This document shows positions 1-64,000 of a DNA stretch of 64,000 nucleotides, in pieces (position 1 is the stretch's first letter; each line of letters starts with the position of its first letter). A program made the translations under genes and the position numbers. Where the stretch lies: the NCBI RefSeq assembly GCF_000826655.1, contig NZ_JXJO01000019.1:62001-126000 (forward strand), in the 5' to 3' direction. The notes under the pieces were generated by a model, which did not search any database, had not been told where the DNA came from, and saw only the letters and a list, made by a program, of their open reading frames with translations. This DNA comes from Psychroserpens damuponensis. GTDB lineage: Bacteria; Bacteroidota; Bacteroidia; Flavobacteriales; Flavobacteriaceae.

Positions 1-748
1 AGGTAAACTCTAAGGCGTCATAGCCTTTTTTTAGAAATGTAAGATCATTAGCGCTTGGCAATTCATAAGTCTCATTACGCTTAGCAATAAAAGGTTCTTC
101 CCAATGATTTCCTGAGTAGAATTTTCCGTTCATGGTACTGTCTTTTACTGTAGCCGTAAATAAAAATGCATGTGCACCATCAAAGGTTGATAGCTTCATA
201 ATATCACCATCCATAACGCCTTCTAAATAACGATAATCTCCTGTTGTTGTTCTAAAAGTCCCTGTAACCTCAGTTCCATTTTGTTCAAAAACACCTTTTG
301 CTATATATTTATCTTCTTCGGAATTTGGACTAAACACAGTCTCCCAATTACCTGTCACATTTTGACTAGGTGTTTCATTTTTAATGCTGAAACGATCCTT
401 ATTTGATAATTCTGCCGAGAAAGACACCACGCGATCTAAACTTTCTTTTACAAAACTTCCTTTGAGATGCCCATCTTTTAAAACTGCTTTAATATAGCCT
501 TCAAAAACTGGAGTTTTTATGACAATTGTATCGTGAGAATACGTTATATCTGTAACTAGAATCACTTCATCAGCATTAGAAATTTTTAGGGCATCTCGAG
601 ATGTTACTTCAAAATTAAATGGTAACACTTCGGTATCAGTTAATTGCAATTCTGCTCTCCAAACTCCTTCTGGCAATGCATCTGAACGATTGAGATTACA
701 ACCAAAAACAAGTATTAATATTGGTAAAAGAATTAGTTTTCGCATCAT
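1..748 (-). CDS. TlpA-family thioredoxin-like lipoprotein, N-terminal part (gene runs off the left edge)
   Basis: The reading frame is open from the window edge to an ATG pair at 748/745. The N-terminus is a lipoprotein signal (MMRKLILLPILILVFGC, Cys 17 lipidated). The visible ~248 residues form the beta-rich domain that precedes the thioredoxin fold in flavobacterial TlpA-type disulfide reductases (motifs LPEGVWRAELQL, FDGAHAFLFTATV, NHWEEPF). The redoxin domain with its CxxC would lie beyond the edge, so the function is inferred from the N-terminal domain only. An in-frame ATG at 769 lies almost on the predicted transcription start, so 748 is preferred. It is divergent from pheT. Confidence 0.65.
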   Translation of the reverse strand, partial: MMRKLILLPILILVFGCNLNRSDALPEGVWRAELQLTDTEVLPFNFEVTSRDALKISNADEVILVTDITYSHDTIVIKTPVFEGYIKAVLKDGHLKGSFVKESLDRVVSFSAELSNKDRFSIKNETPSQNVTGNWETVFSPNSEEDKYIAKGVFEQNGTEVTGTFRTTTGDYRYLEGVMDGDIMKLSTFDGAHAFLFTATVKDSTMNGKFYSGNHWEEPFIAKRNETYELPSANDLTFLKKGYDALEFT

Positions 749-779
749 GAGCTTTATTTTTAAAAACATTTCGTCTCCA

Positions 780-814
780 CAAATATAAACTTCTTACAAC
801 TATTGTCTAGCAAA
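780..814 (-). promoter_or_regulatory. Promoter of the TlpA-like lipoprotein gene
   Basis: On the minus strand a -7 box TATATTTG (787 to 780) is preceded after 23 bases by TTTG (814 to 811). This fits the Bacteroidetes housekeeping promoter. Transcription would start near 773, giving a leader of about 25 bases to the ATG at 748. Confidence 0.55.
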
Positions 815-918
815 GTGTTTAATATCAATCTTTTTTTGGGTTTTTAAAATTTCCGAAGAAAATATTAAGATTAGGGCTATTTTTTAACAAAAAACTATCG
901 CTAAACTATTAGTATTAT

Positions 919-926
919 TATCTTTG
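919..926 (+). promoter_or_regulatory. -7 box of the pheT promoter
   Basis: TATCTTTG matches the consensus TAnnTTTG exactly and lies 20 bases before the pheT ATG, giving a short leader. No clear -33 TTG is visible. Confidence 0.5.
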
Positions 927-946
927 CCAATTGACAAAATAAGACG

Positions 947-3376
947 ATGAAAATATCATACAACTGGCTAAAACAATTTTTAAAAACCGATTGGCCTGCT
1001 GAGAAAACTGGAGATTTATTAACCGATTTAGGTCTAGAAATTGAAGGTATAGACAGTTACCAATCTGTAAAAGGAGGATTAGAGGGTATTGTTGTAGGTG
1101 AGGTTTTAACTTGCGTACAACATCCAAATGCAGATAGATTAAAAGTAACTACTGTAAATATTGGTGCTAACGAACCATTACAAATTGTTTGTGGAGCTCC
1201 TAATGTTGCTGCTGGTCAAAAAGTGCCTGTTGCTACTATTGGAACCACTTTATATACTGAAACTGGTGAAGCCTGGAAAATCAAGAAAGGAAAAATTAGA
1301 GGTGAGCAAAGTCACGGTATGATTTGCGCTGAAGACGAATTAGGTCTTGGAAAATCTCATGATGGGATTATGGTTCTTGATGCCGACATTGAAGTTGGAG
1401 CACTAGCTTCAGATATATTTGATATCGAAAATGATGAGGTTTTTGAAATAGGCTTAACTCCAAACAGAGCAGATGCCATGAGTCATTATGGTGTTGCTCG
1501 TGATTTAAAAGCGGGTTTATTACAAACTGATGATATTAATACTGAATTAATAACACCATCGGTTAGCTCGTTTCACGTAGACCGTAGATCACTAAAAGTA
1601 AGTGTCGAGGTTGAAGATTACAATTTGGCTCCTCGCTACTGTGGTATAACTATTACAGGTATTAAAGTTGAAGATTCACCTGCCTGGATACAACACAGAT
1701 TAAAAGCTATTGGTTTAACACCAAAAAACAATATTGTTGACATTACCAACTACGTGTTACATGAATTAGGGCAACCATTGCATGCCTTTGATGCTGCTAA
1801 AATTTCGGGAAGTAAAGTGGTTGTAAAAACCTTACCTGAAGGCACATTATTTACGACTCTAGATGATGTAGAGCGCAAACTAAGTGCTGATGATCTAATG
1901 ATTTGCGATGACGAAAAACCAATGTGCATTGCTGGTGTTTTTGGAGGTGCGTATTCTGGTGTTACCGAAACGACTACTAGTATTTTCTTAGAAAGTGCAT
2001 ATTTTAACCCTGTGAGTGTTAGAAAAACAGCTAAACGTCACGGCTTAAATACTGATGCATCGTTTAGATTTGAAAGAGGTATTGACCCAAATATTACAGA
2101 TTATGCTTTAAAACGTGCCGCTTTATTAATTACTGAAATAGCTGGTGGTGAAATTTCTAGCGATTTGATGGATTCATATCCTAAAAAAATAGAAGATTTT
2201 CAAGTACGCCTTAGTTTTGATAATGCTGCTAAATTAATTGGAGAAGAAATCCCTAAAGAAACTATAAAACGAATTTTATCGTCTTTAGACATTAAAGTCA
2301 ATAATGTTACAGAAACCGGCTTAGGACTTACCGTTCCTGCTTATCGTAATGATGTACAACGCGAGGCAGATGTTATTGAAGAAATTTTACGTGTTTATGG
2401 TTATAACAATATTGCAACCACCGAAAAGTTAAATGCTTCTATTTCAAATACGTCTAAATTTGAAGATTATAAGCTTCAAAATGTTATTGGAAATCAATTA
2501 GCTTCACAAGGTTTTTATGAAATATTATCTAACTCGCTTACGTCTCCTAAATATATTGCTTTAAGTGAGCAATTAAAGGAAGAACACAATGTTGAAATGC
2601 TTAATCCTTTGAGTAATGATTTGAGCGTAATGCGCCAGAGCTTATTGTTTTCTGGATTAGAAGCCGTGAGTTATAATATCAATAGAAAACGTGAAAATTT
2701 AAAACTATACGAATATGGAAAAACGTATCATAGTTATAATGAAGGTCGTGAAGAATACAAACACCTCTCTCTATTTTTAACGGGAAATAAATCTAATTTA
2801 AGATGGAATGCACCTGTACAAAAAAGTGATTTCTTTTATTTAAAAGGTATTGTAAATAGTACGTTAGAACGTTTAGGCTTATCTAGACATAAGGTTTCAC
2901 CTACTAAAAGCGATGTGTTTAGCGAAGGCATTAGCTTATCGATAGGAAAAAAGAAATTAGTAGATTTTGGTATCGTAAACAGAACTGTTTTGAAGCATTT
3001 TGGGATATCACAAGAAGTTCTTTATGCCGATTTTAATTGGGATAATGTTATAGATATGGCAAAGCATAACTCTATTTCATACAAAGAGCTACCAAAATAC
3101 CCTTTAGTACGTCGAGATTTTGCATTACTATTAAATGAAGATGTTACTTTTGAAGCTATTGACAAGATTGCGATGCAAACAGAAAAACAACTTCTTAAAG
3201 ATGTAGATTTATTTGATGTGTATCAAGGTAAAAATCTTCCGAAGGGAAAGAAAAGTTATGCTGTTAGCTTTATGATACAAGACGAAAACAAAACTCTTAC
3301 AGACAAACAGATAGATAAAATAATGAATAAACTACAAGCTAATTTTGAAAAGCAGCTTGGCGCTGAATTAAGGTAG
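947..3376 (+). CDS. pheT: Phenylalanyl-tRNA synthetase beta subunit
   Basis: Charges tRNA-Phe as the beta half of the (alpha-beta)2 cytosolic synthetase. The 809 residues match the usual bacterial length. Domains in order: N-terminal segment MKISYNWLKQF, EMAP-like tRNA-binding domain (about 40-150, HPNADRLKV), B3/B4 editing domain (about 215-380), B5 (about 405-480, ending near READVIEEILRVYGY), catalytic-like core (about 490-700) and the FDX-ACB anticodon-binding domain (about 712-809, YPLVRRDFALLL). The alpha subunit gene is not adjacent, which is common in Bacteroidetes. The start is set by the -7 box at 919. The stop is two bases before the next gene. Confidence 0.97.
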   Translation: MKISYNWLKQFLKTDWPAEKTGDLLTDLGLEIEGIDSYQSVKGGLEGIVVGEVLTCVQHPNADRLKVTTVNIGANEPLQIVCGAPNVAAGQKVPVATIGTTLYTETGEAWKIKKGKIRGEQSHGMICAEDELGLGKSHDGIMVLDADIEVGALASDIFDIENDEVFEIGLTPNRADAMSHYGVARDLKAGLLQTDDINTELITPSVSSFHVDRRSLKVSVEVEDYNLAPRYCGITITGIKVEDSPAWIQHRLKAIGLTPKNNIVDITNYVLHELGQPLHAFDAAKISGSKVVVKTLPEGTLFTTLDDVERKLSADDLMICDDEKPMCIAGVFGGAYSGVTETTTSIFLESAYFNPVSVRKTAKRHGLNTDASFRFERGIDPNITDYALKRAALLITEIAGGEISSDLMDSYPKKIEDFQVRLSFDNAAKLIGEEIPKETIKRILSSLDIKVNNVTETGLGLTVPAYRNDVQREADVIEEILRVYGYNNIATTEKLNASISNTSKFEDYKLQNVIGNQLASQGFYEILSNSLTSPKYIALSEQLKEEHNVEMLNPLSNDLSVMRQSLLFSGLEAVSYNINRKRENLKLYEYGKTYHSYNEGREEYKHLSLFLTGNKSNLRWNAPVQKSDFFYLKGIVNSTLERLGLSRHKVSPTKSDVFSEGISLSIGKKKLVDFGIVNRTVLKHFGISQEVLYADFNWDNVIDMAKHNSISYKELPKYPLVRRDFALLLNEDVTFEAIDKIAMQTEKQLLKDVDLFDVYQGKNLPKGKKSYAVSFMIQDENKTLTDKQIDKIMNKLQANFEKQLGAELR

Positions 3377-3378
3377 AT

Positions 3379-4233
3379 TTGTTAAAAATAAAGGTTCTTT
3401 TTTTTATTACTTGCTTTTTTAGTTTTACAACAGCTATGGTTTCACAAACTATAGTAAATACTAAACTAAAAGACTCATCGTCTATTTGGGATTTAATGAA
3501 GCATGATGCTAAATTCACTGTTAAAAGTGTTGCACATTCTTTATCTCGTCCTGCACAATGGAAAGGAAAGGATTATAAAAAACTCGGTATTCTTGTAGCT
3601 GGTACTGCAACGTTGAGTCTTGCCGACCAACCTTTACGAGATTGGTCACAAGAAAACAGAACCCATTTTCCAAAAATATTAAGAGATTTTGGTTGGTATT
3701 TTGGAAGTCCGCAAAACTATTTTGCTGTAAATACGGGTTTATATACATTTGGGTTACTAACAAAAAATGAGAAAGTACGTAAAACAAGTGTTCTTATCAT
3801 TTCGTCATCATTTACTACAGGCTTAATTCAAACACTTACTAAAACAACGGTTGGTAGAGCACGCCCTGGTTCTGGATTTAACAATTATACATTTAATCCA
3901 TTTTCTGGTGAGGCGACGTATAGGTCATTTCCTTCTGGACACACGATATTATCTATGACAATGGCGCACTCAATAGCAAAGCAGTTTGATAATACTTGGG
4001 TAAAAGTTGGTATTTATAGTATTGGAGCCATACCTCCTATTTCTAGAGTTATTGATGACGCACATTGGATTACAGATATTGCATTTAGCACTGCACTTAG
4101 TATTATTGTGGTTGATTGCATTGACAATTACCTATTTAAAGAAGACGCTTATGATTATCCTAAAAAGAAAAAACTTATTTCATGGAATTTTAGATTTAGC
4201 AGTAATCAAATAGGTATTGTAGGTACATTTTAA
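3379..4233 (+). CDS. PAP2-family membrane-associated phosphatase
   Basis: Acid-phosphatase/phosphatidate phosphatase fold, likely acting on a lipid phosphate on the outer side of the inner membrane. All three PAP2 motifs are present: KTTVGRARP (K-x6-RP), PSGH, and SRVIDDAHWITD (SR-x5-H-x3-D). The start is TTG at 3379, two bases after pheT; it supplies a good signal peptide (MLKIKVLFFITCFFSFTTAM), which the next ATG would remove. Probably cotranscribed with pheT and ended by the hairpin at 4241. The substrate (undecaprenyl pyrophosphate, phosphatidate or other) cannot be told. Confidence 0.85.
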   Translation: MLKIKVLFFITCFFSFTTAMVSQTIVNTKLKDSSSIWDLMKHDAKFTVKSVAHSLSRPAQWKGKDYKKLGILVAGTATLSLADQPLRDWSQENRTHFPKILRDFGWYFGSPQNYFAVNTGLYTFGLLTKNEKVRKTSVLIISSSFTTGLIQTLTKTTVGRARPGSGFNNYTFNPFSGEATYRSFPSGHTILSMTMAHSIAKQFDNTWVKVGIYSIGAIPPISRVIDDAHWITDIAFSTALSIIVVDCIDNYLFKEDAYDYPKKKKLISWNFRFSSNQIGIVGTF

Positions 4234-4240
4234 TAAAATG

Positions 4241-4273
4241 AAAAAGCCCTTTCCAATTGAAAAGGCTTTTTTT
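4241..4273. terminator. Bidirectional terminator between convergent genes
   Basis: AAAAAGCC and TTTC pair with GAAA and GGCTTTTT around the loop CAATT, with one internal C/A mismatch, and a T-run follows. The A-run on the other side serves the minus-strand lipoprotein gene. Confidence 0.8.
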
Positions 4274-4287
4274 ATACTTCACTTTAT

Positions 4288-6012
4288 TTAGCGTGTTAAA
4301 TTTCCAGTTCCCGAACAGTTATTTCCGTTTTCAACGCAATCATCACCTGTAACCTCTTCTTGACTGCTTGCAAAAGAGCCATCAAACGAATCTGTTAATG
4401 GGTCATAAGTATATTGAGCTGTATAATTTGCAACTTTAAAGTCCACTCCTCCGCATGATGGTGTAAAATAATCATGGTACACCGTATTAATAATTAAAAT
4501 ATTGTTTTCAAAAGTAAAATTGTTTGTCACATAGTTTCCACCAGAATCATCTTCGGCAGTTACTGTATAGTCTTCATTTAATGTTATAGTCCCAGTGTAA
4601 TTATCTGAAGAAGATCCGCCATCTCCAGTACTTACACAATTAGACATCTCTTGTAAGTTCCAAGGGCCAAAAACGTCAATAGACATTCTCTCATATGAAT
4701 AAACATAATTATTTCCCTCAGCAACAACCATACTTGTTTCTGTAAGCTCTATAATTTGTTGAGAAACATTACCACTAAAATCACCTTCTGTAAAGTTTAA
4801 ATCTATAGTATTTCCAGTAATATTATAATTACCTCCTGTTGACTCAGGTTCATCGCAATTACCTAAATCTTGAGATGAAAAATTAGTAGATGTAAAAACT
4901 ACTTTTTCAACACAATCCGGATTAAAAATTTCTCCTCCATTGAAAAGAACAGAATTTGCTCGCCAAGTACCAATAATAAGATGTTCATATTCTGAACCTA
5001 CAGTAGCCGAGCCAAATGCAACGCATCCATAGTCATCAATTACCATAACATAGTAATTACCATCTCCTGGAGCAGTTATTGAATGACCTATTAACTCTGT
5101 GCTCATATCACCAGTAGACCAATAAAAATCATAATTGGCAGAATCTCCATTAACAATTGCTACCAAAAGATTATCAGGATCAACACCAACTATAACTTCT
5201 AATGTAGAATTCTCACATGAGTTCTCATCGAGATCAACAACTTCAGAACACACAAAATCTGTGTAAGGAATTGAGCAAGAATCGTCTCCATTATTAGATG
5301 ATGATCTATTATTAGAGCAATCTCCAAACATATCACACTGTACCATACCAGCTGTGCTTTTGGGTATGATTTCTATCCCTTGCTCAATAGTTGCAGAACT
5401 ATAGAGCACAGCAATACCAGCCATTACAGCTACAAAAACTAAAGTATTTAGGCTTGCCCTATTATTCCCGTTACTACTAGAAACGTAGGCAAAATGCTCA
5501 AAAGTTCCTAAATTTTGATTTATAGCTTGAGAAAACAACACATCATCTTGACTATTTAAAAAGTTGCCAACAGTATTCATTTGAATAGACGCTGTTAATT
5601 GATTAACTCCATCTTCTCCACCATACAAGGTAACACCATCTTCAAACCCTATAAAAACCTCATTAAAAATATCTCCTGTCAACCCATTTTGCTGATACAG
5701 AGATTGTATCTCACCTACTCCATTAAATACCATAATTGTAGATATACCAGAGCCATCATCGCTAACAATATGAGTTAGCCGTTCTATATTCCCAGCACTA
5801 TCATGCTTAAAATAACTTGTTAATTGATTGTTTGTCGTATTATCAACATAAGTAGATTTAGGAGCAATTGTATTGGGACTAACAGGTTCAACATGTCGTA
5901 TAATAGTTAATCCATTGTCTTCATTGACATCTTGAGTATCATTATCATTAGAACAAGAAAATAAAACAGTAATTAAACTAAATAACACATAAAATCGAAT
6001 ATTTTTTTTCAT
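4288..6012 (-). CDS. Surface lipoprotein with SprB-like and two lipocalin-like domains
   Basis: 574 residues with lipoprotein signal MKKNIRFYVLFSLITVLFSC. The N-terminal third has the pattern of Bacteroidetes lipoproteins with sugar-binding-like repeats (YFKHDSAGNIERLTHIV). A hydrophobic stretch (LVFVAVMAGIAVLY, about residue 192) sits in the middle. Next come a Cys-rich linker and a SprB-type segment (YDFYWSTGDMSTE, then GNYYVMVIDDYGC). The last half holds two lipocalin-like/META-type domains (IIGTWRANSVLF and FGPWNLQEMSNC) with paired cysteines. No enzyme motif is seen; a role as an exposed binding or adhesive lipoprotein is inferred. It stands alone between terminator and tpx. Confidence 0.7.
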   Translation of the reverse strand: MKKNIRFYVLFSLITVLFSCSNDNDTQDVNEDNGLTIIRHVEPVSPNTIAPKSTYVDNTTNNQLTSYFKHDSAGNIERLTHIVSDDGSGISTIMVFNGVGEIQSLYQQNGLTGDIFNEVFIGFEDGVTLYGGEDGVNQLTASIQMNTVGNFLNSQDDVLFSQAINQNLGTFEHFAYVSSSNGNNRASLNTLVFVAVMAGIAVLYSSATIEQGIEIIPKSTAGMVQCDMFGDCSNNRSSSNNGDDSCSIPYTDFVCSEVVDLDENSCENSTLEVIVGVDPDNLLVAIVNGDSANYDFYWSTGDMSTELIGHSITAPGDGNYYVMVIDDYGCVAFGSATVGSEYEHLIIGTWRANSVLFNGGEIFNPDCVEKVVFTSTNFSSQDLGNCDEPESTGGNYNITGNTIDLNFTEGDFSGNVSQQIIELTETSMVVAEGNNYVYSYERMSIDVFGPWNLQEMSNCVSTGDGGSSSDNYTGTITLNEDYTVTAEDDSGGNYVTNNFTFENNILIINTVYHDYFTPSCGGVDFKVANYTAQYTYDPLTDSFDGSFASSQEEVTGDDCVENGNNCSGTGNLTR

Positions 6013-6263
6013 AATAGGTTCACATTTAAATTAATAGCTTTTACAAAAAACGACAACTTTACTTTACTAAAGTATACCTAGTATTAGGTAAATTATTTAA
6101 AACAGATTAGCACAATCAATAGCGTACTTCAAGTAAATAAAAGTTTAGTAAATCTTTTTATATGAAAACTGCATATCTGTTAAACTAATGTAAAATATCG
6201 TACAGACCTTGCTTTAAAGATTCAAATATTCCTTAATTTTAACATTCATAAAAACAATAAATC

Positions 6264-6764
6264 ATGGCAAAAGTTACATTAGGCGGACATCCAGTAAACA
6301 CATCAGGAACATTACCTTCAAAAGGGACAAAAACTCCAGATTTTAAATTAACAACAACAGATTTAGGTACAAAATCATTAAGTGATTATACTGGACATAA
6401 TTTGGTATTAAACGTTTTTCCTAGTGTAGACACAGGAACTTGCGCAACTTCTATAAGAGAATTTAATAAAGCAGCTAGCACCTTAGAGAACACTAAAGTA
6501 TTATGCATCTCTAAAGATTTACCATTTGCTATGGCGCGTTTTTGTGGCGCAGAAGGTCTAGATAATGTAGAGAGTTTATCAGATTTTAGAGATGGTAACT
6601 TCGGAAAAGCTTATGGACTGGATTTTATCGACGGAGGATTTGAATCATTGCTATCTAGATGCGTTATCGTTGTAGATACGGAAGGAAAAGTTATCTATAC
6701 AGAACAAGTTCAAGAAATTGCAGATGAGCCAAATTACAAAGCAGCCTTAGAAGCTTTGAAATAA
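6264..6764 (+). CDS. tpx: Thiol peroxidase (atypical 2-Cys peroxiredoxin)
   Basis: Reduces hydrogen and alkyl peroxides in the cytoplasm using thioredoxin. The 166 residues match Tpx length. The peroxidatic Cys is in SVDTGTCATSIREF and the resolving Cys in MARFCGAEG, the Tpx spacing. It lacks a signal peptide. Its 3' end and stop are duplicated directly downstream (see the repeat at 6732-6810), but the reading frame is intact. Confidence 0.95.
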   Translation: MAKVTLGGHPVNTSGTLPSKGTKTPDFKLTTTDLGTKSLSDYTGHNLVLNVFPSVDTGTCATSIREFNKAASTLENTKVLCISKDLPFAMARFCGAEGLDNVESLSDFRDGNFGKAYGLDFIDGGFESLLSRCVIVVDTEGKVIYTEQVQEIADEPNYKAALEALK

Positions 6765-6810
6765 ATCATATCATTAATTACAAAGCAGCCTTAGAAGCTT
6801 TGAAATAAAT
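6732..6810 (+). repeat. 35-bp direct duplication of the tpx 3' end
   Basis: Bases 6732-6766 (last coding residues plus stop of tpx) are repeated without mismatch at 6776-6810, a 44-bp offset. A third, decayed copy of the core (aagctttgagata, about 6839-6851) follows. This looks like a local tandem duplication. Confidence 0.85.
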
Positions 6811-6931
6811 TATATTCTTATGTATAAAGCTATATTTTAAGCTTTGAGATAATTAAATAAGTAATTTACGATATTAAATGAAGATAAATTGTTTTAAAGT
6901 TATTAGAATTTCCGCAGCACATTCCTAATTC

Positions 6932-7300
6932 ATGCAAAAAAAAGAATCGTTTCTTATTAACAGACTTAAAAGCGTAGGATATGCGTTTAAAGGCGCCGTG
7001 TATTTAATTAGAACTGAGGCGAGTATTAAAGTACAATTAGGATGTGCAATAGCTATTTCAATTGCAGGATTTTACTTTGATATTTCTCAAATAGAATGGC
7101 TCTTTCAAATTGGTTTTATTGGTTTAGTAATGAGCTTAGAAGGGATAAACACTGCCATAGAAAACATTGCAGATTTTGTACATCCTGATAGACATTATGC
7201 AATAGGTAAGATAAAAGATATATCTGCTGGAGCGGTTTTCATTGCTGCCATTAGTGCTGCTATTGCTGCTTTGGTAATTTATATTCCAAAGATCTTTTAA
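6932..7300 (+). CDS. dgkA: Diacylglycerol/undecaprenol kinase family protein
   Basis: Small trimeric-type integral membrane kinase of 122 residues with three membrane helices. The family signature EGINTAIENIADFV is present and followed by HPDRHYAIGKIKDISAGAV. In Gram-positive relatives the enzyme phosphorylates undecaprenol; in Enterobacteria it phosphorylates diacylglycerol. The substrate here is not decidable. It lies between tpx and ftsK, an order often kept in flavobacteria. Confidence 0.9.
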   Translation: MQKKESFLINRLKSVGYAFKGAVYLIRTEASIKVQLGCAIAISIAGFYFDISQIEWLFQIGFIGLVMSLEGINTAIENIADFVHPDRHYAIGKIKDISAGAVFIAAISAAIAALVIYIPKIF

Positions 7301-7368
7301 GCATTCTAAATTATCAATTACATAAATGGTTTAAATACTTTTAAGTTAGGATAAACGTTAGTTATTTG

Positions 7369-7376
7369 TATTTTTG
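7369..7376 (+). promoter_or_regulatory. Probable -7 box upstream of ftsK
   Basis: TATTTTTG fits TAnnTTTG and lies 89 bases before the ATG chosen for ftsK, so the leader would be rather long (about 80 bases). Confidence 0.35.
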
Positions 7377-7465
7377 TTACGTTGTACATACGACGTCTTA
7401 CTGAACTAGATTCAGCATCTTAAATATTGAACTAATTAAGGCTTCCGTTGGTACGGAAAGTGAAC

Positions 7466-9892
7466 ATGGCAAAGAAAAAAACCAAGACAAAAAGCAAAGC
7501 TAAAACCACTGCAAAAGTTAAAAAAACTCCGTCATTTAAAAAGCCGAGTTTAAAACTATCGAGTCAGCAAAAACTGATTTTTGGTAGCTTATTAATTATA
7601 CTTGGTATTTTAATGTTTGTTGCTTTTCTATCTTTTTTCTTCACAGGTCAGGCAGATCAAAGTACACTTTCTGAAATGACTTCTCGAGATATAAAAACAC
7701 AAAATTGGCTTAACAAATTAGGTGCCTGGACTAGTGACTTTTTTATTAATAAAGGGTTTGGTATCTCTTCGTTTATCTTTTCTGGTTTATTGTTTTTATC
7801 AGGAATCTATATCACGCTAGACATCAATAAAGCAAGATTACGTCGCCATTGGATTTGGGGAACGCTAATTATTATATGGCTATCTGTATTTTTTGGCTTC
7901 TTCTCCCATAAATATGATACCCTTGGCGGTACTATTGGCTTTGAAATCAATTCCTTTATACAAGATTATATAGGCAAACTAGGCACTACGCTCCTACTTT
8001 TGTTTGTATTAATAACCTATTTAGCCATTAGATTTGGTGTTAATGGAGAGACATTTGTAAACTTATTTAAACGTGCCAAGAGTGATCTTCAAAGTGAAAT
8101 GAACACAGCTAATGAAGACTCGACATTTACAGTTGATAATGATTTATCTGCCGAAGCCGATGCCATTAAAGCTGCTTTAGACCTCAAAGTTGAAGAACCT
8201 TCAAAACCTAAAGAGCCTGTTAAAAAAACTGAACCTGTTATAACGCAAACTTTAGAACCAGAATTAAAAACAGAGATTAAAAAAGAAGATCCTAATAAAG
8301 AGGCTGAGCTAAGTATCGAAATTGAAACTGTAGAAGAAGAGATTTCTGAAACCGATAATTTATCTAATAAATTGGTTGAAGATTATGGACAATTTGACCC
8401 TACATTAGATCTAAGCAAGTTTAAATTCCCTCCTTTAGATTTATTAAAAAAATACGATACCGAAGGCATTACCATAAACCAAGAAGAACTAGAAGAAAAT
8501 AAAAATAGAATTGTTGAGACTTTAAACAATTATAAAATTGGTATCTCTAGTATAAAAGCAACCATTGGTCCTACAGTTACACTTTATGAAATTGTTCCAG
8601 AAGCTGGTGTGCGTATTTCAAAAATTAAAAACCTTGAAGATGATATTGCGTTATCATTATCTGCATTAGGAATTCGAATTATTGCTCCTATACCAGGAAA
8701 AGGAACTATTGGAATAGAAGTCCCAAATAAAAATTCTACAATTGTTTCTATGCGATCTGTGATTGCTTCACAAAAATTTCAAAAGTCTGAAATGGAGCTC
8801 CCAATCGCATTTGGAAAAACAATTAGCAACGAAACATTTGTTGTTGATTTAGCAAAAATGCCTCACATGTTAATGGCAGGTGCAACAGGACAAGGTAAAT
8901 CGGTTGGACTAAATGCAGTATTAACGTCGCTACTTTATAAAAAACATCCTGCAGAAGTAAAGTTTGTTCTTGTAGATCCTAAAAAAGTAGAATTAACATT
9001 ATTTAATAAAATTGAGCGTCATTATTTAGCAAAACTTCCTGATAGTGAAGATGCCATCATAACAGACAACACAAAGGTTATCAATACATTAAACTCTTTA
9101 TGTATTGAGATGGATAACCGTTACGAAATGCTCAAAAATGCATTATGTCGTAATATTAAAGAATACAATACCAAATTTAAAGCACGAAAATTAAACCCTA
9201 ATGATGGTCATCAATTTTTACCGTACATTGTTTTAGTTGTAGATGAATTTGCCGATTTAATAATGACTGCTGGTAAAGAGGTAGAAACACCAATTGCTCG
9301 TTTAGCGCAATTAGCTCGTGCCATTGGAATACATTTAATAATTGCCACTCAAAGACCATCTGTAAATGTTATTACTGGTATTATTAAAGCCAATTTCCCA
9401 GCGCGTATTGCATTTAGAGTGACCTCAAAAATTGATTCTCGTACTATACTAGATGGTGGAGGCGCAGATCAACTAATTGGTCGAGGTGATATGTTATATA
9501 CCTCCGGAAATGAGATTACTCGTATACAATGTGCTTTTGTAGATACACCAGAAGTAGAAAGAATAACTGAATTTATTGGTGCGCAAAAGGCATATCCAGA
9601 CGCTCATTTACTCCCAGAATATGTTGGTGAAGAAAGTGGCACAAGTATTGATAATAACATTGCAGATAGAGATAAGTTATTTAGAGAAGCTGCCGAAATT
9701 ATTGTGACAGCACAACAAGGATCTGCTTCTTTATTACAACGAAAGTTAAAGTTAGGATACAATAGAGCTGGTCGTTTAATTGATCAATTGGAGGCGGCAG
9801 GAATTGTTGGTGGCTTTGAAGGTAGTAAAGCTAGACAAGTTTTAGTTCCTGATTTTGTGGCTCTTGATGCTTTATTGGCGAACGAAACTTAA
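7466..9892 (+). CDS. ftsK: DNA translocase FtsK/SpoIIIE
   Basis: Hexameric septal DNA pump that clears and aligns chromosome termini at division. 808 residues from ATG 7466; a TTG at 7448 would add six residues of no family character. A Lys-rich start is followed by about four membrane helices (residues ~40-200), an acidic/proline-bearing linker (~215-320), then the motor: Walker A GATGQGKS (~472), Walker B VLVVDEFADL (~589) and the ATQRPSV segment. The C-terminal winged-helix gamma domain (from ~735, SASLLQRKLKLGYNRAGRLID) reads orientation sequences in other bacteria. Followed by lolA. Confidence 0.96.
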   Translation: MAKKKTKTKSKAKTTAKVKKTPSFKKPSLKLSSQQKLIFGSLLIILGILMFVAFLSFFFTGQADQSTLSEMTSRDIKTQNWLNKLGAWTSDFFINKGFGISSFIFSGLLFLSGIYITLDINKARLRRHWIWGTLIIIWLSVFFGFFSHKYDTLGGTIGFEINSFIQDYIGKLGTTLLLLFVLITYLAIRFGVNGETFVNLFKRAKSDLQSEMNTANEDSTFTVDNDLSAEADAIKAALDLKVEEPSKPKEPVKKTEPVITQTLEPELKTEIKKEDPNKEAELSIEIETVEEEISETDNLSNKLVEDYGQFDPTLDLSKFKFPPLDLLKKYDTEGITINQEELEENKNRIVETLNNYKIGISSIKATIGPTVTLYEIVPEAGVRISKIKNLEDDIALSLSALGIRIIAPIPGKGTIGIEVPNKNSTIVSMRSVIASQKFQKSEMELPIAFGKTISNETFVVDLAKMPHMLMAGATGQGKSVGLNAVLTSLLYKKHPAEVKFVLVDPKKVELTLFNKIERHYLAKLPDSEDAIITDNTKVINTLNSLCIEMDNRYEMLKNALCRNIKEYNTKFKARKLNPNDGHQFLPYIVLVVDEFADLIMTAGKEVETPIARLAQLARAIGIHLIIATQRPSVNVITGIIKANFPARIAFRVTSKIDSRTILDGGGADQLIGRGDMLYTSGNEITRIQCAFVDTPEVERITEFIGAQKAYPDAHLLPEYVGEESGTSIDNNIADRDKLFREAAEIIVTAQQGSASLLQRKLKLGYNRAGRLIDQLEAAGIVGGFEGSKARQVLVPDFVALDALLANET

Positions 9893-10021
9893 TTAAAACG
9901 ATACATTTCCGAAGAGAAAATATTTAAAATAATGAAATAAGCATGCTCAAAACTTTATCTTCAAAATGAATGATTAATAGTGAAGAACATGTGCACATAA
10001 AGACATATTAAATAAAAACAC

Positions 10022-10663
10022 ATGAAACAAATAATTGTAGTATTAGCATTTTTAATTAGTAGCATAGGATTTTCTCAAGAATCTAAAAAAGCTGAAGCTT
10101 TACTTAACGAAGTTTATAATAAAGCACAGGCTTATGACAACATTTCGGTTAAATTTAAATACGTTTTAGAAAATGTAAGCGAAGATATTAAGCAAGAAAC
10201 ACGTGGTGATGTGGTCATGAAAGGTGATAATTATTTACTCAATATTCTAGGTGTTACTAGACTTTATGATGGTAAAAAATTATACACGATAAGCCCAGAA
10301 GATGAAGAGGTTACTATTTCGTCAGATAACTCAGATGATGAAAACAGTATTACACCAAGTAAAATGATGTCGTTTTATAAAGATGGTTATACATATGACA
10401 TGGATATTATTCAGGATGTTAAGGGTAGAAAAATTCAGTTTGTTAAATTAAATCCAATAGATACAAACTCTGAAATAAAAGAAGTTTATCTTGGTATTGA
10501 TGCCAAAACTAAAAATATTTACAGATTAATTGAAGTAGGCAAAAACGGAACAAAAACGACACTTACTGTTAATTCTTTTAAAACAAATGAGCCCATTTCA
10601 AAAACCTTATTTACTTTTGACAAAAATAAGTACAAAGATTATTACATCAATAAATTAGATTAG
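10022..10663 (+). CDS. lolA: LolA-like periplasmic lipoprotein carrier
   Basis: 213 residues with signal peptide MKQIIVVLAFLISSIGFSQ. The beta-barrel half of LolA is recognisable: early helix with NEVYNKAQAYDNISVKFKY, then GDVVMKGDNYLL, YDGKKLYTISPEDEEVTIS and a C-terminal strand series. LolA carries outer-membrane lipoproteins across the periplasm from LolCDE. Placement between ftsK and an LptF/G-type permease, both envelope genes, fits. The gap to the next gene is 17 bases, so they probably form one transcript. Confidence 0.85.
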   Translation: MKQIIVVLAFLISSIGFSQESKKAEALLNEVYNKAQAYDNISVKFKYVLENVSEDIKQETRGDVVMKGDNYLLNILGVTRLYDGKKLYTISPEDEEVTISSDNSDDENSITPSKMMSFYKDGYTYDMDIIQDVKGRKIQFVKLNPIDTNSEIKEVYLGIDAKTKNIYRLIEVGKNGTKTTLTVNSFKTNEPISKTLFTFDKNKYKDYYINKLD

Positions 10664-10680
10664 TCTAAGCCACCCTTTGC

Positions 10681-13053
10681 ATGAAGATACTAGATAGGTA
10701 TATTCTTACGACCTACCTAAAAACATTTTTGACCGTGTTTATTATACTCATGTTCATTTTTGTTTTACAGGCTATTTGGTTATATATTGGAGATTTAGCA
10801 GGTAAAGATTTAGATACATTTATAATTGTAAAATTACTCTTGTATGTTACTCCAACTTTAATTCCTTTAATACTACCATTAACAATTTTATTAGTCTCTA
10901 TTATGGTTTTTGGTCAGTTTGCCGAGAACTATGAATTTGCTGCTATGAAATCAACTGGTATTTCATTGCAGCGCGCTATGAAAAGCCTTAGTGTATTTAT
11001 TGTTTTACTTGGTATTGTAACATTTATATTTTCAAACACCGTTATTCCTTGGGCTAATCATAATGTTTACAATCTTCGTAAAAATATTGCTCAAGTAAAA
11101 CCTGCTATGGCAATTACCAAAGGACAATTTAATGATATTGGTAATTATAATATCAAGGTTGAAGATAAAAGTGGTGAAAATGGCGAATTTCTTACCAACG
11201 TCGTAATTCATAAAAAAGCTGCAACAAATGCGAAAAACAAAACGGTTATAATTGCTGAAAGTGGATTACTAGAAGGTAACGTTAATTCAAATTTAGTACA
11301 GTTAATATTGTATAAGGGGAATTATTACGAAGAAATAGAAAATAGAGACCCAAAGCAACACAAAAAGAAACCGTATGCTAAAAGTTACTTTGAAGAATAT
11401 ATTATTAATGTTGATTTAGAAGGCATTAATAATGTTGATATGGATGATCAAAGTTACGACAACAGATACAACATGCTTAATGCTAGCGATCTAAGAGTGA
11501 AAATTGATAGTCTTTATGATAAAAGGGATACCAATTTAAAGAATTTCACTAAAACCCTATATAATAGAACAACCATTTCAACATTAAATAAAAACATCTC
11601 TCCTAATAAAGATTCTATTTATGAAGGTGATATTTTAAGCTTGTATAATGACAGAACTAAAGTACAAATACTTAATTTATCTAAAATCACTATTAAAAGC
11701 ACAAAAGATATTATCAACTCTAATAAAAGTAATTTTGCAGCACAAACAAAATGGAGAAACAAACATGTGGTGTCGTTACACGAAAAATATGTATTAGGCT
11801 TAGCTTGTATAATCCTCTTTTTTGTTGGTGCTCCTTTAGGTGCGCTTATTAGAAAAGGAGGTATTGGTTTACCTTTAGTGATAGCCATACTCCTATTTTT
11901 AACGTATCACTTTATCGGAATTTTTGCAAAAAACAGCTCAATGGATGACTCTTTAAATCCTATTTTAGCAACTTGGCTATCTACTGCAATAATGTTACCC
12001 TTGAGTATTTATCTTACTAGAAGAGCAACTAAGGATAGACCTCTGTTTGAGTCTGACGGACTATTAAATCCGATAAAAAAGATATTTGGTATTAAGAGTA
12101 AAACATTGGTTTTTGATACCCATAGTCTTGACAGCAACACTGAAGACTATAAATTACTCACCACCTATGATAACAATAAATTGATTGATATTGTTAAGCA
12201 TTATAGGCAGTATGATTATGATATTAGTTATAAAAACTCATCTGTAGCTATTTTAGAATCTAGAGGTATTTCTAAACAAGAATTAAAATTTGGAGGTAAT
12301 TTAACCGATCATACTTATGAAGAATCTTTAAGATTAAAGTACTTATATGAGGAAAACTCAAAACTTGCACTCATTCTTTATATAATTGCTGTTGTATTTG
12401 CTTTACCTGGCGCCATTTTAAGAAACAATGGGTTCCCTGTTTTTGGCAATGTTTTATATATTATAGGCTTAGTTATAGGTGTCTTTTATTTATTTGCTTT
12501 AATAAAGTCCTTTTTTGACCATTCTAATTTAAACAAACATTTAGGTAAAAATAATATTTCTAACGCACTCCTTTTTGTGCTTTTAGGTTTACCACTATAC
12601 TTTGTTTTCTACTTTTTACAGAAGAAAAAAATTAACGAAGATTTAAAAATTAGCACACTAAAAAAAACAGATACGCGTGAAGAATCTCCTTCTAACATCG
12701 TAGACAAAGAAGGGTTCAATTCTTCACAGCTTGATTATAGTATCTATACTAAATATGCTTTGATATTTTTCTATTTCACTGTAGTGTTTTTAATATTACA
12801 TTTTGCATTTAAAAATAGTACACTTACAGCTGTGACTTCTGCAACTATACAATTGGCGGCTATTTCAGGATTTATATTTATTATTTATGCCATTACCTCT
12901 AGTGTACTTTTTAAAAAATTATTTAGCTATTTGGACCATGCTAAAAACACTAAACATTTACTTTGGACTTTACTAAGTTTTGTAGCCTATCCTCTAATAT
13001 CTAAATTTAGACAGCAGAAAATAACTGAAGACTTTTCAGCAGAGAAAAAATAA
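10681..13053 (+). CDS. LptF/LptG (YjgP/YjgQ) family permease with extra C-terminal membrane region
   Basis: The N-terminal ~440 residues are a normal LPS-export permease: KILDRYILTTYLKTF, three early membrane helices, a periplasmic beta-rich domain, then three late helices including IILFFVGAPLGALIRKGG. LptF and LptG form the inner-membrane part of the LptB2FG transporter that extracts LPS. At 790 residues it is roughly twice the proteobacterial length: residues ~540-785 add about six more hydrophobic segments joined by a soluble linker. Start ATG follows lolA closely. Confidence 0.85.
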   Translation: MKILDRYILTTYLKTFLTVFIILMFIFVLQAIWLYIGDLAGKDLDTFIIVKLLLYVTPTLIPLILPLTILLVSIMVFGQFAENYEFAAMKSTGISLQRAMKSLSVFIVLLGIVTFIFSNTVIPWANHNVYNLRKNIAQVKPAMAITKGQFNDIGNYNIKVEDKSGENGEFLTNVVIHKKAATNAKNKTVIIAESGLLEGNVNSNLVQLILYKGNYYEEIENRDPKQHKKKPYAKSYFEEYIINVDLEGINNVDMDDQSYDNRYNMLNASDLRVKIDSLYDKRDTNLKNFTKTLYNRTTISTLNKNISPNKDSIYEGDILSLYNDRTKVQILNLSKITIKSTKDIINSNKSNFAAQTKWRNKHVVSLHEKYVLGLACIILFFVGAPLGALIRKGGIGLPLVIAILLFLTYHFIGIFAKNSSMDDSLNPILATWLSTAIMLPLSIYLTRRATKDRPLFESDGLLNPIKKIFGIKSKTLVFDTHSLDSNTEDYKLLTTYDNNKLIDIVKHYRQYDYDISYKNSSVAILESRGISKQELKFGGNLTDHTYEESLRLKYLYEENSKLALILYIIAVVFALPGAILRNNGFPVFGNVLYIIGLVIGVFYLFALIKSFFDHSNLNKHLGKNNISNALLFVLLGLPLYFVFYFLQKKKINEDLKISTLKKTDTREESPSNIVDKEGFNSSQLDYSIYTKYALIFFYFTVVFLILHFAFKNSTLTAVTSATIQLAAISGFIFIIYAITSSVLFKKLFSYLDHAKNTKHLLWTLLSFVAYPLISKFRQQKITEDFSAEKK

Positions 13054-13057
13054 GCCA

Positions 13058-13065
13058 TATCTTTG
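13058..13065 (+). promoter_or_regulatory. -7 box of the ribB promoter
   Basis: TATCTTTG, an exact TAnnTTTG, 20 bases before the ribB ATG and overlapping nothing coding. It suggests ribB has its own promoter besides read-through from the permease gene. Confidence 0.5.
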
Positions 13066-13084
13066 CATTTCTAAACAAACACTA

Positions 13085-14239
13085 ATGACTACCAATACTG
13101 CACAACATACATCAAAAACTCGATTAAATACTATTGAAGAAGCAATTCTAGATATAAAACAGGGTAAAGTGATTATTGTTGTAGATGATGAGAATAGAGA
13201 GAATGAAGGTGACTTTTTAGCTGCTTCAAGTAAAATTACTCCAGAAACCATCAATTTCATGGCAACTCATGGAAGAGGTTTAATATGCGCTCCTTTAACA
13301 GAAAGCAGATGTAAAGAACTCGATTTGCACATGATGGTAAGTAATAACACAGATCCTATGGAAACAGCTTTTACAGTTTCGGTAGATTTAAAAGGCAATG
13401 GTGTTACAACAGGAATTTCGGCTGGAGATAGATCTAAAACTGTACAGGCGCTTATTAACCCAACTATTAAGCCTTTTGAATTAGCACGACCTGGACATAT
13501 TTTTCCGTTAGTTGCTAAAGATGGAGGTGTATTGCGACGAACTGGACATACCGAAGCTGCTATAGATTTTGCTAGACTTGCTGGCTTAGAACCTGCAGGA
13601 GTTATAGTAGAAATAATGAATGAGGATGGCTCAATGGCTAGATTACCTCAACTCATGGATGTTGCGAAAAAATTTGATCTAAAAATTGTGTCTATTGAAG
13701 ATTTAGTTGCTTACCGTATGGAGCACGATTCTTTAATTGAAAAGAAAGAAGACTTTGATATAGAAACTCGTTTTGGCAAATTTAGATTGCGTGCCTATCA
13801 ACAAACTACAAACAATCAAATTCATATTGCATTAACAAAAGGAACTTGGTCTAAAGATGAGCATGTTTTAACGCGTATTAATGCAACACTAGTGAACAAC
13901 GATATTTTAGGGACACTTACTAATAATGCTGACGAAAAACTTGATGACATGTTTAAGGTCATCAATAACGAAGAAAAAGGTGCGATTGTTTTTATCAATC
14001 AGCAAGCGCAGTCAATGAATTTACTAAATCGTCTTAATATTTTAAAAGACAACCAAGTTGATGGTAAGATTGTAAAAGCTCCAAGTATAGAAATGGACTC
14101 TAAAGATTTTGGTATTGGCGCTCAAATTCTTCATGATTTGAATATTCACAAATTGAAACTCATTACAAATACACAGCAATCTAAACGTGTTGGAATGATT
14201 GGTTATGGATTGGAAATTGTTGAGTACGTTAATTATTAA
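13085..14239 (+). CDS. ribB: 3,4-dihydroxy-2-butanone 4-phosphate synthase with degenerate GTP cyclohydrolase II-like domain
   Basis: Converts ribulose 5-phosphate to the four-carbon precursor of riboflavin. Residues 1-~215 hold the RibB active site: VIIVVDDENRENEGDF, GRGLICAPL, TGISAGDRSKT, RPGHIFPL and GHTEAAIDFARLAGL. Residues ~220-384 align with RibA by GIGAQILHDLNIHKLKLITN and GYGLEIVEY. However the zinc cysteines and the RVHSECLTGD-type segment are absent, and the LRQEGRGIGL region reads INQQAQSMNL. The second half should not have GTP cyclohydrolase II activity; it may be structural or regulatory. Confidence 0.92.
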   Translation: MTTNTAQHTSKTRLNTIEEAILDIKQGKVIIVVDDENRENEGDFLAASSKITPETINFMATHGRGLICAPLTESRCKELDLHMMVSNNTDPMETAFTVSVDLKGNGVTTGISAGDRSKTVQALINPTIKPFELARPGHIFPLVAKDGGVLRRTGHTEAAIDFARLAGLEPAGVIVEIMNEDGSMARLPQLMDVAKKFDLKIVSIEDLVAYRMEHDSLIEKKEDFDIETRFGKFRLRAYQQTTNNQIHIALTKGTWSKDEHVLTRINATLVNNDILGTLTNNADEKLDDMFKVINNEEKGAIVFINQQAQSMNLLNRLNILKDNQVDGKIVKAPSIEMDSKDFGIGAQILHDLNIHKLKLITNTQQSKRVGMIGYGLEIVEYVNY

Positions 14240-14346
14240 ATTAACACATGCATAAGTTTTCACTTAACTTTATTAGACTATTAATACCTATTTTATCACA
14301 ATTTGAATCTTTTGATATAAAATAGTAAACTTCTAAAATCAAATAA

Positions 14347-14400
14347 AAAAAGCACTCTAACTCATTCATTTTTAACTGATGAATATTCAGAGTACTTTTT
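14347..14400. terminator. Bidirectional terminator between ribB and the surface-protein genes
   Basis: AAAAAGCACTCT (14347-14358) pairs with AGAGTACTTTTT (14389-14400) with one mismatch, and an inner ATTCAT/ATGAAT stem closes the loop. It is A-rich on one side and T-rich on the other, so it can serve both converging genes. Confidence 0.75.
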
Positions 14401-14434
14401 AGCATGTAGTCTCGTAGTGTTTTATATCAAAGCA

Positions 14435-15229
14435 TTATTCAACAATCACTTTTTTAGTCATAAACCCTTTATTGGTTTCTATTTTAAGAATATAATTACC
14501 AGCATTTATGTGATTTACCGTCATAGTTTTTGTATCGTTTACAGTAAGCACTTGCTTACCTAGTATATCATAAAGTTCCATTTTAATGACGTTTAAATTT
14601 GTTGAAACATTGAGCATTTCAATAGAAGGATTAGGGTATACAGACAAGCTATAATTGTCGAGTTCTATATTTTCTAAACTTAAGGTTGAAAACATAAAAT
14701 CTTCTTGACCAGATACCAATCCGTTAAAATAATCCTGCGTTGTTGTTTGGTCAATATTTGAGTTGTAAAAACTATCAACGGCTCCAGCAAGTCCCATAGC
14801 TATAGGATCTGTATTAGTTAATATTTCCATTACACCAGTTGTTGGCATATTAGTCACATCAAACGTCATCAATATAAATGGTGTGTTGGCCGTATGCGAT
14901 AAAATTGTTTGTCCTGGAGGCATATTCATAACAAAAGCATCTCGCGTACCATCCCCTAAATTAAAGCTGGATAGTTGAGCTGCAGTGACTTGGTTTGGTG
15001 TCCAAAGCCTGCCGTTGAATTCTGAAATATTAATAATATCTGCATCACCTGCAGGCATCATTAGTGCAAATCCTATATCTGAAATATCAGTATTAGTAGC
15101 ATCAAAATCTGGCACAGCAACAATAGAAAAATTATAATCTGCATTATGAACAATACCAAATTGATAGCCTTGAGAAAAGCCAGTAATTGAAAATAAAATC
15201 GTAAAAATAAAAGTGTAAAAATGTTTCAT
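14435..15229 (-). CDS. Secreted protein with type IX secretion sorting domain
   Basis: 264 residues with signal peptide (MKHFYTFIFTILFSITGFSQ). A ~160-residue N-terminal domain of unknown function resembles parts of cohesin-like or beta-sandwich proteins (GYQFGIVHNADYNFSIVAVPDFD). It ends with a T9SS type A sorting tail: LSVYPNPSIEMLNVS, then MELYDILGKQVL and AGNYILKIETNKGFMTKKVIVE-type strands. It should cross the outer membrane by the Por system and be surface attached or released. The gene is 5 bases from the next upstream gene, so both are in one unit. Confidence 0.85.
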   Translation of the reverse strand: MKHFYTFIFTILFSITGFSQGYQFGIVHNADYNFSIVAVPDFDATNTDISDIGFALMMPAGDADIINISEFNGRLWTPNQVTAAQLSSFNLGDGTRDAFVMNMPPGQTILSHTANTPFILMTFDVTNMPTTGVMEILTNTDPIAMGLAGAVDSFYNSNIDQTTTQDYFNGLVSGQEDFMFSTLSLENIELDNYSLSVYPNPSIEMLNVSTNLNVIKMELYDILGKQVLTVNDTKTMTVNHINAGNYILKIETNKGFMTKKVIVE

Positions 15230-15234
15230 GGTTT

Positions 15235-16209
15235 TTAATTTTTTAGTGGAACAGTTGTGCTTATTGTAAAAGTTGGTAGATTTAATAAATTACCAGGATG
15301 ATTAAGGATATTATCCTTTATAATATTACTATCGTTAGGCGAGCCAGAAAATCGAGCTGCACTATTTAAATCAACATCAAAATTGAGGTATCCTGAAGAT
15401 ACATATGTAATAAAGGTTAAGATATTATTAGGGTCTGCCAAGATGTAATCTTTAATAGCATTAACATCATTATTGCTACCCGAAAACGTAATACTATCAT
15501 CTGTATTAGCATCTCCAGCCCAAAGTGCTGTAGCACCAGCGTTCAAAATAACTAGTGCGTGACTACCAAAAGTTGAAAAACTAGGACTTGTAAAATCTAC
15601 TGTTGTAGACGCATTATCGCTTAAATTAATCGTGGCAGCACTCATGGCTCCTAAATGATTTCTATGTTTTACAACCACAAAATAATTTGTTGGAGCCGCT
15701 TGCATCATCACAGGTGTTATACCATCGACATCAACCACATCACCATCGCGTTGTACTAAAGCAGAACGAGCATTGATGAGCTCTTGATTATCATTTTCGG
15801 CTCTTAGCTCTAACCAAATCCAATCTACAATAGCATTATTTCCTGTTGTATTAAAAACAGAAGCATTGCAAGTAGCATTATCCTCATAAGGGCTTGAAGT
15901 TGGCAGTAGCGCACTTTCTCTAAGCGTGTCATTCATTAATCCAGTTGTAGTTGGATTTAACATAGCACCTTGTAAAAATACAATGGGTTCAATGCTAACT
16001 CTAAAGTCTGCGTTTATAAATCCTTCGGAAATTGACATACTAGACGTACTTAGCTCCTGTACATTAACTTCACCAATGGTATACAAGATTTGAATACCTC
16101 CTGTAGAAACGGATGCACCACCAGAATCAATGCTAAATTTTTCTATGGTTTGCGCATTTCCGAAGAACATAACGAGAGACAGAAATAAAAGGGTTGTTAT
16201 TGTTTTCAT
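15235..16209 (-). CDS. Exported protein with two dockerin-like calcium-binding repeats
   Basis: 324 residues, signal peptide MKTITTLLFLSLVMFFGNAQ. Residues 20-70 carry the short GGIQILYTIGEV/ISEGF motif found at the start of many T9SS-associated proteins. The middle (WIWLELRAEND, PTNYFVVVKHRNHLG) matches a domain common in large flavobacterial haemagglutinin-like proteins. Near the end are two related loops, WAGDANTDDSITFSG-NDVNAIKDYIL and DVDLNSAARFSGSPNDSNIIKDNIL, with dockerin-like acidic spacing. No sorting tail is seen, although the downstream partner has one. Substrate and partner are unknown. Confidence 0.7.
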   Translation of the reverse strand: MKTITTLLFLSLVMFFGNAQTIEKFSIDSGGASVSTGGIQILYTIGEVNVQELSTSSMSISEGFINADFRVSIEPIVFLQGAMLNPTTTGLMNDTLRESALLPTSSPYEDNATCNASVFNTTGNNAIVDWIWLELRAENDNQELINARSALVQRDGDVVDVDGITPVMMQAAPTNYFVVVKHRNHLGAMSAATINLSDNASTTVDFTSPSFSTFGSHALVILNAGATALWAGDANTDDSITFSGSNNDVNAIKDYILADPNNILTFITYVSSGYLNFDVDLNSAARFSGSPNDSNIIKDNILNHPGNLLNLPTFTISTTVPLKN

Positions 16210-16363
16210 AATACTATGATATATTTTAAAGTTGAATTACAAATTTCGTGTGTAATGACGCATTAGAGTTTTAATTATGTAACATATGGTATGACATATG
16301 TTACATTTTGAGTTTTTTTAGTTATTTCTTGTTTTAATTGCCTTTTAAGAGATTTCACTATTA

Positions 16364-18418
16364 TTATTTTTTATAAATCACAAATTGGAAGGTTACAGGC
16401 ACTAAACTCCCAGAACTATTAAAAGAACGCACCTGCAAATTACCTCCACTAATTATGATAGAAGAGGTTCTAAATGAAGTTGAATAAGGCGTAATTAAAC
16501 ACGAGGTATTATAATGACTCAATGCGACATCATTCACACTAATAGTTATGACATCTGAAGAAATGCTAGCGGTAAAATTACCTGTACCGCTAAGCACATT
16601 AGCATTAGATTCTACAGTTCCATAGGCAATTGGTATTAAATTAGAAGTACCTGTTGCAACAGAATTAATTTCGTTTGTATTTATCTTATCTTCAACATCT
16701 AAATCACCACTTAAATTTACGTCTTGCGTAACCTCCAATGTGCCATGAATACGTATCAAATCTGTATCAAACTCACCATAAATGAGAGGAAAACTAGATT
16801 GTGAATTATTAATATACAATCTATTGCTTTCAGCACTAGTATTAACACTACCAGCTGCAAAACCTATAAACACATTATTGTCTCCTGAAATATTATTAAA
16901 TCCAGCTGATGTACCTATAGCAGTGTTTCTGTTACCGCTAGTATTAACAAGTAATGCATTGCTACCAATAGCTGTATTTAATATCCCATCTATGTTATCA
17001 ATTAATGCTCCATTACCTGTGGCTGTATTTCTGGAACCTGTAGTATTTGAAGACAACACATTAAAGCCTATTCCAACATTTTTATTACCTGAGCCATCAT
17101 CAATAGCACCAGCGTTTATACCTAAAAATAATGAAGAACCATCAGCATCAGATTTACCATCTGTTAAATCATTGATGCCAATTATAGTATTTAAATCATA
17201 ATACTCTTTTGTAATTAACGCGTTATCATCTATAATTTCTGATAGCTCAAAACTTGGAGCTAAGACAGCTCCATTTTTTTTAACAACAAATGCAGAATTT
17301 CTAGCTGTATTGTTAGATCCAATACCTACCATAAATTGAGCTTCATTGTCATCAATATTGTAAGCACCAATTGCCATAGATGAAGTTGAAGAAGCAATTG
17401 TACCTAAGCCCAAGGCTGTTGACGTATAAGCAGATGCATTTGTACTGTTACCTGCCGCAAAGGATTGTCCGCCAGAGGCTATTGTTCCCGAACCAAAGGC
17501 TGTAGAATAAAATCCAATATTGTCTAAATTCCATTCGTCACCTGATTCATTTGAGACTTTACCTGCTCTAAAAGCACCATACTGTCCACTAAAAAAGAAT
17601 TTAATATCGTCGTTTTGTGATGTTGGATCGTCGTCTATTTCATGATTCCCTATTATAAAATCTAAGGCATTTCCAGCACCTACATTTAAGGTTAACGCAT
17701 TTTTTCTATTTGGATTGTCAAATCCAAGATACCCGTTTCCAACGGCAAAAATTGAACTTGAATTTTCTACATTATATGCTCCAAACACTGCTGAGTTTGC
17801 TCTTGATGCTACAGTATTACGTCCCATTGCTACGGAGTAACTACCAGAGGCTTGCGTTTGATATCCACTTGCAAAAGCTCCAGAACCAGAGGCACCATAT
17901 AATTCAGATTCATTTTGTGAAGTACTTAAATCAACAGCCTGATTTCCTATATCGCCATGATAACTAGGATCTTCACCTTTAAATCTCCAGCCTGTATTTG
18001 CGTTTTCAGTTATTTTTTCGAGACCACTAACATTAGCAGCACTCAAAGCATAAGGAACTGTCATAAATTCTGTAATTCCCATATTAGTAAAGCCGTTACC
18101 AATATTAATTAAGACTTCTAAAAAGTGATTATCTGTATCCCACTCAATGGTATCAAAGTTTGCGCTCCCAGACACCAATGCTCCTTTACCTAAATTAACA
18201 ATAATAAGTCCATTTTCATCTGTAGTTGGTGTATGCGTTTCAGAATAAACATTGACTTGTCCTGTTCCTTTTAAAATATTAAACTGAATCTGAACGAGAT
18301 CATTAGTTATAACATTTCCGAGGTCATCTTTAATAAGAGCTTTATAATTAATAGCTTGTTGGGCAAAACTTGAGATTGATATTAAAAAAATAGCTAATAA
18401 TGTAATTGTTGCTTTCAT
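16364..18418 (-). CDS. Exported protein with YadA-head-like repeats
   Basis: 684 residues from ATG 18418, chosen because it starts a clean signal peptide (MKATITLLAIFLISISSFAQ); an upstream ATG at 18451 would bury it. Residues ~20-140 form the collagen-like/tail-fibre-type N domain common in Bacteroidetes (INYKALIKDDLGN, LIIVNLGKG, TVPYALSAANVSG). Residues ~160-560 contain many left-handed beta-roll repeats of the trimeric-autotransporter head type (GYQTQASGSYSVAMGRNT, NTAIGTSAGFNN). There is no YadA anchor barrel and no T9SS tail. Likely an adhesin or appendage part, but export and anchoring are unexplained. Confidence 0.7.
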   Translation of the reverse strand: MKATITLLAIFLISISSFAQQAINYKALIKDDLGNVITNDLVQIQFNILKGTGQVNVYSETHTPTTDENGLIIVNLGKGALVSGSANFDTIEWDTDNHFLEVLINIGNGFTNMGITEFMTVPYALSAANVSGLEKITENANTGWRFKGEDPSYHGDIGNQAVDLSTSQNESELYGASGSGAFASGYQTQASGSYSVAMGRNTVASRANSAVFGAYNVENSSSIFAVGNGYLGFDNPNRKNALTLNVGAGNALDFIIGNHEIDDDPTSQNDDIKFFFSGQYGAFRAGKVSNESGDEWNLDNIGFYSTAFGSGTIASGGQSFAAGNSTNASAYTSTALGLGTIASSTSSMAIGAYNIDDNEAQFMVGIGSNNTARNSAFVVKKNGAVLAPSFELSEIIDDNALITKEYYDLNTIIGINDLTDGKSDADGSSLFLGINAGAIDDGSGNKNVGIGFNVLSSNTTGSRNTATGNGALIDNIDGILNTAIGSNALLVNTSGNRNTAIGTSAGFNNISGDNNVFIGFAAGSVNTSAESNRLYINNSQSSFPLIYGEFDTDLIRIHGTLEVTQDVNLSGDLDVEDKINTNEINSVATGTSNLIPIAYGTVESNANVLSGTGNFTASISSDVITISVNDVALSHYNTSCLITPYSTSFRTSSIIISGGNLQVRSFNSSGSLVPVTFQFVIYKK

Positions 18419-18422
18419 AATA

Positions 18423-18575
18423 CTATTTATTAAAAGTGGTTTTCTTAACAATTTTATTTTTGTGTATGATATTTAAAACATACTTCCCTGGCTCTAAATG
18501 ATTAACATTAAGGTGGATTACTCTTCTAGAAATTATGTCAATATTGCCTTGATATGTAGTATGTTTTTTTTTCAT
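18423..18575 (-). pseudogene. Remnant of a T9SS C-terminal sorting domain (50 codons)
   Basis: An open frame of 50 codons ends five bases before the ATG of the YadA-like gene. Its last ~30 residues (VIHLNVNHLEPGKYVLNI, then HKNKIVKKTTFNK) look like the terminal strands of a sorting tail and resemble the real tail of the gene at 14435. The N-terminal PNP motif and any cargo domain are missing. It may be the broken end of a lost gene; a short real peptide cannot be excluded. Confidence 0.45.
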
Positions 18576-18692
18576 ACACTACAAATCTAATTGGAAGACC
18601 AATAGAAGGCTATGAAGAATGTAACAAGACCTATAAATATTGTAACATCCCAGTGATAAGGGAGAATGGAAGTGATATTATGGAGAAGCTAT

Positions 18693-21566
18693 TTAAGTGT
18701 TTATACGATTGGCATACTCAGTTGGTGTGCAATTATAAACATCTTTAAAGCATTTGGTAAAATATGAATGGTCATTAAAACCAACAGAATAACAAACCTG
18801 TGACATACTTATATCTGATGTTTTTAATAATTGAGCCGCTAATTTAAGACGTTGAGACCTAATAAACTCTGACGTTGTAAGTCCGGTTAATGCTTTTAAT
18901 TTTCTATGCAATTGCATACGACTCATACCAATTTCTTCGGAAAATTTAGTGGCATTAAAATTGGGCTCAATTAAGTTTTTGTCTAATATAATTTGTGCTT
19001 TTTCAAGAAATTTTTCGTCTAAATTAGTTACAGCAATATCTTTTGGCAGTAATATCAATTCTTGACTATAACGCAATTGTAATTTGCGTCTTATTTCAAT
19101 TAGTTTTTCAACTTTTAGTACTAATAATTTCTTATTAAATGGTTTCGTTATATAATCATCAGCTCCAATATTAACACCCTCAAATTGACTTTCTATTGCT
19201 GCTTTAGCAGTGAGTAATATGATTGGAATGTGAGCAGTACGCTCATCATTTTTCAAATCTTTTGTTAATGTAATCCCATCCTTTTCTGGCATCATTATGT
19301 CAGAGATAATAAGATCTGGTATATGTTCTAAAGCTAATTGAACACCAATAATTCCATTAGGTGCAGACATGACATTATAATCGTCTTCAAAAATTTGCTT
19401 TAGTAACTGTCTTAAATCATTATTGTCTTCAATAATTAACACAATTGGCAATTCTCCTTCTTTAGAGATATCCTCATCCTCATGAGTTATTGAAATATCA
19501 GTAAATGATGGTGTTTTTAATTGAATCTCATCAATTGAATTCACATAAATAGCATCATTTTTAAATTTACTTTTATCAACAGTAAGACTAACATTAAATG
19601 ATGTTTCCTTATTAGGTATACTTGAAACTTTAATCTCTCCTTTATGTAATTCAACTAATTCTTTTACTAAAGCCAAACCAATACCAGAACCCTGATTTCG
19701 CTCATTTGTTTGATAAAAGCGCTCAAAAATATGTTTTAATTCAAATGCAGTTAACCCTTTTCCAGAATTTTTTATTTTCAGAAATAATTTGTTCTTTTCT
19801 AAATATACAACACAGGTCACTAAACCGTTTTCTGGAGTATATTTTATAGCGTTTGATAATAAATTAACGGTAATTTTTTCGATAGCATCTTTATCAAACC
19901 ACACGGTTTCATTGCTTTGTGATATATCAATAGTATAAGTAATATTTTTTTGCTTTGCACAATATGCGAACGATTCGCTTAATGCTGAAATGTGCTGAAT
20001 TACATTTCCTTTCTGAAGCTGTAATTTCAATTGACCTTCATCAATTTTTGATAGATCTAATAATTGATTGACCAATTCTAACAGTCGATTAGAATTTTGC
20101 TTAGCAATAGTAAATTTTTGACGCTTATCTCCTGAAATGGTATCGTCTGCCAAGACATCATCAATAGGACTGGATATTAAAGTTAAAGGCGTACGAAATT
20201 CATGAGAAATATTAGCAAAGAAACTTGTCTTTAGTAGATCTAATTCTTTTAATTTAATATTTGTTTTTTGATGGTTACGATATAGAAAAAACAGAAATAA
20301 TCCAACAATAGAAACAATACTTATACCACCTAAAAGCAAATTTCGTTGGTTTCTTTTTTGTTGTTCTATAATTACATTTTGTGATTTTAATAAGGCTATT
20401 TCTTGTTCTTTTTTGGCTGTTTGATATTTTGTTTCAAGTTCTGATACGTTTTCTTTATTAAATGCTGTTTGAATTTCTAAAAGATGATGTCTAGCCTTTT
20501 CTGAAGCTTTAAATGCTTTTTCAAAATCACCTAGATTAAAATAAACGCTGGCAAAAATATCTTGAATGTCATATCTGTTCTCTTCACGAACAAAATAAGC
20601 ACTCTTCATTAAACGCTTAGATATGTTAAGGTGATTTAAAGCCGTTATTGGGTCATTGTTATGATTATAGAATTCTGCAATTTTATAATTGGCAACTGCT
20701 TGCTTTAAAGTATCTGTCGTTTTATTGATGGCAATTAACTCCTTTTTGTAATAATATAAGGCAGAATCTTCTTGGTTTTCTTTAATATATAAATTCCCTA
20801 ATCCATTATAAATGGAAGACTTTCTAAGTTGGTTATCTGTAAAATTAGTATCGACAAATCTTGTATTTAAAAGTGCTTTTTTATAATTCTGAATTGCTTT
20901 TCTAGGTTTATTTCTTTGAACATATACATAAGCTTTCTTTTCGTAGAGGATGGCTGCTGGAACATTAAGATAATAGGCATTATAAATCTTAAGACTGTCT
21001 TCGCTAATTTTTAAGCCTTTATTGACAAGTTTAAGCCCATCATCAATATGTTTATTCATCTGCGGGAAAAAACTGGTATCGTTTACACCACGTGTTTCAT
21101 ATAAGATTTTTACAATACTTTCCTTCGCCATTGCAGCCATGAAAATATTATCATTCCTAAGCTCTAGAAGAGAATCTAATTTTAGAAAATGAACAAGTGC
21201 ACTACCATCATTTGTTCTGTTATAATAAATTGCTCCTCTAGTATGATATATACTCTCTAAACGCTTCCAATTCTTGTTTTTAATAGCGATGGTTTCTGCC
21301 TCTGATAAATAGGTCAAAGCTTTTTCTAAATCTGGCTCTAAACTACTTAAAATGCCTACTATTTCTAATTGTAAAGAATCAACCTTAAGCGCTTTTGATA
21401 AATCATAACTCATCTTTGCGTACTTAAAAGAACTATCTAACTCTCCTTTATTATAAAAGGTTCTAGACGTTTTTATAAGTGATTTTACAGAATCTAATTC
21501 GTTTTGATTTTGTCCATAAAAAACAAACGATATAAATAAAAAAAGAGTTACAAATCTATAGCTCAT
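18693..21566 (-). CDS. Hybrid two-component regulator: TPR sensor, histidine kinase, receiver, AraC DNA-binding domain
   Basis: One-protein two-component system of 957 residues. Signal peptide (MSYRFVTLFLFISFVFYG), TPR-like helical repeats (~25-390), one membrane helix (LLLGGISIVSIVGLFLFFLYR, ~405-425), HisKA with phospho-acceptor His 455 in SHEFRTPL, HATPase with NLLSNAIKYT and GSGIGLALVKELV, receiver with Asp 756 in ISDIMMPEKDG, and an AraC helix-turn-helix pair at the end (MSQVCYSVGFNDHSYFTKCF). The architecture is that of polysaccharide-type HTCS proteins, but TPRs replace the usual beta-propeller sensor. It is just upstream of three surface-protein genes, plausible targets. Confidence 0.92.
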   Translation of the reverse strand: MSYRFVTLFLFISFVFYGQNQNELDSVKSLIKTSRTFYNKGELDSSFKYAKMSYDLSKALKVDSLQLEIVGILSSLEPDLEKALTYLSEAETIAIKNKNWKRLESIYHTRGAIYYNRTNDGSALVHFLKLDSLLELRNDNIFMAAMAKESIVKILYETRGVNDTSFFPQMNKHIDDGLKLVNKGLKISEDSLKIYNAYYLNVPAAILYEKKAYVYVQRNKPRKAIQNYKKALLNTRFVDTNFTDNQLRKSSIYNGLGNLYIKENQEDSALYYYKKELIAINKTTDTLKQAVANYKIAEFYNHNNDPITALNHLNISKRLMKSAYFVREENRYDIQDIFASVYFNLGDFEKAFKASEKARHHLLEIQTAFNKENVSELETKYQTAKKEQEIALLKSQNVIIEQQKRNQRNLLLGGISIVSIVGLFLFFLYRNHQKTNIKLKELDLLKTSFFANISHEFRTPLTLISSPIDDVLADDTISGDKRQKFTIAKQNSNRLLELVNQLLDLSKIDEGQLKLQLQKGNVIQHISALSESFAYCAKQKNITYTIDISQSNETVWFDKDAIEKITVNLLSNAIKYTPENGLVTCVVYLEKNKLFLKIKNSGKGLTAFELKHIFERFYQTNERNQGSGIGLALVKELVELHKGEIKVSSIPNKETSFNVSLTVDKSKFKNDAIYVNSIDEIQLKTPSFTDISITHEDEDISKEGELPIVLIIEDNNDLRQLLKQIFEDDYNVMSAPNGIIGVQLALEHIPDLIISDIMMPEKDGITLTKDLKNDERTAHIPIILLTAKAAIESQFEGVNIGADDYITKPFNKKLLVLKVEKLIEIRRKLQLRYSQELILLPKDIAVTNLDEKFLEKAQIILDKNLIEPNFNATKFSEEIGMSRMQLHRKLKALTGLTTSEFIRSQRLKLAAQLLKTSDISMSQVCYSVGFNDHSYFTKCFKDVYNCTPTEYANRINT

Positions 21567-21657
21567 AGTATATGAAATTTCACACTTAAAGATATGCGAT
21601 AATATGAAATTGAATCACTTAAGTTTATCACAATTGTAACACGTTTTGTTACAAATA

Positions 21658-22854
21658 TTATAATAAGGCAGAATTTATACTACTCACCATTTTAGAAGCT
21701 CTAGTTTTAACCTCGTCTTCTGTCCATGACATTTTTATCAGGCACGAAATGTTTCGACCTATAAAATGATCAGACTGATCATATGTTGTGTTTTTGATAT
21801 TTTCTAAACCTTGTTCAATTTCCGCAGATAAAGGAAATAGTGATTTTTTATCTTTAAGGTGATTCCATTTTCTAACATAATGCCAATTATTATCAAAATA
21901 ATTCCAACATACATCAACACCATTTGCCTTAAAAGCTTCAATCACTTTTCTAGCAATCTCAATATTTGGTAAGAAAAAATTTAAAAAGGCATAACTTTCT
22001 TCTCCACCTTTTGGAACTCGTCTAAAAGTGACTTCTGGAATGACTTCAAGAGCTTCTCGAAGTATTAAATAATGTTTTTTCTGAATGGCAATAAACTCTG
22101 GCAATCGTTTAACTTGAGCCAAACCAACAGCTGCATGTAATTCTGAAATTCTAAAATTATAGCCTAAAAAAGGATGTGTTTCTGCACCTCTATCATTTCC
22201 TATGTGGTCATGACCATGGTCGCTATAATGATCTGCATTTACATAATAGTCGTTATTGTTTGTAATAACCGCTCCTCCTTCTCCACAAGTAATGGTCTTT
22301 ACAAAATCAAATGAAAAACAACCCAAATCACCAATGCTACCTAAAGGTTTACCATTATATGTACCTCCAATTGCTTGGCAAGCATCTTCCACCAATAAGA
22401 GATTATTTGAGTTGCAAATGGTTTGAAGCGCATCTAAATCTCCCATACTACCACACATTTGAACGACCATAACTGCTTTTGTTTTTGGTGTTATGGCAGC
22501 TTCAACAGCTTTAGGGTTTAGAGTTAAGGTGTCATCAATATCAACCAAAACCGGAATAGCACCTAACATCATAATCGCTTCAAAACTAGCAACAAATGTA
22601 AATGTAGGCATAATAACTTCATCTCCTGCTCCCACTCCTGCCGATGCTAAAGCCACAGACACAGCTGCTGTACCACTAGATACTAATTGAACATGATTAG
22701 TATTAAAGGTTTTAGATAATTCTCCTTCTAATTCTTTTGCTTTCCAATGGCCATTTCGCATCCCATCAAAACCATAGCGCATTAAAACGCCATTATCTAG
22801 AACATCATTAACTTCTTTTCGTTCTAGATCGCCAAATAATTCAAATCCAGGCAT
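21658..22854 (-). CDS. DegT/DnrJ/EryC1/StrS-family sugar aminotransferase
   Basis: PLP enzyme of 398 residues that aminates a keto-sugar. PLP Lys is K186 in FDFVKTITCGEGG; LVSSGTAAVSVALAS and VEDACQAIGG are the cofactor-pocket motifs. The N-terminus MPGFELFG with VLMRYGFDGMRNGHWKAKELE resembles KdnA-type enzymes that make 8-amino-Kdo for LPS; this sub-assignment is from memory and weak, as no kdnB-like dehydrogenase is adjacent. No other sugar-pathway genes are near. It follows the thioredoxin-like gene by 8 bases. Confidence 0.85.
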   Translation of the reverse strand: MPGFELFGDLERKEVNDVLDNGVLMRYGFDGMRNGHWKAKELEGELSKTFNTNHVQLVSSGTAAVSVALASAGVGAGDEVIMPTFTFVASFEAIMMLGAIPVLVDIDDTLTLNPKAVEAAITPKTKAVMVVQMCGSMGDLDALQTICNSNNLLLVEDACQAIGGTYNGKPLGSIGDLGCFSFDFVKTITCGEGGAVITNNNDYYVNADHYSDHGHDHIGNDRGAETHPFLGYNFRISELHAAVGLAQVKRLPEFIAIQKKHYLILREALEVIPEVTFRRVPKGGEESYAFLNFFLPNIEIARKVIEAFKANGVDVCWNYFDNNWHYVRKWNHLKDKKSLFPLSAEIEQGLENIKNTTYDQSDHFIGRNISCLIKMSWTEDEVKTRASKMVSSINSALL

Positions 22855-22862
22855 ATGTTATT

Positions 22863-23279
22863 TTAGATTTTCGAGTTTACAAATGAGATAAAATTCGTAA
22901 TGTTATCTGTTGAAATTTCGGTTAAAGGATCACCTATTTTATCACTATATTTATTTACCAATGCTAAGCCAAGAGGCGCTTGCTTATTAAGGTAATGTAT
23001 ACCTAATCGTACGTTATATGATTGTTTATCTGAAATATCTAACTTTAAAAGTATCACTTTTTGTGACATAGTTTTAAAAGCTTCAGAAGCAAAAAATTCT
23101 GTTTTTAAAAGCTGTGTTGCTTCCGTTTTTTGAGTATTGGTTACGAAGGCCAAAATTGGTTTATTTTGATTTTTAGATTGTTGTAAAGCAGCTTTATAAT
23201 CTGTAATCCAATTTACTTTGTCTTGAGCAGATATTTGTAAAGAAAAAGCTAATGCTAGAATGAATACTATTTTTTTCAT
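22863..23279 (-). CDS. Exported thioredoxin-fold protein lacking CxxC
   Basis: 138 residues with signal peptide MKKIVFILALAFSLQISAQ. The mature part (WITDYKAALQQSKNQNKPILAFV, then VILLKLDISDKQSYNVRLGI, QAPLGLALVNKYSDKIGDP) has the order of a thioredoxin-like/DUF255-type domain. The CxxC is replaced by TNTQKTEA, and there is no Cys in the mature chain, so it cannot be a disulfide oxidoreductase. Its role is unknown; it could be a chaperone-like or binding protein. It shares a likely transcript with the aminotransferase. Confidence 0.6.
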   Translation of the reverse strand: MKKIVFILALAFSLQISAQDKVNWITDYKAALQQSKNQNKPILAFVTNTQKTEATQLLKTEFFASEAFKTMSQKVILLKLDISDKQSYNVRLGIHYLNKQAPLGLALVNKYSDKIGDPLTEISTDNITNFISFVNSKI

Positions 23280-23364
23280 TATAATTTGTTTTATTTTGCG
23301 AATAATATCGACTATATGTTTGAAACAAATATAATTAAATCAATAGCAGATTAAAAGGTTTTAC

Positions 23365-23994
23365 TTACATTTCTATAACGGCATCATTAAGTTGTTTTCT
23401 TACTTTCTTAAAACCAGAAAACATATCGTCGTTAGCTCTAAAACCAACAGGTAATAATAGCACAGATTTAAGGTTTTTCTCTTTTAGATTTAAAACTTCA
23501 TCAAAAGCCGCAGGATTAAAGCCTTCCATTGGGCAGGAGTCAATAGACTCTACAGCACAAACCGTCATAAGGTTTCCTAGAGCAATATAAGCTTGTTTTA
23601 AAGACCATTCTTGACGCTCCTTAACCGTTTTACCTTGCATCATTTGTTTTAAATCGTCTCTAAAAGGTTTTAAAATTGCCTCTGGTGTTTCTCTAATTTG
23701 TTTAACATTATTAAAATGTATATCAATGTTTGTATCTGTAATATTATCTTCAATACAAATTACAAGCAAGTGTGAAGCATCAACAACTTGCCTTTGATTA
23801 TAAGAATGTGGTACCAAATCTTGTCTAAGTATTCTATCTTTTATAATTAAAAGGCTAATAGTTTGTAACCCAAAAGAAGTTGCTGTAAGATTAAACGCTT
23901 GCTTTAAAATATTTAATTTTTCTTCGGAAAGCACTTTTGAAGCATCAAATTTCTTAGTTGCATAACGCCATTTCAATTGATTTATAGTATTCAT
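23365..23994 (-). CDS. Nitroreductase-family NAD(P)H-dependent flavin oxidoreductase
   Basis: FMN enzyme of 209 residues. Family features: N-terminal WRYATKKFD, SFGLQTISLLII (flavin contact), YNQRQVVDASHLLVI and the C-terminal CPMEGFNPAAFDEVL, which is the NfsB/FRase I group signature. Reduces quinones, nitro compounds or flavins. Two starts are possible; ATG 23994 (MNTINQLKWR) fits the family better than the one at 24000, which only adds two residues. Confidence 0.88.
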   Translation of the reverse strand: MNTINQLKWRYATKKFDASKVLSEEKLNILKQAFNLTATSFGLQTISLLIIKDRILRQDLVPHSYNQRQVVDASHLLVICIEDNITDTNIDIHFNNVKQIRETPEAILKPFRDDLKQMMQGKTVKERQEWSLKQAYIALGNLMTVCAVESIDSCPMEGFNPAAFDEVLNLKEKNLKSVLLLPVGFRANDDMFSGFKKVRKQLNDAVIEM

Positions 23995-24103
23995 ATACAT
24001 TTCTATATTTCTGCAAAAATACGCTTTGATGCTTCAAAATCAAGTCCTGAACTATAAAATAATTCTATAGTAATATTAAATACTTTAAAAAAATCGATTT
24101 TTA

Positions 24104-24135
24104 TTTGAAAGAATTAAAAAAGGGTTCTATATTTG
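24104..24135 (+). promoter_or_regulatory. Promoter of tRNA-Ser
   Basis: TTTG at 24104-24107, a 20-base spacer and TATATTTG at 24128-24135. This is the best-formed Bacteroidetes housekeeping promoter in the window. The predicted start is about 30 bases before the mature tRNA. Confidence 0.75.
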
Positions 24136-24169
24136 CACTCGCAATTGGAGAAATTCAATGAGACACTTT

Positions 24170-24254
24170 GGAGAGTTGGCAGAGTGGTCGAATGCGGCAG
24201 TCTTGAAAACTGTTGAGGGTCACACCTCCAGGGGTTCGAATCCCTTACTCTCCG
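24170..24254 (+). tRNA. tRNA-Ser (anticodon TGA)
   Basis: 85 bases with acceptor stem GGAGAGT/ACTCTCC, D arm, anticodon loop CTTGAAA (TGA, reads UCA and UCG), the long class II variable arm (TTGAGGGTCACACCTCC region) and T arm with TTCGAAT. Discriminator base G at 24254. CCA is not encoded. Its own promoter lies at 24104 and a strong terminator follows. Confidence 0.97.
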
Positions 24255-24258
24255 CAAT

Positions 24259-24292
24259 AAAAAACTCATAACGACAGTTATGAGTTTTTTTG
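24259..24292 (+). terminator. Intrinsic terminator of tRNA-Ser
   Basis: Perfect 9-bp stem ACTCATAAC (24264-24272) / GTTATGAGT (24277-24285), 4-base loop, then a T-run. Confidence 0.9.
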
Positions 24293-24536
24293 TTTTATAT
24301 ATTAAACAATTTACTTCTATATATTGTTTTAAAAAGAAAACTGGCAGCAATTACTTCTTTAATCACACACCATAATTAAAAAAATGTAATCAAATAAGCT
24401 AAAAAGTTTGGCTTTAGGCTTATTGGCTTTCCTCATAAATCATTTCCATATTTTTCTGTTTTCTCATTTCAATTAATCGTACTACATTTGGCATAATAAA
24501 TGGTGATATAACCGTTATAACTTTAAACCTATCTAA
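24293..24536. other. Non-coding stretch between tRNA-Ser and the DUF3108 gene
   Basis: No reading frame of substance. One imperfect hairpin, AATAAGC-TAAA / TTTA-G-GCTTATT (24393-24424), is visible without a T-run, so it is not an obvious terminator. The remainder is AT-rich. Confidence 0.4.
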
Positions 24537-25316
24537 ATGAAATTTATTCTATCATTATTTATCATTTTGAGTTCATATATATCTTTAGCACAAAATAAAA
24601 CCATCGTTGCTGGAGAAAAGCTAACCTATTCGGCATCTTATAATATGTCTGGTTTACTTAATGAACTTGCTCAAGTCACTATGGAAACTAGTGAGGTAAA
24701 CACATCAAAATCTACATTATTAAAATTAAAATGTACAGCAACAACCTATAGTAAATGGGATAATTTTTTTAAAATAAGAGATTTATATGAAAGCTATGTA
24801 AGTCCAAAAACATTAACGCCTTATTTATACAATAGAGACATAAACGAAGGTGGTTATGAAAAGTTCATGAAGTACACCTTTAGTCATAGAACAAAAACAG
24901 TCTCAAGTGTCATGCGTAAAAAAAGAGCAGATGGCACAACATGGGAAGTTAAAAAAGAAGTCAAAATAGGAGCTTCAACACGCGATTTAGTCACTACATT
25001 ATATCACTTAAGAAATTTAGATATACATAAAGCCAATATTGGTGACAGTCAAAATTTCACAGTTCTCTTTGACAATAAAGAAACTATTGTAAGAATAAAG
25101 CTTCTAAGTAAAGAAACATTAAATACTGCACTTGGTAGTAAAGAATGCTATAAACTCGCAATATCGTTAAATAATAGTTCTATACTAAAGGGAAATAACG
25201 ACAACGTCATTTGGATTACGGCAGATGATAATAAAATACCTGTTTTCGCAAAATTTAAAATTGCGGTTGGTAGTGGAGAATTAAAAATCAAATCTGCAAC
25301 AGGTTTAAAATACTAA
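24537..25316 (+). CDS. Exported DUF3108-family protein
   Basis: 259 residues with signal peptide MKFILSLFIILSSYISLAQ. DUF3108 pattern: AGEKLTYSASYNM at the start of the mature chain, then KWDNFFKIRDLYESYVSP, FSHRTKTVSSVM, DLVTTLYHLRNLDI and a C-terminal VWITADDNKIPVFAKFKIAVGSGELKI. The domain is a periplasmic beta-rich fold of no settled function. The next gene starts four bases on, so they are probably cotranscribed. Confidence 0.8.
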   Translation: MKFILSLFIILSSYISLAQNKTIVAGEKLTYSASYNMSGLLNELAQVTMETSEVNTSKSTLLKLKCTATTYSKWDNFFKIRDLYESYVSPKTLTPYLYNRDINEGGYEKFMKYTFSHRTKTVSSVMRKKRADGTTWEVKKEVKIGASTRDLVTTLYHLRNLDIHKANIGDSQNFTVLFDNKETIVRIKLLSKETLNTALGSKECYKLAISLNNSSILKGNNDNVIWITADDNKIPVFAKFKIAVGSGELKIKSATGLKY

Positions 25317-25320
25317 TATT

Positions 25321-25677
25321 ATGAAAAAGTTATTTTTAATTTTAGGATTTACAGCTTCAATTTTAGCTTTAATTCTAGCTGTTACTCCATTATTTAAAAT
25401 TGCATTTATTCCTGCAATTATAGCATTAGTATTTGGAGTACTGACCTTAATTTTATCAAAAGACAAAAAGCAACATAAAAAACCTATACAGTTGGTACTT
25501 TTAATGACAATCATCGCATTAGTACTTACAACGTATAAAACGATTTACACGACTTCTGAAGTTGGTAATACCGAGCAAATGGAACAAAAAGAAGAGCAGC
25601 TAGAAGAAGAATCTATTGAAGAACTTGAAGGTATAGAAATGGATGACATTGAAATGGATGACATTGACACCCATTAA
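25321..25677 (+). CDS. Small two-helix membrane protein with acidic repeat tail
   Basis: 118 residues. Two hydrophobic helices near the N-terminus (LFLILGFTASILALILAV and FIPAIIALVFGVLTLIL), a basic turn KDKKQHKKP, a third hydrophobic stretch (LVLLMTIIALVLT), then a strongly acidic tail with a perfect duplication of EMDDI. No family is recognised. Coupled to the DUF3108 gene. Confidence 0.6.
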   Translation: MKKLFLILGFTASILALILAVTPLFKIAFIPAIIALVFGVLTLILSKDKKQHKKPIQLVLLMTIIALVLTTYKTIYTTSEVGNTEQMEQKEEQLEEESIEELEGIEMDDIEMDDIDTH

Positions 25678-25757
25678 ATATTTCAAGGTAACGTTTCGGT
25701 ATTATTTATTTTTTCGTTTTATTTGAAATATAATCAGTCCATCATTCCCTTATCATA

Positions 25758-26792
25758 ATGAAATTATACCTCATTGCTTTATCCCTCACTCTAGTTGGTT
25801 CGTGTGCAACATTGAGACATTCAAAAAAAATAGAACTCCTTAAAGACAATATCGAATTTGAAAACACTCAAACCATAAACAGCTACCTCAATACAATAAC
25901 TAAAGCTGAGTTAAAACAACATGTATATGCTTTTTCTTCCGATGAATTTCAAGGACGAATGACAGGAGAACCTGGACATCACAAAGCGTCAAAATTTATT
26001 AAAGACTACTATATCAGTGAAGCCATTCCTTCTCCTCTTGGCAGTAAATATTATCAACATATACCTGAATCTTATTTTTCTGATGGCATAAAAAAATCTC
26101 AAAATGTAATCGCATATATTAAAGGTAGCGAATTTCCAGAGGAAGTTATCATCATTTCTGCTCATTCAGATCACGAAGGATATACAGATACCGAAATTTA
26201 CAATGGTGCAGATGATAATGGCTCAGGAACTGCGGCTGTTTTTGAAATGGCTCAAGCCTTTAAAATAGCAGCTTTAGAAGGTCACCGACCAAAACGAAGC
26301 GTTGTATTTTTACATGTAACCGCCGAAGAGGTTGGACTTCATGGATCTAGATACTATACACAATACCCTGTATTCTCAATGAAAAATACGGTTGCAAATC
26401 TCAATATTGATATGATTGGTCGTGTTGATGATGCACATATAGATAACCAAAATTATATTTATGTGATTGGAGCTAATCGATTAAGCACCGAATTACACTA
26501 TATATCTGAAGCCGCTAACACAGAGTTTACAAACCTAGAATTAGATTATAAATTTAATAGTGATAATGATCCTAACCGTTATTACTACAGGTCAGACCAT
26601 TATAACTTTGCTCAAAAAGGTGTACCAGTAATTTTCTATTTTAATGGCGAACATGAAGATTACCACGAACCTACAGACACACCAGAAAAAATTAACTACG
26701 AATTACTAGAAAAACGTACAAAACTTATTTTTGCAACCGCTTGGTATTTGGCAAATTCTGAAAAACGAATTGTGGTTGATCAAGACTATTAA
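25758..26792 (+). CDS. M28-family zinc metallopeptidase lipoprotein
   Basis: 344 residues, lipoprotein signal ending VGSCA. Aminopeptidase-type M28 domain with ligand motifs SAHSDHEG, YNGADDNGSGTAAV, VTAEEVGLHGS, NLNIDMIGRVD and NGEHEDYHEPTDTPEKI. Such envelope enzymes trim N-terminal residues from peptides. It lacks the ~150-residue PA-type insert present in its downstream paralogue. The two genes are 96 bases apart and clearly arose by tandem duplication. Confidence 0.9.
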   Translation: MKLYLIALSLTLVGSCATLRHSKKIELLKDNIEFENTQTINSYLNTITKAELKQHVYAFSSDEFQGRMTGEPGHHKASKFIKDYYISEAIPSPLGSKYYQHIPESYFSDGIKKSQNVIAYIKGSEFPEEVIIISAHSDHEGYTDTEIYNGADDNGSGTAAVFEMAQAFKIAALEGHRPKRSVVFLHVTAEEVGLHGSRYYTQYPVFSMKNTVANLNIDMIGRVDDAHIDNQNYIYVIGANRLSTELHYISEAANTEFTNLELDYKFNSDNDPNRYYYRSDHYNFAQKGVPVIFYFNGEHEDYHEPTDTPEKINYELLEKRTKLIFATAWYLANSEKRIVVDQDY

Positions 26793-26888
26793 CAAGTTGT
26801 TAAAATTTGCTTAAAGCCCAACTATATTAAACGTAATAGGAGTAGATTTTTGTAATATCGTATCACTAACTATTGTAACCCATTAATA

Positions 26889-28451
26889 ATGAAAACAGGA
26901 ATACATCTATTCGCTGCTGCTCTACTTTTAGTAAGTTGTGGAAGCTCAAATCAAAAAACAGTTAACAAAACTCCAGCTGACCCAACAATTTACGGCAACA
27001 CTATTACATCTGCCGAATTAAAAGACATGCTTTATATCTATGCTTCAGATGAATTTGAAGGTCGCGAGACTGGTGAACCTGGACAAAAAAAAGCTGTCAA
27101 TTATTTAAAAGATCAATATATAAAAATGGGTATTCCATCTCCATTATCTGGCGATAATTATTTTCAAGATGTACCTTTAGAAAAACAAAAAGCTCCAAAT
27201 GTAGAACTCGCTGTTAATGGAACTAAATTAGAAAACTACACCGATTTTCTAGTTTTAGGAAGTGCAGATTCTCAACACATAGAGATTAATGAAATCGTTT
27301 ATGTAGGTTACGGTATTGATACTGAAAATTATTCAGATTATAGAGATCAAGATGTCTATGGTAAAACAGTTATCTTTAAAGCTGGTGAACCAAAAGATGC
27401 TCAAGGAAACTACATCACCTCAGGCACTCCTGAAGAAACAAAATGGAGTTCTGGTAGAGCATCACTCTCTTCAAAAAGAAATGCAGCACAAGATAATGGT
27501 GCCAAAGCTGCCATCTTTTTAAATGATGAAATGATTACACAATATGGTCCATATTACCAACGTATTGCTGCCTCTGGAACTGCTGGTAGAATCTCATTAA
27601 AAAGCAACACGCCTCCAATGGTATTTATGATGGCTAATAACAAAACAGCATTAGCAATCCATCCTGCTATCATGGAATCTGACACAAAAAAAACAATCGC
27701 AACAAAAATTACAGGTACGATTAAAAGTCAATCTGAAGCTGTAAATTCAGAAAACGTAGTCGCGTTTTTAAAAGGAACCGAAAAACCCGATGAGATTGTC
27801 GTAATCTCTGCGCATCTAGATCATGAAGGGATTAAAGATGGCCAAGTCTATAATGGTGCAGATGATGACGGATCAGGAACTGTCGCAATTTTAGAAATTG
27901 CTCAAGCATTCAAAACTGCAGCAGATAAAGGTGATGGCCCAAAACGTTCCATCCTTTTCTTGCATGTTACAGGTGAAGAAAAAGGACTTTTAGGGTCTAG
28001 ACATTATACAGATAATGATCCCATTTTTCCTTTAGAAAATACGGTAGCCGATTTAAATATTGATATGATTGGCCGTACAGATCCAAAACGAGAAGGCGAC
28101 AGAAATTACCTCTATCTCATTGGTAGTGATAAGTTGAGTACTGAGTTACACGACATTTCCGAAGCCATGAATACAAAATATACCAATATCACCTTAGATT
28201 ATAAATTTAATGATGATAATGACCCAAATCGATTTTATTACAGAAGTGATCATTACAACTTTGCTAAAAATAACATTCCTGTGATTTTCTATTTCAATGG
28301 CACGCATGACGATTATCATCAACCAGGTGACACACCAGATAAAATTCAATATGATTTGCTAGAAAACAGAACACGTTTGGTATTTTACACCGCTTGGGAA
28401 GTTGCCAATCGTGATGCGAGACTTATTGTAGATAAAGCCGAAAACAAGTAG
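26889..28451 (+). CDS. M28-family zinc metallopeptidase lipoprotein with PA-like insert
   Basis: 520 residues; signal MKTGIHLFAAALLLVSCG. Compared with the upstream copy it has an extra domain between the N-terminal helix pair and the catalytic core (VGYGIDTENYSDYRDQDVYG, GAKAAIFLNDE), which is the protease-associated domain. Catalytic motifs: SAHLDHEG, YNGADDDGSGTVAI, VTGEEKGLLGS, NIDMIGRTDP, NGTHDDYHQPGDTPDKI. Outer-membrane or periplasmic peptidase. The last ~250 residues are nearly colinear with the upstream protein. Confidence 0.92.
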   Translation: MKTGIHLFAAALLLVSCGSSNQKTVNKTPADPTIYGNTITSAELKDMLYIYASDEFEGRETGEPGQKKAVNYLKDQYIKMGIPSPLSGDNYFQDVPLEKQKAPNVELAVNGTKLENYTDFLVLGSADSQHIEINEIVYVGYGIDTENYSDYRDQDVYGKTVIFKAGEPKDAQGNYITSGTPEETKWSSGRASLSSKRNAAQDNGAKAAIFLNDEMITQYGPYYQRIAASGTAGRISLKSNTPPMVFMMANNKTALAIHPAIMESDTKKTIATKITGTIKSQSEAVNSENVVAFLKGTEKPDEIVVISAHLDHEGIKDGQVYNGADDDGSGTVAILEIAQAFKTAADKGDGPKRSILFLHVTGEEKGLLGSRHYTDNDPIFPLENTVADLNIDMIGRTDPKREGDRNYLYLIGSDKLSTELHDISEAMNTKYTNITLDYKFNDDNDPNRFYYRSDHYNFAKNNIPVIFYFNGTHDDYHQPGDTPDKIQYDLLENRTRLVFYTAWEVANRDARLIVDKAENK

Positions 28452-28454
28452 TAT

Positions 28455-28538
28455 TTGGGCGTTACCCAAAAGGGTCGCGCTATACGCTGTATCTTTTTGC
28501 GAAAAGCAAAAAGGATGTCGCTGCTATCGCTAACGCAA
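28455..28538. repeat. REP-like palindromic element
   Basis: A GC-richer ~80-bp block in AT-rich DNA. Outer arms GCGTTA (28459-28464) and TAACGC (28531-28536), a GGGCGTTACCC head and an inner hairpin CTTTTTGC-gaaaa-GCAAAAAG (28493-28512). From memory, the GGGCGTTACCC...TAACGC type is a dispersed repeat in many flavobacterial genomes. Sits right behind the M28 gene stop and before a terminator. Confidence 0.65.
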
Positions 28539-28547
28539 AATAAATAG

Positions 28548-28594
28548 TAAAGGTTCAAGATTATTTTTTAATATCTTGGACCTTTATTTTTTTT
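28548..28594 (+). terminator. Terminator of the M28 peptidase genes
   Basis: AAAGGTTCAAGAT pairs with ATCTTGGACCTTT across a short T-rich loop with a few mismatches, followed by a run of T. Confidence 0.75.
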
Positions 28595-28614
28595 AAACCT
28601 CAAAAGACTAACAA

Positions 28615-29748
28615 ATGACAACCCAATCTTCAAGACTCAAAATAGGCGAAGGCAAAATTAGTGGTTACTTATCAATATTTTTAGCCATCGTATCCTTAGG
28701 CTTCGTAATTTGTGCTTACTTTCCAGATACGTTTACTACTAAAGATTTTAGAGACATCTACAATCCGCAAATTGTAAAATGGTCAATTCTTGGTGTTTTA
28801 ATACTATCCTTTGTATTTGCTTTCACAAGTTTTATTCTCAGCAAGAAAAAGCGCTACGGCTTTACCTCTACCATAATTATAGCTACAACTATTTTAATTG
28901 GCACTGCATTACCAGAAGGCACAGGAATACAAGATAAATCGTTTACCATTGGTTTAGATTGGCTATTAATAGATGTATTAGTCTCTGCCATCGTATTTAT
29001 TCCCATCGAGTTATTTTTACCAAAACGCTTAAACCAAACAAAGTTTCATGACGAATGGCGAACAGATTTAGTCTATTTTATTATAAGTCATTTATTTATT
29101 CAAATTATAGGAGTTATTGTACAATATCCTGCAACTACACTATTTGCTAACATAGGATTAGACGGTTTTCAAAGCACAATTCAATCTATACCATTTTTGC
29201 CTCAATTGTTTATTGCATTATTAGTTTCAGATTTATTTCAGTATACCGCACATTACTTCTTTCATAAAACCCCGTATTTATGGCGTTTTCATGCTGTACA
29301 TCATTCTACAAAAAACCTAGATTGGTTAGCAGGTTCTCGCACCCATTTTTTTGATTTGGTTGTTGTTCGCGCCATGTCGTTTATACCCATTTACGTGTGT
29401 GGCTTTAGCAGTTCGGTATTTTTTACTTATATCGTAATTGTTTCCTTTCAAGCCGTGTTAGCTCATGCTAATACAAGAATAAATTTTGGATTCTTAAAAT
29501 ATGTATTTGTGACACCACAATTTCATCATTGGCATCATAGTGATGACCCAAAAGCCTATGATAAAAACTTCGCTATTCATTTTCCATTTATAGATATGAT
29601 TTTTGGCACCTATTATGACGAAGGAAAAGAATGGCCAAAAAGTACTGGTTTAGGTGATGTACATTACCCTAAAGGTTATGGCAAACAGTTTGTATATCCG
29701 TTTGTTAAGAATCCTCAAGAGGATTTAGAGAATGCGAGTGAGCGATAG
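28615..29748 (+). CDS. Sterol desaturase/fatty acid hydroxylase superfamily protein
   Basis: 377 residues, membrane di-iron oxygenase family. Several membrane helices precede and surround the His clusters: HYFFHKT, WRFHAVHHSTKNLDW, TPQFHHWHHSDD and the later HFPFIDMIFGTYY. This HxxxH/HxxHH/HxxHH set binds two irons. Related enzymes hydroxylate or desaturate lipids; whether this one acts on fatty acids, carotenoids or lipid A cannot be told. Lone gene between a terminator and tRNA-His. Confidence 0.88.
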   Translation: MTTQSSRLKIGEGKISGYLSIFLAIVSLGFVICAYFPDTFTTKDFRDIYNPQIVKWSILGVLILSFVFAFTSFILSKKKRYGFTSTIIIATTILIGTALPEGTGIQDKSFTIGLDWLLIDVLVSAIVFIPIELFLPKRLNQTKFHDEWRTDLVYFIISHLFIQIIGVIVQYPATTLFANIGLDGFQSTIQSIPFLPQLFIALLVSDLFQYTAHYFFHKTPYLWRFHAVHHSTKNLDWLAGSRTHFFDLVVVRAMSFIPIYVCGFSSSVFFTYIVIVSFQAVLAHANTRINFGFLKYVFVTPQFHHWHHSDDPKAYDKNFAIHFPFIDMIFGTYYDEGKEWPKSTGLGDVHYPKGYGKQFVYPFVKNPQEDLENASER

Positions 29749-29807
29749 TCTAAAAGTATCAATAGTACAAAGGCATTAATTTTATGTAAATAATATTAAA
29801 AAAAACC

Positions 29808-29838
29808 TTTGTAGTAAAACTGAAAAGATTTACATTTG
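29808..29838 (+). promoter_or_regulatory. Promoter of tRNA-His
   Basis: TTTG (29808-29811), 19-base spacer, TACATTTG (29831-29838): a full Bacteroidetes promoter about 28 bases ahead of the tRNA. Confidence 0.75.
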
Positions 29839-29865
29839 CACACGCATTAAAAAATGTGCACAAAT

Positions 29866-29940
29866 GGTGGTTGTAGCTCAGCTGGTTAGAGCGTCGGTTT
29901 GTGGTACCGAAAGTCGCCGGTTCGAACCCGGTCTTCCACC
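29866..29940 (+). tRNA. tRNA-His (anticodon GTG)
   Basis: Cloverleaf with encoded G-1 (29866) opposite C73 (29940), the His identity pair. Anticodon loop TTGTGGT, anticodon stem TCGGT/ACCGA, T stem GCCGG/CCGGT. In the acceptor stem, positions 5 and 6 (TT) face 67 and 68 (TT), giving two U-U mismatches. CCA is not encoded. Terminator follows. Confidence 0.95.
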
Positions 29941-29949
29941 CAAAATAAC

Positions 29950-29979
29950 AAAGCTTCTCAGAAATGAGGAGCTTTTTTT
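29950..29979 (+). terminator. Intrinsic terminator of tRNA-His
   Basis: AAAGCTTCTCA / TGAGGAGCTTT stem with one T-G pair, loop GAAA, then a T-run. Confidence 0.88.
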
Positions 29980-30007
29980 GTGTCTAAATTTACTGGTTTT
30001 TAAATAG

Positions 30008-30748
30008 TTATGAAAAAACAGTACGTTTTAACAATTGCCAAATCAATATTATACCAATGATAATAGCATATTTAACCCATTTAATTTTTTGATTATTAGG
30101 TTTTTCTTCTTGAGAAACTTCTGGTTTAATTTTGCGATACTTTTTAAAAATCACCTGCTCCATTAATGCTTCGCCATCTGCATAATTTAAGGCTACTCCT
30201 AGTCGTCTAGCAGCAATTTTAAATGTAAATTCTTCCATAAGTTGGTCTTCGGCATATACCTCAGGATCATTGTCATAGGTCCAAAAATGAACACCATCTT
30301 TAAGTTTTGAGCTCTTATAGAGTTTGTTTTCTTCTACTAATCGAGGTCCAAACTCTAATTTATCTTCATTTGATGACATGCTTTTTAACCGTGTTTTTAT
30401 ACCATGCTCTATTAAAGAATAGCCATGATAATTTATGGCACTATGGCAAGCAACAGTAATAATTTCAGACGCTGGAAAAAGTGATATTAAACCTTTTTCA
30501 GTAGGTGTTAATTCTAAGTTTCTAGCACGCTCTAATGAAGTGGTTGTAAGTTGATAATCATCACAAATTATAATATTTCCGTTGAAATAACCAATATTTA
30601 TAGATTCATCTCTAGGATAGATACACTCATCTAAAGTACAGCTAGAACTGTATGTATAATCACCTTTACCAATTGTATTTAAAATAGCAATATCATCGTT
30701 GAAATGATCTTTATTTTCAATAATAATAAGTGAACATTTCCAACCCAT
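30008..30748 (-). CDS. Hypothetical protein with C-terminal membrane anchor
   Basis: 246 residues, no family recognised. The soluble part starts MGWKCSLIIIENKDHFND and holds a segment CDDYQLTTTSLERARNL and SEIITVACHSAINYHGYSLI. The end is a single membrane helix (WVKYAIIIGIILIWQLL) followed by a basic tail, so it is likely a tail-anchored inner-membrane protein. The gene follows bshB1 by 5 bases and is probably the last of that operon. Confidence 0.6.
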   Translation of the reverse strand: MGWKCSLIIIENKDHFNDDIAILNTIGKGDYTYSSSCTLDECIYPRDESINIGYFNGNIIICDDYQLTTTSLERARNLELTPTEKGLISLFPASEIITVACHSAINYHGYSLIEHGIKTRLKSMSSNEDKLEFGPRLVEENKLYKSSKLKDGVHFWTYDNDPEVYAEDQLMEEFTFKIAARRLGVALNYADGEALMEQVIFKKYRKIKPEVSQEEKPNNQKIKWVKYAIIIGIILIWQLLKRTVFS

Positions 30749-30753
30749 TTAAA

Positions 30754-31470
30754 TTATTTTAAATCGAATAGGCTGTCTACAGCCACGTAACGTTCTACGG
30801 TAAATCCTTCGGCATAATCTGACCCTATTAAACGTCCTAAATCTCTAGCTCTATAAACGACGCTATCTGTAAAATTTTTACTAGTAATTGGTGTTTCAGG
30901 TTCTGTATTATTTGGATCATAAAACTGTGTTTTATAGGCAAGCACTGATGCCATTTTTGTGTCTATAAATTCTGAAATATCTACGACGAAATCTGGTTCT
31001 ATATGTTTCCATTGGATATAATGGTAAACTTGTTTAGGACGCCATTTTTCTTGAGATTTACCATCTATAGTAGTTTCAATTTTTAAAAGTCCGCTTAAAA
31101 AACAAGCATCACTCACTAATTTACTTCCTTTACCATGATCTATATGCCTATCATCAATAGCATTACACAACACAATTTCTGGCTGATATTTACGTATCAT
31201 TTTAATTATTTCCAATTGGTGTGTTTTATCATTGATAAAAAAACCATCTGCAAATCCTAAATTCTCTCTCACTAAAGCTCCTAGAATTTTTGAAGCATCA
31301 TTGGCTTCTTGATCTCTGGTTAGCGCTGTACCACGAGTACCGAGTTCGCCACGTGTTAAATCTACAATACCTACTTTTTTTCCGTTAGCGATTTCTTTTG
31401 CTAGTGTACCACCACATCCTAATTCTATATCATCTGGATGTGCTCCAAATGCGAGTATATCTAATTTCAT
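30754..31470 (-). CDS. bshB1: Bacillithiol biosynthesis deacetylase BshB1
   Basis: LmbE/PIG-L fold zinc deacetylase of 238 residues that removes acetyl from GlcNAc-malate to give GlcN-malate, the second step of bacillithiol synthesis. Zinc motif GAHPDDIELGCGG and third ligand in DDRHIDHGKGS. DLTRGELGTRGT and the C-terminal GSDYAEGFTVERYVAVD are typical of BshB1. It implies that this organism uses bacillithiol as low-molecular thiol; bshA and bshC are not in the window. Confidence 0.93.
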   Translation of the reverse strand: MKLDILAFGAHPDDIELGCGGTLAKEIANGKKVGIVDLTRGELGTRGTALTRDQEANDASKILGALVRENLGFADGFFINDKTHQLEIIKMIRKYQPEIVLCNAIDDRHIDHGKGSKLVSDACFLSGLLKIETTIDGKSQEKWRPKQVYHYIQWKHIEPDFVVDISEFIDTKMASVLAYKTQFYDPNNTEPETPITSKNFTDSVVYRARDLGRLIGSDYAEGFTVERYVAVDSLFDLK

Positions 31471-31512
31471 TTACTTTTTATTTTTATTCAACGATGAACT
31501 CTTGGGTTTTGC

Positions 31513-32403
31513 CTAAGATTTCCATTGTTTTTGTTCTTCATCTGTTAGAAACGTCCAAGCCACTACTCTACTAATCTTGTTCCCTAATGCAATTTGAAGA
31601 ATTTTAAAATTGGTGGCTCCTAGTTTTTTCAAAGAAGTTTCCATACTTAACACGTGCTGTGTTCTAGATACCAGGCAGGTATACCAAAAACAGTTTGTTT
31701 TTTGCAATGAACTTTGATATAAATAATTATGTACAAATGCTTTTTCTCCTCCTGGATACCACAATTCTTTCGCTGTACCGCTAAAATTACGAACGACTTT
31801 ATGGGTTTGTTTCCCTAAACCTTTTTGTTTGAGCAACGTGCTTTCATTAGCGTGTTGTTCATCTTTATAAAATGGCGGATTACACATCACAGCACTCACC
31901 TTCTCATTAGGATCTAAAATTCCGGTGAGAATATTTTGTTCGTTATCTTGGTGACGTATTTCTATGGTTTTTTGAAGCTTATTTTTAGCGATTATCGTTT
32001 TAGCAGATTGAAGGGCTTGTGTATCAATTTCCGAAGCGATAAAATGCCATCCATATTCAGCTTGTCCTAAAAGTGGGTAAATACAGGTTGCTCCTGTTCC
32101 AATATCTAAAACCGTAATGTGTTTCTTCACACCAGATTTCTTAAGCAAATTATGCAACACATGGATGTACTCAACACGACCAGGAATTGGTGGACATAAA
32201 TTGGCATCGGGAAATTCCCAATAATCAATACCATAATGTTGTTTTAGTAAGGCTGTATTTAACGATTTTACTGCTTCAGGCTTAGCGAAGTCAATGGTTA
32301 CATTTCCGTAGGAATTAGTAAATATATATTGCTCTAGTTTAGGAAAACTCTTTACTAAAAGCTCAAAATCGTAACCTTTAGAATGTTTGTTGTTTTTATG
32401 CAA
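31513..32403 (-). CDS. rlmF: 23S rRNA (adenine-1618-N6)-methyltransferase
   Basis: 296 residues, SAM-dependent. Signature: SYGNVTIDFAKPEAVKSLN near the start, WEFPDANLCPPIPGRVEY, SAM loop VLDIGTGATCIYPLLG, catalytic NPPF in VMCNPPFYKDEQHA, and WYPGGEKAFV. It methylates A1618 of 23S rRNA. Its ATG overlaps the stop of the upstream Cys/Met enzyme gene by 8 bases, indicating translational coupling. Confidence 0.93.
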   Translation of the reverse strand: MHKNNKHSKGYDFELLVKSFPKLEQYIFTNSYGNVTIDFAKPEAVKSLNTALLKQHYGIDYWEFPDANLCPPIPGRVEYIHVLHNLLKKSGVKKHITVLDIGTGATCIYPLLGQAEYGWHFIASEIDTQALQSAKTIIAKNKLQKTIEIRHQDNEQNILTGILDPNEKVSAVMCNPPFYKDEQHANESTLLKQKGLGKQTHKVVRNFSGTAKELWYPGGEKAFVHNYLYQSSLQKTNCFWYTCLVSRTQHVLSMETSLKKLGATNFKILQIALGNKISRVVAWTFLTDEEQKQWKS

Positions 32404-33562
32404 AAGTTGCGGATTTAGTATTAGTTATTGCTTGATTAATATCGGTTTTTAAATCTTTAAATGTTTCTATTCCCACAGAGAATCGAATTAACTGATTACT
32501 TATACCAACAGCATCACGTTCTTGTTGAGTTAAGAGTGAGTGAGATGTTTGAGAAGGTAGTAACATGGTGCTTTCTACACCTGCCAAACTCATGGATGGT
32601 TTAATTAATTGAAGTTGTTTCATAAAAGCCATGGCATCAATATCACCAACCAATTCAAACGATAACATTGCGCCAAAATCATGCATTTGTTGTTTGGCTA
32701 ATTGGTGTTGTGGATGACTTTTTAAACCTGGATAATTAACTTTAGAAACCTCTTTATGTTGCTCTAAAAACTTAGCTAATTTTCGTGCATTTTTATTTTG
32801 TGCCTTAACGCGAAGTGCTAATGTTTTCATACTACGTTCTAACATCCAAACGGTCATATCACTTAAGCTTCCTCCTAAATTTTTGGAGACATTCCAAATA
32901 CGATCAATATGCTCTTTAGAACTTGCTACAGCTCCAGCCAAAATATCGCTATGACCTCCCAAATATTTTGTTGCTGAGTGCATGACTATATCAATTCCAA
33001 AATCTATTGGGTTTTGATTTACAGGACTTGCAAACGTGTTATCAATTGAAGTTACAATACCATTTGATTTTGCCAAATTAGCAACACCTTGTATGTCTGT
33101 TATGGTTAATAAAGGATTAGATGGTGTTTCAATATGGATTAGCTTAGTATTGGGTTGAATGGCTGCTTCAAAATCTGCAACAGCATAACCATTTGTGAAT
33201 GTATATTCAATACCATACTTATGAAATTCTTCACGAATAAAATTACTCGTGCCACCATATAATGTATTTTGAACCACCAAATGATCACCTTTTTGTAAAA
33301 AGGCTAGAAACATATGGCTAATTGCTGCCATACCGCTTCCAAAGATTAGAGCCATTTCAGTATGCTCAAGTGCTGCTATTTTTTTTGCTAAAAATTCTTG
33401 ATTTGGTGTATTAAAGTATCGTGGATAACGCTTAATATCAACATCCTCAAACTCATAAGAAGTTGATAAGTATATAGGTGAAACTGCACCTTTAAACTGC
33501 TTATCTTTGATTTCTCCTATATGTGTACAAATGGTATTTAAGCCTAATTTTTTCTTTGACAT
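32396..33562 (-). CDS. Cys/Met-metabolism PLP enzyme (cystathionine gamma-synthase/lyase-like)
   Basis: 388 residues, trans-sulfuration family. PLP Lys in MHSATKYLGGHSDI; IFGSGMAAISHMFLAF, HIETPSNPLLTITD and IDNTFASPVNQNP are cofactor motifs; substrate-region SLAGVESTMLLPSQTSHS. Within the family, gamma-synthase, gamma-lyase and methionine gamma-lyase are hard to split by motif. Heads an operon with rlmF, bshB1 and the unknown gene; a link through cysteine use for bacillithiol is an inference. Confidence 0.88.
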   Translation of the reverse strand: MSKKKLGLNTICTHIGEIKDKQFKGAVSPIYLSTSYEFEDVDIKRYPRYFNTPNQEFLAKKIAALEHTEMALIFGSGMAAISHMFLAFLQKGDHLVVQNTLYGGTSNFIREEFHKYGIEYTFTNGYAVADFEAAIQPNTKLIHIETPSNPLLTITDIQGVANLAKSNGIVTSIDNTFASPVNQNPIDFGIDIVMHSATKYLGGHSDILAGAVASSKEHIDRIWNVSKNLGGSLSDMTVWMLERSMKTLALRVKAQNKNARKLAKFLEQHKEVSKVNYPGLKSHPQHQLAKQQMHDFGAMLSFELVGDIDAMAFMKQLQLIKPSMSLAGVESTMLLPSQTSHSLLTQQERDAVGISNQLIRFSVGIETFKDLKTDINQAITNTKSATFA

Positions 33563-33631
33563 GTATTCTAAATTTGTAACCCTAAAATTACAAAAAAGAT
33601 TGGCATCAAATTGTATAGACTGTTGCCTTTA

Positions 33632-34447
33632 TTATTTAGAAATAATCAAGCGCTTATTAAATTTACCTGTTTTGGTTTTGAGACTCACTAAATATGTACC
33701 TTTAGAAATATTAGCTAATGAAACACTGTAATTATTAGCAGAACTAGTTGTTAAATTTGACCATTGTTTTACTTTTTGACCTAGAATATTGTAAAGATAA
33801 ATTTCTTGAACACTCAAGCCTTGAGCAACATTAATCTTTAAATCTTTTGTTGAACTAATATATCTAATTTGAGGTGTGGATAATTCATTTGTGCCTTGAG
33901 TAGACAATGTATTATCAGAAAAAACCATGGCATTTATATTATTAGTAAAGGTGATATAGAATCTATTTGTACTATCTCCTTCTGGCATTGCTTTAATAAG
34001 GTTACTATTTGTAATTGATGTTGTTACTCCATTTTGAGAATCATAAATATAAACCTCTATGGCTTCATCAAAATGTTCTAATCCTGTGAGTTCAAACTTA
34101 ACGTTGCCAGCATTAGTTAAAAATAAACCTAAAGGATATGCCTTAGAACTATGAAACTCACCAACGCCTTGTATAACGCAACGTTGCTCTCCAACCATCC
34201 AGCTACTATCATTTGCATAATTATCACTATTTACTGCATCATAACCGTAATCGTAACCATCTGAAGCTGCATTGTTAGATGTAAAAGCTAATAATAAATG
34301 ACGTTGAAAACCGGTAGATGTCGTAACATCTATGCGAACCCGTTGCACTTGATTACTGGTTGTAGAGTTATCATTTAAGGAGAAGCAAATGCCTTTTGTT
34401 GGCATTAAAAAAAACATAGCGAAGCATAGGTAGTAAAAGTGTTTCAT
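33632..34447 (-). CDS. Secreted protein with type IX sorting domain
   Basis: 271 residues with signal peptide (MKHFYYLCFAMFFLMPTKGIC). The ~180-residue cargo part (VRIDVTTSTGFQRHLLLAFT, GYDYGYDAVNSDNYANDSSW) matches small flavobacterial T9SS proteins with no known activity. Tail: LSVQEIYLYNILGQKVKQW and SLANISKGTYLVSLKT then KRLIISK. The upstream 263 bases to the next gene hold the promoter region of both divergent genes, without a clear -7 box. Confidence 0.82.
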   Translation of the reverse strand: MKHFYYLCFAMFFLMPTKGICFSLNDNSTTSNQVQRVRIDVTTSTGFQRHLLLAFTSNNAASDGYDYGYDAVNSDNYANDSSWMVGEQRCVIQGVGEFHSSKAYPLGLFLTNAGNVKFELTGLEHFDEAIEVYIYDSQNGVTTSITNSNLIKAMPEGDSTNRFYITFTNNINAMVFSDNTLSTQGTNELSTPQIRYISSTKDLKINVAQGLSVQEIYLYNILGQKVKQWSNLTTSSANNYSVSLANISKGTYLVSLKTKTGKFNKRLIISK

Positions 34448-34710
34448 TAGATTTGGGTTTAATGAACGATTATTTGGTTGGTGCTAATGTAATATTAAAA
34501 AGCACAATATTCCACAAAACGCATAAATATTCGATGAAATACATACTGATTTTAATTTTTAGATTTTTTTTTGATTTTAAAAATAAAATATGACACTTTA
34601 TCGAATATATCTACCATTGAACTCTTAAAAGCGACATTTCTCTATTGAACCTATTGAAAATCAACACGTATTTATATATATTCGTACCGCTAATTAATTC
34701 ACCCTAATAA

Positions 34711-35376
34711 ATGTTTAAAGCTGTATTATTTGATATGGACGGTGTAGTTGTGGACACCGAGCCTCTTCATCATAAGGCCTATTACCAAATGTTCAATGAT
34801 ATTAACATTGATGTACCAGAGGAACTTTACGCCTCTTTTACTGGCCAATCAACAATAGATATCTCTAACCAACTTATTTCTCATTTCAAATTACCCTTAG
34901 GTGCTCAAACTTTAATCGATATCAAACGTGAGCACTTCAAAACCCTTTTTAAAAATGACACCTCTCTTCAATTAATAGATGGTGTTTTAAATCTTATTAA
35001 GGACTATCACTCTAATGGTATGACCTTGGTGCTTGCATCTTCTGCCTCTATGAAAAATATCAATCGCATTTTTAAGCGTTTTGATTTGGATCAATATTTC
35101 ACTGCTAAAATTAGTGGTGCAGATTTAGAAGCCTCTAAGCCTCATCCTGAGATTTTTATTAAAGCTGCAGAATTATCTGGTCATTCACCAAAAGATTGCT
35201 TTGTTATTGAAGATTCTACTAACGGAATAACTGCTGCAAAAGCTGCTAATATATTTTGCGTAGGCTACAATAGTTTACATAGTAAAGATCAAGATTATAG
35301 TAAAGCAGACATGGTGATTTCTAGTTTTGAGAACATAGCTTATCAAACTCTTAGCAAGCAATTTGCTACAGTTTAA
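34711..35376 (+). CDS. HAD-superfamily phosphatase (beta-phosphoglucomutase-like)
   Basis: 221 residues, HAD subfamily IA with cap. Motif I LFDMDGVVVDTEPLH, motif II VLASSAS, motif III KPHPEIF, motif IV FVIEDSTNGITAAKAA. Members dephosphorylate sugar phosphates or isomerise beta-glucose 1-phosphate. The substrate is not predictable. A small basic gene follows 12 bases on. Confidence 0.9.
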   Translation: MFKAVLFDMDGVVVDTEPLHHKAYYQMFNDINIDVPEELYASFTGQSTIDISNQLISHFKLPLGAQTLIDIKREHFKTLFKNDTSLQLIDGVLNLIKDYHSNGMTLVLASSASMKNINRIFKRFDLDQYFTAKISGADLEASKPHPEIFIKAAELSGHSPKDCFVIEDSTNGITAAKAANIFCVGYNSLHSKDQDYSKADMVISSFENIAYQTLSKQFATV

Positions 35377-35388
35377 TTACATTTAGAC

Positions 35389-35535
35389 ATGCCTAAGCCT
35401 AGAGGACAAAAAAACCAAAACAATAAAGCCAAGCATTCTAAGCTCATAGCGCAAAAAAAGAATAAGCTTAAAAAAGAAGCCGATTTACGAAAAGAACGCT
35501 TGAGAGCTATTGTTAATAAAACAAAAGAATCTTGA
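35389..35535 (+). CDS. Small highly basic protein (48 aa)
   Basis: ATG 35389 to TGA 35535. The start reads MPKPRGQKNQNNKAKHSKL; the rest continues with Lys/Arg-rich helix up to IVNKTKES. About 40 percent of residues are K or R and there is no hydrophobic core, so it may bind nucleic acid or ribosome. Similar small proteins occur in flavobacteria as far as I recall. Its position just behind the HAD gene suggests one transcript. Confidence 0.55.
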   Translation: MPKPRGQKNQNNKAKHSKLIAQKKNKLKKEADLRKERLRAIVNKTKES

Positions 35536-35576
35536 TTTAATTTGTATCTCGCTGTTTGGTTAGTTATAAATAAAGT

Positions 35577-36113
35577 TTATTCTTTAGACTGAGTTGTATC
35601 AGATTTAGGGTTAGTAATTAAAGGTTCAGTATTTGATATCACACGTATTTTAATAACAATACTTGGTAAATAAGATACGCCTAAACTTTGCCATACCCTA
35701 CTTTGAGTATCCAATGACAAATTATAAACTTCTAATGTTAAGCGCGATAGATTTTCGGGAAAATTACTGTTTGTTTGGTGATTGTAAATTGGACGATTAA
35801 TAACACAGCTTCTGGCAGATGATAATAAGCTCAATCCAGAATTATAATCTAAGGTTTTATTAACTACTAAAACAACATACAAATTAACATGGTCGTCTAG
35901 CGTTGTTGGTCTTGTATTATAACTATCTCTTTTAAAAGTGACATTATGCGTTACATTTTCTTCCTCTATTGAGAGCAAGGATAGTATTAGTGGTGTTTCG
36001 TTACGGTTGCTGCCTACATGACCTATAGCAATGTGCTGCTCATCACTATGAAATGTATTTTTCAATCTCGTATCAAGTGCTTTAGAAATAAAATCTAGTG
36101 CTTTATCGACCAT
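35577..36113 (-). CDS. DUF4255 (Pvc16-like) family protein, orphan
   Basis: 178 residues that fit the DUF4255 pattern: N-terminal helix MVDKALDFISKAL, strand with ILSLLSIEEEN, VNLYVVLVVNKTLDYNSGLSLLS, then NLSRLTLEVYNLSLDTQSRVWQSLG and YLPSIVIKIRVI. In phage-tail-like extracellular contractile injection systems this protein terminates or caps the tube. No sheath, tube, baseplate or ATPase gene lies in the window, so it is an isolated copy here. No membrane segments. Assignment by remembered pattern. Confidence 0.6.
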   Translation of the reverse strand: MVDKALDFISKALDTRLKNTFHSDEQHIAIGHVGSNRNETPLILSLLSIEEENVTHNVTFKRDSYNTRPTTLDDHVNLYVVLVVNKTLDYNSGLSLLSSARSCVINRPIYNHQTNSNFPENLSRLTLEVYNLSLDTQSRVWQSLGVSYLPSIVIKIRVISNTEPLITNPKSDTTQSKE

Positions 36114-36172
36114 ACGCTAAATTACTGAAAATGAGAGTCATAAACAAATTTAAACGTGTAAATAGTTTTTAA

Positions 36173-36283
36173 TTATTTACCTTTATCAGCCTTGTCATAT
36201 AGGCGAATCACCCAAATAGCCCATACAATAACGCATAAAGACACAAAAACCGAGAAATAAATAATTATATCGTTAGCGTTCAT
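36173..36283 (-). CDS. 36-residue single-helix membrane peptide
   Basis: Starts MNANDIIIYFSVFVSL, continues as one membrane helix (VIVWAIWVI) and ends RLYDKADKGK. Its ATG overlaps the end of the 61-residue membrane protein by 11 bases, typical of translational coupling. No family is recognised; it could be an accessory subunit of a small membrane complex. Confidence 0.5.
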   Translation of the reverse strand: MNANDIIIYFSVFVSLCVIVWAIWVIRLYDKADKGK

Positions 36284-36458
36284 TTTTGATTTGTTTTATA
36301 AAAATAACTACAAGTAGCAATGTTGGTGCCCAAAGTCCAATAAATATAGCATGCAAATGATCGCCTCTTAAAAACAAATATTCTGCAACACCAATAATAA
36401 TGGCACAAAGCAGCAACAGAAGGAAATTAGCTAAACCTATTTTTTTAATAAAATTCAT
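36273..36458 (-). CDS. 61-residue membrane protein
   Basis: Two membrane helices (ANFLLLLLCAIIIGVAEYLF and AIFIGLWAPTLLLVVIFI) joined by a short RGDHLH loop, with a basic end. Function unknown. It overlaps the next small membrane gene, so the two are likely made together. Confidence 0.55.
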   Translation of the reverse strand: MNFIKKIGLANFLLLLLCAIIIGVAEYLFLRGDHLHAIFIGLWAPTLLLVVIFIKQIKNER

Positions 36459-36536
36459 GTAACACTTATTGGTTAGTCCCCTAAATTAGTAAAAATTTTA
36501 ACGACATATTAACTTTATAGAGGTATAAATGCGCTT

Positions 36537-36544
36537 TATCTTTG
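36537..36544 (+). promoter_or_regulatory. -7 box before the DUF2452 gene
   Basis: TATCTTTG, exact consensus, 19 bases before the ATG at 36563. Confidence 0.5.
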
Positions 36545-36562
36545 TAAAACAAAAGCACTTTT

Positions 36563-36964
36563 ATGTCTAAAGACAAAAAACCAGATCAAGTTGTATTTAA
36601 TGAAGATACGCAACGTTATGATGCTTCGTTAAAACCCTATTCTACCAATATAGGCGCACCTGCTATTAAAGTTTCAGACAATTCTACTTGGAAGAATAGG
36701 AATATTTTAAAAGCTAATAAGCAAATCCAAGCAAAATATTTAGAATTAAAAGCTGCTTACGATTTAATGATGGAAGAATTACAATACAACAACCTTGTAT
36801 ATAATTCACGCTACAATTTTGAACCTACAGTTGGAGAAACGTATCATCTCTATCGTGATAAAAAGGATCAACCTTTTTTATCTATAATCGCACCAAATGA
36901 TTGTAATTTTAACTTTATAGGTAGTTTTGAACTCAATAGTGAGTTTGTATGGAAAAAAGTATAA
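36563..36964 (+). CDS. DUF2452-family protein
   Basis: 133 residues, soluble and charged. The pattern SLKPYSTNIGAPAIKVSD and the end LSIIAPNDCN-NFIGSFELNSEFVWKKV are those of DUF2452, a conserved family of unknown function. It has its own promoter box and no obvious operon partner. Confidence 0.75.
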   Translation: MSKDKKPDQVVFNEDTQRYDASLKPYSTNIGAPAIKVSDNSTWKNRNILKANKQIQAKYLELKAAYDLMMEELQYNNLVYNSRYNFEPTVGETYHLYRDKKDQPFLSIIAPNDCNFNFIGSFELNSEFVWKKV

Positions 36965-36970
36965 AACGTA

Positions 36971-37063
36971 CTAACGTTTAGAACTTACAATTTTGATTCC
37001 CCATGCAATAGTTATTATTATTCCTACACAGGTTAAAATAAAAGTTATCGTTGATTGTTCCAT
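36971..37063 (-). CDS. 30-residue membrane peptide
   Basis: Open frame from ATG 37063 to TAG 36971: MEQSTITFILTCVGI starts one membrane helix and the peptide ends KIVSSKR, following the positive-inside rule. It is in the style of other tiny flavobacterial membrane peptides, but no family can be named and no promoter was found. The bases 37064-37289 beside it hold nothing recognisable. Confidence 0.35.
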   Translation of the reverse strand: MEQSTITFILTCVGIIITIAWGIKIVSSKR

Positions 37064-37289
37064 ATTTAAATTATTGAATTTATAGCTTTATGAATTACAA
37101 AATTCTATATAAAAGTTTAATTTCATTAGTCTATATGAGTAAAATATGTGTTATATCTATGTAAAGTTATCGCTATGCAAAGCTTTATAGAAGTATGTTG
37201 AAATCACATTATAATTTACCATAAGAGGTCGATAGACAGTAGTATTATACGAACTACGTTATAAAATTATTGCATCATGTAAATTCTAT

Positions 37290-37730
37290 TTATTTATCTT
37301 TCAACAAAGCATTTTGTTCCTCCATTAACTCGGTAAGTTGAGACAATAACTCTATATCTTTAGGTGTTTTTACGATTTCGTTTTTAGGGTCTTGAGCTTT
37401 ATCTTTTAACCTATTCATAGCTTTTACCACTATAAACACCGTCATGCCTACAATTAAGAAATCTAAAAAGGTTTCAAACAACATTCCATATTCAATGGCT
37501 ACTTCATTGGTTACTATCTCTCCTTCTATGTTTAAAACAGCCTCTCTTAGTATATACTTTTTATCCTGAAATTCTAAACCATCGGTCATTAATGATAAAG
37601 GCGGCATAAAAACCTTTTTAACCATCACATCAATCACTTTATTAAAAGCAGCTCCTATGATGATACCTATTGCCATATCCATCATGTTTCCTTTAACTGC
37701 AAATTCTTTGAACTCTTTTAAAAACTTCAT
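37290..37730 (-). CDS. mscL: Large-conductance mechanosensitive channel
   Basis: 146 residues; emergency release valve opened by membrane tension on hypo-osmotic shock. TM1 with the pore glycine pattern MDMAIGIIIGAAFNKVIDVMVKKV, MPPLSLMTDGL after it, a periplasmic loop, TM2 FLDFLIVGMTVFIVVKAMN and the cytoplasmic helix bundle (IELLSQLTELMEEQNALL). Complete. Confidence 0.95.
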   Translation of the reverse strand: MKFLKEFKEFAVKGNMMDMAIGIIIGAAFNKVIDVMVKKVFMPPLSLMTDGLEFQDKKYILREAVLNIEGEIVTNEVAIEYGMLFETFLDFLIVGMTVFIVVKAMNRLKDKAQDPKNEIVKTPKDIELLSQLTELMEEQNALLKDK

Positions 37731-37864
37731 ATTGTATATTTTTTTATTCTGAAATGTGCCAAATATATTTCAATCGCTTAAAACTTACAATTATTTAAGC
37801 ACATTGTATATTTAATAGATTATTGAAAATTATTCTCAAATAACCTTTATACATGGTTAAAAAT

Positions 37865-37940
37865 TATCTGTAAAAAAGCAGATATTTATAATTATCTGTA
37901 AAAAAGCAGATAATACACAATATCTGCTAAAAAAGTGATA
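37865..37940 (+). promoter_or_regulatory. Three phased palindromic operators upstream of satD
   Basis: TATCTGTAAAAAAGCAGATA at 37865-37884 and again without change at 37893-37912; a variant, TATCTGCTAAAAAAGTGATA, at 37921-37940. Start-to-start spacing is 28 bp both times. The arms TATCTG/CAGATA make each unit an inverted repeat with an 8-base centre. The third unit shares two bases with the -7 box. They are likely binding sites for the HTH of the SatD-like protein or another repressor. Confidence 0.75.
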
Positions 37941-37946
37941 TATTTG
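37939..37946 (+). promoter_or_regulatory. -7 box of the satD promoter
   Basis: TATATTTG, exact TAnnTTTG, 23 bases before ATG 37969; its first two bases are the last two of the third operator copy. Confidence 0.6.
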
Positions 37947-37968
37947 ATTAAGCTTATAACTCATTAAT

Positions 37969-38571
37969 ATGGTAGCAGTAATTACTGGTGATATTATAAA
38001 TTCAACCAAAACCACACCAAACGTGTGGTTAAACGCATTAAAAAAAGTTCTCAATCAATATGGTGAAGCTCCAAAATATTGGGAAATATATAGAGGCGAT
38101 AGCTTCCAATTAGAAGTCGAACCAAATTTAGCTTTAAAAGCAGCGATTGTAATAAAAACGTCTCTTAAACAATTTAAACATATAGATGTAAGACTTGCCA
38201 TAGGTATTGGTGATAAAAGTTATGTTTCAAATAAAATAACAGAATCAAACGGTAGCGCTTTTATAAATTCAGGAGAATGCTTTGAACAGCTAAAGAAAAA
38301 GACTTTAGCTATAAAAACTCCTAAAGAAGATTTTAATACTCAAATAAACCTAATGTTAGAATTAGCATTATTAGTTATGGATTATTGGAAACCTACAACT
38401 TCAAAAATTTTAAAACACACATTAGTACACCCAAATCAAAATCAAGAAGTTATCGCAAAACACCTCCAAAAATCTCAAAGTAACATTAGTGAAGGTCTTA
38501 AACGTGGAGGTTATGATGAAATATCGAAACTACTCTCCTATTACGAATCTCAAATCAAAACCATATGCTAG
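37969..38571 (+). CDS. SatD-family protein with C-terminal helix-turn-helix
   Basis: 200 residues. N-terminal SatD pattern VAVITGDIINSTKTTP, YRGDSFQLEV and DVRLAIGIGDK, which resembles a nucleotide-cyclase-like fold without catalytic evidence. The last ~60 residues (NQNQEVIAKHLQKSQSNISEGLKRGG) are a winged helix-turn-helix. The name comes from the Streptococcus acid-tolerance sat operon; the function is not settled. Its stop overlaps the next gene by 7 bases. The phased palindromes upstream suggest autoregulation. Confidence 0.78.
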   Translation: MVAVITGDIINSTKTTPNVWLNALKKVLNQYGEAPKYWEIYRGDSFQLEVEPNLALKAAIVIKTSLKQFKHIDVRLAIGIGDKSYVSNKITESNGSAFINSGECFEQLKKKTLAIKTPKEDFNTQINLMLELALLVMDYWKPTTSKILKHTLVHPNQNQEVIAKHLQKSQSNISEGLKRGGYDEISKLLSYYESQIKTIC

Positions 38572-39281
38572 TTCTATTTATTAAACTCATATTAGCACAT
38601 CTCATAGGAGATTTCTTATGTCAGCCAAACAAATGGGTCAAACACAAAAACAAACATAAGCATACATCTAAATACTTGTATTTACATATTGCTGTGCATA
38701 TGGTAGCTCTAATGGTTGTATTACTTGACACAAGTTACTGGTTAGGCTTCATAATTATTATCATAAGTCATTATATTATTGATCTTTTAAAATTACATTT
38801 TAGAAACAAAAAAAATAACAGATGGCTATTTGCTATAGACCAATTAGCACACCTCATTGCTATTGCTATTGTAGTTAATATTTACGAACCCTATTTTTCA
38901 AAGCTTTATGATTATAATTTCAACAACATTCTATTATTCTTAGCTTGTATAATTGGTATAACCACAATGGCTTCTATAATCATGAAAACTATAATTTCAA
39001 AATGGAAAATTGAAGATAAAGAAGATAAAGAAGATTCACTTGAGGATGCTGGAGCTTATATTGGTATACTAGAACGCTTATTTGTATTTCTATTTATTAT
39101 CTTCGGGTTTTGGGAAGGTGTTGGTTTTTTACTTGCAGCAAAATCAATTTTTAGGTTTGGAGATCTATCTAGAGCTAAAGACCGAAAACTAACAGAATAC
39201 GTACTAATTGGTACATTACTTAGTTTTGGAATTGCAATGACCATAGGCATACTATATAACTATGTAATAAGTTTTATTTAA
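38565..39281 (+). CDS. DUF3307 membrane protein
   Basis: 238 residues with about six to seven membrane helices. The DUF3307 start KLILAHLIGDFLCQPNKWVKHK with later HIAVHM and SHYIIDLLKL His/Asp motifs, and RWLFAIDQLAHL. The pair SatD-DUF3307 recurs in Bacteroidetes and other phyla as far as I recall; the polar residues in helices (H, D, Q) suggest a membrane enzyme or transporter, which is only an inference. A charged loop KIEDKEDKEDSLED separates the last two helix groups. Confidence 0.78.
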   Translation: MLVLFIKLILAHLIGDFLCQPNKWVKHKNKHKHTSKYLYLHIAVHMVALMVVLLDTSYWLGFIIIIISHYIIDLLKLHFRNKKNNRWLFAIDQLAHLIAIAIVVNIYEPYFSKLYDYNFNNILLFLACIIGITTMASIIMKTIISKWKIEDKEDKEDSLEDAGAYIGILERLFVFLFIIFGFWEGVGFLLAAKSIFRFGDLSRAKDRKLTEYVLIGTLLSFGIAMTIGILYNYVISFI

Positions 39282-39367
39282 ATAGTCACACTCATTTTGT
39301 AAGAATAATATATCTCTTTTCTCACAAAACCCTTAACAATATAAAAGCAACGATAACTAGCTATTTT

Positions 39368-42300
39368 TTACTTTCTGTAATACTTAGCATACTTTCTATA
39401 AGCCAAAGCTCCAATAATAGCCAAAATAACAACCGTTAATGCAATATATTGGTAACTTAAAATTTGTTGCCCAGATTGGTAAGAGTGTAAACCTGCCAAA
39501 TAGAAATTAACACCAAAATAAGTAAATAGGATACTCGAAAAGGCTACAACTGATGCTAAATTAAAACCATAACGACCACGAAGACCAGGTATCAAACGCA
39601 TATGTATCACAAATGCGTACACTATAATACTAATTAATGCCCAAGTTTCTTTTGGATCCCAACCCCAATATCGTCCCCAACTTTCGTTTGCCCACATACC
39701 TCCAAGAAAGTTTCCTATGGTTAACATCACTAATCCAACCGTAAGTGCCATCTCGTTAATTATGGTTAGTTCATTAATATTAAGTAACATTTTAGATTTG
39801 TTCTTTTCCGTAGTAAAAATCATTAAAATTAACACGGTAAAACCTAAAATCATCCCTAGAGCAAACGGTCCATAACTAGCCACAATAACTGCTACATGAA
39901 TCATAAGCCAATAACTATCTAAAACGGGTTGTAAATTACCAATAGCTGGATCTGCCCAGTTCATGTGAGCTACTATTAAAAGCATCGCAGTTACAAAAGA
40001 ACCTGCTGCAATTGTTAAATACGACTTGTTTTTACCTCCAAAAAGATTATATATAAAAGATGTTTTACCTGTATCAGCACTAGACTCTTTAGACAATAAT
40101 AATCCAAATAGCATGGTTGCCCAAGCAATATAAATCATAGACTCATAACCATTACTCCAAGGTGCATGACCCGAAATATACCAACGCACTATCAAACCAG
40201 CAGTATGTACTAAAAATAGTATCGAAATAGTAATCGCAAGACCTTTTATGGTTAGATTTAAACCTTTACTTTTTGACTTAAATATTTGTACAATCAACAA
40301 AATAAAGAGTAGCAAACCAATAAACATATAATATAAATAGAGCGTCTTAAATATATCATATTCATTGTAAAGGATTTCTGCTTTAATTTTTTCTTCGGAA
40401 AGCATAACGTCACTACCAACCTCGGCTTGACTGTTTTTAAATCCAGCTAACAACCTATCTGAAAGCGCATAATCTCCTGATTTTTTCGCCTTATAAAGCT
40501 CTCCTAAATAGAACGAAAAACTGTTTTCTATAAACTTTCCGTAGAGTGTATCACTAATTTTATCACGGTAATCTTCTTTATATTCAATTGATGAAATCCA
40601 TGTGTTACCTTCGTCATTAGGTACAGGAAAAATCTTTAAAGAACGACCATCGAGTGTATTAAACAATAAACTCATACGGTCGTAAGCCTTTTTGAGTTGA
40701 TTTTGATACGCATTAGGAGTTTCGGCAGCATAGGCATCTTTTAGATAAGGTCCTATTTTATTACGACCATCATCGGTTAAGAAATCTGTAATTGATACAT
40801 ATTTTACACTTTCATCAACACCAATAATTTTACGTAGAGAATCCCCTTTTCGTTTTGCTAGATAAATAATTGGAACGTTGTACCAAAACAACGGACTTTC
40901 TTGCATTGACAATAATACTTGATTGGCATCAAACTCTTCGTAATGATCACGTTCGCTTAATTTTCTAAGCACTTCAGATGCAAACGTATTCATTGGCATC
41001 ATGCGTCCGCTATAATCTTGTATCACTAATTCACCAAACTTATTGGCATGTTCTTTTGGTGTGATATTAGCACGAATTACAGAATCTATCTCTGCTTTTG
41101 TTGGTCGCTCAATTTTAACTGCTGGTTGTGCTTGCGTACTATGGTTATGACCATCACCTTCAAAGTGTTGCTGCGCTGTTTGCGTTGTATCTGCTTGATG
41201 ATTATGACCATCATCTGCGCTATGCTCTTGTGAGAAGCCAAACATTCCGAAGAAAAATATAAATACAGTAAGTGACTTTGCTTTTTTAGCTTTTACTTTT
41301 TTAAGCATTCGCTTAAGATCTCCAAAGCGTGATCCTTTAGCAAAAAGTATCGCCATTAAACCAAAATACAATAGCATATAACCAAAATAAGTCACCCAAG
41401 TTCCCCAACGATCATGGTTAACTGAGAGCTTAGTTCCCTTTTCATCTGGATAATAACTAGATTGAAAAAAACGGAATCCTTCTTCATCTAATACATTATT
41501 CATAAATATTTTATAATCATAAGGTGTTTGATTTGGCTTAATTACAGTGACATCACTAGAGAATGCTGAAAAATTATTTTCGGTTCCTGGATAACGTTGT
41601 GCAACAAAATCATTCAGTTTTATGCTAAATGGTAATTCTTTAACTAATGAACCATACTTTACTGCAATATCTAAACCACCTACATTAACTTGCTCAAAGC
41701 GACCATTTATGTATTGTCCTCCTAATAAATTAACTGTTTTAGTTTCTCCATTAGCAGTCACATCAACTACAACTCCATCTTCTCTACTTTGTAACATTTG
41801 AGATTTTTTAACAACACCAAATTGTCCCTGAGTAATAGGCTTTGGAAATACAACTGTCATATTTGCCATTTGGTAACGCGCCCTTAATTTAAAAGGTTGG
41901 ATAGAATCTTTTACTAAAGCTCCAGTTTCTTGAGTTGCCATTACCATATAGTCACCTTCAAAAGGCGATTCTATAAACATTTTATTGCCTTTAGACGTAA
42001 TATTAATCGCTCCAGGTTTTGGATTATTTAATGTAAAAACCACATTGTGAATTAGCTCTCCATCTTCATCACCTTCTTTTATGTAGTGACTGTGAGATCC
42101 TTCGTCACCTGCTTCAACTAATTTTAGATACGAATCTCCAACATCTCCTGGTATAATATCTAACTCTGCATCTTTAACAAATTTTTTGACTTTTACGGTT
42201 ACAGGTGTACCGTCATATTCAGAGTTTAATGTAAGATCGTTGTCTAAACGATCAGAAAAATCAACACGCTCTTGTATTACTTTACGTTGTTGCTGTCCAT

Positions 42301-42709
42301 TAACAATTAAATCACCATCAATGAATGTAGTTAAAAACACATCTCTAGTAAGATATGTGTTTTCTGTTTCACCTTCTCGTATTGGCATCCAACCTTCAAA
42401 ACCTATATATCTAGTTATTCCTGCACCTATGAGAATAAAAATAAATGACAGGTGAAGAATTAAGGTAGCCCATTTTTCTTTTCTTAACAATCTATATCTA
42501 TAGATATTTCCGATGAAATTAATTACAAAAATAATTTGAATCGCTTCAAACCACCAAGCATTGTATATATAATGTCTAGAATAAGGCGTTGGAGAAGTCT
42601 CTTGGCCAGCGTCCATAAACGTACCTATAATCATAGATACAAAAAAGACGATAAATAATATACCAGTAAGACGTGTAGAAAAGAGAATATTAGCAAGTTT
42701 CTTTTGCAT
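39368..42709 (-). CDS. Fused CcsB-CcsA (system II) cytochrome c assembly protein
   Basis: 1113 residues. The N-terminal half is ResB/CcsB: three early helices, a long periplasmic domain (~100-430) and a helix at ~450. The C-terminal third is CcsA: helices with the haem-handling WWD signature WGRYWGWDPKETWALIS (~1010) and conserved histidines. Together they export haem and attach it to apocytochromes c. Between them (~493-535) is a His-rich segment with two DGHNH motifs, then an extracytoplasmic domain (~545-790). The -7 box TACCTTTG is at 42743-42736. Confidence 0.92.
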   Translation of the reverse strand: MQKKLANILFSTRLTGILFIVFFVSMIIGTFMDAGQETSPTPYSRHYIYNAWWFEAIQIIFVINFIGNIYRYRLLRKEKWATLILHLSFIFILIGAGITRYIGFEGWMPIREGETENTYLTRDVFLTTFIDGDLIVNGQQQRKVIQERVDFSDRLDNDLTLNSEYDGTPVTVKVKKFVKDAELDIIPGDVGDSYLKLVEAGDEGSHSHYIKEGDEDGELIHNVVFTLNNPKPGAINITSKGNKMFIESPFEGDYMVMATQETGALVKDSIQPFKLRARYQMANMTVVFPKPITQGQFGVVKKSQMLQSREDGVVVDVTANGETKTVNLLGGQYINGRFEQVNVGGLDIAVKYGSLVKELPFSIKLNDFVAQRYPGTENNFSAFSSDVTVIKPNQTPYDYKIFMNNVLDEEGFRFFQSSYYPDEKGTKLSVNHDRWGTWVTYFGYMLLYFGLMAILFAKGSRFGDLKRMLKKVKAKKAKSLTVFIFFFGMFGFSQEHSADDGHNHQADTTQTAQQHFEGDGHNHSTQAQPAVKIERPTKAEIDSVIRANITPKEHANKFGELVIQDYSGRMMPMNTFASEVLRKLSERDHYEEFDANQVLLSMQESPLFWYNVPIIYLAKRKGDSLRKIIGVDESVKYVSITDFLTDDGRNKIGPYLKDAYAAETPNAYQNQLKKAYDRMSLLFNTLDGRSLKIFPVPNDEGNTWISSIEYKEDYRDKISDTLYGKFIENSFSFYLGELYKAKKSGDYALSDRLLAGFKNSQAEVGSDVMLSEEKIKAEILYNEYDIFKTLYLYYMFIGLLLFILLIVQIFKSKSKGLNLTIKGLAITISILFLVHTAGLIVRWYISGHAPWSNGYESMIYIAWATMLFGLLLSKESSADTGKTSFIYNLFGGKNKSYLTIAAGSFVTAMLLIVAHMNWADPAIGNLQPVLDSYWLMIHVAVIVASYGPFALGMILGFTVLILMIFTTEKNKSKMLLNINELTIINEMALTVGLVMLTIGNFLGGMWANESWGRYWGWDPKETWALISIIVYAFVIHMRLIPGLRGRYGFNLASVVAFSSILFTYFGVNFYLAGLHSYQSGQQILSYQYIALTVVILAIIGALAYRKYAKYYRK

Positions 42710-42735
42710 AGCAAGAAGGCTTAAATTTTGTTGTG

Positions 42736-42743
42736 CAAAGGTA
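42736..42743 (-). promoter_or_regulatory. -7 box of the ccsBA promoter
   Basis: Minus strand TACCTTTG, exact TAnnTTTG, 26 bases before the ATG at 42709. Confidence 0.5.
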
Positions 42744-42888
42744 AGTATTTTTGTTTGTTTAGTTGTTTGTAATTGTTTCGTTTTATCTCATTATAATGTT
42801 AAAAAATGTGAATGTTTTGAGAGATTGATTTAATAACATGTGTAGCCTACTCGTAAGTTGACAGTAAGCCTATTTTAAAATGACATTT

Positions 42889-43293
42889 TTAATTATGATT
42901 TGTTCTTGCTTCAAAAATTTTCAAATACAAAAAGGTTCCCATTTTACGAGCGCGTCGTTTTGCATTTTCGGTAATGTCACCTTCAAAAAGGTCGTCTAAA
43001 GTTTCAAACCATAGGTTAAGCCAAATACCAAAATGCATTTCTGTAATGTTATTATTTGTGGTTCTATCTACTTTAACGTGCGCTTCTAAGGGATTGCCAT
43101 GGTACTTTTTCTCTAACTTTCTAGTCATAAACAAACTCGTTTCCCAAAAGGTTGTCAAGTGTTCGAGATGTGCATCCCAATCTTTAATCGTGTCATTAAA
43201 AAAAGGACCTAAAGTAGTATCTTTTCTCACTTTTTTATAAAACGTATCTACCAATTTAAATACATCTTCTCTATTACTAATATCTTGGTTCAT
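42889..43293 (-). CDS. Group III truncated haemoglobin
   Basis: 134 residues, 2-on-2 globin. Pattern: VDTFYKKVRKDTTLGPFFND, LTTFWETSLFM, and the haem-proximal His in MHFGIWLNLWFETLDDLFEG. The start is ATG 43293; a GTG two codons before is less likely. Group III members bind oxygen or NO with high affinity; a role in NO or peroxide handling is inferred. It is divergent from the DUF2520 gene. Confidence 0.85.
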   Translation of the reverse strand: MNQDISNREDVFKLVDTFYKKVRKDTTLGPFFNDTIKDWDAHLEHLTTFWETSLFMTRKLEKKYHGNPLEAHVKVDRTTNNNITEMHFGIWLNLWFETLDDLFEGDITENAKRRARKMGTFLYLKIFEARTNHN

Positions 43294-43298
43294 AGTCA

Positions 43299-43365
43299 CA
43301 AATGTAATTAGTCAATTTAAATTAAAGTCTGATAATTATCATTTCTTATTTCTATTGTACTTTTG
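43299..43365. promoter_or_regulatory. Divergent promoters with near-leaderless transcripts
   Basis: Minus strand -7 box TACATTTG (43306-43299) is only 5 bases from the ATG of the globin gene; plus strand -7 box TACTTTTG (43358-43365) is 4 bases before ATG 43370. Both messages would carry no or almost no leader. Confidence 0.5.
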
Positions 43366-43369
43366 TGAT

Positions 43370-44167
43370 ATGATTTCAGTAGTAATTTTAGGAGCAGGTA
43401 ATGTTGCTCACCATTTATATAAAGCTTTTTTTTCTTCGGAAAACGTAACGGTAACTCAATGGTATAACCGCAACATATCAAACATACGTCCTTTTAATAG
43501 TGAGGTACAATTAACTGATGACATATCACAGCTCATTGAAGCAGATATCTATATTATTGCTGTAAGTGATGATGTTATTGCTGATATATCAGCACAATTG
43601 CCTTTTGAAGACCGTTTGGTTGTTCACACTTCGGGTAGTGCTAGTGGTTATGATATTGATCAAAAAAATAGACGCGGTATATTCTATCCGTTACAAACAT
43701 TTTCCCAAGGTGCCGAAATTGATTTTTCAACCGTACCCATTTGTTACGAAGCATTAATGAAAAAAGATTATCCTATTTTAAAAGAATTAGCGCAATCCAT
43801 ATCCAATAACACCAAACGTATTAATAGTGATCAACGTGCTGCATTGCACTTAGCCGCTGTGTTTGTAAATAATTTTACAAATCAATTGTATAGAGTAGCT
43901 CATGAAATTACAGAGTCTCAAGGTGCAGAATTTGATTTACTCAAACCACTAATTTCAGAAACAGCCTTAAAAGTTCAAGACCTATCTCCTTTTAAAGCTC
44001 AAACAGGACCTGCAAAACGCAATGACAAAAAAACTATAAAAAGGCATTTAAAACTGTTAGACAACGATCATCATAAAGACATTTATAAATTGATGACGGC
44101 TTCTATCAAAAAAACACATGCTCATTTGAATTTGACTAATAATCAAAAACCAAAATCTCAAAATTAA
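43370..44167 (+). CDS. Rossmann-fold DUF2520 oxidoreductase-like protein
   Basis: 265 residues starting at ATG 43370 (a TTG at 43355 would add five). NAD(P)-binding GAGNVAHHLYKAF, a glycine-poor second strand, then HTSGSASG, YPLQTFSQG and the all-helical C-terminal DUF2520 part (RAALHLAAVFVNNFTNQLYRVAH), close to ProC/6-phosphogluconate-dehydrogenase folds. Substrate unknown. First gene of a run with kdsC, UbiA and maf. Confidence 0.8.
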   Translation: MISVVILGAGNVAHHLYKAFFSSENVTVTQWYNRNISNIRPFNSEVQLTDDISQLIEADIYIIAVSDDVIADISAQLPFEDRLVVHTSGSASGYDIDQKNRRGIFYPLQTFSQGAEIDFSTVPICYEALMKKDYPILKELAQSISNNTKRINSDQRAALHLAAVFVNNFTNQLYRVAHEITESQGAEFDLLKPLISETALKVQDLSPFKAQTGPAKRNDKKTIKRHLKLLDNDHHKDIYKLMTASIKKTHAHLNLTNNQKPKSQN

Positions 44168-44177
44168 AATTTAACCA

Positions 44178-44708
44178 ATGGACGATAAAAGCTACAAAGA
44201 ATACTTAGAGCACATTACAACTCTCATTTTTGATGTTGATGGTGTACTTACCGACGGAACCGTTACAATAATGACCAATGGAGATATGCTGCGTCGTATG
44301 AATATTAAAGATGGTTATGCCCTTAAAACAGCTAAAGACGCAGGATTTAATATTTGTATTATTTCTGGCGGAAGCAATCTTGGTGTTCAAAAACGTCTAG
44401 AAGGCTTAGGTATCACAGATATTTATTTGGGTGCACACCAAAAAGTAAATCAATACAACGAATATGTAACTCATAACAATATTGATCCAAAACATGTGTT
44501 GTATATGGGTGACGATATACCAGATATTCCTGTTATGAAATTAGTTGGCTTGGCTGTTTGTCCGCAAGATGCTGCAATTGAAGTTAAAGCAGTAAGTCAT
44601 TACATTTCTCATAAAGGTGGCGGACAAGGTGCAGCTAGAGACATTATTGAGCAAATCATGAAAGTACAAGGTAAATGGGATGGAAATTTTGATGCTAAAT
44701 ATGATTAA
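44178..44708 (+). CDS. kdsC: 3-deoxy-D-manno-octulosonate 8-phosphate phosphatase
   Basis: HAD subfamily III (capless tetramer), 176 residues. Motif I LIFDVDGVLTDG, motif II ICIISGG, and GDDIPDIPVMKLVGLAVCPQDA. It frees Kdo from Kdo 8-phosphate for LPS inner core and signals that the cell makes Kdo-type LPS. Follows the DUF2520 gene by 10 bases. Confidence 0.92.
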   Translation: MDDKSYKEYLEHITTLIFDVDGVLTDGTVTIMTNGDMLRRMNIKDGYALKTAKDAGFNICIISGGSNLGVQKRLEGLGITDIYLGAHQKVNQYNEYVTHNNIDPKHVLYMGDDIPDIPVMKLVGLAVCPQDAAIEVKAVSHYISHKGGGQGAARDIIEQIMKVQGKWDGNFDAKYD

Positions 44709-44793
44709 AACAGAAGGATAGTGACAACAAGACCAAACACTTAAAATCACATCATCTTATTTAACAATACACAACTAACTAATCTTTATCAAA

Positions 44794-45711
44794 TTGCATA
44801 TTCTAAACCTTATTCGTTGGAAAAATTTAGCGTTAATTATTATCGCTCAAGTTCTTATTAAATATGCGTTGTTAGAACCATTTGATGTTTTAACAACTTT
44901 AAACATTTATGGATTTGCTCTTTTGGTATTTATAACGTTGTGCATTGCTGCAGCTGGCAACATCATTAATGATATTTATGATATAGACACAGATAACATT
45001 AATAAGCCTAGCAAAGTTATAATTGGCAAACATGTTTCAGAGAACACTGCGTATAATCTGTTTTTTGCCTTAAATATAATAGGTGTTATTTTAGGACTCT
45101 ACTTATCGCATACCGTAGATAAAAGTTCATTTTTTTCTATTTTTGTAATCATTTCTGTTGCTCTTTATGTCTATGCTTCATATCTAAAAGGTACCGTTTT
45201 ATTTGGCAATATTCTCATCTCCTTTTTAGTTGCAATGAGTATCATAATCGTTGGTGTTTTTGATTTATTACCTGCAATGATTCCGCAGAACAAAGAAGCA
45301 CAACTCACATTTTTAGATCTTATTTTTGATTACGCCATTTTTGCTTTTATGATCAATTTGGTAAGAGAATTAATTAAAGATATACAAGATGTTGATGGCG
45401 ATTACAAAGCTGGCATGAGCACACTACCAATTGTTATAGGCAGAGAACGTGCTAATAAAATAGCGTTTGTAATTAGCATGATACCTATTGGAGCTGTGAC
45501 TTACTTTATAGTGACTTATTGGTATAAACATCCTGTTGCCATTGGTTATTTTTTATTGTTTGTAATTGCACCTTTAATTTATGCGACTATAAAAATTTTT
45601 GCAGCTAGTAATAATTTTCATTACAAGCATATAAGTCTAGTTTATAAATTGATAATGTTTTTTGGTATCTTATCATTACTACTGTATCCATTTATAATTA
45701 AAACAGCTTAA
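44794..45711 (+). CDS. UbiA-family prenyltransferase (geranylgeranylglycerol-phosphate type)
   Basis: 305 residues with nine-helix membrane pattern. Two Mg-diphosphate motifs: NDIYDIDTDNINKP and KDIQDVDGDYKAGMS. Flavobacterial members are usually labelled geranylgeranylglycerol-phosphate geranylgeranyltransferase; the true acceptor could be a quinone head group. The start is a TTG (44794), as no in-frame ATG lies near the beginning. One base separates it from maf. Confidence 0.82.
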   Translation: MHILNLIRWKNLALIIIAQVLIKYALLEPFDVLTTLNIYGFALLVFITLCIAAAGNIINDIYDIDTDNINKPSKVIIGKHVSENTAYNLFFALNIIGVILGLYLSHTVDKSSFFSIFVIISVALYVYASYLKGTVLFGNILISFLVAMSIIIVGVFDLLPAMIPQNKEAQLTFLDLIFDYAIFAFMINLVRELIKDIQDVDGDYKAGMSTLPIVIGRERANKIAFVISMIPIGAVTYFIVTYWYKHPVAIGYFLLFVIAPLIYATIKIFAASNNFHYKHISLVYKLIMFFGILSLLLYPFIIKTA

Positions 45712-45712
45712 G

Positions 45713-46300
45713 ATGATTCAAAATAAACTTAAAAATCACAATCTTATACTAGCATCTGGCTCACCACGTCGTCAGCAATTTTTTAAAGATCTAGGCTTAG
45801 AGTTTGAAATTCGTCTAAAACCTGTTGATGAAATTTATCCTGATAGACTCGTTCATTTTGAAATTACCGATTATTTAGCGCAGTTAAAATCATTAGCTTT
45901 TAAAGATGAATTAAAACCCAATGACATACTGGTCACCAGTGACACGATTGTGTGGCACAATAAAAAAGCTTTAGGCAAGCCTGTAAATCATGACGATGCT
46001 TTTAATATGTTATCTGCAATGAGCAATACAACTCATGAGGTTATAACATCTATTTGTTTTACAACTAAAACAGTGCAAAAAACAGTTAATTCAGTAACAC
46101 AAGTAACTTTTAAAACGCTTACCAAAGAAGAAATTAATTATTATATACATAATTTTAAACCTTTTGATAAAGCTGGCTCATATGGCATTCAAGAATGGAT
46201 TGGTCAAATTGGAATTTCAAAAATTGAAGGCTCCTACACTAATGTTGTAGGGCTACCAACTCACCTCCTATACAAAACGTTAAACAGCATGGCTTTATAG
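45713..46300 (+). CDS. maf: Maf-family nucleoside triphosphate pyrophosphatase
   Basis: 195 residues; hydrolyses non-standard or excess nucleotides (dTTP/UTP type). LASGSPRRQQFFKDLG binds substrate; SDTIVWHNKKALGKP and the AGSYGIQEWIG motif carry catalytic residues; the end NVVGLPTHLLYKTL is typical. Complete. It closes the kdsC-UbiA-maf run. Confidence 0.92.
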   Translation: MIQNKLKNHNLILASGSPRRQQFFKDLGLEFEIRLKPVDEIYPDRLVHFEITDYLAQLKSLAFKDELKPNDILVTSDTIVWHNKKALGKPVNHDDAFNMLSAMSNTTHEVITSICFTTKTVQKTVNSVTQVTFKTLTKEEINYYIHNFKPFDKAGSYGIQEWIGQIGISKIEGSYTNVVGLPTHLLYKTLNSMAL

Positions 46301-46334
46301 GGTTTGGTTTGTAATTTTACCAAAAACTAATCTC

Positions 46335-47273
46335 ATGAATAAACTACATATTGTGTTGCTTTTTTTCTTCGGAATATTAGCCTCATGTAACGATAATTCG
46401 TCGCAAAAAGACCAAGCTTTACAACCCGATCCCATTTCCGAAGCATCAAAAACACTTCCGAAGAAACCATCATTCGAGCAATCTCAAGAATTTAAAGATT
46501 ATTGGTATGCAGGAAAAGCTGAAATAACTTCCTACAAATTAGAACAAGCACGATATGGCGAAATAAGAGAAGGCAGTGCTGTTTTGGTCTTTGTAACTGA
46601 AGATTTCCTACCAAAACAACAAGTAAAAGCCGATCGTTATGATAAAGCAAATACACCTGTTTTAAAATTAAATGCTACTAAAAATTTTGTTACTGGTATC
46701 TATCCGTACTCTATAATGCAATCTACGTTTTATCCTGTGAGCAACAATAAGCATGCGCTTAAAGTAAGTTGTTCTGTACAAGAATGGTGTGGCCATGTGT
46801 ACACGCAACTTAATAATCGAGACCAATTTAATATTGCTTCTCATAGTTATTTTGAAAGTGATGCCGATGAAAACTTCATATTAAATAAAACCATATTAGA
46901 AAATGAATTATGGACGCAATTACGATTAGATCCCAAAAGTTTACCTATTGGTGATTTTGAAGTAATACCGTCGATGGAATTTATAAGGCTAAAACATGTT
47001 AAACTTAAAGCTTACAAAGCTCAAGCTGTCTTAACAAAAAATTCTTACACGCTTAATTATCCAGATTTAGAGAGAACGCTTGTACTTAATTTTAATGCGC
47101 AATTTCCATATGAAATTCTAAGTTGGGAAGAAACATTTAATGATGGTTATGGTGACAACTCAAAAGCATTAACCACAACAGCAACAAAGCTCGAAACTAT
47201 AACATCTGCCTATTGGAATAAAAAAGCTATTGCCGATGAAAAGTTACGAGAAACACTACAATTAAATCAGTAA
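46335..47273 (+). CDS. Conserved lipoprotein downstream of maf
   Basis: 312 residues, lipoprotein signal ending GILASC. The mature chain starts with a low-complexity linker, then FKDYWYAGKAEITSYKLEQARYGEIREG, VRCSVQEWCGHVYTQL-like CSVQEWCGHVYTQL and a beta-rich C-terminus. Databases often label such proteins septum formation inhibitor Maf, apparently by neighbourhood; no Maf motif is present. Real function unknown. Three copies of the octamer TTCCGAAG fall in its first 130 bases. Confidence 0.75.
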   Translation: MNKLHIVLLFFFGILASCNDNSSQKDQALQPDPISEASKTLPKKPSFEQSQEFKDYWYAGKAEITSYKLEQARYGEIREGSAVLVFVTEDFLPKQQVKADRYDKANTPVLKLNATKNFVTGIYPYSIMQSTFYPVSNNKHALKVSCSVQEWCGHVYTQLNNRDQFNIASHSYFESDADENFILNKTILENELWTQLRLDPKSLPIGDFEVIPSMEFIRLKHVKLKAYKAQAVLTKNSYTLNYPDLERTLVLNFNAQFPYEILSWEETFNDGYGDNSKALTTTATKLETITSAYWNKKAIADEKLRETLQLNQ

Positions 47274-47292
47274 CGATTACAAATTTGTAATG

Positions 47293-47300
47293 TATCTTTG
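47293..47300 (+). promoter_or_regulatory. -7 box before the MscS-like gene
   Basis: TATCTTTG, exact consensus, 21 bases before ATG 47322. Confidence 0.45.
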
Positions 47301-47321
47301 ATTATAACTAAACACGTTTTC

Positions 47322-47864
47322 ATGTTTTTTGAAACTTACAAAACCGAACTTCTTATTACAGGATTAGTACTTCTAGTACTCTTCTTTGTGCGTTTATTTA
47401 GCCATACTATTATTAGAAAAATTGGCCGTAAAAGCGACATCAATGAAGCACGTATAAAACTAATTAACAGATATGTATCTGTCACCTTTTTTATTGTAGC
47501 TTTAATTATAGAAGCATTTGTATTTGGTGCAGAATTTAAAGACATGGCTGTTGTATTCTCTTCAGTTTTTGCCGTGATAGGCATTGCTCTTTTTGCAATT
47601 TGGTCTATTTTAAGCAATGTCACTTCTGGTATTATTATGTTTTTTTCATTTCCATATAAAGTTGGTGATAAAGTTAAAATACACGATAAAGATTTTCCAA
47701 TTGAAGCCATCATTGAAGACATTAGAGCTTTTCAATTACATTTAAGGCAAGATAATGGTGATTTAGTAACCTACCCTAATAATTTAATACTTCAAAAAGG
47801 AGTTACACTTATAGAAAAAGATGCCATTGATGGATTTCATGATGACGGCAGTGATTCTGTTTAA
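47322..47864 (+). CDS. Small MscS-family mechanosensitive channel
   Basis: 180 residues from ATG 47322; a TTG eight codons upstream lies on the -7 box and is rejected. Two to three membrane helices; the last (VFAVIGIALFAIWSILSNVTSGIIMFF) is the pore-lining TM3 with its Gly/Ala pattern, then the beta domain FPYKVGDKVKI and VTYPNNLILQKGV. The C-terminal cytoplasmic cage is cut short compared with E. coli MscS (286 residues), as in other small flavobacterial homologues. Confidence 0.82.
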   Translation: MFFETYKTELLITGLVLLVLFFVRLFSHTIIRKIGRKSDINEARIKLINRYVSVTFFIVALIIEAFVFGAEFKDMAVVFSSVFAVIGIALFAIWSILSNVTSGIIMFFSFPYKVGDKVKIHDKDFPIEAIIEDIRAFQLHLRQDNGDLVTYPNNLILQKGVTLIEKDAIDGFHDDGSDSV

Positions 47865-47867
47865 CAT

Positions 47868-48074
47868 ATGAATAAAACGTTTTATAAATCGCTTTCTTTT
47901 TTCTTCGGAATTTTCTCTTTTGGAGGAGCTAATGAAACGTATAGAATAATGACTTCTAATGCTCTAGATATTGCACCACAGCGAACTTACCTAACGATTA
48001 TGGCTCTTATAATAACTGGTGCCTTTTTGAGTGTCACTATTTATTTTTGGAGAAAAGGAACTAAAAAATATTAA
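47868..48074 (+). CDS. Small membrane protein (68 aa)
   Basis: Begins three bases after the MscS-like gene. One or two helices (SLSFFFGIFSFGG and LTIMALIITGAFLSVTIYF) and a basic end. Unknown family. Coupling to the channel gene suggests a joint role or simply joint transcription. Confidence 0.55.
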   Translation: MNKTFYKSLSFFFGIFSFGGANETYRIMTSNALDIAPQRTYLTIMALIITGAFLSVTIYFWRKGTKKY

Positions 48075-48078
48075 TATC

Positions 48079-48426
48079 ATGTCTCAGCCAAACAACAACA
48101 TCAACTACGTAGAATTATACGCAAATGATCTCGATAGCATAAAATCATTTTATACGAACATATTTGATTGGACGTTTACAGATTATGGTCCAAATTACAC
48201 ATCATTCTCAAATAGCGGATTAGCTGGCGGATTTGAAAAAACCAACAAACCCATTGTAAATGGTGCGTTAATCGTTATTCACCATCATAACCTAGAAGAA
48301 ATAAAGCAAAAAATTAGTGCGCACGGCTGTACTATTTCTGTCGATATTTTTTCATTTCCTGGTGGTAAACGATTTCAATTTATACATCCTTCTGGCAATG
48401 AACTTGCTGTTTGGACAGAAGCTTAA
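48079..48426 (+). CDS. VOC-family (glyoxalase/bleomycin-resistance) protein
   Basis: 115 residues from ATG 48079, chosen because the domain starts there (NNINYVELYANDLDSIKSFYTNIFDW). Ends with GKRFQFIHPSGNELAVW. The paired beta-alpha-beta-beta-beta fold binds a metal in active members; here the His and Glu positions are in YVELYA and NELAVW. Substrate unknown. Confidence 0.82.
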   Translation: MSQPNNNINYVELYANDLDSIKSFYTNIFDWTFTDYGPNYTSFSNSGLAGGFEKTNKPIVNGALIVIHHHNLEEIKQKISAHGCTISVDIFSFPGGKRFQFIHPSGNELAVWTEA

Positions 48427-48433
48427 GCATCTC

Positions 48434-49042
48434 ATGAAAAAATTTGTTGCCTTACTATTACTTTCAATTGTTTTCTCGTGTTCAAAGAGAACAATTAAAA
48501 TTGGTATTCAGCCTTATGGAGATATTGATACTACAATTTTGAGTTCTATTTCTGAAATTTTAAAAACCAGTTACCAAGCCGATGTATATATTTTAGATAA
48601 AACAGAACTCCCAAAAACGGCATTTACAAACATTAAAAGTCCAAGATACAGAGCCGATTCTTTACTCATTGATTTAAAATCCCACATACCAGATTCCATA
48701 GATTATATTTTAGGGATTACATCTAAAGATATTTCAACTACAAAAAGAATTACTGATGGCAGTATTAAAAAACCAGAATCTAAGTACCAAGATTGGGGAA
48801 TTTTCGGTTTGGGCTACAAACCAGGTCAAAGTTGTGTGGTATCCACTTTCAGAATAAAACATGTTAAAACATCTCTTTTTAAAAGTCGGTTACAAAAAAT
48901 TGCTGTTCATGAAATTGGTCACAATTTAGGATTAGATCACTGTGACACCAAAAAATGCGTAATGCAAGATGCTGTAGAAAGTATAAACACAGTCGATCTT
49001 GCTAATTTTAAACTATGCAATCGTTGCCTGGATAAAATTTAA
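48434..49042 (+). CDS. Archaemetzincin-family zinc metalloprotease, lipoprotein
   Basis: 202 residues from ATG 48434, which gives the lipoprotein signal LLLLSIVFSC. The active site HEIGHNLGLDHCDTKKCVM matches the archaemetzincin consensus HExxHxxGxxHCx4CxM (family M54), and CNRC near residue 195 supplies the other two structural-zinc cysteines. Archaemetzincins occur mostly in archaea and vertebrates and in scattered bacteria; a lipid-anchored form is unusual. The substrate is not known. Confidence 0.85.
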   Translation: MKKFVALLLLSIVFSCSKRTIKIGIQPYGDIDTTILSSISEILKTSYQADVYILDKTELPKTAFTNIKSPRYRADSLLIDLKSHIPDSIDYILGITSKDISTTKRITDGSIKKPESKYQDWGIFGLGYKPGQSCVVSTFRIKHVKTSLFKSRLQKIAVHEIGHNLGLDHCDTKKCVMQDAVESINTVDLANFKLCNRCLDKI

Positions 49043-49129
49043 AACAACAAATACATGTATTAAAAATTGTCATTTTTTCCCTAACGTTAAAGAAACTTTA
49101 AAAATAACGGCTTCCCTATCATACTTCAT

Positions 49130-49137
49130 TATATTTG
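49130..49137 (+). promoter_or_regulatory. -7 box before the PIG-L gene
   Basis: TATATTTG, exact consensus, 21 bases before ATG 49159. Confidence 0.5.
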
Positions 49138-49158
49138 GTTTTAACTAACTATCATAAA

Positions 49159-51681
49159 ATGAAAACACGATTACACCTACTCCTGTTATTTCTTTTTTCA
49201 ACCACCATAATTACCGCTCAACAGCCAAAAAAACAAACATCTGCAGAAATTTTTGAATCAGTAAAAAAATTAAACTTTTTAGGTTCGGTTTTATATGTTG
49301 CTGCGCATCCAGACGATGAAAACACTAGACTCATCGCTTATATGTCTAACGAAGTTAAAGCTAGAACGGCTTATTTATCATTAACTCGTGGTGATGGCGG
49401 ACAAAACTTAATAGGCACCGAAATACGAGAGCTTTTAGGTGTAATGCGTACTCAAGAACTATTAGCCGCAAGACGCGTTGATGGTGGTGAACAACTATTT
49501 ACGCGAGCCAATGATTTTGGGTATTCAAAACATCCAGATGAGACCTTAGATATTTGGGATAAGGATAAAGTACTAAGTGATGTGGTTTTAGCTATTAGAC
49601 AATTTAAACCAGACGTCATAATTAATAGATTTGATCACAGACGCGCAGGAAAAACCCATGGTCACCATACGACTTCTGCTCTTCTAAGCATGGAAGCTTT
49701 TGACCTAGTTAATAATCCTAATGCATTTCCTAATCAATTATCAAACACCAAAATTTGGCAACCTAAACGTTTATTTTACAACACATCTTGGTGGAGATAC
49801 GGTAGCCAAGAAGCCTTTAATAAAGTAGACAAAAGCAATATGATTATGTTAGATGTTGGTGTGTATTATCCCTTAAAAGGATTATCAAACAACGAACTAG
49901 CCTCAATTGCAAGCAGCCAGCATTTATGTCAAGGGTTTGGACGATTAACTCAGCGTGGTAGCCAAGAAGAATATATAGAATTTTTAAAAGGCGACCCTAT
50001 TGAGAACAATTCTAATGTATTTGACGGTATTGATACCACTTGGAGTCGTATAAAAGGCGGACAAGCAATAGGAAACCTTTTGAAAGACGTTGAAACCAAT
50101 TTTAATTTTAGAAACCCATCAGAGCATCTTCCAAAATTACTAGAAGCCTATCAATTACTTTCAAAAATTGAAGACGAGCATTGGAGAACTATAAAAACAA
50201 AAGAATTAAAATCTATTATTGAGGCTTGTGCTGGATTATATCTTGAGGTTTCTGCAGAAACCAACTGGGCAACACAAAATGAAACTATAAACCTTAATAT
50301 TGAAGCCATAAACCGTAGCCAAGAAGGTATTTCATTAGTAAGCATCACGACCTCAAACGATCTAGACATCTCAAAAAAAATGAACCTTGTCAAAAACACA
50401 AAGTTCAACTTTAAAGAAGTAATTACAATTCCTAACGATCAAAAACCAACAACACCTTATTGGTTAGCCGAAAAAGGAACTTTAGGCATGTACAACGCAG
50501 ATCCCGAATTTATTGGAAAACCAGAAACACCTCGTGTTTTCAAAGTAGATTTTAATCTGCTTATTAATAAAACACCAATAACTTTTACAAAACCGGTAGT
50601 GTATCGTTATGCTGAGCCAGATAAAGGAGAACTATATAAGCCATTTGAAATCATCCCAGAAGCCTCAGCTAAAATTTCTGAAAAAGTGATAATACTAGAC
50701 TCAGATAAACAACATGACATAGAAGTTATTGTAAAAGCAGGTCGAGATAATATTGAAGGTTATGTTCAAATTGCACATCCTAATAACTGGAACGTGTATC
50801 CTGAAAAACAAAAAATAAACATGGCTAGTAAAGGTCAAGAAGAACGTTTAATTTTTACCGTTGTACCTCCAAAAGAGCAAAGTGAAGGTCTACTCACACC
50901 AATGGTTCATATTGGAGATCATGTCTACACTAGAGAATTAATTGAGATTGACTATGATCACATTCCGTTTCAAACTGTTTTATTGCCAAGCGAGAGTAAA
51001 ATTGTTCGTCTAGACATTAAAAAATGTGGTCAAAATATTGCTTACATAGAAGGTGCTGGTGATGTTGTCCCTGAAAGTTTAAAACAAATTGGATACAACG
51101 TTGCAATATTAAAACCCGAGGATATTTCCGCAGAAAACCTTAAACGTTTTGATGCTGTTGTAGTAGGCATAAGAGCCTACAATACGGTTGAAGCTCTCAA
51201 ATTTAAACAACAAACACTGTTTGATTATGTCGCTCAAGGCGGAAATATGATTGTACAATACAACACTAACCATCGCATTAAAGTAGATCAAATTGCACCT
51301 TTTGATTTGCAGTTATCAAGAGATCGTGTAACTGACGAATTTGCAGAAGTAACACTATTAGCTAAAGATCATGAAGTGTTAAACTTTCCAAATACAATTA
51401 CATCAAAAGATTTTGAAGGTTGGACACAAGAACGTGGTTTGTATTTTCCAAACCAATGGTCTAGTGAGTTCACTCCTATTCTATCTATGAGTGACAAAGG
51501 CGAAACAGCAAAAACAGGAAGTTTATTAGTTGCCAAACACGGTAAAGGCTATTACGTCTACACAGGTTTGAGCTTTTTTAGAGAGTTTCCTGCTGGAGTT
51601 CCTGGAGCTTATCGCTTATTTGCAAATATACTCTCTCTGGGAAAAAATGACTTAAAGCAACCAGAACAAATTAAAAACTAA
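49159..51681 (+). CDS. Exported PIG-L family deacetylase, two-part
   Basis: 840 residues with signal peptide MKTRLHLLLLFLFSTTIITAQ. The N-terminal ~270 residues are a LmbE/PIG-L zinc deacetylase (AAHPDDENTRL, SLTRGDGGQNLIG, RFDHRRAGKTHGHHTTSA). Next is a beta-rich middle, then a C-terminal glutamine-amidotransferase-like/ThuA-type domain (FDAVVVGIRAYNTVEAL, GGNMIVQYNTNH, GKGYYVYTGLSFFREFPAG). It probably de-N-acetylates a sugar in the periplasm. First of a run with a symporter and an oxidoreductase; start ATG follows the -7 box at 49130. Confidence 0.88.
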   Translation: MKTRLHLLLLFLFSTTIITAQQPKKQTSAEIFESVKKLNFLGSVLYVAAHPDDENTRLIAYMSNEVKARTAYLSLTRGDGGQNLIGTEIRELLGVMRTQELLAARRVDGGEQLFTRANDFGYSKHPDETLDIWDKDKVLSDVVLAIRQFKPDVIINRFDHRRAGKTHGHHTTSALLSMEAFDLVNNPNAFPNQLSNTKIWQPKRLFYNTSWWRYGSQEAFNKVDKSNMIMLDVGVYYPLKGLSNNELASIASSQHLCQGFGRLTQRGSQEEYIEFLKGDPIENNSNVFDGIDTTWSRIKGGQAIGNLLKDVETNFNFRNPSEHLPKLLEAYQLLSKIEDEHWRTIKTKELKSIIEACAGLYLEVSAETNWATQNETINLNIEAINRSQEGISLVSITTSNDLDISKKMNLVKNTKFNFKEVITIPNDQKPTTPYWLAEKGTLGMYNADPEFIGKPETPRVFKVDFNLLINKTPITFTKPVVYRYAEPDKGELYKPFEIIPEASAKISEKVIILDSDKQHDIEVIVKAGRDNIEGYVQIAHPNNWNVYPEKQKINMASKGQEERLIFTVVPPKEQSEGLLTPMVHIGDHVYTRELIEIDYDHIPFQTVLLPSESKIVRLDIKKCGQNIAYIEGAGDVVPESLKQIGYNVAILKPEDISAENLKRFDAVVVGIRAYNTVEALKFKQQTLFDYVAQGGNMIVQYNTNHRIKVDQIAPFDLQLSRDRVTDEFAEVTLLAKDHEVLNFPNTITSKDFEGWTQERGLYFPNQWSSEFTPILSMSDKGETAKTGSLLVAKHGKGYYVYTGLSFFREFPAGVPGAYRLFANILSLGKNDLKQPEQIKN

Positions 51682-51736
51682 AACCACCTTTCACTTAGAA
51701 AGAGGTTGAAAAGCTATACCCAAAAAACTACAAACC

Positions 51737-51832
51737 ATGGAAAAATACAAATGGAACAAAATGTACACCTTAGTGCTTGCAGCAAACGTTGTGTACATCA
51801 TTGCATTTTACTTCATCACAAAAGCCTTTTAA
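51737..51832 (+). CDS. 31-residue single-helix membrane peptide ahead of the symporter
   Basis: Starts MEKYKWNKMYTLVLAAN, one helix, ends TKAF. Its stop is one base before the symporter ATG, so both are translated from one message. Several symporters of this superfamily have a tiny membrane partner encoded just before them (DUF485, DUF3311 or DUF4212 types); this shorter one may be such a partner, an inference. Confidence 0.6.
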   Translation: MEKYKWNKMYTLVLAANVVYIIAFYFITKAF

Positions 51833-51833
51833 G

Positions 51834-53537
51834 ATGCAAACATTAGACTGGATTGTACTTATTAGTACGTTATTACTCATTGTTATTTACGGCACCTATC
51901 AATCACGAGGCAGCAAAAACGTTCAAGATTTTTTAAAAGGTGGTAACACATCAAAATGGTATACCATTGGGTTATCTGTCATGGCAACTCAAGCGAGTGC
52001 TATTACTTTTTTATCAACACCAGGACAAGCTTTTAATGATGGTATGGGATTTGTGCAATTCTATATAGGTTTACCCATTGCTATGGTGATTATTTGTTTG
52101 GTTTTTATTCCATTATATCATCGTCTTAAAGTATATACTGCCTATGAGTTTTTAGAAAATAGATTTGATTTAAAAACACGTACACTTACAGCCATTTTGT
52201 TTTTAATACAACGTGGTCTAGCTGCAGGAATTACCATTTTTGCACCTGCAATTATTTTATCTGCTGTTTTAGGATGGAATCTTTTATTACTTAATATCAT
52301 CATTGGAGTTTTGGTAATTATCTATACGGTTTCTGGAGGAACAAAAGCAGTGAATGTCACCCAAAAGCATCAAATGATTGTGATTTTTACCGGTATGATT
52401 ATCGCATTTTGCTTAATCATTGATAAACTTCCTGAAGGCATTACATTCTCAAAAGCACTAGATATCGCTGGAGCAAGTGGAAAAATGGAAGTTCTTGACT
52501 TTTCTTTTAGTCTGGATAATCGCTACACGGTTTGGAGTGGCCTCATTGGTGGTACATTTTTAATGCTTTCCTATTTTGGAACCGATCAAAGCCAAGTGCA
52601 ACGTTACTTATCTGGGAAATCTTTAAAGGAAATGCAAATTGGGATGATGTTCAACGGACTTTTAAAAGTACCAATGCAGTTTTTCATCTTGTTAGTTGGT
52701 GTCATGGTGTTTGTTTTTTATCAATTTAATGAAGCGCCTGTAAATTTCAATCCCACAGCAACTGATATTGTTTTAAATTCTGAATTTGCTCAAGAGTATA
52801 AAGCCATTCAAGAAAAACAGCATGACATTTTTGAAATGAAAAAAGCTGCAATTACAGAATTCTCAAATACCAACGGAAAAGTAAATCCTGAAGTCATTGC
52901 AAAATACAATGCACAAAGCGATGTTTTAAGAGCAGAAGCCCGAACCTTAATTGAAAAAGCTGGAGACGCTCAAAATGTAAAAGTAGAAAGTAATGATAAA
53001 GATTATGTCTTTTTAAATTTCATTTTAAACAACCTACCTCGTGGTTTAATTGGCTTATTACTCGCTGTAATTTTAAGTGCAGCCATGTCTAGTACTGCTA
53101 GTGAATTAAATGCCTTAGCGAGTACAACTACCATGGATTTATACAAACGAAACACGAGTGAAAAGTCTGACAATCAAATGGTAAAAGCCTCTCGTTTTTT
53201 TACTTTAGCTTGGGGAATTATCGCTATTGGAGTTGCTTGTGTTGCTAATCTTGCCGAAAACCTTATCCAATTAGTTAATATTATTGGTTCTATTTTCTAC
53301 GGAAATGTGCTAGGGATTTTCCTGTTGGGCTTCTTCTTTAAATTCGTTAAAGGGAATGCCGTTTTCGTGGCAGCTCTTATTACCCAAATAGTAGTAATTG
53401 CCTTATTTTTACTAAATGAATATGACTACATCAACTTACCATTTTTATGGTTGAATTTTGTAGGCTGTGCAATTGTAATTGCCATTGCGTGCTTAATACA
53501 ATCGATGATGTCTAAAGCTAATTATGCAACAACCTAA
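51834..53537 (+). CDS. Sodium:solute symporter (SSS family)
   Basis: 567 residues from ATG 51834, which gives the typical periplasmic start (MQTLDWIVLISTLLLIVIYG). About 13 helices; family signatures SVMATQASAITFLSTPGQAF, YTVSGGTKAVNVT and SAAMSSTASELNALAS. A ~90-residue soluble insert (residues ~310-400, charged) splits helices 8 and 9. Likely sugar or sugar-acid uptake, given its partners. It overlaps the next gene by 14 bases. Confidence 0.9.
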   Translation: MQTLDWIVLISTLLLIVIYGTYQSRGSKNVQDFLKGGNTSKWYTIGLSVMATQASAITFLSTPGQAFNDGMGFVQFYIGLPIAMVIICLVFIPLYHRLKVYTAYEFLENRFDLKTRTLTAILFLIQRGLAAGITIFAPAIILSAVLGWNLLLLNIIIGVLVIIYTVSGGTKAVNVTQKHQMIVIFTGMIIAFCLIIDKLPEGITFSKALDIAGASGKMEVLDFSFSLDNRYTVWSGLIGGTFLMLSYFGTDQSQVQRYLSGKSLKEMQIGMMFNGLLKVPMQFFILLVGVMVFVFYQFNEAPVNFNPTATDIVLNSEFAQEYKAIQEKQHDIFEMKKAAITEFSNTNGKVNPEVIAKYNAQSDVLRAEARTLIEKAGDAQNVKVESNDKDYVFLNFILNNLPRGLIGLLLAVILSAAMSSTASELNALASTTTMDLYKRNTSEKSDNQMVKASRFFTLAWGIIAIGVACVANLAENLIQLVNIIGSIFYGNVLGIFLLGFFFKFVKGNAVFVAALITQIVVIALFLLNEYDYINLPFLWLNFVGCAIVIAIACLIQSMMSKANYATT

Positions 53538-54504
53538 AATTATAAAATGGGGAATTATTGGTCTTGGCAATATAGCCAATAAATTTGCGCACGATTTACT
53601 TAAGGTTGAACATGCTACATTATATGCGGTGGCGTCTAGAAACCTAAGCAAAGCCTCTAAGTTCGCAAAAACATATGATGTTAATCATGCCTATGGCACT
53701 TATGAAGCATTAGTTGAAGACTCAAATATTGATGCCATTTACATCGCTACACCTCATTCATTTCATAATGAACATGTTATCATGTGCTTAAATCACAAAA
53801 AAGCAGTGTTATGTGAGAAACCTTTTGCAATGAATTTAAGTGAAGTTGATGAAATGATTGCAACAGCAAAAGCCAATAAAACATTATTAATGGAAGCGAT
53901 GTGGACGTATTTTTTACCACATTATCAATTTGCATTACAACACATCAAAAATGAAACCTTTGGGAAAATTGTAAAGCTTAAAGCCGATTTTGGTTTTAAA
54001 CCAGAACTAGATCTCACATCTCGTGTGTTTAAAAAATCACTTGGAGGAGGCAGTTTATTAGATATTGGTATCTACCCTATTTTTGCTGCCTTGTCTACTT
54101 TAGGTGAACCCATACATATTGAATCTAAAGCTACATTTTTTGATAATAATGTCGATTCATCTTGTTTAATGCTTTTTAGTTATGATAATGATGTTGAAGC
54201 GCATTTAAAAAGTACGTTTCTAGAAAAAACACCTACCGAAGCAATTTTTTATTGTGAACGTGGTACGATTAAAATTAACTCACGTTTTCATGGACCTTCT
54301 TCTGTAACGCTCATTTCCGAAGAAAAAGAAAACAATGTAGACTTTAATTACACTACTAAAGGGTATTATTACGAGATACTTCATTTTAATCAACTCCTTA
54401 GGCATCATAAAACCGAAAGTGATGTCATGACGTTTGATTTTAGTAGAAATCTAATTAAATTACTCGATACTGTGAGAGCACAAATTGGTTTAAATTACAA
54501 TTAA
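53524..54504 (+). CDS. Gfo/Idh/MocA-family NAD(P)-dependent oxidoreductase
   Basis: 326 residues; GIIGLGNIANKFAH dinucleotide loop, CEKPFAMNLSEVD (EKP motif), EAMWTYFLPHYQ and GGSLLDIGIYP. Acts on sugars, inositols or dihydrodiols in the cytoplasm. Overlap with the symporter gene suggests import and oxidation of the same compound, released outside by the PIG-L protein. Confidence 0.9.
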   Translation: MQQPKIIKWGIIGLGNIANKFAHDLLKVEHATLYAVASRNLSKASKFAKTYDVNHAYGTYEALVEDSNIDAIYIATPHSFHNEHVIMCLNHKKAVLCEKPFAMNLSEVDEMIATAKANKTLLMEAMWTYFLPHYQFALQHIKNETFGKIVKLKADFGFKPELDLTSRVFKKSLGGGSLLDIGIYPIFAALSTLGEPIHIESKATFFDNNVDSSCLMLFSYDNDVEAHLKSTFLEKTPTEAIFYCERGTIKINSRFHGPSSVTLISEEKENNVDFNYTTKGYYYEILHFNQLLRHHKTESDVMTFDFSRNLIKLLDTVRAQIGLNYN

Positions 54505-54553
54505 TTAAACAATAGTACGTCTTTTGTGTTTCTAATAATTAAGTCTGTCTAAT

Positions 54554-54587
54554 CAAAAAAAAGACCTTTTGAAAATTCAAAAGGTCT
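54554..54587 (-). terminator. Terminator of the DUF2911 gene
   Basis: Near-perfect 12-bp arms AGACCTTTTGAA (54562-54573) and TTCAAAAGGTCT (54576-54587); read on the minus strand a T-run (54561 to 54554) follows. Confidence 0.85.
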
Positions 54588-54639
54588 AATTATTAAGTTT
54601 AAATTGTTCAAAATCTACCAAACTGCAGATAAGGCAAAA

Positions 54640-55488
54640 TTATAGTGCTCCCCATTCTTTTAGAGATGTCATATTTTGCTTCACATAGTTTTGGTTTCCA
54701 GCTTCTTTAGCCTTAGCCATAGATTTTTTAGCTAACTCAATAGCTCCTTTTTTGTCTCCTACTGCTGCATAGATTAAAGATTGTTTTCTCAACTGCCAAA
54801 ATTTAGGATCATCAATCATTGACATTGCTTTATCCATCCACTCTTTTGCTTTATTAGCGTCTTTACCAGAAGTTAAGTAGTATTCTGCAGCTGCATAATA
54901 ATCATTAGCACTTGGTCCAGCCATAATTTTGTCAATTGTAGTGGTAACCATCTTATCTGTAGGTACTGTAAAAGGAATTCCTACATATGACTTTTCCCAA
55001 ATAATATCAATAGTTCCACCAGATGTAGTGATATTATTAATATCTATAGTCATTGTTTCAATATTCATTGGTATTTGAATCACATCAACTTTAGCTGTTG
55101 CTACAACCTTACTATCATCCCATTTTGATGGTAATCCCCAATTTTCAGTATCTGCGTAGAACATTACATCCCATTGTGTCGCAGAGTTTAACTTTGTAAA
55201 TAAAGCATATGATCCGGCTTTTACATCCTGACCTGCTATCTTTACGTCATCACTAAACGTGATAATTGTGTTTTTATTTGCTCCTGTTCTCCACATGCCA
55301 CCAAATGGTTCTAAATCTCCAAAAATGGTTCTTCCTTTAACGCTTGGTCTAGAATATTCAATGGTAATATCTGTTAGTCCAACTTTTTGTTCAAATTTTG
55401 CCAACGGACTTGGAGCAGGCGTTTCAATTTGCGCGTAAGTAGCAAAAGTCATTGCAAATACTGTAAATACTAGTAATACTTTTTTCAT
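54640..55488 (-). CDS. Exported DUF2911-family protein with TPR-like tail
   Basis: 282 residues with signal peptide MKKVLLVFTVFAMTFATYAQ. The DUF2911 domain runs from ~25 to ~185: VGLTDITIEYSRPSVKGRTIFG, PFGGMWRTGANKNTIITFS, DVKAGSYALFT. The last ~90 residues are helical repeats (YYAAAEYYLTSGKDANKAKEWMDKAM). Common in Bacteroidetes, function unknown. The -7 box is TAAATTTG at 55529-55522. Confidence 0.85.
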   Translation of the reverse strand: MKKVLLVFTVFAMTFATYAQIETPAPSPLAKFEQKVGLTDITIEYSRPSVKGRTIFGDLEPFGGMWRTGANKNTIITFSDDVKIAGQDVKAGSYALFTKLNSATQWDVMFYADTENWGLPSKWDDSKVVATAKVDVIQIPMNIETMTIDINNITTSGGTIDIIWEKSYVGIPFTVPTDKMVTTTIDKIMAGPSANDYYAAAEYYLTSGKDANKAKEWMDKAMSMIDDPKFWQLRKQSLIYAAVGDKKGAIELAKKSMAKAKEAGNQNYVKQNMTSLKEWGAL

Positions 55489-55521
55489 AGTTATTTTTTT
55501 AATAGTTTAATTTATGTTAGC

Positions 55522-55529
55522 CAAATTTA
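55522..55529 (-). promoter_or_regulatory. -7 box of the DUF2911 promoter
   Basis: Minus strand TAAATTTG, exact TAnnTTTG, 33 bases before the ATG at 55488. Confidence 0.4.
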
Positions 55530-55721
55530 CAAACAAGCGCTTCTTTAGTTTGTTAAGGAAACCTTAAATAAAGCAACACAACGCATATAAATACTTAAAA
55601 AATACTCTTATTTTTAAGTAGGACTATAAATTAATTTAACCATCGATACTCCAACATTTAAATGAGGTAGCCTGCTAATTTCTATATAATTACCAACCTA
55701 AATATAATGTCTTGTTAATTT

Positions 55722-55764
55722 TGTTTAACAATTTAAAAAAAAAGATAAACATTTTGTATTTTTG
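55722..55764 (+). promoter_or_regulatory. Composite promoter/operator of the TetR-led photolyase module
   Basis: Inverted half-sites TGTTTA (55722-55727) and TAAACA (55746-55751) 18 bases apart, then TTTTG and the -7 box TATTTTTG (55757-55764), 18 bases before ATG 55783. The same order and spacings recur at 62893-62935. Likely the binding site of the TetR protein. Confidence 0.65.
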
Positions 55765-55782
55765 TACTACAAATTAGAAGTC

Positions 55783-56439
55783 ATGGCAAAAAAGAAAAAC
55801 ATTTCAGAAAACGATATCATTGGGTTTTATATGGATTATGTTTTAGAACATAATGAGCAACCAAAAACTGTGTATGCTTTTACAAAAGCAAATAACTTTG
55901 AGGAACAAAAATTTTATGATCATTTTAGCTCATTTAAGATTTTAGAAAATCAAATATTTACGGCATTTTTCTCCAATACGATGTCTGTTTTAGAACAAAG
56001 TGACGACTATCTTTCGTTTGATGCACGCAACAAGTTATTGAGTTTCTACTTTACATTTTTTGAAAATTTAACGGCTAATCGTAGTTATGTAAAATTTGCG
56101 CTAGAGCAACACAAGACCAACTTAAAAAGTTTGAGGCTGCTTAAAGATTTAAAGCATGAATTTACAACTTATATTGAACATTTAGAAATTGATCTTATAG
56201 AAACCAAACAAGAACAAATTGATAAAATTCAACAAAGAGGACTTAAAGAAGCTGCATGGGTACAATTACTGTTAACATTAAAATTTTGGTTGGATGATAC
56301 GTCTGCAAGATTTGAAAAAACAGATATTTTTATTGAAAAATCTGTCAATACAAGTTTTGACGTTTTAGATGTTGCTCCAATTAGAAGTTTAATTGACTTT
56401 GGAAAATTCATTTTCAAAGAAAAAGTACAAATGAATTAA
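55783..56439 (+). CDS. TetR-family transcriptional regulator
   Basis: 218 residues from ATG 55783 (an earlier TTG lies inside the promoter). The N-terminal ~55 residues (ISENDIIGFYMDYVLEHNEQPKTVYAFTKANNFEEQKFYDHF) form the TetR helix-turn-helix; the C-terminal all-helical part (LLSFYFTFFENLTANRSYVKFAL, WVQLLLTLKFWLDDTS) is the TetR_C type seen next to ABC1 kinases in flavobacteria. It probably represses its own promoter and the second unit at 62893. Confidence 0.82.
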   Translation: MAKKKNISENDIIGFYMDYVLEHNEQPKTVYAFTKANNFEEQKFYDHFSSFKILENQIFTAFFSNTMSVLEQSDDYLSFDARNKLLSFYFTFFENLTANRSYVKFALEQHKTNLKSLRLLKDLKHEFTTYIEHLEIDLIETKQEQIDKIQQRGLKEAAWVQLLLTLKFWLDDTSARFEKTDIFIEKSVNTSFDVLDVAPIRSLIDFGKFIFKEKVQMN

Positions 56440-56450
56440 TTCAACGACTT

Positions 56451-57761
56451 ATGAAAACTATTGACAAAATACCCACATCTAAAATTCAACGTGCTACTAA
56501 ATTAGTGTCTACAGGTGCCAAAGTTGGTGTAAATTATTTAAAATATTATGGCGATAAGCTTACAAAAAATGACATTGAGGCTAAACAACGCTTAAACCAA
56601 AATAATGCAGAAGACATTTATGATGGTCTAAAACAACTTAAAGGAAGTGCGCTCAAAGTTGCACAAATGTTAAGTATGGAAAAGAGCATCTTACCACAAG
56701 CTTATGTAGAGAAATTTTCATTGGCGCAATTCTCTGTGCCACCACTTTCTCCTCCTTTAGTTTTAAAGACATTTAAAAAGTACTTCGGAAAATCGCCAAA
56801 CGACATTTTTGATACTTTCAATGCAACTTCTGTAAATGCTGCAAGTATAGGACAAGTCCATATTGCAGAAAAAAACGGGAAGAAACTTGCTGTGAAAATC
56901 CAATATCCAGGAGTTGCAGAGAGTATTTCATCAGATCTTGCCATGGTTAAACCTATTGCAATGAGTATGTTTAATATAAAAGGTAAAGATTCTGACAAGT
57001 ATTTCAAAGAAGTAGAAGGCAAATTGATTGAAGAAACGAATTACATTTTAGAGGTTGAGCAAAGCAAAGAAATTGCTCAAAAATGTGCTCACATTCCTAA
57101 TTTGCTAATTCCAGAATACTATGAAGAATTATCTTCAGAACGTATCATCACAATGGACTATATGGAAGGTCAGCACCTTTCAGAATTTACCTCTCACAAT
57201 ACAAATCAAGAATTTTCTAATACAATAGGTCAGGCGCTTTGGGATTTCTATATGTTTCAAATCCATAATTTGAGAAAAGTGCATGCAGATCCTCATCCTG
57301 GAAATTTTTTAGTCTCCAACGATGCTCAACTTATTGCACTAGATTTTGGTTGCATGAAAACCATACCTAATGAATTTTATGTGCCTTATTTTGAATTAGC
57401 CGAAAAAGAAAATATCGACAATCGTGAGAAGTTTGTAGAAAAATTGTACCAACTAGAAATATTAAGAGCCGATGACAATGCTAATGAAGTTGCATTTTTT
57501 ACTGAGATGTTTCATGAAATGCTAAGTCTTTTTACACAACCTTTACATGCAGAAACCTTTGACTTTTCTAATGGAGAGTTCTTCGGAAAAATAGCCGAAC
57601 TCGGCGAACGTTATTCAAAAAACACTGAATTGCGTAAAATGAATGCAAATCGAGGATCAAAACACTTTATTTATATCAATCGAACATTTTTCGGACTGTA
57701 TAATTTAATGTTTGATTTAAAAGCAAACACAATTAAAATCAATAATTTCAAAACTTTATAA
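56451..57761 (+). CDS. ABC1/AarF/UbiB-family atypical kinase
   Basis: 436 residues. Ala-rich loop AASIGQVHIA (130-139) replaces the normal P-loop, AVKIQYPG carries the ATP lysine, ADPHPGNFLV and ALDFGCMK are the catalytic Asp motifs. The N-terminal family motif is KVAQ (69-72) instead of the usual KxGQ. UbiB-type proteins support quinone synthesis or lipid metabolism with weak ATPase activity. No C-terminal membrane helices are obvious. Its stop overlaps the next ATG by one base (TAATG). Confidence 0.9.
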   Translation: MKTIDKIPTSKIQRATKLVSTGAKVGVNYLKYYGDKLTKNDIEAKQRLNQNNAEDIYDGLKQLKGSALKVAQMLSMEKSILPQAYVEKFSLAQFSVPPLSPPLVLKTFKKYFGKSPNDIFDTFNATSVNAASIGQVHIAEKNGKKLAVKIQYPGVAESISSDLAMVKPIAMSMFNIKGKDSDKYFKEVEGKLIEETNYILEVEQSKEIAQKCAHIPNLLIPEYYEELSSERIITMDYMEGQHLSEFTSHNTNQEFSNTIGQALWDFYMFQIHNLRKVHADPHPGNFLVSNDAQLIALDFGCMKTIPNEFYVPYFELAEKENIDNREKFVEKLYQLEILRADDNANEVAFFTEMFHEMLSLFTQPLHAETFDFSNGEFFGKIAELGERYSKNTELRKMNANRGSKHFIYINRTFFGLYNLMFDLKANTIKINNFKTL

Positions 57762-58375
57762 TGACTTATATTGATAGTAATGCGTTTGATACATTTGATC
57801 ATTTATACCGAATTAACTTGATTAATAGTTGTTCAGGTTACAAGTCTGCTAATTTAATAGGCACCAAATGTAGTAATGGTATTGAAAATGTGGCTGTTTT
57901 CAGTTCTGTTACTCATATTGGGTCAAATCCTGCAATGCTCGGTTTTTTTTGTAGGCCAACAACAGTAACTAGAAATACATACAACAACATTAAAACTACT
58001 GGTTTATATACAATTAATCATATACATGAGTCCATTTTAGAAGATGCACATCACACATCAGCCAAATATGATTCTCATATTTCAGAATTTGATAAAACCA
58101 GGCTCATTTCAGAATATAAAAAAGAATTTAAAGCGCCTTTTGTAAAAAATGCTCCACTTCAATTAGCAATGAAATTTGTTGAAGAATATCACATTAAAGC
58201 CAATGACACCATATTAGTTATTGGAAAAATTGTAGGAATACACGTCGATAATGAACTACTTAAAGACGATGGATTTATAGATCTTGCTAAAGCCAATATT
58301 GCAGCAATTAATGGTTTAGATGGTTATGCTGTACCAAAATCAACTACTAGACTAGAGTATCAACGTCCAAAATAA
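57761..58375 (+). CDS. Flavin reductase-like FMN-binding protein
   Basis: 204 residues of the split-barrel flavin reductase family: LINSCSGYKSANLIGTKCSNGIENVAVFSSVTHIGSNPAMLGFFCRP covers the FMN-binding start in pieces, and ARNT-like TVTRNTYNNIKTTGLYTIN is the following helix. Such enzymes reduce FMN or act as FMN-bound reductases. Coupled to the ABC1 kinase gene; possibly a supply of reduced flavin for the photolyases, an inference. Confidence 0.82.
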   Translation: MTYIDSNAFDTFDHLYRINLINSCSGYKSANLIGTKCSNGIENVAVFSSVTHIGSNPAMLGFFCRPTTVTRNTYNNIKTTGLYTINHIHESILEDAHHTSAKYDSHISEFDKTRLISEYKKEFKAPFVKNAPLQLAMKFVEEYHIKANDTILVIGKIVGIHVDNELLKDDGFIDLAKANIAAINGLDGYAVPKSTTRLEYQRPK

Positions 58376-58383
58376 TTTAAAAA

Positions 58384-59808
58384 ATGAAAATTCTCGTCAC
58401 AGGTGCAACAGGATATATTGGCAAACGGTTAATACCGTTATTGGCTAATAGTGATCATCAGGTTGTGTGTACAGTGAGAGATAAATTGCGAGCTGATAAA
58501 AGTTATGATTTAGACGATGCCATTGATGTAGTTGAAGCCGATTTTTTAAAACCAGAAACACTTCATGAGATTCCTAAGGATATTGATGTTGCCTTTTATT
58601 TAATTCACTCCATGTCTAACTCTTCAAAAGATTTTGAATCTTTAGAAGAGCGTTGTGCAGTCAATTTTAAAGAACAACTTGAAAATACTAACGTTAAACA
58701 AGTTATTTACCTCAGCGGAATTACAAATGAAGACAACCTTTCAAAGCATTTACAATCGCGTAAAAATGTAGAAGATAGATTGCAATCAAACCATTATGCT
58801 TTAACTATTTTTAAAGCAGGTATTATTGTAGGATCAGGAAGCTCGTCATTTGAAATCATTAGAGATTTAGTTGAGAAATTACCGTTTATGATTGCTCCAA
58901 AGTGGTTAAATACAAAAACGCAACCGCTCGCTGTAAGAGATGTACTCGCTTTTTTACATAGAAGTGTTGGTAGAGAAGAACTCTATAATAAATCATTTGA
59001 TGTTTTTGGACCAGAAATTTTAACCTATAAGCAAATGCTGTTGCAGTTTGCAGAGGTAAGAGAACTTAAGCGTTACATTCTTACTGTCCCAATAATGACG
59101 CCTAAACTGTCGTCATATTGGTTATATTTTGTAACGTCAACATCATATAAATTGGCAACATCATTGGTTGACAGCATGGGTATACAAATTATTGGGAAGC
59201 CTAGTAATATTAACGAACTGCTAAATGTGACACCCTTATCTTACAAAGAGGCAGTCTCTCTAGCATTTGAAAAAATTGAGCAAAATAGTATCGTGTCTAG
59301 CTGGAAAGACTCCATGGTAAGTAGCGGACGATTAAAAAATCAACTACATAAATACATTAACGTTCCAAAATATGGATGTTTTAAAGACTATAAAGAGCGT
59401 CCTATTATAAATGCCGAAAAAACTATGGATAAAATTTGGCGTATTGGCGGAAAAAATGGTTGGTATTATGGCACAGTGCTTTGGAAAATTAGAGGTTATA
59501 TAGACAAATTGTTTGGTGGTATAGGATTACGACGAGGTAGAACAAGTCCAACCCATTTAGATGTTGGTGACGCACTTGATTTTTGGAGAGTGATATTTGC
59601 AGATAAAACACAACAAAAACTTTTATTATATGCCGAAATGCGCCTTCCTGGAGAAGCTTGGTTAGAATTTAAGATAGAAGACAACTTGCTTAAACAAACA
59701 GCTACGTTTAGACCTCGCGGACTTTGGGGACGGCTTTATTGGTATAGTGTTTTACCATTTCATGGGTTTATTTTTAAAGGTATGATAAATAAGCTTGTTG
59801 ATGTCTAA
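58384..59808 (+). CDS. NAD(P)-binding SDR protein with DUF2867 domain
   Basis: 474 residues. Extended-SDR Rossmann start [20 protein letters not shown], then VAFYLIHSM and [10 protein letters not shown], resembling atypical YbjT-like SDRs. The C-terminal ~150 residues are DUF2867 ([36 protein letters not shown]). The reaction is unknown. The last 8 bases overlap the DUF2256 gene. Confidence 0.87.
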
Positions 59809-59944
59809 ACATAAAAAACAACAGCTACCTATCAAAACTTGTACTGTTTGTGAGTTACCATTCACATGGAGAAAAAAATGGAAAAAAAATTGGGAGAATG
59901 TAAAATATTGCAGTGAGAGATGCAGGCGAAACAAAATGATATAG
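59801..59944 (+). CDS. DUF2256 zinc-ribbon-like mini-protein (47 aa)
   Basis: ATG 59801 to TAG 59944. Starts [17 protein letters not shown]; cysteines 14, 17, 37 and 41 make a C-x2-C...C-x3-C zinc site, with [18 protein letters not shown] between. The DUF2256 family is often coded beside photolyase/cryptochrome genes. Overlaps the SDR gene by 8 bases and the photolyase gene by 25, so the three are translationally linked. Confidence 0.85.
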
Positions 59945-61230
59945 GCTTAGTATGGTTTAGAAATGATTTAAGAGTTAATGATAATTCTGTTTTATCAGAG
60001 GCTATTAAAAACCATAAATCTGTTATTGCATGTTATTGCTTTGATCCTCGTCATTATGAAATCACAACATACGGGTTTAAAAAAACTGAAAAATACAGAG
60101 CTCAATTTTTGATTGAAACAATTGAAGATTTAAAGATAAACCTTAACGCAATACATGTTGAGCTATTAGTTTATCACGAGGTACCTGAACAGATTCTTCC
60201 TGCTTTAGTTAAACAACATCACATCAAATCCATTTACCTGCAAAAAGAATGGACGAGTGAAGAAACTCAAGTTTTAAAAAATGTAAAATTTACTCTTCCT
60301 AAGTTTTTACAATTTCATGAACGCTATGATCAATTTTTATATCATCCAAATGACATAGACTTGAGGTTTGATGAGATTTCTAATGTATTTACTGTATTTA
60401 GAAAAAAAGTTGAAAAATATGGTAATGTTAGAGTTTCCGAAGACCTACAAACTTTAGAAAAAATAAAACATTTTAATAATGACACTCAAATCCCAACTCT
60501 TAAAGATTTAGGTTTAACATCATTTGAAGTTGACCCAAACTCTGCATTTCCATTTAAAGGTGGTGAAAAAAGTGCATTACATAGATTAAATAATTACCTC
60601 TTTGCAACTAAAAATATCGAATTCTACAAAAAGACTAGAAATGGCTTAATTGGAATAGATTATAGTTCAAAATTTTCGCCTTGGTTAGCAAATGGTAGTA
60701 TTTCGGCGAGGACAATTTATTGGAATATCAAAAAATTTGAGGAAAATCACATAAAAAACGAATCGACTTACTGGCTCATTTTTGAATTAATTTGGAGAGA
60801 TTATTTTAAATATGTGTCATTAAAATATCAAAATGACATTTTTAAAATCGGTGGGATTTTACGTAAAGATTATGATTGGAACTCCAATGCGCATAACATT
60901 CAAAAATGGATTAATGGAGAAACAGAATCTTCTTTTGTAAATGCTAATATGAGAGAAATAAAAAAAACCGGATGGATGAGCAATCGTGGTCGTCAAAATG
61001 TAGCCTCATTTTTTGCTAAAGAGTTATTGCAAGATTGGCGCATTGGAGCAGCCTATTTTGAATCTATGCTAATTGATTACGATGTACATTCTAACTACGG
61101 AAATTGGATGTACGTGGCAGGCGTTGGTAATGATCCTAGAGATCGTAAATTTAATGTGCGTTTACAAGCTGAGCGTTATGATAGTCAGGGACAATTTCAA
61201 CAAATGTGGCTACAAGAAACATTATTTTAA
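59920..61230 (+). CDS. Cryptochrome-DASH/photolyase
   Basis: 436 residues. N-terminal antenna domain [14 protein letters not shown], then the FAD domain: [53 protein letters not shown], and the DASH-like [22 protein letters not shown] enzymes repair cyclobutane dimers mainly in single-stranded DNA and bind FAD and often MTHF. The start at 59920 lies within the DUF2256 gene. The stop is directly followed by the next ATG. Confidence 0.9.
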
Positions 61231-62763
61231 ATGAAAACACTTAGACTTATATTAGGAGACCAACTCAATTTAAAACATTCATGGTTCAAAGATACTAACG
61301 ACGATGTGGTCTATTGTCTTTTTGAAATGCGCCAAGAAACAGACTATGTAAAACATCATATTCAAAAAGTGATAGGTTTTTTTGCTGCGATGCGACAATT
61401 TGCTACAGATCTAAATTTAAACGGTCATCATGTAGTTTATTATAAATTAAATGACAAAGAGAATACACAACTCTTAACAGACAATCTCAACAATCTAATT
61501 AAGGAACATGATATAAAACGGTTTGAATATATGTTTCCAGATGAATACAGACTAGATCATCAATTGATAAATTTTTGTAAAACGAGTACACTAGAATGCG
61601 AGGTTTTTTCTGCAGAACACTTTTATACCAATCGCAACGACTTGGCACTCTTTTTTGATGGTAAAAAACAATACCTCATGGAAACTTTCTACAGAGAAAT
61701 GCGTAAAAAGCATGATATTTTAATGATTGCTGGCCAACCTGAAGGTGGTAAATGGAATTATGATAAAAGCAATCGAAATAAATGGAAAGGCGATATTTCC
61801 ATACCGAAATACAAAGGGTTTAGAACTGATATTTCCGAAGTAAAAAAAGATATAGATACAGCAAAGGTCGAGACCATAGGACGATTTGATACCAAAACAT
61901 TCTCCTACCCTATTTCTCGAATACAAGCAATTGAGCAGCTTAAATACTTTTGTGAAGAATTACTTATTCACTTTGGAGATTATCAAGATGCCATGCATAC
62001 AGATGAAGTATTTTTATTTCATTCGAGATTATCGTTTGCTATGAATTTAAAGCTTATTTCCCCTAGAGATATCGTAAACACAGTGATGAATTATTATAGA
62101 AAATATGGCGAAAATATTGATATATCACAAGTTGAAGGTTTTGTAAGGCAAGTTATAGGTTGGCGAGAATATATGAGAGGTATGTATTGGGCTTTTATGC
62201 CAGAGTACAAATCTAAAAACGAGTTGAACAATCATAATAAACTCGCCAACTTTTTTTGGACGGGAGCTACCAAAATGAATTGTTTAAGTCATGCCATAAA
62301 TAATTCTTTAGATAATGGTTATGCACATCACATCCAACGCCTTATGATAACTGGTAATTATGCATTATTAACGCAAACACACCCAGACGAAGTTGATCAT
62401 TGGTATTTAGGGATTTATGTTGATGCCATTGAGTGGGTTCAACTTACAAATACAAGAGGCATGAGTCAATTTGCAGATGGCGGAAAGATTGCAACAAAAC
62501 CCTATGTTTCGTCTGGATCTTATATTAACAAAATGAGTAATTACTGCAAGGATTGTCATTATAATAAAGACAAAAAAATTGAAGATGACGCATGCCCTTT
62601 TAATAGTTTATATTGGAATTTTTTAGATGATAAACGTGAGCAACTTAGTAAAAATTATAGAATGAGAATGATGTATAGTTTACTAGACAAAATGAATGCT
62701 AACGATCTTCAAAATATTAAAAAGAAAGCACAACATATTATAGAACATCAAGATAAATACTAA
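61231..62763 (+). CDS. Iron-sulfur bacterial cryptochrome/(6-4) photolyase (PhrB/FeS-BCP type)
   Basis: 510 residues. Begins LRLILGDQLNLKHSWF, as in the FeS-BCP class; FAD domain with EGFVRQVIGWREYMRGMYW. The four iron-sulfur cysteines are C351, C439, C442 and C455 (NYCKDCHY, DACPFN), each one position from those reported for Agrobacterium PhrB (350, 438, 441, 454). Members repair (6-4) photoproducts or act as photoreceptors; they bind FAD, a lumazine and a 4Fe-4S cluster. Adjacent to cry-DASH with no gap. Confidence 0.93.
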   Translation: MKTLRLILGDQLNLKHSWFKDTNDDVVYCLFEMRQETDYVKHHIQKVIGFFAAMRQFATDLNLNGHHVVYYKLNDKENTQLLTDNLNNLIKEHDIKRFEYMFPDEYRLDHQLINFCKTSTLECEVFSAEHFYTNRNDLALFFDGKKQYLMETFYREMRKKHDILMIAGQPEGGKWNYDKSNRNKWKGDISIPKYKGFRTDISEVKKDIDTAKVETIGRFDTKTFSYPISRIQAIEQLKYFCEELLIHFGDYQDAMHTDEVFLFHSRLSFAMNLKLISPRDIVNTVMNYYRKYGENIDISQVEGFVRQVIGWREYMRGMYWAFMPEYKSKNELNNHNKLANFFWTGATKMNCLSHAINNSLDNGYAHHIQRLMITGNYALLTQTHPDEVDHWYLGIYVDAIEWVQLTNTRGMSQFADGGKIATKPYVSSGSYINKMSNYCKDCHYNKDKKIEDDACPFNSLYWNFLDDKREQLSKNYRMRMMYSLLDKMNANDLQNIKKKAQHIIEHQDKY

Positions 62764-62892
62764 ATAGTGCTTACAGAAAGGACAGCAGGTACATCATATT
62801 ATATTTATCTTAAAAACTGGTAATTTAACACAGTATCAACACCTAGAAAACACTTTTAAATACAGAAAACTCTTATAACTATGTTAATGTTT

Positions 62893-62935
62893 TGTTTAAG
62901 CATATGTTTTTAATGTTAAACATTTTGTAACTTTG
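62893..62935 (+). promoter_or_regulatory. Second copy of the module promoter/operator
   Basis: TGTTTA (62893-62898), 18 bases, TAAACA (62917-62922), TTTTG, then the -7 box TAACTTTG (62928-62935), 20 bases before GTG 62956. Same spacings as at 55722-55764. The rest of 62764-62892 holds no gene or repeat. Confidence 0.65.
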
Positions 62936-62955
62936 ATTATAAGAAAAAAGTAGCT

Positions 62956-63381
62956 GTGATTTTAAACACCACACATTTAAATAAAGCCCATAAAATTACC
63001 ATATCAAAATTGGTAGGAAGTTCGTTCTCATTTATTAAATCAATACAAATGGGTGGCATTGGATCTAAGCGCATGATCATTGATAAAGTGAGTCCTAATT
63101 TACAGCAATATATTAATAAGGTATCAGATATAAACTATGCAAATATAGAGATGAGACCTAATGGAATATTAATTTATATCAATAAAGGACTTAATAGTTT
63201 CACTTGGATTATTCCTTTTTACCATTTAGTTATTTATAAAACCAATGGACTTAGTATTCATGCTCAAGGAAAATATATTAATTTTAAAAATAATAATATG
63301 TTTAAGGACAATAAAGTATTTATGTCTAAGCTCATGGATGCTAAAGTAAAATTTGATGAACGTTACAGTTTTCAATTTTAA
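62956..63381 (+). CDS. Hypothetical protein of the photolyase module
   Basis: 141 residues, GTG start placed right after the promoter. No family recognised. Basic start (HLNKAHKITISKLVG), a strand-rich middle (MGGIGSKRMIIDKV, NGILIYINKGLNSFTWIIPFYHLVIY) and polar end. No signal peptide and no clear membrane helix, although FTWIIPFYHLVIY is hydrophobic. It shares its promoter design with the TetR gene and precedes DUF2805 by 3 bases, so it probably belongs to the light/redox module. Confidence 0.55.
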   Translation: MILNTTHLNKAHKITISKLVGSSFSFIKSIQMGGIGSKRMIIDKVSPNLQQYINKVSDINYANIEMRPNGILIYINKGLNSFTWIIPFYHLVIYKTNGLSIHAQGKYINFKNNNMFKDNKVFMSKLMDAKVKFDERYSFQF

Positions 63382-63384
63382 TGT

Positions 63385-63657
63385 ATGAAATTAGATAGTA
63401 TTACGACAGATAGAATTATAGAAATGGCTTGGGAAGATCGAACCACATTTGAAGCAATTAAGTTTCAATTTGGTTTAAAAGAACAACAAGTTATTGAATT
63501 AATGCGCAGAGAAATGAAACCTAAAAGTTTCAAAATGTGGCGTAAACGTGTTCAAGGAAGAAAAACTAAGCACGAAAAATTAAGAGTTTTTCAAGAGGGA
63601 CGCTTTAAATGTACTAGACAAAAACAAATAACACAAAACTCTATTTCTAAACGATGA
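63385..63657 (+). CDS. DUF2805 (TIGR03643) family protein
   Basis: 90 residues; the family core is DRIIEMAWEDRTTFEAIKFQFGLKE, then EQQVIELMRREMKPKSFKMWRKRVQGRKTKH in pieces. It looks like a small helix-turn-helix protein and is usually found beside cryptochrome/photolyase genes. Possible DNA-binding role; not shown. Followed by a small helical gene after 60 bases. Confidence 0.82.
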   Translation: MKLDSITTDRIIEMAWEDRTTFEAIKFQFGLKEQQVIELMRREMKPKSFKMWRKRVQGRKTKHEKLRVFQEGRFKCTRQKQITQNSISKR

Positions 63658-63660
63658 TTC

Positions 63661-63674
63661 TTGTTGATTAACAA
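63661..63674. repeat. Short palindrome before the last gene
   Basis: TTGTT-GATT-AACAA, 44 bases before the ATG at 63718. Possible operator; it may relate to the TGTTAAT sequences in front of the two module promoters. Confidence 0.3.
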
Positions 63675-63717
63675 ATTCAAAATTTAGACATTACATAACC
63701 CTATTAATAATAAAAAT

Positions 63718-63942
63718 ATGGACCTAATAAAAAAAGCCTCAGAATTTGAGCAGCGAAAAATGAAATCGCTTTCAACTAGTGATCGTGTAAAAATTTCACG
63801 TGAAGCAAAATCCTTAATATTAGAATTAAATAAGATATATAAGGAAAAGAAAGATGAAAAAATCATGGATACAATGAAACGTATCACTGCAATTAAACGC
63901 AAAGTAGAAAAGCGCCTCAAAGGTGCGCCCTTAACAGCATAA
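63718..63942 (+). CDS. Small charged helical protein (74 aa)
   Basis: Almost wholly helical and rich in K, E and R: MDLIKKASEFEQRKMKSL at the start, ILELNKIYKEKKDEKIMD in the middle, AIKRKVEKRLKGAPLTA at the end. It could form a coiled coil. No family recognised. Last gene visible; probable tail of the photolyase module. Confidence 0.5.
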   Translation: MDLIKKASEFEQRKMKSLSTSDRVKISREAKSLILELNKIYKEKKDEKIMDTMKRITAIKRKVEKRLKGAPLTA

Positions 63943-64000
63943 CATTAAAATTTTATAAATATTAGAGCGTAATAGCAAGCTAAATTAGCTATACTATTAC

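Follow-up and report, generated by a model that had tools for sequence, protein, structure and literature searches.

Two composite sites precede two rows of genes

Which protein reads a composite promoter pattern that stands in front of two separate rows of genes in the marine bacterium Psychroserpens damuponensis? Both copies lie in the analysed stretch of 64,000 nucleotides (the window). As an earlier note on this DNA had described, each consists of TGTTTA, 18 bases, TAAACA, TTTTG and TAnnTTTG, and direct reading confirms the equal spacings as well as the differing 18-base interiors. TAnnTTTG is the Bacteroidetes -7 consensus.

Site 1: TGTTTA 55722-55727; 18 bases; TAAACA 55746-55751; TTTTG 55752-55756; TATTTTTG 55757-55764
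Site 2: TGTTTA 62893-62898; 18 bases; TAAACA 62917-62922; TTTTG 62923-62927; TAACTTTG 62928-62935
55720..55751, + strand: putative operator 1, TTTGTTTAAC-N14-GATAAACA, inverted repeat with TnnACA half-sites
62891..62922, + strand: putative operator 2, TTTGTTTAAG-N14-GTTAAACA
55757..55764, + strand: -7 box of site 1, TATTTTTG, fits TAnnTTTG
62928..62935, + strand: -7 box of site 2, TAACTTTG, fits TAnnTTTG

Site 2 contains the extended core TTTGTTTAA-N16-TTAAACA exactly, and site 1 with one mismatch (GATAAACA). The genes behind the two sites are:

55783..56439, + strand: TetR-fold protein (TetR_C_23), probably a target and not the reader
56451..57761, + strand: ABC1/UbiB-like atypical kinase
57761..58375, + strand: flavin reductase-like protein
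58384..59808, + strand: NAD(P)-binding protein with DUF2867
59795..59944, + strand: 49-aa Cys-rich ORF, which may resemble DUF2256
59920..61230, + strand: DASH-family cryptochrome/photolyase (TIGR02765, 499.9 bits, cut-off 317.05)
61231..62763, + strand: deoxyribodipyrimidine photolyase-related protein (DPRP)
62956..63381, + strand: 141-aa protein (orf141), GTG start, first gene of the second unit
63385..63657, + strand: TIGR03643/DUF2805 protein
63718..63942, + strand: 74-aa ORF

Each row presumably forms one transcript. The orf141 row continues past the window on the same strand with genes for an SDR, a glutathione peroxidase, TspO, a START-like protein and a further photolyase. The orf141 product has no Pfam or NCBIfam match; its orthologs stand behind second sites among the tetR loci listed. 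Both gene clusters serve the prevention and repair of light damage.

A genome search, proposed in the earlier note, found two exact matches to the 43-base pattern in 3.95 Mb, both of them these sites; the hundreds of equal matches feared as a refutation did not materialise. With up to two mismatches there are 6 rows, the exact pair included, against 5 for a reversed control. The bare 12-base pattern shows no enrichment in the window (14 found, 17 expected, up to two mismatches) or in the genome (110 rows, 114 control rows, up to one mismatch), and was dropped as a genome scan because it is too unspecific. Its seven exact places in the genome comprise four intergenic ones, namely both sites and related sites preceding crtI and a GLPGLI gene, and three within long ORFs. 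Sites with one or two mismatches are located upstream of fasciclin/MORN genes and of a CarH-like MerR gene, the latter differing from the extended core by two mismatches.

The sites are conserved and overlap or adjoin promoters

We compared 295 genomes, 149 of which belong to the family Flavobacteriaceae. The core TTTGTTTAA-N16-TTAAACA is enriched in the family, with 437 strand-rows against 7 for the reversed control. Among the 95 genomes with tetR, 90 entered the 200-nt count below and 94 the 600-nt count; in G147 no DNA precedes the gene. Allowing one mismatch, the core lies within 200 nt upstream of tetR orthologs at 69/90 loci, compared with 3/1337 background windows, while other half-site spacings occur at 0 to 4 of the 90. 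Within 600 nt it is present at 82/94 loci; 7 of the 12 tetR promoters without a site are in CarH genomes. Two or more sites were counted anywhere in the locus (up to 20 kb) for 66 of 80 named tetR loci.

The position relative to the -7 box depends on the promoter. The commonest offset from the operator start is -6 at carH, +15 on the crtI side and +35 at tetR and second-site promoters. A strict TAnnTTTG is found at +35 in 24/70 tetR operators (family consensus TATcTTT) and at -6 in 10/70; among second sites, 16/22 have it at +35. Conservation of both sites in relatives, together with this geometry, supports two proposals of the earlier note, that one regulator controls both units and that the site is well placed to block the promoter. 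A single shared regulator is thus well supported by the comparison. In tetR and second-site promoters the right half-site keeps a fixed distance to the -7 box, and the sites could instead be an element recognised by an alternative sigma factor. We find this hardly credible, as the three commonest offsets are incompatible with one sigma factor footprint, and the palindromic repeat varies in step with a MerR recognition helix.

The TetR-fold protein is probably not the reader

The earlier note saw the TetR-fold protein as the simplest candidate; in that reading it would bind both sites and repress the two units, its own included. Its gene is located directly behind site 1, and a TetR_C_23 match and fold evidence identify a TetR fold. 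Within the family taken alone, TetR and the core are associated (core in 87/95 genomes with TetR, 24/54 without), and the four core-bearing genomes that lack a CarH ortholog all have TetR (4/9 with TetR, 0/29 without). However, the association vanishes among family genomes with CarH (83/86 with TetR, 24/25 without) and is absent outside the family (13/32 with TetR, 46/113 without, odds ratio 1.0). The core at crtI and carH also persists in genomes without any TetR homolog.

The protein itself has no Pfam TetR_N match at E 0.001, though N-terminal helices are present, and no match among PDB sequences. Among PDB folds it matches TetR regulators with weak E-values, and human COQ9 at Foldseek rank 23 (TM 0.56), which does not decide its function. 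The predicted recognition helix is acidic, with E41 in 87/90, and variable at the exposed positions (2.56 bits). A protein that reads a constant site would be expected to conserve this helix, so the variability does not support TetR in that role. On the co-occurrence inside and outside the family and the helix variability, we rejected TetR as the reader and consider its control of the two units very improbable.

A CarH-like gene accompanies the sites

A CarH/LitR-like MerR gene adjoins the carotenoid operon on another contig (G000:C15:201872-202768). In the family, the core is present in 107/111 genomes with a CarH ortholog (at least 41% identity) and in 4/38 without; the genomes are related, so these and the other co-occurrence counts are not independent trials. 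In family genomes lacking TetR, the core occurs in 24/25 with a CarH ortholog and 0/29 without. The strict-core exceptions are G092, G020, G135 and G139, which have CarH and no match, and G007, G025, G079 and G147, which have a match and no CarH (G079 is 81% and G147 73% complete). Outside the family, the core was found in 57/83 genomes with a strong CarH-like match (143 bits or more) and in 2/62 others, and 32 of 91 sites lie within 700 nt of a CarH-like gene, where 0.06 are expected. At tetR promoters, the site is present in 79/86 CarH genomes and 3/8 others.

We examined carH-like loci at 70 places, a non-random set of the 30 best matches, TetR-lacking genomes, distant members and some others. 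The recognition helix of 59 CarH-class proteins has a mean entropy of 0.04 bits, compared with 1.43 for the whole protein; G106, which has no N-terminus, was left out of the entropy, and the G135 row of the covariation set, a 33% paralog, was left out of the CarH-class helix and motif counts. Proteins with Ile26 go with T/A at the variable position of the site in 73/77 cases (TGTTTAA/TTAAACA) and with T/G in 4; the distant members with Ile26, G025 and G007, also have T-type sites. In the rarer Lys26 class, T/A occurs in 0/8 sites, C/G in 5, and C/A, A/G and T/G in one each, with 2 of the 8 supplied by G135, which also has a CarH ortholog. Among the 149 genomes, exact TTTGTCTAA-N16-TTAGACA matches amount to 10 strand-rows and are confined to 3 that encode a Lys26 protein. 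With one mismatch, TGTCTAA-type matches appear in 51/149 genomes (about 97 rows, about 60 control rows); because many of these are hybrids or chance matches, we relied only on the exact ones and on the sites found at carH and tetR. The Lys26 class goes with TGTCTAA/TTAGACA-type sites, and site variation follows the MerR recognition helix. Taken together, the comparison indicates that the sites are read by a distant CarH relative, and probably not by the neighbouring TetR-like protein.

The putative cobalamin-binding region of the CarH-like protein is modified

The protein carries an N-terminal MerR DNA-binding domain (MerR_1, 58.2 bits, cut-off 21.6), and Thermus thermophilus CarH (TtCarH) is its second-best PDB match (E 6.8e-13). 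It reaches 73.8 bits against the NCBIfam CarH equivalog NF052513, below the cut-off of 400. The Wx9EH capping motif is kept in 57/60 CarH-class proteins (W143 in the P. damuponensis protein) and ExHxxG in 59/60. The full B12 motif is defined as ExHx2G ... SxV/T ... GG (available part of PMC8156234); here, GG after residue 250 is found in 1/60, and the P. damuponensis protein has Phe at the V/T place. The TtCarH His132 place is occupied by Gln in 57/60, and in the P. damuponensis protein this residue is Gln144. A 2023 study, in the portion available, describes His132 as critical for tetramer disassembly and cites an earlier report that H132A disassembles (PMC10442372). The genome encodes a cobalamin adenosyltransferase.

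The Gln and the missing GG (59/60) could mean that the CarH-like protein reads the sites without B12 light sensing, being B12-independent as CarA, responding to another signal, or acting with a partner as class II LitR does through a LOV protein (available text of PMC9758184). On the other hand, Wx9EH and ExHxxG are retained, whereas CarA lacks Wx9EH (PMC8156234, in part), and SignatureFinder reports Arg, Gln or Tyr at the His132 place in other cobalamin photoreceptors (PMC11796333, in part). We regard a reader without B12 sensing as unlikely.

A proposed photoprotection regulon

We consider it likely that a CarH-like repressor, presumably controlled by AdoB12 and light, controls the genes for carotenoids, photolyases, TspO and peroxidase by way of the inverted repeat. 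The comparison shows conservation of the putative operator, CarH-like co-occurrence, recognition-helix covariation and promoter geometry; from these we infer the binding, repression, B12 and light steps. In darkness the repressor, which presumably carries adenosylcobalamin, would bind the inverted TnnACA half-sites, covering or abutting the -7 box and so blocking RNA polymerase. Light would break the cofactor bond and free the promoters. Besides the crtI operon and carH, the regulon would take in both rows described above: the one with the TetR-fold, ABC1, flavin reductase and photolyase genes, and the one with orf141, the peroxidase, TspO and the further photolyase. These targets resemble the light-induced genes of Mycobacterium kansasii, given in the available part of that report as crt, photolyase-tspO and, more weakly, fasciclin (PMC9861118).

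Comparison with known systems

CarH of T. thermophilus, Bacillus megaterium and myxobacteria shares the MerR domain, Wx9EH, ExHxxG, a gene adjoining crt genes, and a site over promoter elements. The single half-sites TAAACA and TAGACA fit the known TnnACA (PMC9304148, in part). Known CarH operators, however, are 3-4 tandem 11-bp direct repeats, whereas here 18 bases separate TGTTTA and TAAACA in an inverted repeat. We rejected tandem repeats (nnnnTnnACAn) within the operator, as same-strand TnnACA at -22, -11, +11 and +22 from the right half-site occurs in 0 to 2% of 113 operators. Unlike known CarH, the protein lacks GG and has Gln for His132, and its sites also precede photolyase, TspO, peroxidase and TetR-fold/ABC1 rows.

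According to the available text of PMC9758184, class II LitR of Pseudomonas (PplR, PmlR) is likewise a MerR-type regulator of photolyase, CryB, SDR and other light-induced genes, but it is without one B12 domain, has a LOV partner and binds T(G/A)TACA. CarA of Myxococcus xanthus has inverted repeats in its site at the crt promoter, but the parts available describe it as B12-independent, without Wx9EH and requiring the antirepressor CarS (PMC9304148, PMC8156234).

The TetR-fold/ABC1 row recalls the COQ9/COQ8 pair, in that a gene for a TetR-fold protein stands next to one for an ABC1 kinase. The structural match to COQ9 is weak, with TetR regulators ranked above it. Tentatively, and with slightly less than even confidence, we suggest that much of the class Bacteroidia may use a CarH-like master repressor of photoprotection beyond carotenoids, with a rebuilt light switch (Gln for His132, no GG) and inverted repeats, a Lys26 sister class that moved to TGTCTAA, and TetR-fold/ABC1 as a COQ9/COQ8-like lipid module in the regulon.

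Our literature search, which covered titles and abstract openings and few subscription journals, brought up nothing that we recognised as a description of the motif or of a flavobacterial CarH regulon. For the light-induced carotenoids of Chryseobacterium lacus, the available part of the report states that no car or lit operon was found and proposes a new light regulator (PMC7064467). The motif would make such cases testable. If the CarH-like model is true, the light response of Flavobacteriaceae and many other Bacteroidia would gain a candidate regulator together with a DNA motif and a list of genes, and the Gln132 proteins would test the need for bis-His ligation in CarH-type switching.

Two composite sites share one operator type

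The two composite promoter-operators of the window, site 1 before tetR and site 2 before the gene of a 141-aa protein (orf141), have equal spacings, as the earlier note described and as direct reading of both bears out. In the 3,945,764-base genome the full 43-base pattern has exact matches only twice, both inside the window. The bare TGTTTA-N18-TAAACA is not enriched in window or genome scans. It occurs exactly at seven places, three within ORFs of 347, 428 and 517 aa and four intergenic: site 1, site 2 and the sites preceding crtI and a GLPGLI gene. A longer core, TTTGTTTAA-N16-TTAAACA, is common to the four intergenic places; site 1 departs from it at one base. The composite site is a real shared operator. 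We infer one transcript for each row behind the two window sites. The features in order are:

54640-55488: DUF2911 protein gene, divergent from the tetR row
55722-55764: site 1
55783-57761: TetR-fold protein and adjoining ABC1 kinase
Site 1 row, continued: flavin reductase, NAD(P)-binding/DUF2867 protein, 49-aa ORF, DASH cryptochrome, photolyase-related protein
62893-62935: site 2
62956-63381: 141-aa protein without family
Site 2 row, continued inside the window: TIGR03643 protein, 74-aa ORF
Site 2 row, outside the window, same strand: SDR, glutathione peroxidase, TspO, START-like protein (weak match, under the Pfam cut-off), another photolyase

The TetR-fold protein has an acidic, variable predicted recognition helix, and its pairing with the ABC1 kinase is reminiscent of COQ9/COQ8. 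The 141-aa family, which has no match in Pfam or NCBIfam, is conserved (GGVGSKRMIIE..SPN) and follows site 2 in those loci examined in detail. Of the relatives, at least two (loci L285 and L229) have a gene that looks like the DUF2911 one and diverges from the tetR row.

Further sites and promoter geometry

The crtI site lies directly upstream of the operon crtI, crtB, 149-aa protein, crtY (names assigned by Pfam matches and gene order). Directly upstream of this operon is a MerR-type gene preceded by a degenerate site, TGTTTAA ... ATGAACA (L007:7763-7792, contig C15), whose right half-site contains the gene's own start codon, as it does in 46 of 69 carH-like loci. Its product carries a B12-binding domain (Pfam), Wx9EH and ExHxxG, and has TtCarH among its PDB matches. 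A one-mismatch site separates divergent fasciclin and MORN-repeat genes.

The strict TAnnTTTG box, which we take to be the -7 consensus, starts at -6 from the operator in 45/63 carH promoters and at +15 in 38/41 promoters behind carH, mostly crtI. At tetR operators it is found at +35 in 24/70 and at -6 in 10/70; at second sites it is at +35 in 16/22. Where the box sits at these offsets, the repeat covers it or stops five bases upstream. Judged from sequence, this placement would suit a repressor, in agreement with the earlier note.

The core tracks a CarH-like protein

The earlier note ascribed both sites most simply to the TetR protein of the window, which is present in 95/149 Flavobacteriaceae genomes. 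At 69/90 tetR loci the 200 nt upstream of the gene contain the core (≤1 mismatch), versus 3/1337 background windows, and with 600 nt allowed it is present at 82/94; other repeat spacings occur at 0 to 4 of 90 loci. Among 80 named relatives, including Psychroserpens, Arenibacter, Olleya, Lacinutrix, Gelidibacter and Winogradskyella, 66 tetR loci have two or more sites, nine have one and five none.

The strict core is found in 111/149 family genomes: 87/95 with TetR and 24/54 without, 107/111 with a CarH ortholog and 4/38 without. Among CarH genomes TetR makes no difference (83/86 with, 24/25 without), while among TetR-lacking genomes CarH is decisive (24/25 versus 0/29). TetR matters among genomes without a CarH ortholog (4/9 versus 0/29); of the four core-bearing ones, G007 and G025 encode distant CarH-like proteins, and G079 and G147 reach 81% and 73% completeness. 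In 17/25 TetR-lacking CarH genomes the core (≤1 mismatch; hand count) is directly at carH or behind it. Among 145 Bacteroidia genomes outside the family, the core occurs in 57/83 with a strong CarH-like match versus 2/62 others, 32/91 core sites lie within 700 nt of a CarH-like gene, and TetR shows no association (13/32 versus 46/113). A single regulator for both sites is upheld, but not TetR in that role; the putative reader is, with high confidence, the CarH-like protein.

Recognition-helix covariation

Across 59 proteins the CarH helix KAHTIRIWEKRY hardly varies (0.04 bits), in contrast to the exposed positions of the predicted TetR helix (2.56 bits across 90 proteins). A second, distant CarH-like MerR class (L171, L174-L180, from G032, G098, G038, G014, G066, G040, G028 and G135) has the helix TLRKWE with Lys26; most members carry Gly where TtCarH has His132, and several have TGTC-type sites before their own gene. 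In G038 and G066 such sites also precede tetR, whose product is 62-63% identical to that of the window. At the variable left/right half-site position, the 77 sites of Ile26 genomes are T/A (73) or T/G (4). Lys26 genomes give eight sites, none T/A, five C/G and one each C/A, A/G and T/G; three of the eight genomes have no usable site, and G135, which also has a CarH ortholog, contributes two. Exact TTTGTCTAA-N16-TTAGACA gives 10 strand-rows across the 149 genomes; they come exclusively from G032, G066 and G135, which encode Lys26 proteins. T-type sites accompany the distant members with Ile26, at tetR in G025 and at carH in G007. Of 19 class-level loci scanned, 14 fit the helix pattern (three from the family), with Ile in 13 and Met in one. 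An exact T-type site lies behind the gene for 6/10 Ile proteins outside the family and is missing behind that of the Met protein.

Probable light control and putative regulon

An adenosyltransferase in the genome makes AdoCbl likely available. In CarH-class proteins the second-cobalt-ligand His of TtCarH is replaced by Gln in 57/60, and the GG of the B12 motif is missing in 59/60. Reports on this His conflict: a passage of one study describes TtCarH H132A as mostly still tetrameric in light, contrary to an earlier report (PMC10442372), and an excerpt of another notes its absence from other cobalamin photoreceptors (PMC11796333). Light control of the predicted CarH-like repressor is thus a likely step, though not a certain one.

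The system should be functionally akin to CarH/LitR, with the same expected working. It lacks three CarH features that were tested, the GG motif, a score above the model cut-off and the tandem operator; we therefore use the name CarH-like, not CarH. ORFs behind sites in 30 relatives' loci resemble crtI, carH, tetR, orf141, fasciclin, START-like, DUF2867 and TspO proteins (by eye, save one fasciclin protein scanned). In Mycobacterium kansasii, light induces crt, photolyase-tspO and, less strongly, fasciclin genes; in the available portion of that study (PMC9861118) the regulators named are of MarR and TetR type, and CarH goes unmentioned. By analogy, this supports a light-response reading of the site targets.

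The exact core upstream of the GLPGLI gene is at L023:7219-7248 (contig C22). We know of no link between this gene and light. By eye, its neighbourhood includes two genes resembling it and one for a large outer-membrane-like protein.
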